A stretch of DNA of 40,412 nt from Burkholderiales bacterium (GTDB lineage: Bacteria > Pseudomonadota > Gammaproteobacteria > Burkholderiales > SG8-39): positions 1 through 40,412 of the forward strand of contig JACZJV010000064.1 of assembly GCA_014860355.1 (NCBI GenBank), read 5' to 3'. Below, one piece after another: positions 1 through 40,412 of the stretch. The position numbers and the translations under genes were made by a program. Positions within the stretch are counted from its first letter, which is position 1; the number at the start of each line of letters is the position of its first letter. Under the pieces are notes generated by a model. That model had not been told where the DNA came from. It worked only from the letters and a program-made list of their open reading frames with translations, and made no database searches.

Positions 1-1527
1 GGGCAAGCGCGCGCCGCCGCCCCGCTGGTGCCCGAGGAAGCGGCCGGCCGCGCCATCTTCCAGAGCGGCAAGAGTTCCTACGGCGACGCCTTCAGCGGGC
101 GGGTCGGCATCGCGCAGCAGCAGGTGCCGGGAGCGGCCGTGCGCTGCGCCAATTGCCACGGATCCGACGGGCTGGGCCGGCCCGAGGGCGGCGTGCATCC
201 GAGCAATATCACCTGGTCCGAACTCAGCAAGTCCTACGGCCACGCCCATGAAAACGGCCGCCGCCATGCCGCCTTCGACGAGGCCTCGCTTAGGCGCGCC
301 ATCACCGAAGGCGTGGATCCCGCGGGCAATCAACTGGACGGCGTCATGCCGCGCTTCAACATCAGCGAGCGCGACTTCAAGTCGCTCGTGGCCTACCTGA
401 AGAAGCTGGAGTTCGAGCGCGATCCCGGAGTGGGCGCCGACACCCTGCGGCTGGGCACATTGCTGCCCCTGACAGGACGTTTTGGCGAGCTCGGGCTGGC
501 GGTAAGGGGGATATTGCAGGCCTACATCGACAAGGTCAACCAGAGCGGCGGCATCTACGGCCGCAGGCTCGAACTGGTGGTCGCCGAGTACGCCGACGAT
601 CGCGCTGCCACGCGGCTCGCGCTGCGCAAGCTGGTACGCGAGGACGATGTATTCGCACTGCTGTCGCCGTTTGCCGTCGGCGTAGAGGACGATTTGAGCC
701 GGCTCGCCAACGAGGCGAAGCTACCCGTGCTGGGGCCGCTGTCGCTGTACGGCGACGGCCCGCACGCCACCAACCAGTACGTGTTCCGTCTGCTCTCGGG
801 CGTCGCGGAACTGGCCCAGGTGCTGGCGCAGCACGTGGGGCGCGACGCGGATGTCAAGGCGCGCGCGGCGGTCCTGCTGCATCCGGACAGCGCCGACGGG
901 GCGGCCGTGGCCGATGCGGTCGAGGCGCAGTTGAAAAGCCAGGGATGGACGCAGATTTCCCGCATCGGTTTCCGGCCCGGCGAACTCGCTGCCGCCGCAG
1001 TGGCAACGGCGCTGCGCGAGCGCGCCGCGGAGGCGGTATTCGTCCTCGGGCCGGGCGCGGATATCGGGGCGCTGGCGCGCGCAGCGGCCAATTCCGCCCG
1101 ACTGCCGCAATTGCTGCTGCCCGGTTCGCTCGCGCCGCGCACCGTGCTGGACCTGCCGCAGGCCTACGAGAGCCGCGTGCTGCTCGCCTATCCTACGGTT
1201 CCGTCGGACCAGAAGCCGGACGCCCTGCGCGAATATGCGAGCCTGTTCCACGATCACGCCCTCGCGCGCGGCCACCAGAGCCTGCAGGTCCCGGCCTACA
1301 GCAGCGCGATCCTGCTGGTGGAGACGCTGAAGCGGGTCGGCCGCGACCTGACGCGGCAAAAGCTCGTGGCCGCGCTGGAATCGACCCAGGGTTTCGAGCC
1401 GGGCCTGATCCCTGCGCTAAGTTTCAACGCCAACCGGCGCATCGGCGCGCCCGGGGGCTACGTGGTCGGCCTGGACCTCAAGCACAAGAACTTCCGCCGG
1501 CTGGGCGGTTTCGTGCAATTGCCATGA
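1..1527 (+). CDS. Cytochrome c / ABC-type substrate-binding fusion protein (5' partial)
   Basis: The reading frame is open from base 1, so the true start lies upstream. The first codons read like the tail of a signal peptide (Ala-rich, then VPEEAAGR); the GTG at 28 is the first possible start inside the window. Counted from that GTG, residues 1-130 form a small c-type cytochrome domain with a CANCH haem motif at 40-44 and a candidate distal Met in GVMPRF. From about residue 140 the protein becomes a type I periplasmic binding protein of the branched-chain amino acid/amide family (LRLGTLLPLTGRFGELG, then SGGIYGRRLELV). Such fusions should sit in the periplasm and could couple ligand sensing to electron transfer; the ligand is unknown. 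The stop overlaps an ATG (1524) just before the prolyl isomerase gene, so the two are probably co-transcribed. Confidence 0.8.
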   Translation, partial: GQARAAAPLVPEEAAGRAIFQSGKSSYGDAFSGRVGIAQQQVPGAAVRCANCHGSDGLGRPEGGVHPSNITWSELSKSYGHAHENGRRHAAFDEASLRRAITEGVDPAGNQLDGVMPRFNISERDFKSLVAYLKKLEFERDPGVGADTLRLGTLLPLTGRFGELGLAVRGILQAYIDKVNQSGGIYGRRLELVVAEYADDRAATRLALRKLVREDDVFALLSPFAVGVEDDLSRLANEAKLPVLGPLSLYGDGPHATNQYVFRLLSGVAELAQVLAQHVGRDADVKARAAVLLHPDSADGAAVADAVEAQLKSQGWTQISRIGFRPGELAAAAVATALRERAAEAVFVLGPGADIGALARAAANSARLPQLLLPGSLAPRTVLDLPQAYESRVLLAYPTVPSDQKPDALREYASLFHDHALARGHQSLQVPAYSSAILLVETLKRVGRDLTRQKLVAALESTQGFEPGLIPALSFNANRRIGAPGGYVVGLDLKHKNFRRLGGFVQLP

Positions 1528-1541
1528 ACGAGGAGAAGAAA

Positions 1542-2504
1542 ATGCCTGGGTTCCTGTCCGCCACGCTTGCCGCTATGGCGCTGCTTGCCGCGCCGCTGGC
1601 GCAGGCGCAGGAGATTCTGGTGGCGCGCGTCAACGGCACGGGGATTTCGCAGCAGCGGCTGGAGCGCGGATTCGAGGAGGATCTCAGGCAGCGCAAGATG
1701 AACCTGCTGCAGATCAGGAATCCGCAGCGGATGAAGGACATGAGGCGCGCAGTGCTGGACAACCTGATCGAGCAGGAGCTGTTCTGGCAGGAGGCGCAGA
1801 AGACCGGCGTCGTCGCCACGCCTGAGGAGGTCGATGCGGCTTACAAGGCCACTGCGGCAAAGTTCAAGACCGAGCAGTCGTTCGAGCTGCGCATACGCGC
1901 CGAAGGCTACACGCCGGACTCCTACCGCGAGCTGGTGAAGCGCCAGGTGTCGGCGAGCAACTATATCGGCGGGGTACTGGCGAAGGCCGCGCCCGTCTCC
2001 GACGAGGAGGTCCACCGCTACTACAAGGACAACCCGGACAAATTCCACCGGCCCGAACAGGTGCTCCTGCGCCACATCATGCTCAAGCTGGCAAAACAGG
2101 CCAGCGAGGCGGAGCGCGCGAAGACGCGCGCGCGCATCGAGGAAATTCTCAAGCAGGCGCGCGCGGGCGGCGATTTCGAGCAGCTCGCGCGGCAGCATTC
2201 GGAGGCGCCCACCAAGCAGTGGGGCGGTGAAATGGATCCTTTTGGCCGCGGGCAGGCGGCCCAGCCGCTGGAGGACGCGGCTTTTGCTCTGAGGGAGGGC
2301 GAGATTTCCGAAGTGCTGAGCCTGCCCGAGGGCTTGCAGATCCTCAAGCTGGAACGCCGCATCGCAGCGTTTAGCGTGAGCGAAGAAGCGGCGCGCGAGC
2401 GCGTGCGCAGTTATCTGCAGCAGATCAAGGCGAAGCAGGTGCTGGCCAGGGAAGTGGAACGGCTGCGCAACGCGGGCAACGTCGAGATACTTCAGCCTTC
2501 CTGA
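1542..2504 (+). CDS. Periplasmic peptidyl-prolyl cis-trans isomerase, parvulin (SurA/PpiC-like)
   Basis: The product has about 320 residues. It starts with a clear signal peptide (MPGFLSATLAAMALLAAPLA, cleavage after AQA), followed by a SurA-type helical N-terminal region and a parvulin (Rotamase) domain at roughly residues 165-265, with the family pattern LRHIMLK ... GGDFEQLARQHSE ... WGGEMDPFGRGQ. It should assist folding of secreted or outer-membrane proteins. I chose ATG 1542 because AGGAG (1531-1535) lies just upstream and the signal peptide then begins properly; an ATG at 1524 overlapping the preceding stop would add MNEEKK. The gene is convergent with glnE, with only 14 bases between them. 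It is shorter than SurA (one parvulin domain), so a PpiC/PrsA-like foldase is the safer name. Confidence 0.85.
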   Translation: MPGFLSATLAAMALLAAPLAQAQEILVARVNGTGISQQRLERGFEEDLRQRKMNLLQIRNPQRMKDMRRAVLDNLIEQELFWQEAQKTGVVATPEEVDAAYKATAAKFKTEQSFELRIRAEGYTPDSYRELVKRQVSASNYIGGVLAKAAPVSDEEVHRYYKDNPDKFHRPEQVLLRHIMLKLAKQASEAERAKTRARIEEILKQARAGGDFEQLARQHSEAPTKQWGGEMDPFGRGQAAQPLEDAAFALREGEISEVLSLPEGLQILKLERRIAAFSVSEEAARERVRSYLQQIKAKQVLAREVERLRNAGNVEILQPS

Positions 2505-2518
2505 GCGCGGCCGCCGAG

Positions 2519-5344
2519 TCAGTTCCCGCGGCCGGAAACGCTTGCGCCGGAGCCGAACACCGCCGCCCACAGCTCGAGCGTGGCCTCGATGTAGTTCTTT
2601 AGGGGCCCCTGCTCGACGCGCGCGTACTGCGCGCCGTTCAGCCTCTGCGCGTGCTGCAGTCTGCGGTATTCGCGGTAGCCGTCGCGCACCCTCATCGCGC
2701 CCGCCAGCGGAATCAAGCCCAGTTCCCCGGCCATTTTCAACAGCGCAATATTGCCCAGATTGCCGCTCAGCTGCGGGTGGCGGTGCGCGTGCGCGAGCAC
2801 CAGGTACTGCACGATGAACTCGATGTCTATCATGCCGCCGCGGTCGTGCTTGAGGTCGAACAGCTCGCTCCTGTTGGGATGGGCGTCGAACATCTTTGCG
2901 CGCATGTCGGCCACTTCGCGCCGCAATGCTTCGGGATCGCGGCTGCGGCGCAGGATCGCGCTGCGCTCGGCCTCGAACGCCGCGCCGACCACCGCGTCCC
3001 CGGCGCAGTAGCGCGCGCGCGTCAGCGCCTGATGTTCCCACACCCAGGCATCCGTTTCCTGGTACTGGCGAAACGCGTCCATCGAGCTCACCATCAGGCC
3101 GCCCTCGCCGTTGGGGCGCAGGCGCAGGTCGGTCTCGAACAACACCCCCGAGGGGGTGGCGCTGCTGAGCCAGCTGTTGATGCGTTGCGCCAGGCGCGAA
3201 TACAGCTGGGGCGCGCGCGCATCGTCGTCGTCGTACAGGAAAATGATGTCCAGGTCCGAGGCGTAACCCAGTTCCTTGCCGCCTAGCTTGCCGTAGGCGA
3301 CGATGGCGAAACGCGGCGATTCGCGATGACGGTTGCGCAGCTGCGCCCAGCAGGTTTCCAGCGTAATCGTGAGCATCAGGTCGGCCAGCGCCGAGAGGTG
3401 GTCGGCCAGAACTTCCACCGTGAGCTGCCCTGCGAGGTCCTGCGCGAGAAGGCGGAACACCTGGGCGTGGTGCGCTTCGCGCAGCACATCCATCTGCCGC
3501 TCCGCGTCGCCCTCGTGCAGCGCGAGCTGCGCGCGCAGGCCCGCGACGAAATCCTTCCAGTCCGGCGCTGCATACAGCGTGCGCGCGTCGAGCAACTCGT
3601 CCAGCAGCAGGGGGTGGCGGGTGATATAGGCGGCGGCCCAGCCCGAGGCCGCCAGCAGTTGCACCACCTTCTCCAGCGCCTGCGGGTATTCGTACAGCAG
3701 CGCGAGGTAGGAGCTGCGCCGGCTGATGGCTTCGAGCAGATCGAGCGTGCGCGCGAGCGCCGCCTCGGGCGCGCTCGCTCCGCCTGCGAGCTCGATCACG
3801 CGCGGCAGCAGGGTGTCGTAGCGCTCGCGGCTCGCTTCGGGCAGCTGCAGATAGCGCTGCGAGGCGCGCACGCCCTGCAGACGCGCGAGTGCCGCGCCGG
3901 TATCGGTGTAACCCAATGCGCTGAGCCGTTCGTGCGCCGCTTCCGCGTCGAGTTTGCCGTTCCATAGCGAAGCGCAGGCGTGCTCGTCCTGATCCGGTGC
4001 GGCGAACACGCCGTCGAAATGGCGCGACACCTGCGCGCGCAGCGCGTCCAGCCGCCGCATCAGACCGCCGTAATCGGCAAAGCCCATGGCCGCCGCGACC
4101 AGGGCCTGATCTTCATCGCCGGCAGGCAGTTCGTGGGTCTGGGCGTCGTCCAGGTACTGCAGGCGATGCTCCAGGCGGCGCAGGAAATCGTATGCCAGGC
4201 TCAACTCGGCCACGGCCTGCGCGGGAAGCAGGCCTTTCTTCTGCAGCACGGCGAGCACTTCCAGCGTCGGGCGGATCTGCAGTTCCGCGTCGCGCCCGCC
4301 GCGTATCAGCTGGAACGCCTGGGCGATGAATTCGATCTCGCGTATGCCCCCGGGGCCGAGCTTGATGTGCTCGGCGAAGTCGCGCCGCGCGACCTCGGCG
4401 CGGATCTGCGCGTGCAGGGAACGCATCGCGGCGAACGCGCCGAAGTCGAGGTACTTGCGAAACACGAAGGGCCGGGCCACTGCTGCCAGTGCCTGCGCCA
4501 GCCCGCCCCCGGCCGCGCCGTTCGCGCCGGAGTCGCCGCTCGCAGCAAGGACGCCGGAGTCGCCACTCGCGGCGCCTGCGTCAACGTTCGCGTTGCCGCT
4601 CGTCGCCACGACGCGCGCCTTGATCCAGGCGTAGCGTTCCCATTCGCGCCCCTCGGCGATGAAATAATTTTCCAGCGCATCGAAGCTGCAGGCGAGCGGC
4701 CCGGAATCGCCGTTGGGGCGCAAGCGCATGTCGACGCGGAATACCTGGCCGTCCTCGGTGACCTCGGCGAGCGCGTTGATCAGCTTGCGTCCGAGGCGGG
4801 TGAAATATTCGTGATTGGACAACAGCCGTGGAGCGGCGCCGGTCGCAGCCGCCGTGGTGGAAGCGACGGTATCGCCTTCCTCGGGATAGACGAAGATCAG
4901 GTCGATGTCCGAGGAGACGTTGAGTTCGCGCCCGCCGAGCTTGCCCATGCCGACCACGATCAACTGCTGGCGCGCGCCGTTTGCCATCGGTGTGCCGTGC
5001 TGCGCTTGCAGCCAGGCGCCGAGATGCCCGAGCGCGTATTGCAGGCTCAGCTCGGCCAGGTCGCTCATGCTGGCGAGCACTTCGGCCAGCGGCGCGCGCC
5101 CGCTGAGGTCGCGCGCAAGCACGCGCAGCATGACCTGCTGGCGCAGCAGTCGCAGCGCACGCTTGAGCGCGTTCTCGTCGCCGACCGCCTGCTGCGCGAG
5201 CCAGGCGCGCATGGCCCCGGCGTAAAACGGCTGCTCTATCGTGGCGAGCGCGGTTTGGAACAATTCCGGCCGCGCCTGCGCCAGACGCCGGGCGTAGCGC
5301 GAATAGCTGGTCGCCTCTGCTGCAATTCTCGGATCTGTAGGCAT
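2519..5344 (-). CDS. glnE: Bifunctional glutamine synthetase adenylyltransferase/adenylyl-removing enzyme
   Basis: The protein has 941 residues, close to the usual size of about 945. GlnE attaches AMP to, and removes it from, glutamine synthetase in response to PII, tuning ammonia assimilation. Two nucleotidyltransferase cores are visible: an N-terminal deadenylylase core with GKLGGRELNVSSDIDLIF near residue 140, and a C-terminal adenylylase core with GKLGGKELGYASDLDIIF near residue 690. The second half also carries the conserved LRLRPNGEGG and HDRGGMIDIEFIVQY. Around residues 244-278 there is a Gly/Ala/Ser/Asp-rich stretch not expected in the family, described separately. The gene is divergent from yhdP (about 200 bp between them) and convergent with the prolyl isomerase gene. 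The start ATG at 5344 has no obvious Shine-Dalgarno sequence. Confidence 0.95.
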   Translation of the reverse strand: MPTDPRIAAEATSYSRYARRLAQARPELFQTALATIEQPFYAGAMRAWLAQQAVGDENALKRALRLLRQQVMLRVLARDLSGRAPLAEVLASMSDLAELSLQYALGHLGAWLQAQHGTPMANGARQQLIVVGMGKLGGRELNVSSDIDLIFVYPEEGDTVASTTAAATGAAPRLLSNHEYFTRLGRKLINALAEVTEDGQVFRVDMRLRPNGDSGPLACSFDALENYFIAEGREWERYAWIKARVVATSGNANVDAGAASGDSGVLAASGDSGANGAAGGGLAQALAAVARPFVFRKYLDFGAFAAMRSLHAQIRAEVARRDFAEHIKLGPGGIREIEFIAQAFQLIRGGRDAELQIRPTLEVLAVLQKKGLLPAQAVAELSLAYDFLRRLEHRLQYLDDAQTHELPAGDEDQALVAAAMGFADYGGLMRRLDALRAQVSRHFDGVFAAPDQDEHACASLWNGKLDAEAAHERLSALGYTDTGAALARLQGVRASQRYLQLPEASRERYDTLLPRVIELAGGASAPEAALARTLDLLEAISRRSSYLALLYEYPQALEKVVQLLAASGWAAAYITRHPLLLDELLDARTLYAAPDWKDFVAGLRAQLALHEGDAERQMDVLREAHHAQVFRLLAQDLAGQLTVEVLADHLSALADLMLTITLETCWAQLRNRHRESPRFAIVAYGKLGGKELGYASDLDIIFLYDDDDARAPQLYSRLAQRINSWLSSATPSGVLFETDLRLRPNGEGGLMVSSMDAFRQYQETDAWVWEHQALTRARYCAGDAVVGAAFEAERSAILRRSRDPEALRREVADMRAKMFDAHPNRSELFDLKHDRGGMIDIEFIVQYLVLAHAHRHPQLSGNLGNIALLKMAGELGLIPLAGAMRVRDGYREYRRLQHAQRLNGAQYARVEQGPLKNYIEATLELWAAVFGSGASVSGRGN
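4525..4570 (-). repeat. Tandem 27-bp repeat inside glnE (low-complexity insertion)
   Basis: A 19-base segment at 4525-4543 recurs at 4552-4570 with one mismatch, a 27-bp (9-codon) period. It encodes ASGDSGVLA followed by ASGDSGANG. The surrounding stretch, roughly 4503-4612, is Gly/Ala/Ser/Asp-rich and falls between the conserved WERYAWIKAR and ALAAVARPFVFRKYLDFGAF segments of the N-terminal GlnE domain. The frame is kept, so it looks like an expanded flexible loop. Confidence 0.7.
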
Positions 5345-5544
5345 CGGGGGAAGATCATTTGCGGTTAAAATGCGGCGCTACATTGTCTCTTGTTTTGCGT
5401 TCGCGCGTCGATTGTAGGGCCTTAGCACAGCACGCGAAACCGGTGTTGGACCGCCCTGAGGCAGTGTTCCCGGGTGCCTGATTCCGTGGGAGCGCTGGGG
5501 GCGTCCTGTCGTATTGCTGGATATTCTTGGGAAATTGCCTGCGG

Positions 5545-8500
5545 ATGGTGCAATCCGACCGATCAGAAACTGGTTCCACGCCGTCGGATCTGGAGGAGCA
5601 TTCGCCGCTGGCCGAACTCGGCGTTGCGCCGCAGCGGCGTACTCTGGTGCGCCGGCTGCTGCGCTTTCTCGGTATTGCCGCGCTGGTCGCCTATTTCGGC
5701 TTTGCCGTGGTGGTGCTGGCGCTGCGCTACTGGATCCTGCCCCAGCTCGAGGCACATCCGGAGCTGATTGCGCGCGCGATTTCCAGCAATATAGGCCTGC
5801 GCGTCAGCATCGGCAGTGTCGACTCCGGCTGGCAGCGCCTGCGCCCCTACCTCGCACTGACCGAACTGCACTTGTACGATGGCGACGGCCGCCTCGCCCT
5901 GTCGCTGCCCTCGGTGTACTGCAGCCTGTCGTGGGAATCGCTTGCGCTCGGCGCCTTGCGTTTTCATTCCCTGGCGCTGGACAAACCCAGGCTGAATATT
6001 CGCCGGGACCAGGCAGGGGCGGTCTATGTCGCCGGGCTCAGGCTCGATACCGGGGTTACGGGCGCAGGTTTTTCCGAGTGGCTGCTGGGGCAGCGCGAAG
6101 TCATTATTCGCGACGCACAGCTGAGCTGGGACGATCAGCTGCGTCAGGCGCCGCTATTGTCGCTGGCCGATCTGAACTTCGTCGTGCGCAATCGCGGCAA
6201 CCGCCACCGCTTCGCGCTGCACGCGCAGCCGCCGCGCGAACTCGCCGCGGCGCTCGAGCTGCGCGGTGAGCTGCTGGGCAGCACGTTCGAGCAACTGCAG
6301 ACCTGGACCGGCAGGCTGTATGCCGAACTTCCCTATACCGACCTGCGGGCCTGGCGCGCCTGGATCGACTATCCGCTGGAGATTTCGCGCGGTGAAGGCG
6401 GCTTGAGGCTGTGGCTGGATTTCGCGGACAAGCAACTGGAGCAGGCCACGGCCGACGTCGCGCTCGGCAATATCAGCGCGCGGCTGGCGCCGGACCTGCC
6501 CGTGCTGGAGATGCGCTCGCTGCAGGGGCGCCTGTCGGCAAAGCGCTCCGGCGGCGGCTACGATATCGCCGGCAAACAGGTGGCAATGAACCTGCAATCC
6601 GGGGTGACACTGCCGCCGGCGCAGTTCTCGCTAAGCTGGGATCCCGGCGATGCCAGTCGCATCGAGCACGGCGAAGCGCGCATCGATGCGCTGGAACTGC
6701 AACCCCTGTCCATGCTCGCCGAGTACCTGCCGCTGCCGCCGCCGCTGCGCAAATTCTTCGCCGACGCGGCACCGCAGGGCAGCGTCTACGATATGCGCTT
6801 CAATTGGCAGGGCTCCCTGCCGCAGGCGCAACGCTACAGCGCGCGCGGGCATTTCGAGCGCCTGGGCATGCGCGCCTACCTGCGACTGCCCGGGTTTTCC
6901 GGAATCAGCGGCAACATCGATGCCAACGAGAAGGGCGGCAGCCTGCTGCTCAACGCGAGCAAGGCCGCGCTCGATCTGCCGCAAATTTTTGCCGAGCCCA
7001 GCCGCAAGCTGGACACGCTCAGCGCGCAGCTGGCGTGGAGCCGCGCGGGCGCGGAACTGCAACTGAGACTTTCCAACCTCGCTTTTGCCAACGCCGACCT
7101 GGCCGGAACGGCTTTCGGCAGCTATAGCACCGCAGGGGACGGGCCCGGCGTGATCGATCTCAGCGCGCGGCTCAACCGCGCAGATGCGCGCCATGTGGCG
7201 CGCTACATTCCCTTCATCAACAAGCCGGTGCGCGACTGGCTGGACAGCGCGCTGATTGCCGGGCGCGCAAACGAAGTCAGCATGCGCCTGAAAGGCGACC
7301 TCAGGGATTTTCCGTTTCAGGGCAAGAATGGCGGCCTGTTTCAGATCGTGGCCGCGGTGTCCGACGGGGTCCTGAGGTACGCCCCGTCCTGGCCGGCGAT
7401 CGAGGGCATCGAAGGCGAATTGCGTTTCGACGGCAGCCGCATGCAGGTGAGCAGCCGCAAGGCGAGCGTGCTCGGCGCAAAGGTGACCAGCGCCCGCGTG
7501 GTGCTGCCGGACCTGTTCGCGCGAGACCGTGTGCTCGCGATCAGCGGCGAGGCCGAAGGACCGACTGCCGAATTCCTGAAGTTCATTGCGCAAAGCCCGG
7601 TGAACGCGCTGACCAGCGAAATCACGGCCGCCATGAGCGCGACGGGCAGGGGCAAGCTCAAGCTCAAACTCGATCTGCCGCTCGCGCGCCTGCCCGAAAC
7701 CACGGTGGCCGGCAGCTACCAGCTGGCAGGCAACCAGGTGAGCTTCCACGCCGACTGGCCGCCCCTGTCGCAGGCGGGCGGGCGGCTCGAATTCACCGAG
7801 CACGGTGTGAGCTTGCGCGCGGCTAATGCGCAGTTTCTCGGCGGTCCGGTCACGGTCGACGTCGCCAGCCGGCCCGATGGCAGCATCGACGTCAAGGCGC
7901 GCGGCACGCTAAACGCAGCCACGCTGCATGCGGCGCTGGATCAGCCGCTGCTGCAGCAGCTGAGCGGCACCGCCGCCTGGAATTCGAACATGTCCTTTCG
8001 CCGGCGCGGCACCAGCATAGTCGTCGAATCCGGCCTGCAGGGCATCGTTTCGAACCTGCCTGCGCCGCTGGCCAAGGCGGGCGCCGATGTGCTGCCGCTG
8101 CGTTTCGAGCATACCGCCGCTGCTGAGGAGCCCGTCAGCGGCTGGAGCGGGCCGCCGTCGGCGGATCGCAGCACCCTGAGCCTGGGCAAGACTGTGCGCA
8201 TGGAGTTGCAGCGCCGCCGCGAGGGCGGGAAGATGGTGATCGCGCGCGGCGCCATCGGACTCAACGAAGCGCCCCGGCTGCCCGAAACCGGCATCGTCCT
8301 CAACGGCAATGCGGCCGAACTCGACCTGGATCAGTGGTTGCGCGCACTCGGGGGGCTGGGCGGGGCGAAAGTGCCGCTGTCCTCGCTCAATCTCAAGGTT
8401 GGCGCGCTCGATGTGTACGGCAAGCGCATCAACGATGTGGACTTGCGCGCCGGATTCTCCGGCAGCGACTGGCTCGCCGATATAGAAGCGCGCGAACTCT

Positions 8501-9477
8501 CGGGCAAGGTGCGCTGGCGCTCTCAGGGCAAAGGGCGGGTAATCGCGCAACTGGCGCATTTCACCTTTCCCGAACCCGCTCCGGGCAAACGCGCCGTCGA
8601 GGTGCCGCCCAGTGAACTGCCCGGGCTGGACATCGTTGCGGACAATCTAGTGGCGCGCGAGCGCAAACTCGGACGGCTGGAGCTTACGGCGGCGAACGAG
8701 GGGCTGGACTGGCGCATAGACAAGCTGACGCTGACGACGCCCGAGGCGCGCCTGCGAGCCGACGGACTGTGGCGGGGCATCGCTGCCGAGCAGCGTACCA
8801 GCCTGAACCTGAAGCTCGAAATAAGCGACCTGGGCAAGTACCTGGAACGCATGGGATATCCGGGCAGCATGCAGCGCGGCAGCGCCGAACTGCTGGGCAA
8901 GCTCGGGTGGGCCGGCAACCCGCAGAGCATCGATTATCCGACGCTGGGCGGAGATATTTCACTGGTCGCGGAGAAAGGGCAGTTCCTCAAGATCGAACCG
9001 GGCATAGGCAAGCTGCTGGGCATACTCAGCCTGCAGGCGCTGCCGCGACGGATTACGCTGGACTTCCGCGATATATTCAGCGAAGGATTCGCTTTCGACA
9101 ACATCACCGCCACCGCCACGGTGGCAAACGGGGTGATGCGCACGCAGAACTTCGCCATGCAGGGGCCTTCGGCGCAGGTGGCGATGTCGGGAAACATCGA
9201 TCTCAGCCACGAGACGCAGGCGCTCAAGGTTCGCGTGGTGCCCAGCGTGGGCGACAGCCTGTCGCTGGCGGGCGGGCTGATGCTCGCCAACCCGGTCGCT
9301 GGGGTTGCGACCCTGCTGGCCCAGCGCCTGTTCAAGGATCCGCTGGGCCAGGCCTTCGCCTTCGAGTATTCTATTACCGGCCCCTGGGCTGATCCCAAGG
9401 TGGAGAAGCTCGCGCGGGAACAGGCCGGCGACGCGCAGGGCGGATCGCCCGACGGGGCTGCCGGCGATTCCAGATGA
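5545..9477 (+). CDS. yhdP: AsmA-like envelope lipid-transport protein YhdP
   Basis: This is a very large protein (about 1310 residues) with a cytoplasmic N-terminus of about 40 residues, one membrane segment at about 41-62, and then a long periplasmic region. The region just after the membrane segment (ISSNIGLRVSIGSVDSGWQRLRPYL) and the C-terminal half (DLSARLNRADARHVARYIPF, LGILSLQALPRRITLDFRDIF, NIDLSHETQALKVRVVPSVG) match the YhdP/DUF3971-AsmA family. In E. coli YhdP works with TamB and YdbH in moving phospholipids from the inner to the outer membrane. ATG 5545 is preferred to an in-frame TTG at 5527. The stop overlaps a tiny ORF leading into the nitrilase gene. The order yhdP - nitrilase - tldD is a familiar proteobacterial arrangement, here broken after the second gene. 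Confidence 0.9.
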   Translation: MVQSDRSETGSTPSDLEEHSPLAELGVAPQRRTLVRRLLRFLGIAALVAYFGFAVVVLALRYWILPQLEAHPELIARAISSNIGLRVSIGSVDSGWQRLRPYLALTELHLYDGDGRLALSLPSVYCSLSWESLALGALRFHSLALDKPRLNIRRDQAGAVYVAGLRLDTGVTGAGFSEWLLGQREVIIRDAQLSWDDQLRQAPLLSLADLNFVVRNRGNRHRFALHAQPPRELAAALELRGELLGSTFEQLQTWTGRLYAELPYTDLRAWRAWIDYPLEISRGEGGLRLWLDFADKQLEQATADVALGNISARLAPDLPVLEMRSLQGRLSAKRSGGGYDIAGKQVAMNLQSGVTLPPAQFSLSWDPGDASRIEHGEARIDALELQPLSMLAEYLPLPPPLRKFFADAAPQGSVYDMRFNWQGSLPQAQRYSARGHFERLGMRAYLRLPGFSGISGNIDANEKGGSLLLNASKAALDLPQIFAEPSRKLDTLSAQLAWSRAGAELQLRLSNLAFANADLAGTAFGSYSTAGDGPGVIDLSARLNRADARHVARYIPFINKPVRDWLDSALIAGRANEVSMRLKGDLRDFPFQGKNGGLFQIVAAVSDGVLRYAPSWPAIEGIEGELRFDGSRMQVSSRKASVLGAKVTSARVVLPDLFARDRVLAISGEAEGPTAEFLKFIAQSPVNALTSEITAAMSATGRGKLKLKLDLPLARLPETTVAGSYQLAGNQVSFHADWPPLSQAGGRLEFTEHGVSLRAANAQFLGGPVTVDVASRPDGSIDVKARGTLNAATLHAALDQPLLQQLSGTAAWNSNMSFRRRGTSIVVESGLQGIVSNLPAPLAKAGADVLPLRFEHTAAAEEPVSGWSGPPSADRSTLSLGKTVRMELQRRREGGKMVIARGAIGLNEAPRLPETGIVLNGNAAELDLDQWLRALGGLGGAKVPLSSLNLKVGALDVYGKRINDVDLRAGFSGSDWLADIEARELSGKVRWRSQGKGRVIAQLAHFTFPEPAPGKRAVEVPPSELPGLDIVADNLVARERKLGRLELTAANEGLDWRIDKLTLTTPEARLRADGLWRGIAAEQRTSLNLKLEISDLGKYLERMGYPGSMQRGSAELLGKLGWAGNPQSIDYPTLGGDISLVAEKGQFLKIEPGIGKLLGILSLQALPRRITLDFRDIFSEGFAFDNITATATVANGVMRTQNFAMQGPSAQVAMSGNIDLSHETQALKVRVVPSVGDSLSLAGGLMLANPVAGVATLLAQRLFKDPLGQAFAFEYSITGPWADPKVEKLAREQAGDAQGGSPDGAAGDSR

Positions 9478-9557
9478 GCACCGGGCGCGCGCCGGCCACC
9501 GCACGGGCCGACGTCATCCATTACCCGGCGGACGGGGGGACGAACACGCATGACTGA
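9474..9557 (+). CDS. Possible 27-codon mini-ORF linking yhdP to the amidase gene
   Basis: An ATG at 9474 overlaps the yhdP stop as ATGA. It opens a 27-residue frame (MSTGRAPATARADVIHYPAD then GGTNTHD) whose TGA at 9555-9557 lies just inside the amidase gene, whose ATG is at 9550. The G-rich run at 9534-9539 inside it can serve as ribosome-binding site for the amidase gene. The peptide resembles nothing I know. It may only carry ribosomes from one gene to the next (translational coupling), or be a chance ORF. Confidence 0.25.
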   Translation: MSTGRAPATARADVIHYPADGGTNTHD

Positions 9558-10359
9558 AGGAAAGTTCAAGGTAGCGGCAGTGCAGATGGTGTCCGGGCCC
9601 GAGGTGCAGGCGAATCTGGCCGCCGCCGGCGAGCTGATCGCGCGGGCGGCGGGCGAGGGCGCGCGCCTGGTGGCGCTGCCGGAATACTTTTGCATTCTCG
9701 GCCTGCGCGACCGCGACAAGGTGATGGTGCGCGAAGCCGACGGACACGGGCCGATTCAGGATTTTCTGGCCGCGGCGGCGGCGAGGAACAGGGTTTGGCT
9801 GGTCGGAGGATCCGCACCGCTGGAATGCGCCGATCCCGACAAGGTGAGAAACAGCTGCCTGGTGTACGACGACGCCGGCCGGCGCGTCGCGCGTTATGAC
9901 AAGATCCACCTGTTCGGCTTCGACCTGGGGACGGAGCGCTTTCAGGAGTCGCGCAGCATCGAACCGGGCGCCGAGGTGGTGACGCTGCAGACACCCTACG
10001 CCCGGCTGGGACTGTCGATCTGCTACGACCTGCGCTTTCCCGAGTTGTACCGCAAGATGGGCGAGGTGGATCTCATACTCGTTCCCTCATCGTTCACCGC
10101 CACCACCGGCAAGGCGCACTGGGAGATGCTGCTGCGCGCGCGCGCGGTCGAGAACCAGGCCTATGTGCTCGCCCCGGCGCAGGGCGGGCATCACCAGAAC
10201 GGCCGCGACACCTGGGGCCATAGCATGATCGTCGATCCCTGGGGCGAGGTGCTGGCGGTGCTCGCAGGCGGCCCGGGCGTGGTCTGCGCCGAGCTCGATC
10301 ACGCCGAGATCGCGCGCGTGCGACTGAGCCTGCCCGCCCTTACCCACCGGGTGATGTAG
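9550..10359 (+). CDS. Carbon-nitrogen hydrolase, Nit1/deaminated glutathione amidase type
   Basis: A 269-residue single-domain nitrilase-superfamily enzyme. The catalytic Glu-Lys-Cys triad is visible as E45 ([10 protein letters not shown]), K118 ([11 protein letters not shown]) and C158 ([16 protein letters not shown]). DLRFPELYR and the length fit the Nit branch, whose characterised members hydrolyse deaminated glutathione, a metabolite-repair reaction in the cytosol; other omega-amidase-like amides remain possible. The start ATG is preceded by a G-rich run at 9534-9539. In related genomes this gene sits between yhdP and tldD; here it is followed 12 bases later by a gene on the opposite strand. 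Confidence 0.85.
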
Positions 10360-10371
10360 GCGGGGCGACGC

Positions 10372-11430
10372 TCAGCGGTACGCTTCGGCGCACTTGATGA
10401 TTGCAGTATTCGTTTCCAGGCGCAGGCAGGCCCTTGCGTCCGCGCCGGCCATGGCGCCGGCGAGCTTCTGCGCAGTTGCTGCGGGCTTGATCGCCAATTC
10501 GCCGATGCGCTTCGCGGCCCCGGCCGAGGCGACTTTGACTTCTTCCAGCAATGAGGCGTACACCAGGCCGTAGAGCCATTTGCTGTTTTGCGTTTCGTAA
10601 ATGCCGGCGAACTTCTCCAGGTCGGCGTCGCTCGCATCCTTGTAGCCGAACGCGAGGTTGAGCAGGGTCGCGTTGCGGATTTTCTGCGCAGTGGCGGAGC
10701 GCTGTTTCTCTATCCTCCTGTCGATCGCAGCACTCCTGCGCGCGTCGTCGCCGGCCATGGCCGATGCGAGCGCGTTGACGCTGGAGGACGCGGCTTCGAC
10801 CGCCAGATCGCTCGCCCTGGTCGCGGCATCGATACGCTTGATCAGTTCCACGCGCTGCGGGGAAGGTTTGGTTGCCGCAGCGCTGCGGGCGTACCGGGCG
10901 CGTTCTTCGGGCGCGGCGGAAGCGCGCTCCATTTCTATCATGCGCTTGGCGGTGGGCGTGGAAAAATCCCCGAGCAGCGCCTGCAGCCGCTTCTGATCGT
11001 AGTTCTTTTTCAGGTTGGCGCTGACTTTGGTGTGAAATTCGCCCGCGGCAAACGCCTCGGCCAACGCGTCTTCGATCGCCTTGTTCAAGGCGGGCGCAGC
11101 TTTCTTTTGCGGCTTTCCCGATGGCCTGACGCTGGCCGCCATGGTCTGCGGCAGCTGGTCCAGTTGCTGTTTCAGGCCCGAAGCGGCGAGTACGTCTTCG
11201 ATCAGTCTGGCGTGAGCCTTTTCAACATCGGCGGGTGACGGGGCGCTGACTTTGACCTTGGGTTTTGCCGCGGTCACGGGTTGGGGTTTGCTGATCGGCG
11301 CAGGCGGTGGGGGCGCTTCATTGAAGTACTGCCAGCCGAACCATCCTGCGGCAGCTAGGACGATCACTCCACCGACGATGGCCGGAAGCTGTTTCTTGTC
11401 TAGGGCTGGTTTGGGAAGCGTAAGCGCCAT
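10372..11430 (-). CDS. Membrane-anchored protein of unknown function, DUF2059-like segments
   Basis: The product has 352 residues: a short cytoplasmic N-terminus, one hydrophobic segment at about residues 17-33 (AIVGGVIVLAAAGWFGW), a Pro-rich linker (APPPPAPISKPQP), then a helical, Ala/Lys/Arg-rich region that should be periplasmic. The motifs LLGDFSTPTAKRMIEMERA and DLEKFAGIYETQNSKWLYGL recall the 'xxFYxTPxGK' pattern of DUF2059 proteins, but the match is by eye and weak. Two cysteines near the C-terminus (ACLRLETNTAIIKCAEAYR) could form a disulfide. ATG 11430 has a good ribosome-binding site (GGGAG, about 6 bases upstream). It is the last of three minus-strand genes lying between the Nit amidase gene and tldD. 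I do not recognise a function. Confidence 0.7.
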   Translation of the reverse strand: MALTLPKPALDKKQLPAIVGGVIVLAAAGWFGWQYFNEAPPPPAPISKPQPVTAAKPKVKVSAPSPADVEKAHARLIEDVLAASGLKQQLDQLPQTMAASVRPSGKPQKKAAPALNKAIEDALAEAFAAGEFHTKVSANLKKNYDQKRLQALLGDFSTPTAKRMIEMERASAAPEERARYARSAAATKPSPQRVELIKRIDAATRASDLAVEAASSSVNALASAMAGDDARRSAAIDRRIEKQRSATAQKIRNATLLNLAFGYKDASDADLEKFAGIYETQNSKWLYGLVYASLLEEVKVASAGAAKRIGELAIKPAATAQKLAGAMAGADARACLRLETNTAIIKCAEAYR

Positions 11431-11579
11431 ATCGGACTCCCTTAGTCGCGGTGATTGCCCAGGGTCGACAGCCGTTATCGGGCCCGCAATAGTGTACGTG
11501 CAGGCTATTGTAAGACAAAAGAATGGGTTTCAGAACTGCTGCGCCGCAGACGGCGGTCTGCCAGCCCGCGCCCCGGCAG

Positions 11580-12419
11580 TCAGCGTTTGACGAATTTGAG
11601 GGTGAAGCGGTCGCTTTCGCCGATCGCCTGGTATCTGGCGCGATCCCTGTCCTTGAGACGATAGGTCGGCGGCAGCGTCCAGACCCCTTCCGCGTAATCC
11701 TTGGTGTCTTTCGGGTTGGCATTCGCTTCCGACGCGCCCAACAACTTGAATCCGGCCTGTTCGATCAGCGCGACGGCCGCATCTACACGCACGTAGCCGG
11801 CCTTCGTTTGCGCCTCCTGGGGCAGATCGGCGTGTCCACGGTGATCCACGACGCCGAGCACGCCGCCGGGTTTCAGCGCCTTGTGGAAGGCGCGCAGCGC
11901 CCCGTCGATCTCGTTGCGCGCGATCCAGTTGTGCAGATTGCGGAAGGTGAGCACGAAATCGGCGCTGCCCGGCGGCGCGATCTCGTGCAGGCCGGCATTG
12001 AATTGCGTGACCACGACCTTGCTGTAGAGGGCCGGCTGGGCGCTAAGTCGCGCGAGCAGCTTGCGCTGGTCGGCAAGATACTGCGGCGGCGCCGCCCCGT
12101 CGCGGTCTGCCGCGATGTATAGGCCCCTGTCCTTCAGATAGGGCGCGAGAATCTCCAGGTAATAGCCGCCGCTGCCGGGCAGGATTTCCACCACGGTGGC
12201 GTCCTCCCTGATGCCAAAAAAGGCGAGCACCTCGGCAGGATGGCGAAAGCCGTCGCGCGCCACGTTGCCTGCCGTGCGATGCGGCGCGGCGAGCAGGCGT
12301 GCGAACGCGTCAGCGTCCTGCGCCCGCGCGAAAGTGCAGGACAAGGCGAGGATCGATGCGAATGCCGCGAACAGTGGTGCGCAGATCCCGATACCCGCGG
12401 CGTGGCGACCGGCACTCAT
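11580..12419 (-). CDS. Secreted class I SAM-dependent methyltransferase-like protein (COG4798-like)
   Basis: The 279-residue product has an N-terminal signal peptide (hydrophobic segment to about residue 33, cleavage near FARAQD) and a Rossmann methyltransferase fold. The SAM-binding motif I is ATVVEILPGSGGYYLEILAPYL, with an acidic residue ending strand 2 (LYIAADRD), motif IV-like SADFVLTFRNLHNWI, and post-motif KALKPGGVLGVVDHRG. This matches the family of predicted exported methyltransferases (COG4798), whose substrate is unknown. ATG 12419 overlaps the stop of the upstream 113-residue gene as ATGA, so the two are translationally coupled. A periplasmic SAM-type enzyme is odd because SAM is cytosolic; the leader may instead be a membrane anchor. 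Confidence 0.75.
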   Translation of the reverse strand: MSAGRHAAGIGICAPLFAAFASILALSCTFARAQDADAFARLLAAPHRTAGNVARDGFRHPAEVLAFFGIREDATVVEILPGSGGYYLEILAPYLKDRGLYIAADRDGAAPPQYLADQRKLLARLSAQPALYSKVVVTQFNAGLHEIAPPGSADFVLTFRNLHNWIARNEIDGALRAFHKALKPGGVLGVVDHRGHADLPQEAQTKAGYVRVDAAVALIEQAGFKLLGASEANANPKDTKDYAEGVWTLPPTYRLKDRDRARYQAIGESDRFTLKFVKR

Positions 12420-12757
12420 CTTGCACCGACTGCATACAATGCCGCGCACAGGGAGATCAGCGACAGGATCGATGCCGCGACGCACAGCGTCATTACCCGC
12501 CGGTGCCGGCTCTCGGCGAGCGCCGCGGCTTTCTCCAGCGTCTCGACGGTATTCTGAATCTGCGCCGCCAGCCCCTTGATGTGCGCGTCGTTCGCGGATG
12601 CGGCAGCCTGAAGCTCGCTTATCTGTTGTTGCAGCAGCGCCGTCTGGTCGGGGGCTGCATCCGTGCTTTTCCGGGTAAATACCGGCGCAGCCGCCGAGAC
12701 GATGGTTCCGATATGCGGAAGCACGGCCTTCAGCGCGGGGATGAACCATGCCGGCAT
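12416..12757 (-). CDS. Small coiled-coil protein with C-terminal membrane segment, unknown function
   Basis: The 113-residue product begins MPAWFIPALKAVLPHIGTIV. It has an N-terminal amphipathic/hydrophobic helix, a middle stretch likely to form a coiled coil (QTALLQQQISELQAAASAND to about residue 85, ending in NTVETLEKAAALAESRHRR), and a C-terminal hydrophobic segment (VMTLCVAASILSLISLCAAL). I do not recognise a family. ATG 12757 is supported by an AGGA ribosome-binding site about 8 bases upstream; earlier in-frame starts lack one. Its stop overlaps the start of the methyltransferase gene, suggesting a two-gene transcriptional unit divergent from tldD. Confidence 0.65.
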   Translation of the reverse strand: MPAWFIPALKAVLPHIGTIVSAAAPVFTRKSTDAAPDQTALLQQQISELQAAASANDAHIKGLAAQIQNTVETLEKAAALAESRHRRVMTLCVAASILSLISLCAALYAVGAR

Positions 12758-12954
12758 ATTCGCGTCCTTTAGTCTGGGTAGGCGGATGCCCGAGGGGGGC
12801 GACGGCGACGAACCCGCCGCGATCCCCGGACCCATGCTACACAGCCTGGTAAAGACATGCAAAAACATTAGGATACCAATGCGGTTCAAGCAGTCGGGCC
12901 AGGCCAGGCGACGGCGCCGGAACTTGCGCGATCGGGGGCCGGTCTGAGAGTAGA

Positions 12955-14469
12955 ATGCATGCTATTCCCCAAACCGCGATGATCCCCATGCAGACTGTTG
13001 CCGATTTGTCCGTGCAGACCCAGCTTTTTACCACCGCCGAATCCTGTCTGCTCGCGCCCTACGACCTGGGAGCGGGCAAGCTCGAGCAAGTGTTCGGTTC
13101 GATCATGGCGCACCGGATCGACTACGCCGACCTGTACTTCCAGTACGTGCGCTCCGAAGGTTGGAGCCTGGAGGAAGGCATCGTCAAGGCGGGCAGCTTC
13201 AACATCGAGCAGGGCGTTGGGGTACGCGCCGTCTCGGGCGAGAAGACCGCCTTCGCCTTCTCCGACGACATCAGCCTGATGGCGCTGGAAGACGCGGCCA
13301 AGGCCACGCGCGCGATTGCCCGCGCCGGGCAGGAGGGCCGCGTGCGCGCACACGGCCGCGCATCAGCTGCCCGGCGCGGCGCCGGGCGCGACCTTTATCG
13401 CGCGTCGGATCCGCTCGCTTCCCTTGCGGACGCGGACAAGGTGCGCCTGCTCTAGCGCCTGGAGGGCGAGGCGCGCGCGCTCGATCCGCGCGTGGTGCAG
13501 GTGATGGCCGGGCTCGCGGGCGAGTACGAGGTGGTGCTGGTGGCGCGCTCCGACGGCCTGATGGCGGCCGACGTGCGCCCGCTGGTGCGCCTGTCGCTCA
13601 CCGTGATCGTGGAAGAAAAAGGCAGGCGCGAGCAGGGCAGCGCCGGGGGCGGGGGGCGCTTCGACTACGCCTATTTCGATGAGGCGCGCCTGCGCCAGTA
13701 TGCGCGCACGGCGGTGGACCAGGCGGTGGTGAACCTGCGCGCGCGGCCGGCGCCGGCGGGCAAGCTGACCGTGGTATTGGGGCCGGGGTGGCCGGGAATA
13801 CTGCTGCACGAGGCCATCGGCCACGGCCTGGAGGGCGACTTCAACCGCAAGGGCAGTTCAGCCTTTTCCGGTCGGGTCGGCGAGCGCGTCGCTGCCGCGG
13901 GCGTCACCGTGATCGACGACGGCACCATACCCGACCGGCGCGGCTCGCTCAACGTCGACGACGAGGGCAATGCCAGCCAGCGCACGGTGCTGATCGAGGA
14001 CGGCATCCTGCGCGGCTATATGCAGGACAGTCTGAACGCGCGTCTGATGGGCGTGCCGGTCACCGGCAATGCGCGGCGCGAATCCTACGCCCACACCACG
14101 CTGCCGCGCATGACCAATACCTATATGCTCAACGGCGCGCGCGACCCGCGCGAGATCATCGCTTCGGTGAAGGACGGACTGTACGCGGTCAACTTCGGCG
14201 GCGGGCAGGTGGACATCACCAGCGGGAAATTCGTGTTCTCCGCTTCCGAGGCCTACATGATCGAAGACGGCAAGGTCACCCATCCGGTCAAGGGCGCGAC
14301 GCTCATCGGCAACGGGCCCGACGTGCTCAAGCGCATCAGCCTGATCGGCAGCGACATGCGCCTCGATACCGGCATCGGCACCTGCGGCAAGGAAGGCCAG
14401 AGCGTGCCGGTGGGCGTGGGGCAACCGACCTTGCGCATAGACAGCCTGACGGTAGGCGGGACTGCGTAG
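12955..14469 (+). pseudogene. tldD: tldD metalloprotease-modulator gene interrupted by an in-frame amber codon
   Basis: TldD pairs with TldE/PmbA to form a Zn-dependent protease that degrades unfolded peptides and matures microcin or CcdA-type substrates. The full-length frame is about 503 codons and matches TldD along its length: IDYADLYFQYVRSEGWSLEE, QGVGVRAVSGEKTAFAFSDD, the zinc motif [11 protein letters not shown] (His codon at 13807), and the C-terminal [24 protein letters not shown] at 13453-13455 interrupts it with no frame change, between KVRLL and [16 protein letters not shown]. Related proteins as I recall them have Glu or Arg there, so GAG to TAG is the simplest cause. The N-terminal fragment would lack the zinc site. 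The second part could start at GTG 13492 but would lack the first domain. A sequencing error or amber suppression would restore it. The start is uncertain: 12955, 12979 and 12988 are all in frame. Confidence 0.8.
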
Positions 14470-14515
14470 GGCGTGATTTGGTTTGCCACGCATACACCGC
14501 GTGTTGCATTCCGTC

Positions 14516-14721
14516 GCATGTGCCGGGCGGCCATTGCGCGCTGCGCGCGCCAACCGTGTTTTCCGCGCGGATAAAAAGCGCATCCGCACCGAAAACACGG
14601 TTATTGGTAAGAACAAGGACGGCGCTGGGGTTTCTTCCATGATCACCGATTGGGCGCGGATGTGCTTTTCATCCGTGCCCAATCGGTGATCCGCGCGGAC
14701 GGGCCGCCGTCCGCGCAAGCT
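14516..14721. repeat. Structured intergenic repeat, copy A (three hairpins)
   Basis: This ~206-bp element matches copy B at 26526-26732. It begins with a shared GC-rich segment (GCGGCCATTGCGCGCTGCGC at 14527). Hairpin 1 has arms 14552-14563 and 14591-14602 (12 perfect pairs), plus inner arms 14567-14572/14582-14587. Hairpin 2 has arms 14641-14662 and 14670-14691 (22 pairs, one G-T). Hairpin 3 has arms 14693-14702 and 14707-14716 (10 pairs), with an end nearly identical between copies. Many arm positions differ between copies yet stay paired. It fills most of the 309-bp gap between the convergent tldD and glpK genes. No gene, target-site duplication or transposase was seen with it. Function is unknown: bidirectional terminator, small structured RNA or a non-autonomous mobile repeat are all possible. 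Confidence 0.85.
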
Positions 14722-14745
14722 TTGGCGCCGCAGTTTTTAGGATGG

Positions 14746-14763
14746 CACCCGCCGAAGCGGGTG
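14746..14763 (-). terminator. Hairpin after glpK, terminator-like
   Basis: A perfect 7-bp stem (14746-14752 with 14757-14763) carries a TTCG tetraloop when read on the glpK strand, and begins 16 bases past the glpK stop codon. There is no T-run after it on that strand, so it may be a 3'-end stabiliser or weak terminator rather than a classical intrinsic terminator. Confidence 0.45.
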
Positions 14764-14778
14764 ATCGACGCCGCGCCG

Positions 14779-16269
<1,491 letters not shown>

Positions 16270-16389
16270 CTTGTTGTGTTTCCCCGTTGGCGGATTGGAG
16301 TGGTCGAAGCGTAGCTGAAATCGAATGGCGGCGGTTCCTCCGCGATATCGGAGGGTATGGGGTTTGTCCTTCGAGAACGCTCGAATAGT

Positions 16390-18015
16390 CTAAATCACCA
16401 CCCTCCGGATATTCCCCTGTCGCTGCCCTTGCGCCAAAGTTTCCGCCGCCCGGTTCATCCAGTCGGCGACCCGCTGGCGCTCGGCCGCACTGAGATGCAG
16501 TCCGCGCTTGCTGCGCCGCCACAGCACGTCATCGGCCGTACAGGCCCATTCTTCACGGCGCAGGTAGCGCAGTTCGATTTCAAACAGTTCGGGCGCCACT
16601 TCATCGCCGAGGTCGGCTCGGCTCGTTGCGCCGCCGAGTACATGGTCGATGCGGCTGCCGTAGGCGCGCGCCCAGCGCCGTGCCAGCGTCGCGTCGAGCC
16701 AGGGATGGCGCGTGCGCACGGCGATGACAAAACGCTCGAAGTCGGTGTCCGGGCGCAGGGGCTGGCCGATCCAGGCGCTGAAATCGCCGCCCGGCAGGCG
16801 CGCGCCTTCGGTCCATGCGGCGCGCGCTTCGCCGAGCATGCGGCCGATCTCGTCGGCCGCTTCCTCGGAAAGTTTGCGGAAGGTCGTAATCTTGCCGCCC
16901 CATACGCTCAAGAGCGGTGCAGCTTCGGTGTTGGTTTCCAGCAGATAGTCGCGCGTGACCGCCGACGCGTCGCCGGATGCGTCGTCGAGCAGGGGGCGCA
17001 CCCCGGCGTAGCTCCACACCACGTCAGCCGGATTCACCGGCCGCGTAAAGTAGCGGTTCGCCTGCTCGCACAGGTAGGCAAGCTCGTCGTCGCTCACACG
17101 GGCGTCGCGCGGGTCGCCGAGGAGATCCACGTCGGTGGTGCCGATCAGGGTAAAGCGCTGCTCGTATGGAATGGCGAATATGATGCGCTTGTCCGCGTTC
17201 TGAAAAATGTACGCGTGATCGTGCTCGAAGCAGCGCGGCACGACGATGTGGCTGCCTTTGATCAGACGCAGGCTCCTGGTGGCCAGCGCTTCACCATGGT
17301 CGGCGCGGGCTTCGCCGCGCAGGAAGGCCTCGGCCCACGGCCCGGCGGCATTGACCAGGGCGCGCGCACTGAGCGTGCGTTCCTGCCCGCCGGCCGAGCG
17401 CAGGGTCGCCCTCCAGCCTTGCGCGCTGCGCTGCGCGGCGGTGCAGCGGGTGCGCGTGAGGATCTGCGCGCCGTGGATTTGCGCGTCCAGTGCGTTGAGG
17501 ATGACGAGGCGCGCGTCGTCCACCCATCCGTCGGAATAGACGAAGCCCCGGGTGTAGCGGCGTTGCAGCGGCGCCCCCAGCGGATGTTTGCGCAGATCCA
17601 CCCCTGCCGATCCGGGCAGCACTACGCGCCGCGCCAGATGGTCGTAGAGGAGGAGGCCCAGCCGTATCATCCAGGCCGGCCGCATCGACGGGTCGTGCGG
17701 CATCACGAAGCGCAGCGGCCACATGATGTGCGGCGCGCTCTTCAGCAGCACTTCGCGTTCCCGCAGCGACTTGCGTACGAGCGAAAACTCGTAGTACTCC
17801 AGGTAGCGCAAGCCGCCGTGGATCAGCTTGGTCGAAGACGAGGAAGTGTGGGCGGCGAGATCGTCTTGTTCAGCCAGCACGACGCGCCAGCCGCGGCCGG
17901 CAAGGTCGCGCGCAATGCCGGCACCATTGATGCCGCCGCCGACTACGAGCACGTCGCAGGCCTGCGCAGCAGCGGCAGGTCCGCTCGGCACTGGTCCCGG
18001 GTGCGGGTCGGTCAT
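16390..18015 (-). CDS. glpD: Aerobic glycerol-3-phosphate dehydrogenase
   Basis: The 541-residue FAD-dependent, membrane-associated dehydrogenase oxidises glycerol 3-phosphate to dihydroxyacetone phosphate and passes electrons to quinone. The N-terminal dinucleotide fold is clear (DVLVVGGGINGAGIARDLAG), followed by the family signature STKLIHGGLRYLEYYEF and later VNAAGPWAEAFL, FTLIGTTDVD and a C-terminal helical domain ending with WMNRAAETLAQG. I chose ATG 18015 because GGAG stands 5 bases upstream; an earlier in-frame start at 18042 has no such support. It is divergent from glpR across about 200 bp that hold GlpR-like half-sites, and upstream of glpK in what is probably a glpDK unit. Confidence 0.95.
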   Translation of the reverse strand: MTDPHPGPVPSGPAAAAQACDVLVVGGGINGAGIARDLAGRGWRVVLAEQDDLAAHTSSSSTKLIHGGLRYLEYYEFSLVRKSLREREVLLKSAPHIMWPLRFVMPHDPSMRPAWMIRLGLLLYDHLARRVVLPGSAGVDLRKHPLGAPLQRRYTRGFVYSDGWVDDARLVILNALDAQIHGAQILTRTRCTAAQRSAQGWRATLRSAGGQERTLSARALVNAAGPWAEAFLRGEARADHGEALATRSLRLIKGSHIVVPRCFEHDHAYIFQNADKRIIFAIPYEQRFTLIGTTDVDLLGDPRDARVSDDELAYLCEQANRYFTRPVNPADVVWSYAGVRPLLDDASGDASAVTRDYLLETNTEAAPLLSVWGGKITTFRKLSEEAADEIGRMLGEARAAWTEGARLPGGDFSAWIGQPLRPDTDFERFVIAVRTRHPWLDATLARRWARAYGSRIDHVLGGATSRADLGDEVAPELFEIELRYLRREEWACTADDVLWRRSKRGLHLSAAERQRVADWMNRAAETLAQGQRQGNIRRVVI

Positions 18016-18082
18016 GGAGTCTCCTTGCTCGGCGGCGGGCATTATTCGTGGACCGCTAGCTCGGCCTCTGCCGGGCCGATTA

Positions 18083-18102
18083 AAATGTTCGTATCTGTTC
18101 TT
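18083..18102. promoter_or_regulatory. Candidate GlpR operator in the glpD-glpR intergenic region
   Basis: AATGTTCG at 18084-18091 matches one half of the E. coli GlpR operator consensus (WATGTTCGWT, inverted). Instead of an inverted second half, TGTTC is repeated directly ten bases later (18086-18090 and 18096-18100), one helical turn apart. It lies about 70 bp upstream of the glpD start and about 120 bp upstream of glpR, well placed to control both. The call rests on the half-site match and on the divergent glpR gene. Confidence 0.5.
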
Positions 18103-18168
18103 ATTTGAGCTTTTTACATCACATATGGCCGAATTGCAAGCGCGGTTTGACTCGCTATGTTGTGTTTA

Positions 18169-18196
18169 TTGACCGTATCTACTAGGCTAGTCCTAT
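18169..18196 (+). promoter_or_regulatory. Possible glpR promoter
   Basis: TTGACC (18169-18174) and TCCTAT (18191-18196) are spaced 16 bases apart and end 25 bases before the GTG start of glpR. The -35 element is good and the -10 element is weak. No other pair in this stretch looked better. Confidence 0.35.
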
Positions 18197-18221
18197 TCTG
18201 CAGATGCATTCAGGTGGCTGT

Positions 18222-18986
18222 GTGACTCCCAATCCGAGACAGCTTGACTTGTTGGATCAGGTGCGCGCCCGCGGTTCCGTGTCCTTGGAGACGCTGGCGG
18301 CCTCGTTCGAGGTGACGCTGCAAACCCTGCGGCGCGATGTGAAGCTGCTATCGGAGGCCGGCCTGCTGGCGCGTTTTCACGGCGGGGTGCGGGTCCCGGG
18401 TTCCACCACCGAGAACATCGCTTACCGCCAGCGCCAACTGCTCAACGAGGCGGCCAAGCAGCGCATCGCGCGCGCGATCGCCCTGGCCGTGCCCGAGGGC
18501 TGCTCGCTGATCATCAACATCGGCACGACCACGGAAGCCATTGCGCGGGAGTTGTTGCGGCACAAGGGCTTGCGCGTGATCACCAACAATCTGAACGTGG
18601 CGGCGATCCTCTCGGACAATGCCGACTGCGAGGTGATCGTGGCCGGAGGCGTAGTGCGCTCGCGCGATCGCGGCATCGTAGGCGAAGCTACCGTGGATTT
18701 CATCCGCCAGTTCAAGGTCGATATCGGATTGATCGGCATCTCGGGCATCGAAGACGACGGCAGCCTGCGCGATTTCGACTATCGCGAGGTGCGGGTCGCT
18801 CAGACCATCATCGAGCGCTCGCGCGAGGTGTGGCTCGCCGCCGACCATAGCAAGTTCAACCGCCCCGCGATGGTGGAGGTGGCCCGCCTGAGCCAGGTGG
18901 GAACGCTGTTTACCGACGCGCCTCCTCCGAGCCCTTTTCCTGCCCTGCTTGGCGAAGCCGGGGTCGCCTGCAAGGTCGCGGCATGA
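18222..18986 (+). CDS. glpR: Glycerol-3-phosphate regulon repressor, DeoR family
   Basis: The 254-residue product matches E. coli GlpR from end to end. It has an N-terminal DeoR winged helix (LLDQVRARGSVSLETLAASF, then TLRRDVKLLSEAGLLARFHGG) and a sugar-phosphate-binding DeoRC domain with INIGTTTEAIARELL, TNNLNVAAIL, AGGVVRSRDRGIVGEATVDF, IGLIGISGIEDDGSLRDFDY and DHSKFNRPAMV. In E. coli it represses glp genes and is released by glycerol 3-phosphate. The GTG at 18222 is chosen over the ATG at 18204 because it has AGGTGG just upstream and lines up with the E. coli N-terminus. Its position divergent from glpD and glpK fits local control of that operon. Confidence 0.92.
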   Translation: MTPNPRQLDLLDQVRARGSVSLETLAASFEVTLQTLRRDVKLLSEAGLLARFHGGVRVPGSTTENIAYRQRQLLNEAAKQRIARAIALAVPEGCSLIINIGTTTEAIARELLRHKGLRVITNNLNVAAILSDNADCEVIVAGGVVRSRDRGIVGEATVDFIRQFKVDIGLIGISGIEDDGSLRDFDYREVRVAQTIIERSREVWLAADHSKFNRPAMVEVARLSQVGTLFTDAPPPSPFPALLGEAGVACKVAA

Positions 18987-19085
18987 GGATACGCATCGCG
19001 CGCCTTTGAACCCGCGGGGGAATTATCCCGGGATGTCCTTGTGTTAGTATTCACTACCCGTTTCGATGACATTTTTGCACCTGCA

Positions 19086-19643
19086 ATGCCGCTTTCCGCC
19101 GATACCCCGCCCCGCATCCGCAAACACACCCGCAGCGTCCGCTTCGAAGGCTATGCGCGCGCGGACGGCCTGTGGGATATCGAGGCCCATCTCACCGACG
19201 TCAAGCCCGACGACTACCCGCTCGCCCCTGGCGTGCGGCCTGCCGGCAGCCCGGTGCACGACATGTGGATCCGTCTGACCATAGACCGGCGCATGAACGT
19301 GATCAGCGCGGAGGCCTGCACCGACGCCATGCCCTATCCGCCGTATTGCGCTGCGGTTACGCCGGATTACGCCGCGCTGGCGGGATTGAACCTGATGCGC
19401 GGGTTCCGCAAGGCGCTGTACGAGCGTTTCGGCCTGGCGAGCGGCTGCACGCACCTGACCGAGCTGCTAGTCCAGTTTCCTTCGGCGGCGATCCAGGTAC
19501 TCGCGGGCGAGCAGCGCGACAACCATGACGACGGCACCAAACCGTTCCAGCTCGATCGCTGTCACGCGCTCGATACCGGCGGCGAGGCGGTGCGCCTGTA
19601 CTATCCGCGCTGGCAGCGCGCGGCGAAGACCGGCACCGATTGA
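19086..19643 (+). CDS. DUF2889 family protein
   Basis: The 185-residue cytosolic protein has the pattern of the DUF2889 family: N-terminal HTRSVRFEGYARADGLWDIE, then DYPLAPGVRPAGSPVHDMWI, and a central DAMPYPPYCAAV ... LAGLNLMRGFRKALYERFG ... GCTHLTELL. The Cys/His/Glu residues in that last segment could bind a metal. Function is unknown; DUF2889 genes are often found near degradation gene clusters in proteobacteria. ATG 19086 is used because the family start (MPLSADTPP) fits there; an in-frame ATG at 19041 adds an unlikely leader. There is no strong ribosome-binding site. An FNR-type box begins 7 bases after its stop and belongs to the next gene. Confidence 0.7.
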   Translation: MPLSADTPPRIRKHTRSVRFEGYARADGLWDIEAHLTDVKPDDYPLAPGVRPAGSPVHDMWIRLTIDRRMNVISAEACTDAMPYPPYCAAVTPDYAALAGLNLMRGFRKALYERFGLASGCTHLTELLVQFPSAAIQVLAGEQRDNHDDGTKPFQLDRCHALDTGGEAVRLYYPRWQRAAKTGTD

Positions 19644-19649
19644 CGCCGA

Positions 19650-19663
19650 TTGACCTGGGTCAA
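19650..19663 (+). promoter_or_regulatory. FNR-type inverted repeat upstream of sucC
   Basis: TTGACCTGGGTCAA is a perfect TTGAC-N4-GTCAA inverted repeat, 58 bases before the sucC ATG. It fits the FNR/Anr/Dnr-type target TTGAY-N4-RTCAA. The sequence 29.5 bp beyond the box centre (TGATCA, 19686-19691) is only a weak -10, so activator geometry is less clear here than at fhs. Confidence 0.6.
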
Positions 19664-19721
19664 TGCGCCCGCCAGGCTCTCTCCCTGATCATCCCATTGC
19701 GATCCACACAGGAAGCCAGAA

Positions 19722-20888
19722 ATGAAAATCCACGAATATCAGGCCAAGGAAGTGCTGCGCAAGTACGGTGTGCCCACGCCGCGGGGAGTGCCTTGCTTTT
19801 CCGTCGATGAGGCGGTCAAGGCGGCCGAGGCCATACCGGGCAAGGTGTGGGTGGTCAAGGCGCAGATACACGCCGGCGGCCGCGGCAAGGGCGGCGGGGT
19901 GAAGCTCGCGAAAACCGTGGACGAGGTGAAAGCCTACGCCGGACAGATTCTCGGCATGCAACTGAAAACGCACCAGACCGGCCCCGAAGGGCAGAAAGTG
20001 CGCCGGCTGCTGATCGAAGAGGGCGCCGACATCAAGCGCGAACTCTACGTCGGCATGGTGGTGGACCGTGTCACGCAGAAGGTGTGCCTGATGGCCTCGA
20101 GCGAGGGCGGCATGGACATCGAGGAAGTCGCCGCACGCACGCCGGAGAAAATCCACAAAGTGTTCGTCGATCCGGTGACCGGCTTGAAGGACGCCGAAGC
20201 CGACGCGGTTGCGGCGAAAATCGGCATTCCGGCCGCATCCGTGCCGCAGGCGCGCGCAGTGCTGCAGGCGCTGTACAAGGCATTCTGGGACACCGATGCC
20301 AGCCTGGCCGAGATCAACCCGCTGGTGCTGACCGGCGATGGCCGCGTGGTGGCGCTCGATGCAAAGATCAATTTCGATTCGAATGCGCTATTCCGCCACC
20401 CGGACCTGGTGGCGCTGCGCGACCTCGACGAGGAAGACGCGGCGGAAATCGAGGCGTCGAAATTCGACCTGTCGTATATCTCGCTCGACGGCAACATCGG
20501 CTGCCTGGTGAACGGCGCCGGCCTTGCGATGGCGACCATGGACACGATCAAGCTGTACGGGGCCGAGCCGGCCAATTTCCTCGACGTCGGCGGCGGCGCC
20601 ACGGCGGAAAAAGTGACCGAAGCGTTCAAGATCATGCTCAAGAACCCGAAGGTCAAGGGGATACTGGTCAATATCTTCGGCGGCATCATGCAGTGCGACA
20701 CCATTGCCAAGGGCGTGGTGGCCGCGGCGCGCGAAGTGAACCTGTCCGTGCCCCTGGTGGTGCGCATGAAGGGGACCAATGACGAGATGGGCAGGCAGAT
20801 CCTCAAGGATTCCGGCCTGCCTATCATTTCCGCCGACAACATGGCCGATGCGGCGCAGAAGATCGTCGCCGCGGTCGCGGGCAAGTGA
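19722..20888 (+). CDS. sucC: Succinyl-CoA synthetase (ADP-forming) subunit beta
   Basis: The 388-residue beta subunit has the normal length. It begins [20 protein letters not shown], the ATP-grasp N-terminus that binds ADP/ATP and Mg ([20 protein letters not shown]), and ends with the CoA-ligase domain ([58 protein letters not shown]). With SucD it interconverts succinyl-CoA and succinate with substrate-level phosphorylation in the TCA cycle. A ribosome-binding site (AGGAAG) lies about 7 bases upstream of ATG 19722. sucD follows after 95 bases that hold hairpins. The upstream FNR-type box suggests control by an FNR-family regulator. Confidence 0.96.
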
Positions 20889-20895
20889 TTGCAGC

Positions 20896-20960
20896 CGCTG
20901 TCGCAGGAATCCGGGTGACAGCGCCGAATTAGGGGAGCACGAGGCGCGCTATCCCCTCGT
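20896..20960 (+). other. sucC-sucD intercistronic hairpins (two mutually exclusive)
   Basis: A 7-bp stem (20896-20902 with 20917-20923) follows the sucC stop. Next, AGGGGA (20931-20936) can pair with TCCCCT (20952-20957), or ACGAGG (20939-20944) with CCTCGT (20955-20960). The second and third options share bases and cannot form together. sucD begins 24 bases later. They could protect the upstream message or set the SucC:SucD ratio; that is inference. Confidence 0.4.
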
Positions 20961-20983
20961 ATTCAAGAGCAAAAGGAAAAGCA

Positions 20984-21868
<885 letters not shown>

Positions 21869-21895
21869 ACAGTACATCCGAATAGCCGCGAGAAC

Positions 21896-21934
21896 GGGGG
21901 CGGGAGGGCCTGTGTCACCCAGGAGCCCGCGCCC
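21896..21934 (+). terminator. Imperfect GC-rich hairpin after sucD
   Basis: A G-rich arm (21896-21912) and a C-rich arm (21920-21934, CAGGAGCCCGCGCCC) can form a long, imperfect stem with a short loop beginning about 27 bases after the sucD stop. No T-run follows, so it is only terminator-like. It separates sucCD from the formate dehydrogenase genes. Confidence 0.35.
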
Positions 21935-22004
21935 GATGTGATCTGTAGCCAGGCGGATCGCAAGTGTCTTGAACGCAAGAAATTGTTTTGCACAGAGGAC
22001 ATTT

Positions 22005-23687
22005 GTGAATCAAGTCATCATCCCGATCAAGGCCGAGCGCAAGCAGCGCTCCAAACTCAAGGGCCGCACGCCCGATGCGCAGGCGCTCGCCGAGGTGCGC
22101 GCGCTGCTGGGCGATGCGCCGCGCCGGCGCGATCTGCTCATCGAGCACCTGCACAAAATCCAGGACCGCTACGCGCAGCTGCGTGCCGGGCACCTGGTCG
22201 CGCTGGCGGCGGAATTGAATATGGCCCTGGCCGAGGTCTACGAGGTCGCGACCTTTTATCACCATTTCGATGTGGTCAAGGAAGGCGAGGCCCCGCCCGC
22301 GGCGATCACCGTGCGTGTATGCGAGTCGCTCGCCTGTGCCATGGCCGGGGCGAAGGAGCTGCTGGAAAAACTGCCCGCCATCCTCGGGCGCGAAGTGCGC
22401 GTGATTCCAGCGCCTTGCGTCGGGCGCTGCGAAGCCGCGCCGGTGGCCGTGATCGGGCAGAATCCGCTGCCGCACGCGAGCGTCGACGGGGTGAGGAAGC
22501 TGGTCGCCGCGAAGGCGCTGAAACAAAAACCGGGCAAGTACCTCGCCTACGCCGAATACCGCAGGAACGGCGGCTACGCCATGCTGCAGCAATGCCTCGC
22601 CGGCAAGCGCGATTACCGCAAACTCATGCAGGCGATGGAAGATTCCGGCCTGCGCGGCCTGGGCGGCGCGGGTTTCCCGGCCGGGCGCAAGTGGAAACTC
22701 GTGCGCGCGGAGCCCGAGCCGCGCCTGCTGGCGGTGAACATCGACGAGGGCGAGCCGGGCACGTTCAAGGACCGCTACTATCTCGAGCGCGATCCGCACC
22801 GCTTCCTCGAAGGCATGCTGGTCGCCGCCTGGACCGCGGGCATCGCCGAGGTCTACATCTATTTGCGCGACGAATATGCCGGCTGCCGCGCGATCCTCGA
22901 AAAGGAAATCGCGGCGCTCAGGGCCGATCCGCCCTGCGCCCTGCCGCCGATACATTTGCGCCGCGGCGCGGGCGCCTATATCTGCGGCGAGGAATCGGCG
23001 ATGATCGAATCGATCGAGGGCAAGCGCGGCATGCCGCGCCTGCGCCCGCCCTACGTCGCCCAGGTCGGCCTGTTCGGCCGCCCGACGCTGGAGCACAACA
23101 TGGAGACGCTCTACTGGGTGCGCGAAATCCTCGAGCGGGGCGCAGCCTGGTTCGCCGGCCACGGCCGCCACGACAGAAAGGGGCTGCGCTCCTTCTCGGT
23201 CTCCGGGCGCGTGAACAAACCGGGCGTGCACCTGGCGCCGGCGGGCATCACGGTGAAGGAGCTGATCGCGGAGTATTGCGGCGGCATGATGGCAGGACAC
23301 GAGTTCTACGCCTATCTGCCCGGCGGCGCCTCGGGCGGCATCCTGCCCGCTTCCATGGGCGACATCCCGCTGGACTTCGACACCCTGCAGGCCTACGGCT
23401 GCTTCATCGGCTCGGCGGCGGTGATGATCCTGTCCCAGCGCGACCGCGCCACCGATGCCGCGCGCAACCTGATGCATTTCTTCGCCGAGGAATCCTGCGG
23501 CCAGTGCACGCCCTGCCGCGTGGGCACGGCCAAGGCGCTTAAGCTCCTGGATGAACCGAAATGGAACCAGGCGCTGCTGAACGAACTCTCACAAGTGATG
23601 ATCGACGCCTCGATCTGCGGCCTGGGCCAGGCCGCGCCCAACCCGGTGCTCAGCGTGATGAAATATTTCCCGCATGAGCTCGCGTGA
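22005..23687 (+). CDS. fdsB: NAD-dependent formate dehydrogenase, fused gamma/beta (NuoE-NuoF-like) diaphorase subunit
   Basis: The 560-residue protein joins two complex I-like modules. Residues ~20-160 are a NuoE/FdsG-type thioredoxin-fold domain with [2Fe-2S] ligands in VCESLAC and PCVGRC. The rest is a NuoF/FdsB-type domain with an FMN/NAD-binding GLRGLGGAGFPAGRKW, the acidic VNIDEGEPGTFKDRYYLERD, the NAD-region GAGAYICGEESAMIESIEG and the [4Fe-4S] motif ESCGQCTPCRVGT. It should pass electrons from FdsA to NAD+ in the cytosol. In classical fds operons the first module is a separate gene (fdsG); no separate one is seen here. Start GTG 22005 is chosen for the strong AGAGGA ribosome-binding site at 21994-21999. 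Its end overlaps no gene; fdsA starts 23 bases later. Confidence 0.9.
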   Translation: MNQVIIPIKAERKQRSKLKGRTPDAQALAEVRALLGDAPRRRDLLIEHLHKIQDRYAQLRAGHLVALAAELNMALAEVYEVATFYHHFDVVKEGEAPPAAITVRVCESLACAMAGAKELLEKLPAILGREVRVIPAPCVGRCEAAPVAVIGQNPLPHASVDGVRKLVAAKALKQKPGKYLAYAEYRRNGGYAMLQQCLAGKRDYRKLMQAMEDSGLRGLGGAGFPAGRKWKLVRAEPEPRLLAVNIDEGEPGTFKDRYYLERDPHRFLEGMLVAAWTAGIAEVYIYLRDEYAGCRAILEKEIAALRADPPCALPPIHLRRGAGAYICGEESAMIESIEGKRGMPRLRPPYVAQVGLFGRPTLEHNMETLYWVREILERGAAWFAGHGRHDRKGLRSFSVSGRVNKPGVHLAPAGITVKELIAEYCGGMMAGHEFYAYLPGGASGGILPASMGDIPLDFDTLQAYGCFIGSAAVMILSQRDRATDAARNLMHFFAEESCGQCTPCRVGTAKALKLLDEPKWNQALLNELSQVMIDASICGLGQAAPNPVLSVMKYFPHELA

Positions 23688-23709
23688 CGGCCAGCAGGAA
23701 GGAGAACCT

Positions 23710-26517
23710 ATGACTGCAATCAGCAAGCAAGAGATTGCCGCGCTGCCGGTGGAGTTCAAGCTGAACGGCAAGACCGTGATCGGGCGCGCGGACGAGACCA
23801 TCATCCAGACGGCCAGGCACTACGGCATAGCCATTCCGCACCTGTGCTACAAGGAAGGCCTGCGCCCGGACGGAAACTGCCGCGCCTGCGTGGTCGAGAT
23901 CAAAGGCGAGCGCACGCTCGCGCCCTCGTGCTGCCGCACGCCCAAGGACGGCATGGAGGTGAGCACCGACAGCGCGCGCGCACTGGCAAGCCAGAAAATG
24001 ATGCTGGAGCTGCTGCTCTCGGACATGCCCGGCGAGGCCTATACGCCGGCGTCCGAACTCGATCGCTGGGCGCGCGAACTGAAGCTGGGCAAGCCGCGCT
24101 TTGCCCCCAGGGCACAACCGGCGGCCGACATTTCGCACCCGGCGATAGCGGTGAACCTGGATGCCTGCATCCAGTGCACGAGGTGCCTGCGCGCCTGCCG
24201 CGAAGCGCAGGTCAACGACGTCATCGGCTACGCCTTCCGCGGCGAGCATTCGAAGATCGTGTTCGACTTCGACGACGCCATGGCGGCGAGCACCTGCGTC
24301 GCCTGCGGCGAGTGCGTGCAGGCCTGCCCCACCGGGGCGCTGATGCCGGCGCGAAACGCAGCGCTCGCGCCTGCGCAAAAAACCGTCGACTCGGTCTGCC
24401 CCTACTGCGGCGTAGGCTGCCAGCTCACCTACCACGTGACGGACAACAAGATCGTCCATGTGCAGGGCCGCGACGGCCCGGCCAACCATGGCCGCCTGTG
24501 CGTGAAAGGGCGCTACGGTTTCGACTATGCGCATCACCGCCAGCGTCTGACCGTGCCGCTGATGCGCAAACCCGGTGTGCCCAAGCGCGGGGATTTCAGC
24601 GTCGATCCGGACAATTGGCGCGACGCCTTCCGCGAGGCGAGCTGGGAGGAGGCGCTAGCTTTTGCCGCCGGCGGGCTTGCCGGCATCCGCGATGCGCATG
24701 GCAAGCAAGCGCTCGCTGGCTTCGGCTCGGCCAAAGGTTCGAACGAGGAGGCTTACCTGTTCCAGAAACTGGTGCGCACCGGTTTCGGTTCCAACAACGT
24801 CGACCATTGCACGCGCCTGTGCCACGCCTCCTCGGTGGCAGCGCTGCTCGAGGGCGTGGGTTCGGGCGCGGTGTCCAACCAGGTGAGCGACGTGCAGCAT
24901 GCGGAAGTGGTGCTGGTGATCGGCGCCAATCCCACCGTCAACCACCCGGTGGCGGCGACCTGGATCAAGAACGCGGTCAGGAACGGCACCAAGCTCATCG
25001 TCGCCGATCCGCGGCGCACCGAGCTCGCGCGCCACGCGACGCATGTGCTGCAGTTCAAGCCCGATACCGACGTCGCCTTGCTCAACGCCATCATGCACGT
25101 GATCGTCGCCGAAGGGCTGGTGAACCGGGACTTCGTGCGCGATCGCACCTCGGGTTATGCAGCGCTGGCGGCGAACGTGAAGAAATACAGCCCGGAGAAG
25201 ATGGCGCCCGTGTGCGGCATCCCGGCGCAAACCATCCGCGAAGTCGCGCGGCTGTACGCCACGTCCAGGGGCTCGATGATCCTTTGGGGCATGGGCATAT
25301 CGCAGCACGTGCACGGCACCGACAACGCGCGCTGCCTGATCGCGCTCGCCCTCATGACCGGCCAGATCGGCCGGCCCGGTACCGGTCTGCATCCCCTGCG
25401 CGGCCAGAACAATGTGCAGGGCGCGTCGGACTCGGGGCTGATCCCGATGATGTACCCGAATTATCAGCGCGTGGACAATCCCGAGGCCAGGGCGCGTTTC
25501 GCCAGTTTGTGGGGCGCAACCGAGCTCGATCCGAAGCCCGGCCTCACCGTGGTCGAGATCATGCACGCGGCGAAGAAAAAGGAAATTCGCGGCATGTACG
25601 TCATGGGCGAGAATCCAGCCATGTCCGATCCCGATGTCGATCACGCGCGCGAGGCGCTGGCTGCGCTCGATCACCTGGTGGTGCAGGACATCTTCCTCAC
25701 CGAGACCGCCTATCTTGCCGACGTGGTGCTGCCCGCCACCGCCTGGCCGGAGAAGGACGGCACGGTCACCAATACCGACCGCATGGTGCAGCTCGGACGC
25801 AAGGCGATCGAGCCCCCGGGCGAGGCGAAGGATGATCTGTGGATCATCCAGGAACTGGCCAGGCGCATGGGCCTCGGCTGGAACTACGGCCATGTGTCCG
25901 AAGTGTTCGTCGAGATGCGCGCCGGCATGGACTCGATCGGCGGCATCACCTGGGAGCGCCTCGAGCGCGATTCCGCGGTGACCTATCCCTGCGAGGCTGA
26001 AGGCGATCCGGGGCAGTCGGTGGTATTCACCGATCACTTCCCCACCGCCACCGGCCGCGCCAGGTTCGTCCCCGCGGACCTGATTTCGGCCGACGAGCAG
26101 CCGGACGCGGACTATCCCATGGTGCTGATCACCGGGCGGCAACTGGAGCACTGGCATACGGGCGCGATGACGCGGCGCGCGGGCGTGCTCGACGCGATCG
26201 AGCCCGAGCCCATGGCATCGTTCCATCCGCTCGACCTCGACGGCTTCGGCGTGAGTTCGGGCGAGGTGGTGACGGTGGCTTCGCGCCGCGGTTCGATATC
26301 GCTGTACGCGCGCGCCGACGCCGGCACCCCCAGGGGCGCGGTCTTCATTCCGTTCTGTTATTACGAAGCGGCGGCGAACAAGCTCACCAACCCGGTGCTC
26401 GACCCGTTCGGCAAGATCCCGGAGTTCAAGTACTGCGCGGTAAAGGTAAGCAAGGGCGGGCCCGCGCCGGTGCATTCGAGTTTCGGCGGCGGGCAGTCGT
26501 TGAATGCGGCGCCTTGA
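23710..26517 (+). CDS. fdsA: NAD-dependent formate dehydrogenase, molybdopterin catalytic subunit
   Basis: A 935-residue Mo/W-bis-MGD enzyme oxidising formate to CO2. From the N-terminus there is a [2Fe-2S] ferredoxin domain (C46, C57, C60, C74/C75), two ferredoxin-like [4Fe-4S] motifs (CIQCTRCLRACREAQ and CVACGECVQACPTGAL), then the molybdopterin oxidoreductase domain with its own cluster (VCPYCGVGC). The Mo-ligand position reads VDHCTRLCHASS, with Cys371 where some homologues have selenocysteine. The C-terminal MGD-binding domain carries LITGRQLEHWHTGAMTRRAG. ATG 23710 has AAGGAG six bases upstream. It follows fdsB directly, so the pair forms the catalytic core. The chaperone genes fdsC/fdhD and the small fdsD are not in the window. 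Repeat copy B lies right after the stop. Confidence 0.92.
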   Translation: MTAISKQEIAALPVEFKLNGKTVIGRADETIIQTARHYGIAIPHLCYKEGLRPDGNCRACVVEIKGERTLAPSCCRTPKDGMEVSTDSARALASQKMMLELLLSDMPGEAYTPASELDRWARELKLGKPRFAPRAQPAADISHPAIAVNLDACIQCTRCLRACREAQVNDVIGYAFRGEHSKIVFDFDDAMAASTCVACGECVQACPTGALMPARNAALAPAQKTVDSVCPYCGVGCQLTYHVTDNKIVHVQGRDGPANHGRLCVKGRYGFDYAHHRQRLTVPLMRKPGVPKRGDFSVDPDNWRDAFREASWEEALAFAAGGLAGIRDAHGKQALAGFGSAKGSNEEAYLFQKLVRTGFGSNNVDHCTRLCHASSVAALLEGVGSGAVSNQVSDVQHAEVVLVIGANPTVNHPVAATWIKNAVRNGTKLIVADPRRTELARHATHVLQFKPDTDVALLNAIMHVIVAEGLVNRDFVRDRTSGYAALAANVKKYSPEKMAPVCGIPAQTIREVARLYATSRGSMILWGMGISQHVHGTDNARCLIALALMTGQIGRPGTGLHPLRGQNNVQGASDSGLIPMMYPNYQRVDNPEARARFASLWGATELDPKPGLTVVEIMHAAKKKEIRGMYVMGENPAMSDPDVDHAREALAALDHLVVQDIFLTETAYLADVVLPATAWPEKDGTVTNTDRMVQLGRKAIEPPGEAKDDLWIIQELARRMGLGWNYGHVSEVFVEMRAGMDSIGGITWERLERDSAVTYPCEAEGDPGQSVVFTDHFPTATGRARFVPADLISADEQPDADYPMVLITGRQLEHWHTGAMTRRAGVLDAIEPEPMASFHPLDLDGFGVSSGEVVTVASRRGSISLYARADAGTPRGAVFIPFCYYEAAANKLTNPVLDPFGKIPEFKYCAVKVSKGGPAPVHSSFGGGQSLNAAP

Positions 26518-26525
26518 GTTCTGGC

Positions 26526-26732
26526 GCATGTCACGAGCGGCCATTGCGCGCTGCGCGCGCCAACCGCGTTTTTGTACGGATGAAAGACGTATCCGTACAA
26601 AAACGCGGTTATGAATAAAGGCAAGGGCAATTGGGGGTGGTTCTTGTACAAGATCGCTGATTGAGTGCGGACGGATTCATTGTCCGCGCTCAATCAGCGA
26701 TCCGCGCGGACGGGACGCCGTCCGCGCAAGCT
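26526..26732. repeat. Structured intergenic repeat, copy B (three hairpins)
   Basis: This ~207-bp second copy of the element also found at 14516-14721 starts 9 bases after the fdsA stop. Hairpin 1 has arms 26562-26581 and 26591-26610 (20 perfect pairs, 9-base loop). Hairpin 2 has arms 26652-26672 and 26682-26702 (21 pairs, one G-T). Hairpin 3 has arms 26704-26713 and 26718-26727. Compared with copy A, hairpin 2 shows matched changes at pairs 5, 7, 13 and 21, and hairpin 1 at pairs 6 and 12, so pairing is kept while sequence drifts. It occupies most of the 358-bp gap between fdsA and fhs; the rest of that gap is the fhs promoter region. Confidence 0.85.
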
Positions 26733-26796
26733 GGATCGCGATAGTTCGAGCTGTCCATCTACCTGCGCCAGGATTGGCGCACCGCTTCGGCAATTC

Positions 26797-26838
26797 TTGA
26801 TCGGCATCAAGGCCGCGCCTCGCGTGTGTGCCTATATT
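26797..26838 (+). promoter_or_regulatory. FNR-type class II promoter of fhs
   Basis: TTGATCGGCATCAA (26797-26810) is a perfect FNR consensus box. The -10 hexamer TATATT (26833-26838) starts 29.5 bp after the box centre, which would put a transcription start near 26845 with the box centred at about -41.5, the class II activator position. The fhs ribosome-binding site GGAGG and ATG follow at 26866 and 26876. Confidence 0.72.
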
Positions 26839-26875
26839 TCGCCCCACCAGCACGAATACCATTACGGAGGCCATC

Positions 26876-28549
26876 ATGCCATCGGACATCGAAATCGCCC
26901 AGAAGGCAAAAATGCAGCGCATTCCCGAACTGGCTGCGGAAAAGCTCGGCATCGCCGAAGATCATCTCGAACCCTACGGCCACTACAAGGCGAAGGTATC
27001 GCTCGAGTACGTGGACAGCTTGAAGGATAAACCCGACGGCAAACTGATCCTGGTGACGGCGATCAGCCCGACCCCTGCGGGGGAGGGCAAGACCACCACC
27101 ACGGTCGGCCTGGGCGACGCGCTGAACCGCATCGGCAAGAAGGCGATGATCTGCCTGCGCGAGCCCTCGCTCGGTCCGGTATTCGGCATGAAGGGCGGCG
27201 CCGCCGGCGGCGGTTACGCCCAGGTCGTGCCGATGGAGGACATCAACCTGCATTTCACCGGTGATTTCTCCGCCATCGGACTCGCCAACAACCTGCTGGC
27301 GGCGCTGCTGGACAACCACATCCATCACGGCAATGAGCTGGGCATAGACGTGCGCCGCATCGCATGGAAGCGCGTGGTGGACATGAACGACCGCGCGCTG
27401 CGCGATATCACCGTTGCCCTGGGCGGCCCCGGCAACGGCTTTCCGCGCCAGGATGGCTTCGATATCGTGGTGGCCTCGGAAGTGATGGCGATTTTCTGCC
27501 TGTCGAATTCGCTCGAGGACCTGAAAAAGCGCCTGGGCAATATCGTGGTCGCCTATACCCGGGACCAAAAGCCGATTTACGCCCGCGACCTGAACGCACA
27601 CGGCGCGATGACCGTGCTGCTGCGCGACGCGCTGGCGCCGAACCTGGTGCAGACGCTGGAAAACAACCCGGCCTTCATCCATGGCGGGCCGTTCGCGAAC
27701 ATCGCCCACGGCTGCAACTCGGTGATCGCGACCAAGACCGCGCTGAAGCTCGTCGACTACGTCGTGACCGAGGCCGGATTCGGCGCCGACCTGGGCGCGG
27801 AGAAGTTCATCGATATCAAATGCCGCAAATCGGGCCTGCGCCCTGATGCGGTCGTGATCGTCGCAACCGTGCGCGCGCTCAAGTTTCACGGCGGAGTCGA
27901 TGTCAAGGAACTGAACAAGGAAAACCTGAGCGCTCTGGAGAAAGGCATCGCCAACCTGGAGCGCCACGTCAACAACGTGCGCAACCACTACGGACTGCCT
28001 TGCGTCGTGTCGATCAATCACTTCACATTCGATACCGACGCGGAAATTCAGCTGCTGAAGAACAAAATGGCGCACCACGATGCGCCTGTGCTGCTGGCGC
28101 GCCACTGGGCCGAGGGCGGCAAGGGGGCGGAGGATGTCGCGCGCGCGGTGGTGAAGATGATCGAGTCCACGCCGACCAACTTCAAGTTCGTCTACGAGGA
28201 GAATGCGCCGCTATGGGAAAAGGTGAAGACCATCGCCACCAAGATCTACGGCGCCAGCGATGTGACGGCAGACGCGAAGGTGCGCAACCAGATCAAGAAA
28301 CTGCAGGACGACGGCTACGGCCATTATCCGGTGTGCGTGGCCAAGACGCAGTATTCCTTCTCCACCGATCCGCAGCTGCGCGGCGCGCCGTCCGGCCACG
28401 TGATCAACATACGCGAAGTGCGCCTGCAGGCGGGTGCCGAATTCATTGTCCTGGTCTGCGGCGACGTCATGACCATGCCGGGGCTGCCCAAAGTGCCCTC
28501 GGCCAACAAGATCGACCTGGTCGAGGGCAAGGTGGTTGGGCTGTTCTAG
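26876..28549 (+). CDS. fhs: Formate-tetrahydrofolate ligase (10-formyl-THF synthetase)
   Basis: The 557-residue enzyme makes 10-formyl-THF from formate, THF and ATP in the cytosol. Family signatures are clear: the P-loop [20 protein letters not shown], then [75 protein letters not shown] and the C-terminal [18 protein letters not shown] 26876 is chosen because GGAGG stands 5 bases upstream; an earlier in-frame ATG at 26828 precedes the predicted transcription start. Next to formate dehydrogenase it gives formate two fates, oxidation or entry into folate one-carbon metabolism. An FNR-type promoter lies directly upstream. Confidence 0.97.
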
Positions 28550-28694
28550 GCGGGAGATTGGAGCGCGGCGGGACGCACGAGCCGGATTCGCAGTAGCGCT
28601 GAGGCTGCGGGCTGGACGCACCTGGCGCCGCGCCGCCCTGCCGGAATGTCGGCCCCGCCCCTTCCCACCCCACTATCGCATAGGTAAGATGGCG

Positions 28695-28709
28695 CCTCTT
28701 CGGAGGAGG
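28695..28709 (+). promoter_or_regulatory. TTCG-tetraloop hairpin overlapping the terC ribosome-binding site
   Basis: CCTC (28695-28698), TTCG loop, GAGG (28703-28706) form a compact hairpin whose right arm includes part of the Shine-Dalgarno run AGGAGG (28704-28709). The start codon is at 28724, 14 bases after the run, which is long. The hairpin could limit translation initiation. I saw no recognisable manganese riboswitch around it. Confidence 0.35.
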
Positions 28710-28723
28710 ATAGCTCCCGCATC

Positions 28724-29458
28724 ATGGACTTCTCGCTACAGGAATTCTGGATTCCGCTGCTGAAAATCATCTGGATAAACATCGTCTTGTCCGGAGATAA
28801 CGCGGTGGTGATCGCCCTGGCGGCACGCTCGCTGCCGCCGCGGCAGCAGAAGCAGGCCGTAGCCTGGGGCAGCGGCGCCGCGGTGGCAATGCGTATTGTC
28901 CTTACCTTGTTTGCGGTGGCGCTGCTGCAGCTGCCCTACCTGAAATTGATCGGCGCCGTGCTGTTGCTGTGGATCGGGGTGCAGTTGCTGCTGCCGGAGG
29001 AAGGCGAGGAGAATATCGACGGCCATGACAATCTGATGGCGGCGATACGAACCATACTAGTCGCCGATCTGGTGATGAGCCTGGACAACGTGATTGCGGT
29101 GGCCGCCGCCGCCGGTGACAGCGTAAGCTTGCTCGTTCTCGGGCTGGCGATTAGCATTCCCCTGGTGATATTTGGCAGCACGCTGCTGATGAAGGTGATG
29201 GAGCGTTTCCCGATCATCATCACCGCGGGCGGGGCGCTGCTGGGCTTCGTCGCAGGCGAAATGGCGGTGAGCGATCCTGCCCTGCGCGGCTGGATGGGCG
29301 CCAATTTCCAGATGCTGGAGGCAAAGCCGGTCCTTGCGGGCGTTCATCTGGAGATCATCGTGGGCCTGGCCGGAGCGCTCCTGGTCGTGCTGACCGGAAA
29401 GGTCCTCGCACGCAGGAAAACGGCCGCAGCCGGCGAAACGCAGGAGATCGGCAGCTAA
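28724..29458 (+). CDS. TerC-family integral membrane protein
   Basis: A 244-residue membrane protein with about seven hydrophobic segments. The two TerC-family motifs with membrane-embedded acidic residues are present as IVLSGDNAVVIALAARSLP and LVMSLDNVIAVAAAA, in inverted-repeat halves. TerC/YjbE/Alx relatives include Mn2+ exporters and tellurite-resistance proteins, and a metal-export role (Mn or Ca) is the best guess. It follows fhs by 174 bases that contain a hairpin near its ribosome-binding site. An FNR-type box starts 23 bases after its stop and serves tctC. Confidence 0.88.
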   Translation: MDFSLQEFWIPLLKIIWINIVLSGDNAVVIALAARSLPPRQQKQAVAWGSGAAVAMRIVLTLFAVALLQLPYLKLIGAVLLLWIGVQLLLPEEGEENIDGHDNLMAAIRTILVADLVMSLDNVIAVAAAAGDSVSLLVLGLAISIPLVIFGSTLLMKVMERFPIIITAGGALLGFVAGEMAVSDPALRGWMGANFQMLEAKPVLAGVHLEIIVGLAGALLVVLTGKVLARRKTAAAGETQEIGS

Positions 29459-29480
29459 AGTTTTCCTTAGTTTCGGTTTG

Positions 29481-29524
29481 TTGATTAAAATCAATGCGCC
29501 GGTGAGTAGATAAGACGGTATGCT
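29481..29524 (+). promoter_or_regulatory. FNR-type promoter upstream of tctC
   Basis: TTGATTAAAATCAA (29481-29494) is a perfect FNR consensus box. A -10-like TATGCT (29519-29524) begins 31.5 bp past its centre, so the box would be centred near -42 to -43, close to the class II position. The tctC start is at 29636, giving a leader of about 105 bases. Confidence 0.68.
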
Positions 29525-29635
29525 GTGCCTGTATTCAACAAGAGTGCCAAGCGACACTAGGCATGAAACCCGTCAGCGTTTGCGCGCAAGCGTGTCGTGG
29601 ACGGAAATTCAATGACTTCAACAGGAGGAGGAATC

Positions 29636-30649
29636 ATGAAAAATTCCGCTATTTTCAAGAGCGTTCTGGCGAGCACGGTGGTGGCTACGCTTGCAGCCTT
29701 TGCCGTGCCCGCACACGCGTGGGAGCCCACCAAGACTGTCGAATTCATCGTCCCGGCAGGCACAGGTGGCGGGGCCGACCAGATGGCCCGCGCGATCCAG
29801 GGCATCGTGGTCAAGCACAATCTGATGAAACAGTCGATGGTCGTGATCAACAAGTCCGGCGGCGCGGGCGCAGAGGGGTTCCTCGACGTCAAGGGCGCGA
29901 AGGGCGATCCGCACAAGCTGATCATTACGCTGTCGAACATGTTCACCACGCCGCTCGCGACGGCCGTGCCGTTCAACTGGCGCGACCTGACCCCGGTCAA
30001 GATGATGGCGCTCGACGAATTCGTGCTGTGGGTGAATGCCGAAACACCCTACAAGAGCGCAAAGGATTACGTCGCCGCGGTCAAGAAGGCCGGCGACAGC
30101 AAGATGAAGATGGGCGGCACCGGCTCGAAGCAGGAAGACCAGATCATCACGGCCGCGATTGAGAAGAAGGCCGGCACGAAATTTATCTACGTCCCGTTCA
30201 AGGGCGGCGGCTCGGTGGCGGTGCAGCTGGTCGGCAAGCATATCGATTCGTCGGTCAACAACCCGATCGAGGCGGTGGCGCATTGGCGCGGCGGCAAGCT
30301 GCGTCCGCTGTGCGTTTTCGACACCAAGCGCATGCCGTACAAGGAAAAAATGACCACCACGATGTCATGGAACGACATCCCGACCTGCAAGGAGAGCGGG
30401 CTTGACGTCAATTACCTGATGCTGCGCGGCATTTTCATGGCCGGTGGAGTGACCCAGGATCAGGTCGACTACTACGTGGGCCTGCTCAGAAAGGTGCGCG
30501 AGACGCCGGAATGGGTCGCGCTGATGAACAAGGGTGCGTTCAACCAGACGAGCATCGAGGGCAAGGAGTACGCCGACTGGGTTGGCGCGGCCGAAGCCGA
30601 GCACGTCGCGCTCATGAAGGGCGCCGGATTCATGGCCGGCCAAAAATAA
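29636..30649 (+). CDS. tctC: Tripartite tricarboxylate transporter substrate-binding protein (TctC/Bug family)
   Basis: The 337-residue protein has a signal peptide (hydrophobic core to about residue 25, cleavage after AHA) and a Bug-type periplasmic binding fold with the motifs KTVEFIVPAGTGGGADQMAR, VINKSGGAGAEGFLDVKGAK, and GGTGSKQEDQIITAAIE. Such proteins capture carboxylates such as citrate or other di/tricarboxylates and deliver them to the TctBA membrane unit. The ligand cannot be read from sequence; neighbouring formate/formyl-CoA genes make a small carboxylate plausible. ATG 29636 has a strong ribosome-binding run AGGAGGAGG at 29623-29631. tctB and tctA follow. Confidence 0.9.
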   Translation: MKNSAIFKSVLASTVVATLAAFAVPAHAWEPTKTVEFIVPAGTGGGADQMARAIQGIVVKHNLMKQSMVVINKSGGAGAEGFLDVKGAKGDPHKLIITLSNMFTTPLATAVPFNWRDLTPVKMMALDEFVLWVNAETPYKSAKDYVAAVKKAGDSKMKMGGTGSKQEDQIITAAIEKKAGTKFIYVPFKGGGSVAVQLVGKHIDSSVNNPIEAVAHWRGGKLRPLCVFDTKRMPYKEKMTTTMSWNDIPTCKESGLDVNYLMLRGIFMAGGVTQDQVDYYVGLLRKVRETPEWVALMNKGAFNQTSIEGKEYADWVGAAEAEHVALMKGAGFMAGQK

Positions 30650-30674
30650 AAACAGGTACCAAGGGCAAGTACCC

Positions 30675-30703
30675 GCGGCGCGCCGGCGGCAACGGCGCGC
30701 CGC
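30675..30703 (+). other. tctC-tctB intercistronic hairpin
   Basis: A perfect 11-bp GC stem (30675-30685 with 30693-30703) with a 7-base loop lies 25 bases after the tctC stop and just before the tctB ribosome-binding site. No T-run follows. Stable hairpins after a binding-protein gene often protect its message so the binding protein is made in excess over the membrane subunits; that reading is inference. Confidence 0.55.
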
Positions 30704-30727
30704 TCTCGCATCAGGAGGGGAGTTTCG

Positions 30728-31231
30728 ATGTCTGAAGCAAACGATCAGCGTGCTGCGCTGAGCAACAAGACCGCTGAACTGGCAGTCGCCGGTTCCACAT
30801 TTGCGCTCGGCGCCATTGTGGTTTTCGACAGTTGGCGGCTCGGTGCGAAATGGATGGCGGACGGTCCGCAGACCGGTTACTTCCCCTTCTACGTCGGGCT
30901 TATCATCTGCATCGCCTCGGTGGTCAACTTCGTGGGCGCACTGCGGGCCGGCGACAAGGACAGCGCATTCGTCGAGGTCGGGCAGCTCAAACTGGTGCTG
31001 AGCGTGCTGGTGCCGACCTCGGTGTACGTCGTGCTAGTCGGCTTTCTCGGCATTTATGTGCCCTCCATCGTGTATATCGCGTTCTTCATGCTCTGGCTGG
31101 GCAAGTATGCCTGGTGGAAGGCGGCGCTTGTGAGCGTGGGTACCAACGTGTTCTTCTACTGCGTATTCGAAATCTGGTTCCAGGTACCGCTGCCCAAGGG
31201 CGTGGTCGAGTCCCTGCTCGGCCTCGACTAG
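30728..31231 (+). CDS. tctB: Tripartite tricarboxylate transporter small membrane subunit TctB
   Basis: The 167-residue protein has four hydrophobic segments: ELAVAGSTFALGAIVVFDSW, TGYFPFYVGLIICIASVVNF, LVLSVLVPTSVYVVLVGFLG, and a final pair around YVPSIVYIAFFMLWLGKYAW. GPQTGYFPFYVG is the typical TctB N-terminal motif. It forms the inner-membrane unit with TctA, which begins 18 bases after its stop. AGGAGGGGAG upstream of ATG 30728 is a strong ribosome-binding site. Confidence 0.88.
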   Translation: MSEANDQRAALSNKTAELAVAGSTFALGAIVVFDSWRLGAKWMADGPQTGYFPFYVGLIICIASVVNFVGALRAGDKDSAFVEVGQLKLVLSVLVPTSVYVVLVGFLGIYVPSIVYIAFFMLWLGKYAWWKAALVSVGTNVFFYCVFEIWFQVPLPKGVVESLLGLD

Positions 31232-31249
31232 GCGCTGGCGCAGACCATC

Positions 31250-32773
31250 ATGGACGCACTCAATTCCCTGCTGGACGGTTTCGCCGTCGCACTTACCCTC
31301 ACCAACATCGCCCTGATGTTCGCGGGGGTCATCCTCGGCGTCATCATCGGCGTGCTTCCCGGCCTGGGCGGCGCCAACGGCGTCGCAATCCTGCTGCCGC
31401 TCACCTTTTCGATGGCGCAGTCTCCAGGAGGACAGACCTCGGCGATCATTCTGCTGTCGTGCATATACTGGGGGGCGCTGTTCGGCGGCGCGATCACCTC
31501 GATCCTGTTCAACATTCCGGGCGAGCCGTGGTCGGTGGCGACCACCTTCGACGGCTATCCGCTGGCGCAGAGGGGACGCGCCGGCGAAGCGCTGACCGCG
31601 GCCTTCACGTCCTCGTTCTTCGGCGCCGCCGTCGGCGTGGTCGTGATCACCTTCCTGTCGCCCGTAGTGGCCGAGTTCGCGCTCGAGTTCGGCCCGCCGG
31701 AATTCTTTTCCGTGTACCTGCTCACTTTCTGCGCTTTCATCGGCATGAGCAAGCAGGCGCCGTTCAAGACCCTGGTTTCGATGATGCTCGGCTTCGCGCT
31801 TGCCGCGGTCGGCACCGACACGGTGACCGGAACGCTGCGCATGACCTTCGGCACGGCTACGCTGCTTACCGGCTTCGACTTTCTCGTAGCGGTGATCGGA
31901 CTGTTCGGCATAGGCGAGATCCTGCAGACCCTGGAGGAAGGTCTGGAGTTCAGGGGCGCATCGGCGAAAATCAACCTCAGGGTGGTGCTCGATACCTGGA
32001 AGGAATTGCCCAAGTACTGGGCCACCTCGCTGCGCGGAGCGGCGATCGGCTGCTTCATGGGGATCGTCCCGGGCGGTGCGACGCCGGCGTCATTCATGAG
32101 CTATGGCGTGGCGCGCCGCCTGTCGAAGGACGGCGACAAATTCGGCGAAGGCATGGTCGAGGGCGTGGTCGCGCCGGAGACCGCAGCGCACGCTGCCGGA
32201 ACTTCCGCGCTGCTGCCTATGCTCACGCTCGGCGTGCCGGGTTCGCCCACGGCGGCGGTGCTGCTCGGCGGCCTGCTGATCTGGGGGCTCGAGCCCGGTC
32301 CGCTGCTGTTCGTCGAGCAAAAGGACTTCGTCTGGGGCCTGATCGCCTCGATGTACCTCGGCAATATCGCCGGGCTGATCGTGGTGCTCACCTGCGTGCC
32401 GCTGTTCGCGGCGATCCTGAGGATTCCGTTCTCGGTGATCGCGCCGATCATCATCGTAATCTGCGCGATCGGCGCCTACACGGTGCACAACACCACTTTC
32501 GACGTCTACATGATGGTCGTGTTCGGTGTCGTCGGTTATCTGTTCAAGAAACTCGACTACCCACTCGCGCCGCTGGTGCTCGCCATCGTGCTGGGCGACC
32601 GGGCGGAAGCTTCGTTCCGCCAGGCGATGCTGATGTCGCAGGGAGACATGCGCATCCTGTTCGAAAACGGACTGGTCGGTTCGATCACCACGCTGGCCCT
32701 CGCGCTCCTTATTTGGCCGATGCTATCGGTGCTGTGGGCAAGCATCCGCAAGGGTTTGGCCAAGGGCGCATAA
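31250..32773 (+). CDS. tctA: Tripartite tricarboxylate transporter large membrane subunit TctA
   Basis: The 507-residue protein has about 11-12 membrane segments. The TctA signature is near the N-terminus (GVLPGLGGANGVAILLPLTF), and a second, repeat-like copy of the motif occurs later (GIVPGGATPASFMSYGVARR), as does ETAAHAAGTSALLPMLTLGV PGSPTAAVLLGG. It is the secondary-transport pore, driven by a cation gradient, that accepts ligand from TctC. It completes a tctCBA operon. A perfect short palindrome follows the stop and the next gene is convergent. Confidence 0.94.
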   Translation: MDALNSLLDGFAVALTLTNIALMFAGVILGVIIGVLPGLGGANGVAILLPLTFSMAQSPGGQTSAIILLSCIYWGALFGGAITSILFNIPGEPWSVATTFDGYPLAQRGRAGEALTAAFTSSFFGAAVGVVVITFLSPVVAEFALEFGPPEFFSVYLLTFCAFIGMSKQAPFKTLVSMMLGFALAAVGTDTVTGTLRMTFGTATLLTGFDFLVAVIGLFGIGEILQTLEEGLEFRGASAKINLRVVLDTWKELPKYWATSLRGAAIGCFMGIVPGGATPASFMSYGVARRLSKDGDKFGEGMVEGVVAPETAAHAAGTSALLPMLTLGVPGSPTAAVLLGGLLIWGLEPGPLLFVEQKDFVWGLIASMYLGNIAGLIVVLTCVPLFAAILRIPFSVIAPIIIVICAIGAYTVHNTTFDVYMMVVFGVVGYLFKKLDYPLAPLVLAIVLGDRAEASFRQAMLMSQGDMRILFENGLVGSITTLALALLIWPMLSVLWASIRKGLAKGA

Positions 32774-32792
32774 GCGGCGGAAATTCCGCCGC
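32774..32792. terminator. Palindromic hairpin between convergent tctA and the Crp/Fnr gene
   Basis: GCGGCGGAA (32774-32782) and TTCCGCCGC (32784-32792) form a perfect inverted repeat immediately after the tctA stop, in the 37-bp gap between two convergent genes. There is no T-run on either strand. It may serve both strands as a transcript end or stabiliser. Confidence 0.45.
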
Positions 32793-32810
32793 GGCGTCGC
32801 TACGCGCCGG

Positions 32811-33416
32811 TCATCTCGACTTCTGCTTCAGCCGGGACAGCGTTTCGGGCGTGAGGTTGAGATAGGATGCCAGCTCTTTTTTTGGTATGCGCGCAAGCAG
32901 CTCCGGGTGCTTGCGCTTGAATCGCGACAGCCGGCCGGGCGCATCGAGCAGGTGCAAGGTAATGGTGTGCGCCATTACCTCCGACATCAGGCTCATGACT
33001 TCGTATTCGAAGTGCGCCTTGATGTCGGTGTGCTGGTTGAGAAAGCTGACCCATTGCTGCATCGAGAGTTTGGCCACGCGCACCTTGGTCACGGCAACGA
33101 TGCTGTAAGGCATCGGCGTGTGCAGGCGCCAGGCGGCATAGGAGGTGTCCATGTCGGTCTCGGCGGCAAAGCGCAGGATCATCTCCTTGCCTTTCGGGTC
33201 GCTTACCACGCGCTTGAGGATGCCGTCGAGGATGAAAAACTGCTCCATGGCGCTGTGGCCCTGGTGCACCAGCAGGTCGCCCTTGCCGAAGTCGGCGATT
33301 TCGAGCTGCGGATCCAGCTCCGCCCAGGCGGCCGCGGGCAGGTCCCTGAGGACCATGCTCTGTCTGAGTTGCAGGCGGATGGTGTTGCGCTGCGGGTGGG
33401 GGTCGATGGACGACAT
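32811..33416 (-). CDS. Crp/Fnr-family transcriptional regulator without FNR iron-sulfur cysteines
   Basis: The product has about 201 residues. An N-terminal cyclic-nucleotide-binding-like beta barrel (GKGDLLVHQGHSAMEQFFIL, DPKGKEMILRFAAETDMDTS) leads into a dimer helix and a short C-terminal helix-turn-helix (RIPKKELASYLNLTPETLSRLK). The recognition helix has E-x-x-S-R, the residues FNR uses to read TTGAT, not the R-E-x-x-x-R of CRP. The N-terminal cysteine cluster of FNR is absent and cAMP-binding residues are not evident, so its signal is unknown. ATG 33416 is preferred on family length; ATG 33461, abutting the FNR-type box and preceded by TGAGGT, would add 15 residues. It is divergent from the CoA-transferase gene and convergent with tctA. 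The adjoining box suggests autoregulation. Confidence 0.82.
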   Translation of the reverse strand: MSSIDPHPQRNTIRLQLRQSMVLRDLPAAAWAELDPQLEIADFGKGDLLVHQGHSAMEQFFILDGILKRVVSDPKGKEMILRFAAETDMDTSYAAWRLHTPMPYSIVAVTKVRVAKLSMQQWVSFLNQHTDIKAHFEYEVMSLMSEVMAHTITLHLLDAPGRLSRFKRKHPELLARIPKKELASYLNLTPETLSRLKQKSR

Positions 33417-33461
33417 TCGGTGTTCGGAACGTACTCGGGCGCAAATTAAAAGCGAATTCAT

Positions 33462-33503
33462 TGACCTCAGTCAAGGTGTGCGGACACACGGATTTCTTAG
33501 TAT
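33462..33503 (+). promoter_or_regulatory. FNR-type box and class II promoter between the regulator and the CoA-transferase gene
   Basis: TTGACCTCAGTCAA (33462-33475) is a perfect TTGAC-N4-GTCAA box. Rightward, the -10-like TAGTAT (33498-33503) starts 29.5 bp after the box centre, exactly the spacing seen at fhs and consistent with a box at -41.5 of a start near 33510. Leftward, the box adjoins the regulator gene and overlaps the likely -35 region of a possible promoter with TTTAAT at 33445-33450, which would suit autorepression. Confidence 0.65.
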
Positions 33504-33834
33504 AGGCGCTGCCATGAACCGGCAGCACTTGGACGCATGAATGAAGTTCGGATAGCATAGCATAGCATCCGAGTGCAAGAACCGCGCCACGTCTTGGGAG
33601 TACAGCATGGGAAGCGTTGAACCGCAGCTCGGCGCAGGCAGCGAAGTCAAACAGACAAGCGGCGAACGATCGCCGCGAAGCCGGTGCGGACGGAGCGGCG
33701 CGCAGTGATCCGGCGCGGTGTGCGCGCGTCGGGCGGCTTTGGCCACACGACGTAAATATCATTCACAAACAACCCGCAGCCAGTGCCGGGGCCGTTCCGC
33801 GAAGGCGGAAGCGAACGCAGGAGGAGAATTCAGT
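33504..33834 (+). other. Long untranslated leader before the CoA-transferase gene
   Basis: About 330 bases between the predicted promoter and the CoA-transferase ATG hold no credible gene. A small inverted repeat (TCGGAT 33548-33553, ATCCGA 33567-33572) encloses three direct repeats of TAGCA (33553-33567). The leader ends in a strong ribosome-binding site, AGGAGGAG, at 33819-33826. I could not match it to a known riboswitch. A second, nearer promoter cannot be excluded. Confidence 0.4.
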
Positions 33835-35106
33835 ATGGAAGCGCTCAAGGGAGTCCGGATACTCGACATGACCCATGTGCAGGCGGGGCCGACCTGCTCG
33901 CAGCTGCTCGCGTGGATGGGTGCGGACGTGATCAAATTCGAAAATCCGCAGGGCGATGCCACGCGCGGGCAGTTGCGCGACGTGCCCAATGCCGACAGCC
34001 TGTATTTCACCATGCTCAACTGCAACAAGCGCTCGATCACCGTGAACATGAAATCGCCGGAAGGCAAGTCGGTGTTCGTCGACCTGTTGAAGAAGTGCGA
34101 CATCATCATGGAGAACTTCGGACCGGGTGTGCTCGATCGTTTCGGGTTCAGCTGGGAGAAAATCCACGAGATCAACCCGCGCATCGTCATGGGCTCGATC
34201 AAGGGTTTCGGCTCGACCGGCCCCTACGCCGAGTTCAAGGCGTACGAGAACGTGGCGCAGGCGATGGGCGGCGCGATGAGCACCACCGGCATTCCCGACG
34301 GCCCCCCGTTCGTCACCGGGGCGCAGATAGGTGACTCCGGCACCGGGCTGCATCTCGCAATCGGGCTGCTTGCTGCCTTGCACCAGGCAAACCGCACTGG
34401 CGAGGGGCAGTACGTCGAAGTGGCGATGATGGACGGCGTGATGAACCTGTGCCGGGTCAAGTTCCGCGATCACCAGCGGCTCACGCGCGGCGATATGCCG
34501 GAGTATTCCGTGCCCACCTACAAGGGCATGGGCGAGGTGCCTCGCGCCGGCAACGACTCCGGCGGCGGCCAGCTCGGCAACGCCATCCACTGCAAGCCGC
34601 ACGGCGCAAACGATTGGCTCTACGTCGTTGTTCAGGAAGCCGTGTGGACCGCGCTCGCCAATCGCATCGGCCCGGAGCTGGGCATGCCCGAGCTCGCGAC
34701 GGATCCGCACTTTGCCGCCATCGGCGACCGGCGCAAGAACCAGCAGCTCATGTGGACGCTGATCAACAAGTTTGCCGAGAACCACACCAAGCGCGAATTC
34801 ATGGCTATCCTGAATCCGCTCGACGTGCCTTGCGGTCCGATCATGTCGACCGAGGATCTTGCCAACGACGAGCATATTCGCGGCCGCGAGATGTGGGTCG
34901 AGCTCGACCATCCCCAGCGCGGCAAGTGGTGGAATGTAGGCATGCCGATCAAACTCTCCGCATCTCCGGCCAGGATAGAGCGCTCGCCGCTGCTGGGCGA
35001 GCACACCGAGGAAGTCCTCAAGGAAGTGCTCAGCTACGACGAGGCAAGGGTTGCGGCGCTCAAGTCTGCGGGTGCCTTCAGCGCGCCGCCGAAGAAAAAG
35101 GCGTAG
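33835..35106 (+). CDS. CaiB/BaiF-family CoA transferase, formyl-CoA:oxalate CoA-transferase-like
   Basis: The 423-residue class III CoA transferase resembles Frc along most of its length: GVRILDMTHVQAGPTCSQLL, DSLYFTMLNCNKRSITVNMK, ENFGPGVLDRFGFSWEKI, ATTG-like MSTTGIPDGPP, and the catalytic Asp167 in GAQIGDSGTGLH. The glycine-rich loop RAGNDSGGGQLGNAI matches the mobile loop of Frc, and the end has SPLLGEHTEEVL. Frc moves CoA from formyl-CoA to oxalate; related enzymes use succinyl-CoA as donor. The partner gene for oxalyl-CoA decarboxylase is not in the window, so the acceptor is unproven. ATG 33835 has AGGAGGAG 8 bases upstream. It is followed by a formyltransferase-fold gene, which supports a formyl-group pathway. 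Confidence 0.85.
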   Translation: MEALKGVRILDMTHVQAGPTCSQLLAWMGADVIKFENPQGDATRGQLRDVPNADSLYFTMLNCNKRSITVNMKSPEGKSVFVDLLKKCDIIMENFGPGVLDRFGFSWEKIHEINPRIVMGSIKGFGSTGPYAEFKAYENVAQAMGGAMSTTGIPDGPPFVTGAQIGDSGTGLHLAIGLLAALHQANRTGEGQYVEVAMMDGVMNLCRVKFRDHQRLTRGDMPEYSVPTYKGMGEVPRAGNDSGGGQLGNAIHCKPHGANDWLYVVVQEAVWTALANRIGPELGMPELATDPHFAAIGDRRKNQQLMWTLINKFAENHTKREFMAILNPLDVPCGPIMSTEDLANDEHIRGREMWVELDHPQRGKWWNVGMPIKLSASPARIERSPLLGEHTEEVLKEVLSYDEARVAALKSAGAFSAPPKKKA

Positions 35107-35230
35107 CCGCACGCAAGCGGAGGATTCTCAGCTTGAATCGCAGTAATGGCCGTTTCGTTGCGGTCCGGCACAGGGGGAAACGCGGGCAGGCATCACCTCG
35201 TTTTGTCACCGACTCTTAGAGGAAGACATC

Positions 35231-36151
35231 ATGCGTATTGCGGTTATCGGTCAGCAGGATTTTGGCAAGGCGGTGCTGGAGGCTTTTCGTGCGCGGGGCG
35301 ACGAAGTCGCCGCGGTGTTCTGCGCGCCGGAGAAAGAGGGCGCGCGGCCCGATGCGCTGCGCGCCGCGGCCGAGGAGCAGGGGCTCAAGGTGTATCAGTT
35401 CAAGTCCCTGCGCGCGCCGGAAGCAGCGCAGGCGCTGGTCGAAGCGAAGGCCGACATCGGCATCATGGCATTCGTGCTGCAGTTTGCGCCGCAGGAATTC
35501 GTCAGCATTCCGGAGCATGGCACCATCCAGTTCCACCCATCCTTGTTGCCCAAGTTCCGCGGCCCCTCCTCCATCAACTGGCCTCTGATCAAGGGCGAGA
35601 CCGAGACCGGTCTCAGCATTTTTCGCCCGTCCGACGGGCTGGACGAAGGCGCGGTGATCCTGCAGAAAAGAACGCCTGTCAGCGCTGAGGATACGCTAGG
35701 CACGGTCTACTTCGACCGGCTGTTCCCGCTGGGCGTGGCGGCCATGCTCGAAGCAGCCGATCTGGTCGTCGCCGGCAAGCACCGGGAAGTGGTTCAGGAT
35801 GAGACCCAGGCGAGCTACGAGGGCTGGTGCCGCGAAGGCGAGGCGCGGATCAATTGGGCCAACCACGTCGATTTCATCCATAACATGATCCGCGGCTGTG
35901 ACCCCGCACCTGGAGCATGGACCACCTGCGGCGGCGAAAAGCTGCAGCTTTTCGGCTCGAAGAAGCACCTGGTGCGCACCTTCGGCGCTGTCCGCGGCAA
36001 AGTGGGTGAGGTGATCGCGGTCAGCCCGACCAGCATGTTTATCACCGCCCAGGGTGGACAGATCGAGATTTCCAAGGCCAAGCTGGGCAGCGGCAAGAAA
36101 GATTCACCGGGCGAATTGGAAATTGCCGCAGGAACGATACTCGGCGGCTGA
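35231..36151 (+). CDS. Stand-alone 10-formyl-THF hydrolase/formyltransferase-fold protein (ALDH1L1 N-terminal domain-like)
   Basis: The 306-residue protein has an N-terminal formyltransferase domain (MRIAVIGQQDFGKAVLEAFR ... FHPSLLPKFRGPSSINWPLI) and a C-terminal OB-like domain (INWANHVDFIHNMIRGCDPAPGAW). Both resemble the hydrolase half of animal 10-formyl-THF dehydrogenase more than Fmt: the catalytic His102 and Asp138 (SDGLDEG) are there, but the Fmt/PurU Asn two residues before that His is Gln100. The likely reaction is 10-formyl-THF to THF plus formate, or transfer of its formyl group to another acceptor. The aldehyde-dehydrogenase half is missing, so it cannot oxidise the formyl group to CO2. 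A good terminator follows. It lies 124 bases after the CoA-transferase gene, probably in one operon. Confidence 0.8.
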   Translation: MRIAVIGQQDFGKAVLEAFRARGDEVAAVFCAPEKEGARPDALRAAAEEQGLKVYQFKSLRAPEAAQALVEAKADIGIMAFVLQFAPQEFVSIPEHGTIQFHPSLLPKFRGPSSINWPLIKGETETGLSIFRPSDGLDEGAVILQKRTPVSAEDTLGTVYFDRLFPLGVAAMLEAADLVVAGKHREVVQDETQASYEGWCREGEARINWANHVDFIHNMIRGCDPAPGAWTTCGGEKLQLFGSKKHLVRTFGAVRGKVGEVIAVSPTSMFITAQGGQIEISKAKLGSGKKDSPGELEIAAGTILGG

Positions 36152-36223
36152 ACCAGGGCTTGCCGGCGATCGGCATTGGCGTGCTGCGTATGCGAAGGAA
36201 ACAGCGCACGCAGTACTTATTCG

Positions 36224-36255
36224 AAAACCCCTGCCCGGCGGCAGGGGTTTTTGTT
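36224..36255 (+). terminator. Rho-independent terminator
   Basis: AAAACCCCTGCC (36224-36235), a CGGC loop and GGCAGGGGTTTT (36240-36251) form a perfect 12-bp stem running into further T residues (to 36255). It stands 72 bases after the formyltransferase-like gene and closes that operon. Confidence 0.9.
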
Positions 36256-36625
36256 TCTGCCCCCGGTTTGTCGCGGCCGCCTGCTTCATTCAAGCAGCGC
36301 AGGTGTTTTGGGTCCGGTTGCGCCCCGTGCGAATTGGAAAAAAACATTTGACTAATCTAATATTTAACTGCAAGAATGGGCATTAGCACCCTGTTTATAA
36401 ATGAGACTTACCCGTGTTGCGCTGGACCGGCGCAGCCGGTGGCAGACAAAGGTGTGAGCGAGGCGTCCAGGCGACGCGTAGCGATGCGGCAAGGTGCTCC
36501 CGAACGCGAGGCGCGCGTTGCTGTTTTGCCTCCGCGGAAATAGAACAAGCGTGCTGGCTAATGTCGTAAAATGCCTTCGCTATCCGGAAGATAGCAGGGC
36601 ATAGGCAGAAGAAGATCAGGGGCGC
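36256..36625 (+). promoter_or_regulatory. AT-rich promoter region and leader of the kinase gene
   Basis: This 370-base gap has no credible gene. An AT-rich patch at 36334-36400 contains promoter-like elements, for example TTGGAA (36334-36339) and TAATAT (36358-36363) spaced 18 bases apart. Two hairpins follow: ACCGGC-GCA-GCCGGT (36426-36440), and GCTATC-CGGAA-GATAGC (36579-36595), the latter 30 bases before the kinase start. The local drop in GC is the clearest signal. The exact promoter is uncertain. Confidence 0.4.
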
Positions 36626-39202
36626 ATGGGACCGGGCACAACAAAAGCGGGGTTTTGGAAGACCGACTGGTTTCTCGGCGTCGCCGTCGTGGTTTGCGTC
36701 GTTTTCTTCAATCGCACCAACGACCTCATTCCCAGCCTCGAGCGCAAGGCGTACGACCTGGGCGTAGTCGCGACTTCGCGTACCCCCCTGGACAAGATCG
36801 CGGTCATCGCCATTGACGAGCAGAGTCTGGCGAATCTCGGCCGCTGGCCCTGGTCGCGCAGCATATTGGCGAAAATGACCGATAGCCTGTCGGCAGCGAA
36901 GGCGAAGGTAATCGCTTACACCGTGTTGTTTTCCGAGCCGCAGACCGATCCTGGCTACACCTACGTCACCAAACTGCTGGCCCTGGCCGGGGAGCGCGCG
37001 GGTGCCGGCGAGGTGGCAGCCGCGAACAGCGAGTTCGCGCAGTTCGTTGCGCTGCTGAAGGAGGCAGAGCAGGCGCTCAATACCGACCGCGTGCTGGCGC
37101 AAAGCTTTACCCATGCGGGAAACGTGGTGCCGATGACGCTGTTCGATCTAGGCACGCCGCTGGGAAAGCCCGACCGGCCGTTGCCGGATTACGTAACGAA
37201 GAACAGCCTGCCCAAGGTCGGCGATGTCGCCGAGTACGCGATATTGCCCACGCGCAAAGTCGAATATCCGATCGAAATCCTCGGCACGGCCGCCGCCGCG
37301 CTCGGCCACCTCAACTCCACCCCCGATGTCGACGGCGGGACGCGTACCGAGCCGCTGGTGGTGGGCTATTTCGGCCAGGTCTATGCATCGCTTTCGATGA
37401 TGGTCGCAGCCAGGAGCCTCAACCTCGGCGTCGGCGACATCAAAGTCCAGCCCGGGGAAAAGGTGTCGCTGGGCAAGCTGAGCATCGTCACCGATCCGTT
37501 TACGCGGATGTACACCTATTTCTACAAGGATCGCGACGGGCGTTCCGCGTTCCCGGTGGATTCGTTCTACGATGTCGTCAGCGGCAAGATCCCGGTGAGC
37601 AAATACAGGGACAAGATCGTTCTGATCGGCCCGACTGCTGCAGGCCTGGGCAGCACCACGGTCACCCCGCTGTCGCCCAACATGCCGCCGGTCCTGATGC
37701 TCGCGCATTCGGTGTCGTCGATCCTGTCGGAGCATTTTTTCGTCGCGCCGCCCTGGGGGTCCTGGGTCGAGCTCGTTGCATTCCTGCTGCTCGCCGCATA
37801 CCTGATCGGGCTGCTGCCGCGACTCAATGCCCGCATGGGGGCGATGGTTACTGCCGCGCTGCTGGCCGTCCTCCTGATCGCGCACTTCGTGCTCATGACC
37901 TCGGCCGCAATCTGGCTGCAACTGATGCTGCCGCTGGTACTGCTGGTCGTCGGCCACGTCCTGCTCGTCACCAAGCGTTTCGTCCTCACTGAGGCGGGCA
38001 AGGTCAAGTCGGACGCCGATTCGGCCGAATCCAACCGCATGCTCGGACTGGCGTTCCAGGGTCAGGGCCAGCTCGACATGGCGTGGGACAAGTTCCGCAA
38101 GGTGCCGATGGACGATGGCCTTATGGACAACCTGTATAACCTCGCGCTTGATTTCGAGCGCAAACGCCAGTTCAACAAGGCGGAAAACATATTCCAGTAC
38201 ATGGCTGGTCACAATCCCAAGTTCCGCGACCTGGAGGCGCGGCTGGGCCGCGCCAGGGCAATGTCGGAGACCGTAATTCTGGGAGGCGGAAGCGGCCATC
38301 CCGGAGGCTCCATGTCTCTGGGTGCCGGCGCGGAAAAACCGATGCTCGGCCGCTATCAAGTGGAGAAGGAACTGGGCAAAGGCGCAATGGGCGTGGTCTA
38401 CCAGGGCAAAGACCCGAAAATCGGCCGAGTGGTTGCGATCAAGACCATGGCACTGTCGCAGGAGTTCGAGGCAGACGAGCTGGTCGAGGTGAAGGAGCGG
38501 TTTTTCCGTGAGGCGGAGACCGCAGGGCGGCTGTCGCACCCCAACATCGTCACCATCTACGACGCAGGCGAGGAGCATGACCTGTGCTTTATCGCGATGG
38601 AATTGCTCAAGGGCCAGGACCTCATACCCTACACCAAGCCCGAAACGCTGCTGCCCATAGACAAGGTGGTGTCGATCGTCGCGCGCGTGGCCGACGCACT
38701 CGGCTTCGCGCACAAGCAAAACATCGTGCACCGGGACATCAAGCCGGGCAATATCATGTACGAACCGGAAAGCGACTCGCCCAAGGTCACCGACTTCGGC
38801 ATTGCGCGCATCACCGACTCCTCCAAGACCAAGACCGGCATGGTGCTGGGTACGCCCTCTTACATGTCGCCGGAGCAGCTCTCGGGCAAGAAAGTGGACG
38901 GACGCAGCGACCTGTTCTCGCTGGCGGTAACCTTGTACCAGTTGCTGTGCGGCGCGCTTCCGTTCGTGGGCGACTCGATGGCGCAGCTGATGTTCAGGAT
39001 CGCCAATGAACCGGCGAGGGAAATATTTCTGATCCGGCGCGGTCTGCCGCCTCCATTGGTGGCTTTTCTCGACAAAGCGATGGCCAAGGACGCCGACCAG
39101 CGCTACCAGACCGGGGAAGAATTTGCCGCGGCACTGCGCGCGGCGTTTGCTGCGGCTGCTGCACCGGCCAAAGGCGGGGTCAATGCGGTTCTCGGTGCTT
39201 AG
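36626..39202 (+). CDS. CHASE2-domain sensor serine/threonine protein kinase
   Basis: The 858-residue membrane kinase has a first membrane segment at about residues 12-28, a periplasmic CHASE2 sensory domain at about 30-370 (IAVIAIDEQSLANLGRWPWS, KIVLIGPTAAGLGSTTVTPL), and three membrane segments at about 375-450. Next come a short TPR-like stretch (LGLAFQGQGQLDMAWDKFRK, NLALDFERKRQFNKAENIFQ) and a Hanks-type kinase domain from about 575. The kinase has a glycine loop (LGKGAMGVVYQG), the catalytic loop HRDIKPGN (D704), DFG and SPEQ, so it looks active. CHASE2 ligands are unknown; the domain senses an extracytoplasmic signal. The next two genes encode a PP2C phosphatase and an FHA protein, making a complete phosphorylation-reversal-recognition set. 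ATG 36626 has AGGGG nearby. Confidence 0.93.
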   Translation: MGPGTTKAGFWKTDWFLGVAVVVCVVFFNRTNDLIPSLERKAYDLGVVATSRTPLDKIAVIAIDEQSLANLGRWPWSRSILAKMTDSLSAAKAKVIAYTVLFSEPQTDPGYTYVTKLLALAGERAGAGEVAAANSEFAQFVALLKEAEQALNTDRVLAQSFTHAGNVVPMTLFDLGTPLGKPDRPLPDYVTKNSLPKVGDVAEYAILPTRKVEYPIEILGTAAAALGHLNSTPDVDGGTRTEPLVVGYFGQVYASLSMMVAARSLNLGVGDIKVQPGEKVSLGKLSIVTDPFTRMYTYFYKDRDGRSAFPVDSFYDVVSGKIPVSKYRDKIVLIGPTAAGLGSTTVTPLSPNMPPVLMLAHSVSSILSEHFFVAPPWGSWVELVAFLLLAAYLIGLLPRLNARMGAMVTAALLAVLLIAHFVLMTSAAIWLQLMLPLVLLVVGHVLLVTKRFVLTEAGKVKSDADSAESNRMLGLAFQGQGQLDMAWDKFRKVPMDDGLMDNLYNLALDFERKRQFNKAENIFQYMAGHNPKFRDLEARLGRARAMSETVILGGGSGHPGGSMSLGAGAEKPMLGRYQVEKELGKGAMGVVYQGKDPKIGRVVAIKTMALSQEFEADELVEVKERFFREAETAGRLSHPNIVTIYDAGEEHDLCFIAMELLKGQDLIPYTKPETLLPIDKVVSIVARVADALGFAHKQNIVHRDIKPGNIMYEPESDSPKVTDFGIARITDSSKTKTGMVLGTPSYMSPEQLSGKKVDGRSDLFSLAVTLYQLLCGALPFVGDSMAQLMFRIANEPAREIFLIRRGLPPPLVAFLDKAMAKDADQRYQTGEEFAAALRAAFAAAAAPAKGGVNAVLGA

Positions 39203-39214
39203 GGCGGACGAAGC

Positions 39215-40039
39215 ATGGATCTGAGCCTAGCCCTGGAAATCGCCAGCCATACCGACCCCGGCATGGTGCGCTCGAACAACGAGGATTCGATCGCCTCGAT
39301 CCCGGAAAACGGCCTGGTAGTGCTGGCCGATGGCATGGGGGGCTACAATGCGGGTGAAGTGGCGAGCGGGATGGCTACCACGGTGCTGACCACCGAATTG
39401 CGGCAGCGATTGCAGGAGCATGCGCCGCATGAGGTAGACCCGCAAACAGGAGGGAAGGCTGCTGTGAAAATGCTGCAGCAGCAGATTGCCAAGGCCAATG
39501 CGTCGATCTACCAGGCTTCGCAGAGCCAGCCGCAGTATGCCGGCATGGGTACGACGCTGGTGGTGGCGCTGTTTTACGACAACAAGGTGATGGCGGCGCA
39601 TATCGGCGATTCACGGCTGTACCGGATGCGCGGCGGCGAGTTCGTCCAGTTGAGCAAGGACCATTCCCTGTTGCAGGAGCAGATCGACGCGGGCATGTTG
39701 ACCAAGGAGCAGGCGAAGGGCTCGTCGAACAAGAATCTGGTCACGCGGGCCGTGGGAATCGACCCGGCAGTGGAGGCCGAGATTCACGAGTACGATACCA
39801 GGCCGGGCGACATCTATCTGCTGTGCTCGGACGGACTATCCGACATGGTGAACGACGAGGATATCGGCATGACCCTGCAGGCGCTGGGCGCCAACCTCAA
39901 TCTGGCAGTGCACCAGCTGGTGCAAATGGCCAACGACAACGGCGGACGCGACAATGTGTCGGTGATCCTGGTAAAGATCTTGCGCGAATACCCGGCAGGA
40001 CAGGGCTTGGCAAAGAAACTTTTCGGATGGTTTAGATAG
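39215..40039 (+). CDS. PP2C-type (Stp1/PrpC) serine/threonine phosphatase
   Basis: The 274-residue cytosolic phosphatase has PPM-family metal-binding motifs: HTDPGMVRSNNEDSIA (Asp23), LADGMGGYNAGEVAS (Asp38), TTLVVALFYDNKVMAAHIGDSRLYR, and the C-terminal LCSDGLSDMVNDEDI and GGRDNVSVILV. It should remove phosphates placed by the kinase encoded 12 bases upstream. The close spacing shows a single operon. An in-frame GGGCGGACGAAG lies just upstream of ATG 39215. Confidence 0.94.
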   Translation: MDLSLALEIASHTDPGMVRSNNEDSIASIPENGLVVLADGMGGYNAGEVASGMATTVLTTELRQRLQEHAPHEVDPQTGGKAAVKMLQQQIAKANASIYQASQSQPQYAGMGTTLVVALFYDNKVMAAHIGDSRLYRMRGGEFVQLSKDHSLLQEQIDAGMLTKEQAKGSSNKNLVTRAVGIDPAVEAEIHEYDTRPGDIYLLCSDGLSDMVNDEDIGMTLQALGANLNLAVHQLVQMANDNGGRDNVSVILVKILREYPAGQGLAKKLFGWFR

Positions 40040-40054
40040 CACGAGGAAAACGCT

Positions 40055-40412
40055 ATGGCGAAGCTGATACTCAGTATGGACGGTCTGGTGCTCAAGGAAA
40101 TTCCGCTTTCCAAGGAGCGCACCACTATCGGGCGCAAACCGCACAATGATATCCAGATCGACAACCTGGCCGTCAGTGGAGAGCACGCTGTAATCGTGAC
40201 CATACTCGCGGATTCGTTCCTCGAGGACCTGGGCAGTACCAACGGCACCTTCGTCAACGGCAAGACGGTGAAAAAGCATTTCCTGCAAGGCAACGACGTG
40301 ATCGAGCTCGGCAAGTACAAGCTCAAGTACATCAGCGAAGCGCTGCCGGGTGCCGCCAAGGCCGCCGATTTCGAAAAAACCATGGTGTTGCGACCGGGAG
40401 CGGCGCGCAAGC
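40055..40412 (+). CDS. FHA-domain phosphothreonine-binding protein (3' partial)
   Basis: The gene starts at ATG 40055, with GAGG about 8 bases upstream, and runs off the window after about 119 codons. The visible part is an FHA domain: RTTIGRKPHNDIQI, the loop SGEHAVI, and EDLGSTNGTFVNGKTV, with Arg, Ser, His and the STNGT motif that bind phosphothreonine. After about residue 105, a Thr in EKTMVLRPG could be a kinase target, as such FHA proteins often carry an N- or C-terminal phosphorylated Thr. It is the third gene of the kinase/phosphatase operon and the likely substrate or effector. Confidence 0.9.
   Translation, partial: MAKLILSMDGLVLKEIPLSKERTTIGRKPHNDIQIDNLAVSGEHAVIVTILADSFLEDLGSTNGTFVNGKTVKKHFLQGNDVIELGKYKLKYISEALPGAAKAADFEKTMVLRPGAARK

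What the first reader, a model, noticed from the sequence alone, without database searches (positions are those of the whole stretch)
14516..26732. Two-copy intergenic element with three hairpins and compensatory base-pair changes
Copies at 14516-14721 and 26526-26732 share ends and layout but differ in the stems. In hairpin 2, pairs 5, 7, 13 and 21 changed on both arms; in hairpin 1, pairs 6 and 12 did. Remaining differences give G-T pairs. This is what selection for secondary structure, or arm-to-arm conversion, leaves behind. Each copy sits just past a stop codon (tldD, fdsA). The structure was seen directly; the function is open.
Basis: seen in the sequence. Interest (0 to 1): 0.75.

Follow-up and report, generated by a model that had tools for sequence, protein, structure and literature searches.

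The report
Dispersed mobile double-hairpin repeat family
The two copies belong to a large family of short mobile-like DNA elements in one bacterial genus, whose inner hairpins stay base-paired through matching changes on both arms while the ends that once let the element move have decayed.

Summary
The two window copies belong to a dispersed family: 89 non-overlapping places in this genome by my hand count (halves included), matches in all 14 held genomes of the genus, in 3 of 22 genomes of sister genera and 0 of 24 of other families. Each core (about 185 nt) holds four hairpins, not three: two of 21-22 bp (H1, H2) joined by a linker, each with a short GC hairpin (H0, H3). The halves are inverted relatives of one module. 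Covariation is overwhelming.

The full unit is about 280 bp with ~19-bp terminal inverted repeats, some empty sites and probably a TA target: MITE-like. No transposase partner was found in the two families searched. It favours gene 3' ends; fdsA's stop codon lies inside one terminal repeat.

At orthologous loci the outer parts have decayed (66-70% identity), while H0, H3 and the stem apices are 91-94% identical and mid-stems drift with pairing mostly kept, also in isolated halves. So mobility alone does not explain the pairing. Most likely the inner module is kept by local selection for hairpin structure; arm-to-arm template-switch correction is the main rival. Nearest in shape are the CIR repeats of Caulobacter. 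I rate it a new variant of a known kind.

The parts
14491..14509 (+). Copy 1: degenerate left terminal inverted repeat (CATACACCGCGTGTTGCAT, 5 mismatches to TATAYRYGGCGWCTTAAAT by my count)
   Evidence: sequence; consensus
14534..14716 (+). Copy 1: core with four hairpins
   Evidence: model match 192 bits (this copy is in the model's alignment)
14536..14550 (+). Copy 1 H0: short GC hairpin (GCGCGC/GCGCGC)
   Evidence: helix 1, 98.6% of cells paired
14552..14602 (+). Copy 1 H1: arms 14552-14572 and 14582-14602
   Evidence: helix 2 (14 of 21 pairs with double changes)
14603..14640 (+). Copy 1: linker between H1 and H2
   Evidence: alignment A2; linker identity in orthologs 74%
14641..14691 (+). 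Copy 1 H2: arms 14641-14662 and 14670-14691
   Evidence: helix 3 (13 of 22 pairs with double changes)
14693..14716 (+). Copy 1 H3: short GC hairpin, gccg loop
   Evidence: helix 4
14717..14770 (+). Copy 1: right extension of the gccg-loop type, without a recognisable right terminal repeat (limit approximate)
   Evidence: G-type consensus
26501..26519 (+). Copy 2: degenerate left terminal inverted repeat (TGAATGCGGCGCCTTGAGT), which contains the fdsA stop codon TGA at 26515-26517
26544..26727 (+). Copy 2: core with four hairpins
   Evidence: model match 176 bits (this copy is in the model's alignment)
26546..26560 (+). Copy 2 H0
   Evidence: helix 1
26562..26610 (+). Copy 2 H1: arms 26562-26581 and 26591-26610, 100% complementary
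26652..26702 (+). Copy 2 H2: arms 26652-26672 and 26682-26702
26704..26727 (+). Copy 2 H3

Best explanation
It is a MITE-like, non-autonomous mobile element of about 280 bp. It ends in ~19-bp inverted repeats, probably inserts at TA dinucleotides, and was spread by a transposase that I did not find. It settled mainly at gene 3' ends, where stop codons offer TA (inferred). In the copies seen here movement looks old. The inner module, two inverted relatives of [21-22 bp hairpin with loop GYGCTTTTC + short GC hairpin], is kept at many loci by local selection for hairpin structure: mid-stem bases drift and pairing is restored by compensatory change. My most likely function (inferred, not shown): an orientation-independent hairpin block behind genes. 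In the RNA of either strand the module nearest the 3' end has the same polarity, and it would shield or process transcript 3' ends; or a hairpin-binding host protein recognises it in DNA. Shown: family, anatomy, terminal repeats, covariation, outer decay against inner conservation, 3'-end location, and three readable filled/empty site pairs. Inferred: transposase class, TA target, function.
For: Copies: 149 model matches on both strands in the own genome, 150 of 5047 candidates scored; 89 non-overlapping places by my hand count, 52 at 132 bits or more. Covariation. Terminal repeat: 127 matches with up to 2 mismatches in 13 of the genus's 14 genomes (own genome 3, G012 none), reversed-pattern control 0 in all 14; of 20 repeat regions that I chose to fetch, 18 hold a core. 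Filled/empty sites. Orthologous positions, 43 pairs, mean flank identity 88%: H3 94%, apices 93-94%, H0 91%, linker 74%, left and right extensions 66% and 70%. Half copies with no other piece within 300 nt stay paired: 225 of 240 Watson-Crick pairs in 11 right halves, 220 of 234 in 11 left halves. Context of 192 placed copies: convergent 66, co-directional 119, divergent 7; one per ortholog group: 45, 81, 6 of 132. Stop codon inside the left repeat (9) or within 10 nt outside it (15) in 24 of 37 copies with an upstream gene and a recognisable left repeat; 7 of the 9 are the fdsA locus in different genomes. The H2 apex of copy 1 matches the H1 apex on the other strand.
Against: No transcript, 3'-end or protein-binding data. 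The polarity of mismatches (H1: A-C 108, G-T 39; H2: G-T 186, A-C 81) is the same whether the neighbouring genes run ++, +- or --, which does not fit selection on one transcribed strand. Orientation is balanced among co-directional copies (66 vs 53). In H2 the conservation pattern is weaker than in H1 (H2 mid 85%, base 87%; H1 mid 77%, base 93%). Some loci have 92-95% identical flanks but an element only 77-79% identical, so replacement or exchange between copies also acts. Terminator scans gave 1 hit (0.7 expected) and 2 hits (0.5 expected, one of them outside the element); promoters 0.
Confidence: 0.55

Rival explanations
1. Arm-to-arm correction: replication template switching at imperfect hairpins repeatedly copies one arm onto the other, so paired changes arise in one step and no selection for the hairpins is needed.
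For: Double changes exceed coincidence in place (9 vs about 1.3 in 7 strict pairs; 56, of which 48 Watson-Crick, vs 8.8 in 20 pairs). 17 of the 48 are of transversion type, which have no G-U intermediate. A paired indel separates window copy 2 from its G008 ortholog. Only 30 of 62 single changes involve G-T, against 46 of 57 in RNase P between this genome and 10 relatives. 2 of 234 H1 loops look inverted. The mechanism is known in E. coli (PMC7202029, abstract and part of the introduction seen) and proposed for RNA stems (PMC8794818, abstract, part of the introduction and the discussion seen).
Against: The RNase P control, a selected RNA, also shows many doubles of which some are transversions (own vs 10 relatives: 31 double, 8 of them transversions, against 57 single), so those features do not prove correction. 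It does not explain why H1 apex and base, H0 and H3 keep their sequence while linker and mid-H1 drift, nor the loop polarity (231 of 234 H1 loops A-rich, 228 of 235 H2 loops T-rich). In the strictest pairs single changes (21) outnumber doubles.
Confidence: 0.25
2. Structure is kept only because it is needed for transposition, and the copies are recent.
For: Terminal repeats, filled/empty sites and dispersed copies.
Against: No near-identical copies among 132 full copies (mean identity 0.765, maximum 0.94). Copies sit at orthologous positions of different species (46 groups), the outer parts decay faster than the hairpins, and isolated halves stay paired.
Confidence: 0.07
3. A REP/REPIN system moved by a RAYT (TnpA-REP) transposase.
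For: Inverted doublet of hairpins, extragenic, tandem copies with recurrent 61-62 or 17 nt spacing; compensatory changes are also reported in REPINs (PMC3116915, passages seen).
Against: The copies have ordinary terminal inverted repeats outside the hairpins. Of 21 Y1_Tnp loci (in 11 of 14 genomes), 1 has an element within the ~1.5 kb fetched; two of the three genomes without a hit (G003, G009) have many copies.
Confidence: 0.05
4. Exchange between copies (gene conversion) spreads ready-made stems and conserved parts, giving apparent compensation.
For: Several orthologous positions with 92-95% identical flanks carry an element at family-average identity; at tldD the arrangement differs between species.
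Against: Single scattered double changes in otherwise nearly identical orthologs (window copy 2, as L276, vs L277) and the apex/mid/base pattern of H1 are not tract-like. No tract analysis was done.
Confidence: 0.08

Closest known systems
[quoted passage not shown]
   Same: Two long inverted-repeat arms joined by a linker, intergenic, TA at the termini (PMC2229807, section 4 and part 1 of section 5 read)
   Different: CIR is ~110 bp, listed without terminal inverted repeats, with a conserved GANTC motif; here ~280 bp, terminal repeats, extra GC hairpins, GANTC in 5 of 235 H2 apices. CIR sequences were not fetched or compared
ERIC/IRU
   Same: Small structured repeat, TA at the termini, target duplication (PMC2229807)
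   Different: ERIC is 127 bp; non-CIR repeats are described there as folding by pairing of their two ends, here separate internal hairpins
Correia/NEMIS and RUP
   Same: Terminal inverted repeats with TA, TA target for RUP, non-autonomous (PMC2229807)
   Different: About 105-155 bp; no matching IS630-type partner found here; sequences not compared
REPIN/BIME
   Same: Inverted doublet of conserved modules in extragenic space, compensatory changes (PMC3116915, passages)
   Different: No RAYT link found, ordinary terminal repeats, longer hairpins
BOX (Streptococcus)
   Same: Modular structured repeat with variable make-up (PMC3049150, passages)
   Different: Host and module order differ; sequences not compared

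Membership tests
Bacterial MITE | Short, non-coding, many dispersed copies | tested here: met
   89 places by hand count, unit about 240-310 nt, 2 of 201 copies inside a called ORF
Bacterial MITE | Terminal inverted repeats | tested here: met
   degenerate in the window copies and in most own-genome copies
Bacterial MITE | Target-site duplication | tested here: inconclusive
   TA at both ends fits, but the empty sites come from other species and are too diverged to prove it
Bacterial MITE | Empty sites | tested here: met
   3 readable of 7 comparisons shown: L307 vs own, L084 vs L153, L418 vs own; loss instead of insertion is not excluded for any one of them
Bacterial MITE | Partner transposase with the same terminal repeats | tested here: not met
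   12 DDE_3 loci without matching repeats; no convergent repeat pair 0.7-3 kb apart among the 127 matches. Other transposase families were not searched, and an old MITE family need not have a living partner
REPIN/RAYT | RAYT gene flanked by the repeat | tested here: not met
   1 of 21 Y1_Tnp loci near an element
CIR | Two arms plus linker, TA termini | tested here: met
CIR | Conserved GANTC site | tested here: not met
   GANTC in 12 of 237 cores, 5 of 235 H2 apices, 1 of 234 H1 apices
Known RNA family (Rfam 15) | Match at gathering score | tested here: not met
   0 matches in the window
Rho-independent terminator | GC hairpin followed by a T run | tested here: not met
   None of the four hairpins is followed by a T run in the alignment; scans gave 1 and 2 weak hits with 0.7 and 0.5 expected

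The most novel reading that the evidence does not exclude
Dozens of copies of a once-mobile element have been taken over, genus-wide, as an orientation-independent hairpin module behind genes: two inverted modules give each strand one correctly oriented hairpin pair. The mobility ends decay while the hairpins evolve by paired changes, partly through one-step template switching. One genome would then be a replicated natural test of how long DNA/RNA hairpins stay paired.
Probability: 0.3. Interest if true: 0.75.

Novelty: new variant of a known kind. Interest (0 to 1): 0.5.

Why it matters
Whether paired changes in stems come from selection through mismatched intermediates or from one-step template switching is an open question (PMC8794818). 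Here some 90 places in one genome, with orthologous positions in related genomes, give many trials, and stems can be compared with the drifting linker of the same element. It also shows a repeat whose end supplies the stop codon of a host gene (fdsA).

Tried and rejected
Rfam at gathering score, viral contigs by exact H3 motif, plasmids and phages by blastn: no match. RAYT linkage rejected. An IS630-type partner was not found, nor a pair of terminal repeats at IS spacing. A first count on 43 orthologous-position pairs gave 151 double against 76 single changes and seemed to show one-step change. I dropped that reading because several pairs are replaced copies at 77-79% identity. Stricter sets give Watson-Crick doubles against singles of 76 vs 102 (29 groups), 48 vs 62 (20 groups) and 8 vs 21 (7 groups). 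3 of 46 groups were left out as shorter than 165 nt. Some remaining pairs (e.g. L227/L324) still look rearranged. A first count of 'solo' halves (34 right, 46 left) included halves lying beside others in broken arrays; I recounted truly isolated ones (11 and 11). Of seven filled/empty comparisons, L355/L228, L052/L107, L378 and L050 were not clear. Gene calls are from my own codon-usage script, not a gene finder. The profile that finds copies favours well-kept ones, so pairing percentages are biased upwards, and copies from orthologous loci are not independent. The RNase P structure is an RNAalifold prediction. The 'Rhodospirillales' copy (L126) lies on a contig about 87% identical to a Betaproteobacterial one; I treat it as misbinned.
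Full report
Observation. The two copies align end to end and their flanks do not; the shared end motifs occur only twice in the window and never in shuffles. Both fold far better than shuffles (z -8.1 and -11.1). It missed a fourth hairpin (H0), two true mismatches in hairpin 1 of copy 1 and the outer parts of the element.

Family. BLAST in the window's genome (5.09 Mb, 202 contigs) gave 48 pieces with 40 of 136 candidates scored. A covariance model built on 48 copies gave 149 matches on both strands with 150 of 5047 candidates scored. By my hand count of that list these are 89 non-overlapping places, some of them half elements, and 52 of them at 132 bits or more. In 60 relatives (at most 13 candidates scored each), 13 of 13 other genomes of the genus have it, three of them (G004, G007, G012) with only 1-2 matches; so have 3 of 22 genomes of other genera of the family (2, 7 and one weak match) and 0 of 24 of other families. 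That the genus is uncultured is my inference from these titles. Phages, plasmids, viral contigs and Rfam: none.

Anatomy. On the + strand: left terminal repeat, ~30 nt, H0 (GCGCGC-GCGCGC), H1 (21-22 bp, loop gaaaagcgc), linker with GGGGTTTTATACAAG, H2 (22 bp, loop tgcttttc), H3 (GCGCGGACGG-CCGTCCGCGC), ~50 nt, right terminal repeat. H1-H0 on the - strand and H2-H3 on the + strand look like the same module: the 19-nt apex CGGATGYGCTTTTCATCCG matches H2 of copy 1 on + (0 mismatches) and H1 on - in copy 1 (1 mismatch) and copy 2 (3 mismatches), 0.04 matches expected in the window; H2 of copy 2 is not within 3 mismatches. Of 225 copies with enough flank, 113 have gccg-like and 112 other, mostly T-rich, H3 loops; only the second type shows the right terminal repeat in its consensus. 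Tandem copies recur at 61-62 or 17 nt spacing. Clean losses of H2 (L196, L197, L202, L205-L207) or H1 (L199, L201, L203, L204) occur among the 43 places printed, as do half elements.

Mobility. The terminal repeat TATAYRYGGCGWCTTAAAT has 127 matches with up to 2 mismatches in 13 of 14 genomes (own genome only 3) and none for the reversed pattern. I fetched 20 of these regions: 18 hold a core, and 7 have both ends, six of them 237-307 nt apart around a core and one 114 nt apart without one. Readable filled/empty sites are three of seven compared: L307 (G008) against the own genome, where about 280 nt separate two genes that are 11 bp apart in the empty site; L084 against L153; L418 against the own genome. 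The ends begin and end in TA and no longer duplication is visible, so a TA target is likely but unproven. No partner transposase was found.

Window loci across the genus. At tldD (copy 1) full copies are present in G008, G004, G001 and G006 (H0 partly lost) and, behind an extra right half, in G011; G002 has a right half only, G013 a right and a left half, G009 a left half with traces of the other, and G012 and G007 none. At fdsA (copy 2) copies are present in G008, G006, G005, G013 and G002 and, by the range of their matches up to the element, in G011 and G009; G012 and G007 have none; G001, G003, G004 and G010 could not be judged. In copy 2 the fdsA stop codon lies inside the left terminal repeat, at the same offset in seven genomes, own included.

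Location. Of 201 copies with enough flank, 192 could be placed: convergent 66, co-directional 66 and 53, divergent 7; 2 lay inside a called ORF and 7 lacked a neighbour call. Counting one per ortholog group: 45, 81 and 6 of 132. In the window's own gene calls convergent and divergent neighbours are equally common (4 and 4 of 26 pairs, my count). Of 37 copies with an upstream gene and a recognisable left repeat, the stop codon ended inside the repeat in 9 (7 at fdsA) and within 10 nt outside it in 15.

How the stems evolve. Over 48 copies 28 of 59 pairs show changes on both sides, with 0 of 500 shuffles as high. Among 132 full copies the mean identity is 0.765 and the maximum 0.94, so no fresh copies were seen. 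245 unique full copies gave 46 groups at orthologous positions. In 43 pairs with mean flank identity 88%: H3 94%, H0 91%, H1 apex/mid/base 93/77/93%, H2 apex/mid/base 94/85/87%, linker 74%, loops 78-80%, outer extensions 66-70%. The ends needed for mobility have decayed while the inner hairpins have not. In pairs chosen by linker identity alone (not by the stems) there are 48 Watson-Crick double changes (31 transition, 17 transversion type), 8 other doubles and 62 single changes at 0.80 or more (20 groups), and 8 (4 and 4), 1 and 21 at 0.85 or more (7 groups); coincidence predicts 8.8 and 1.3 doubles. Isolated halves stay 94% Watson-Crick paired (11 right, 11 left).

Selection or correction. 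For correction: transversion-type doubles, the paired indel, few G-T among singles (30 of 62, against 46 of 57 in RNase P between this genome and 10 relatives) and 2 of 234 inverted-looking H1 loops. Against reading too much into this: the RNase P control itself has 31 doubles, 8 of transversion type, beside its 57 singles. For selection: conserved H0, H3, apices and H1 base, loop polarity, singles outnumbering doubles in the closest pairs. Mismatches are polar: A-C over G-T in H1 (108 vs 39), G-T over A-C in H2 (186 vs 81), in ++, +- and -- gene contexts alike. This fits two inverted modules that each tolerate G-T on their own strand, but not one transcribed strand; about half of the H2 G-T cells come from pairs 7 and 8.

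Known relatives. By architecture it is nearest to CIR of Caulobacter, by terminal repeats to Correia, RUP and ERIC, by doublet design to REPINs (PMC2229807 section 4 and part 1 of section 5; PMC3116915 and PMC3049150 passages; PMC10969869 two passages). Two library searches, one for three of its sequence motifs (0 papers) and one for MITEs with Burkholderiales (1 paper, abstract start seen, on Methylobacterium), showed no description; most subscription papers are not in the library. Filing: MITE-like, new family; function open.

Noticed in passing
window 12955-13455 and 13492-14469: tldD is split into two ORFs matching model positions 9-138 and 154-481 of TldD: either a real frameshift or an assembly error.
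   Followed up: partly
window 26501-26519: The element's terminal repeat provides the last codons and the stop of fdsA; genomes G012 and G007, which lack the element there, have a different sequence at the end of the gene.
   Followed up: yes
L126 (MIAC01000171.1): A contig titled Rhodospirillales carries the element and is about 87% identical to a Betaproteobacterial contig over three long stretches: probably misbinned.
   Followed up: partly
L008, L063, L064, L069 upstream of the core: A distinct 5' variant 'cgcgctgcgccgcgaagcaagtcctcctgggggacgcgcgcc' replaces H0 in some copies.
   Followed up: no
L369 1230-1412, L139 2071-2244: H1 loops that look reverse-complemented, a possible trace of template switching.
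   Followed up: no
L479 (550-663): A 114-nt derivative with both terminal repeats but no core.
   Followed up: no
L486 (515-533): A terminal-repeat match in the own genome with no core nearby.
   Followed up: no
L222: A variant with the same H1/H2-type hairpins but different short hairpins and flanks, perhaps a second subfamily.
   Followed up: no
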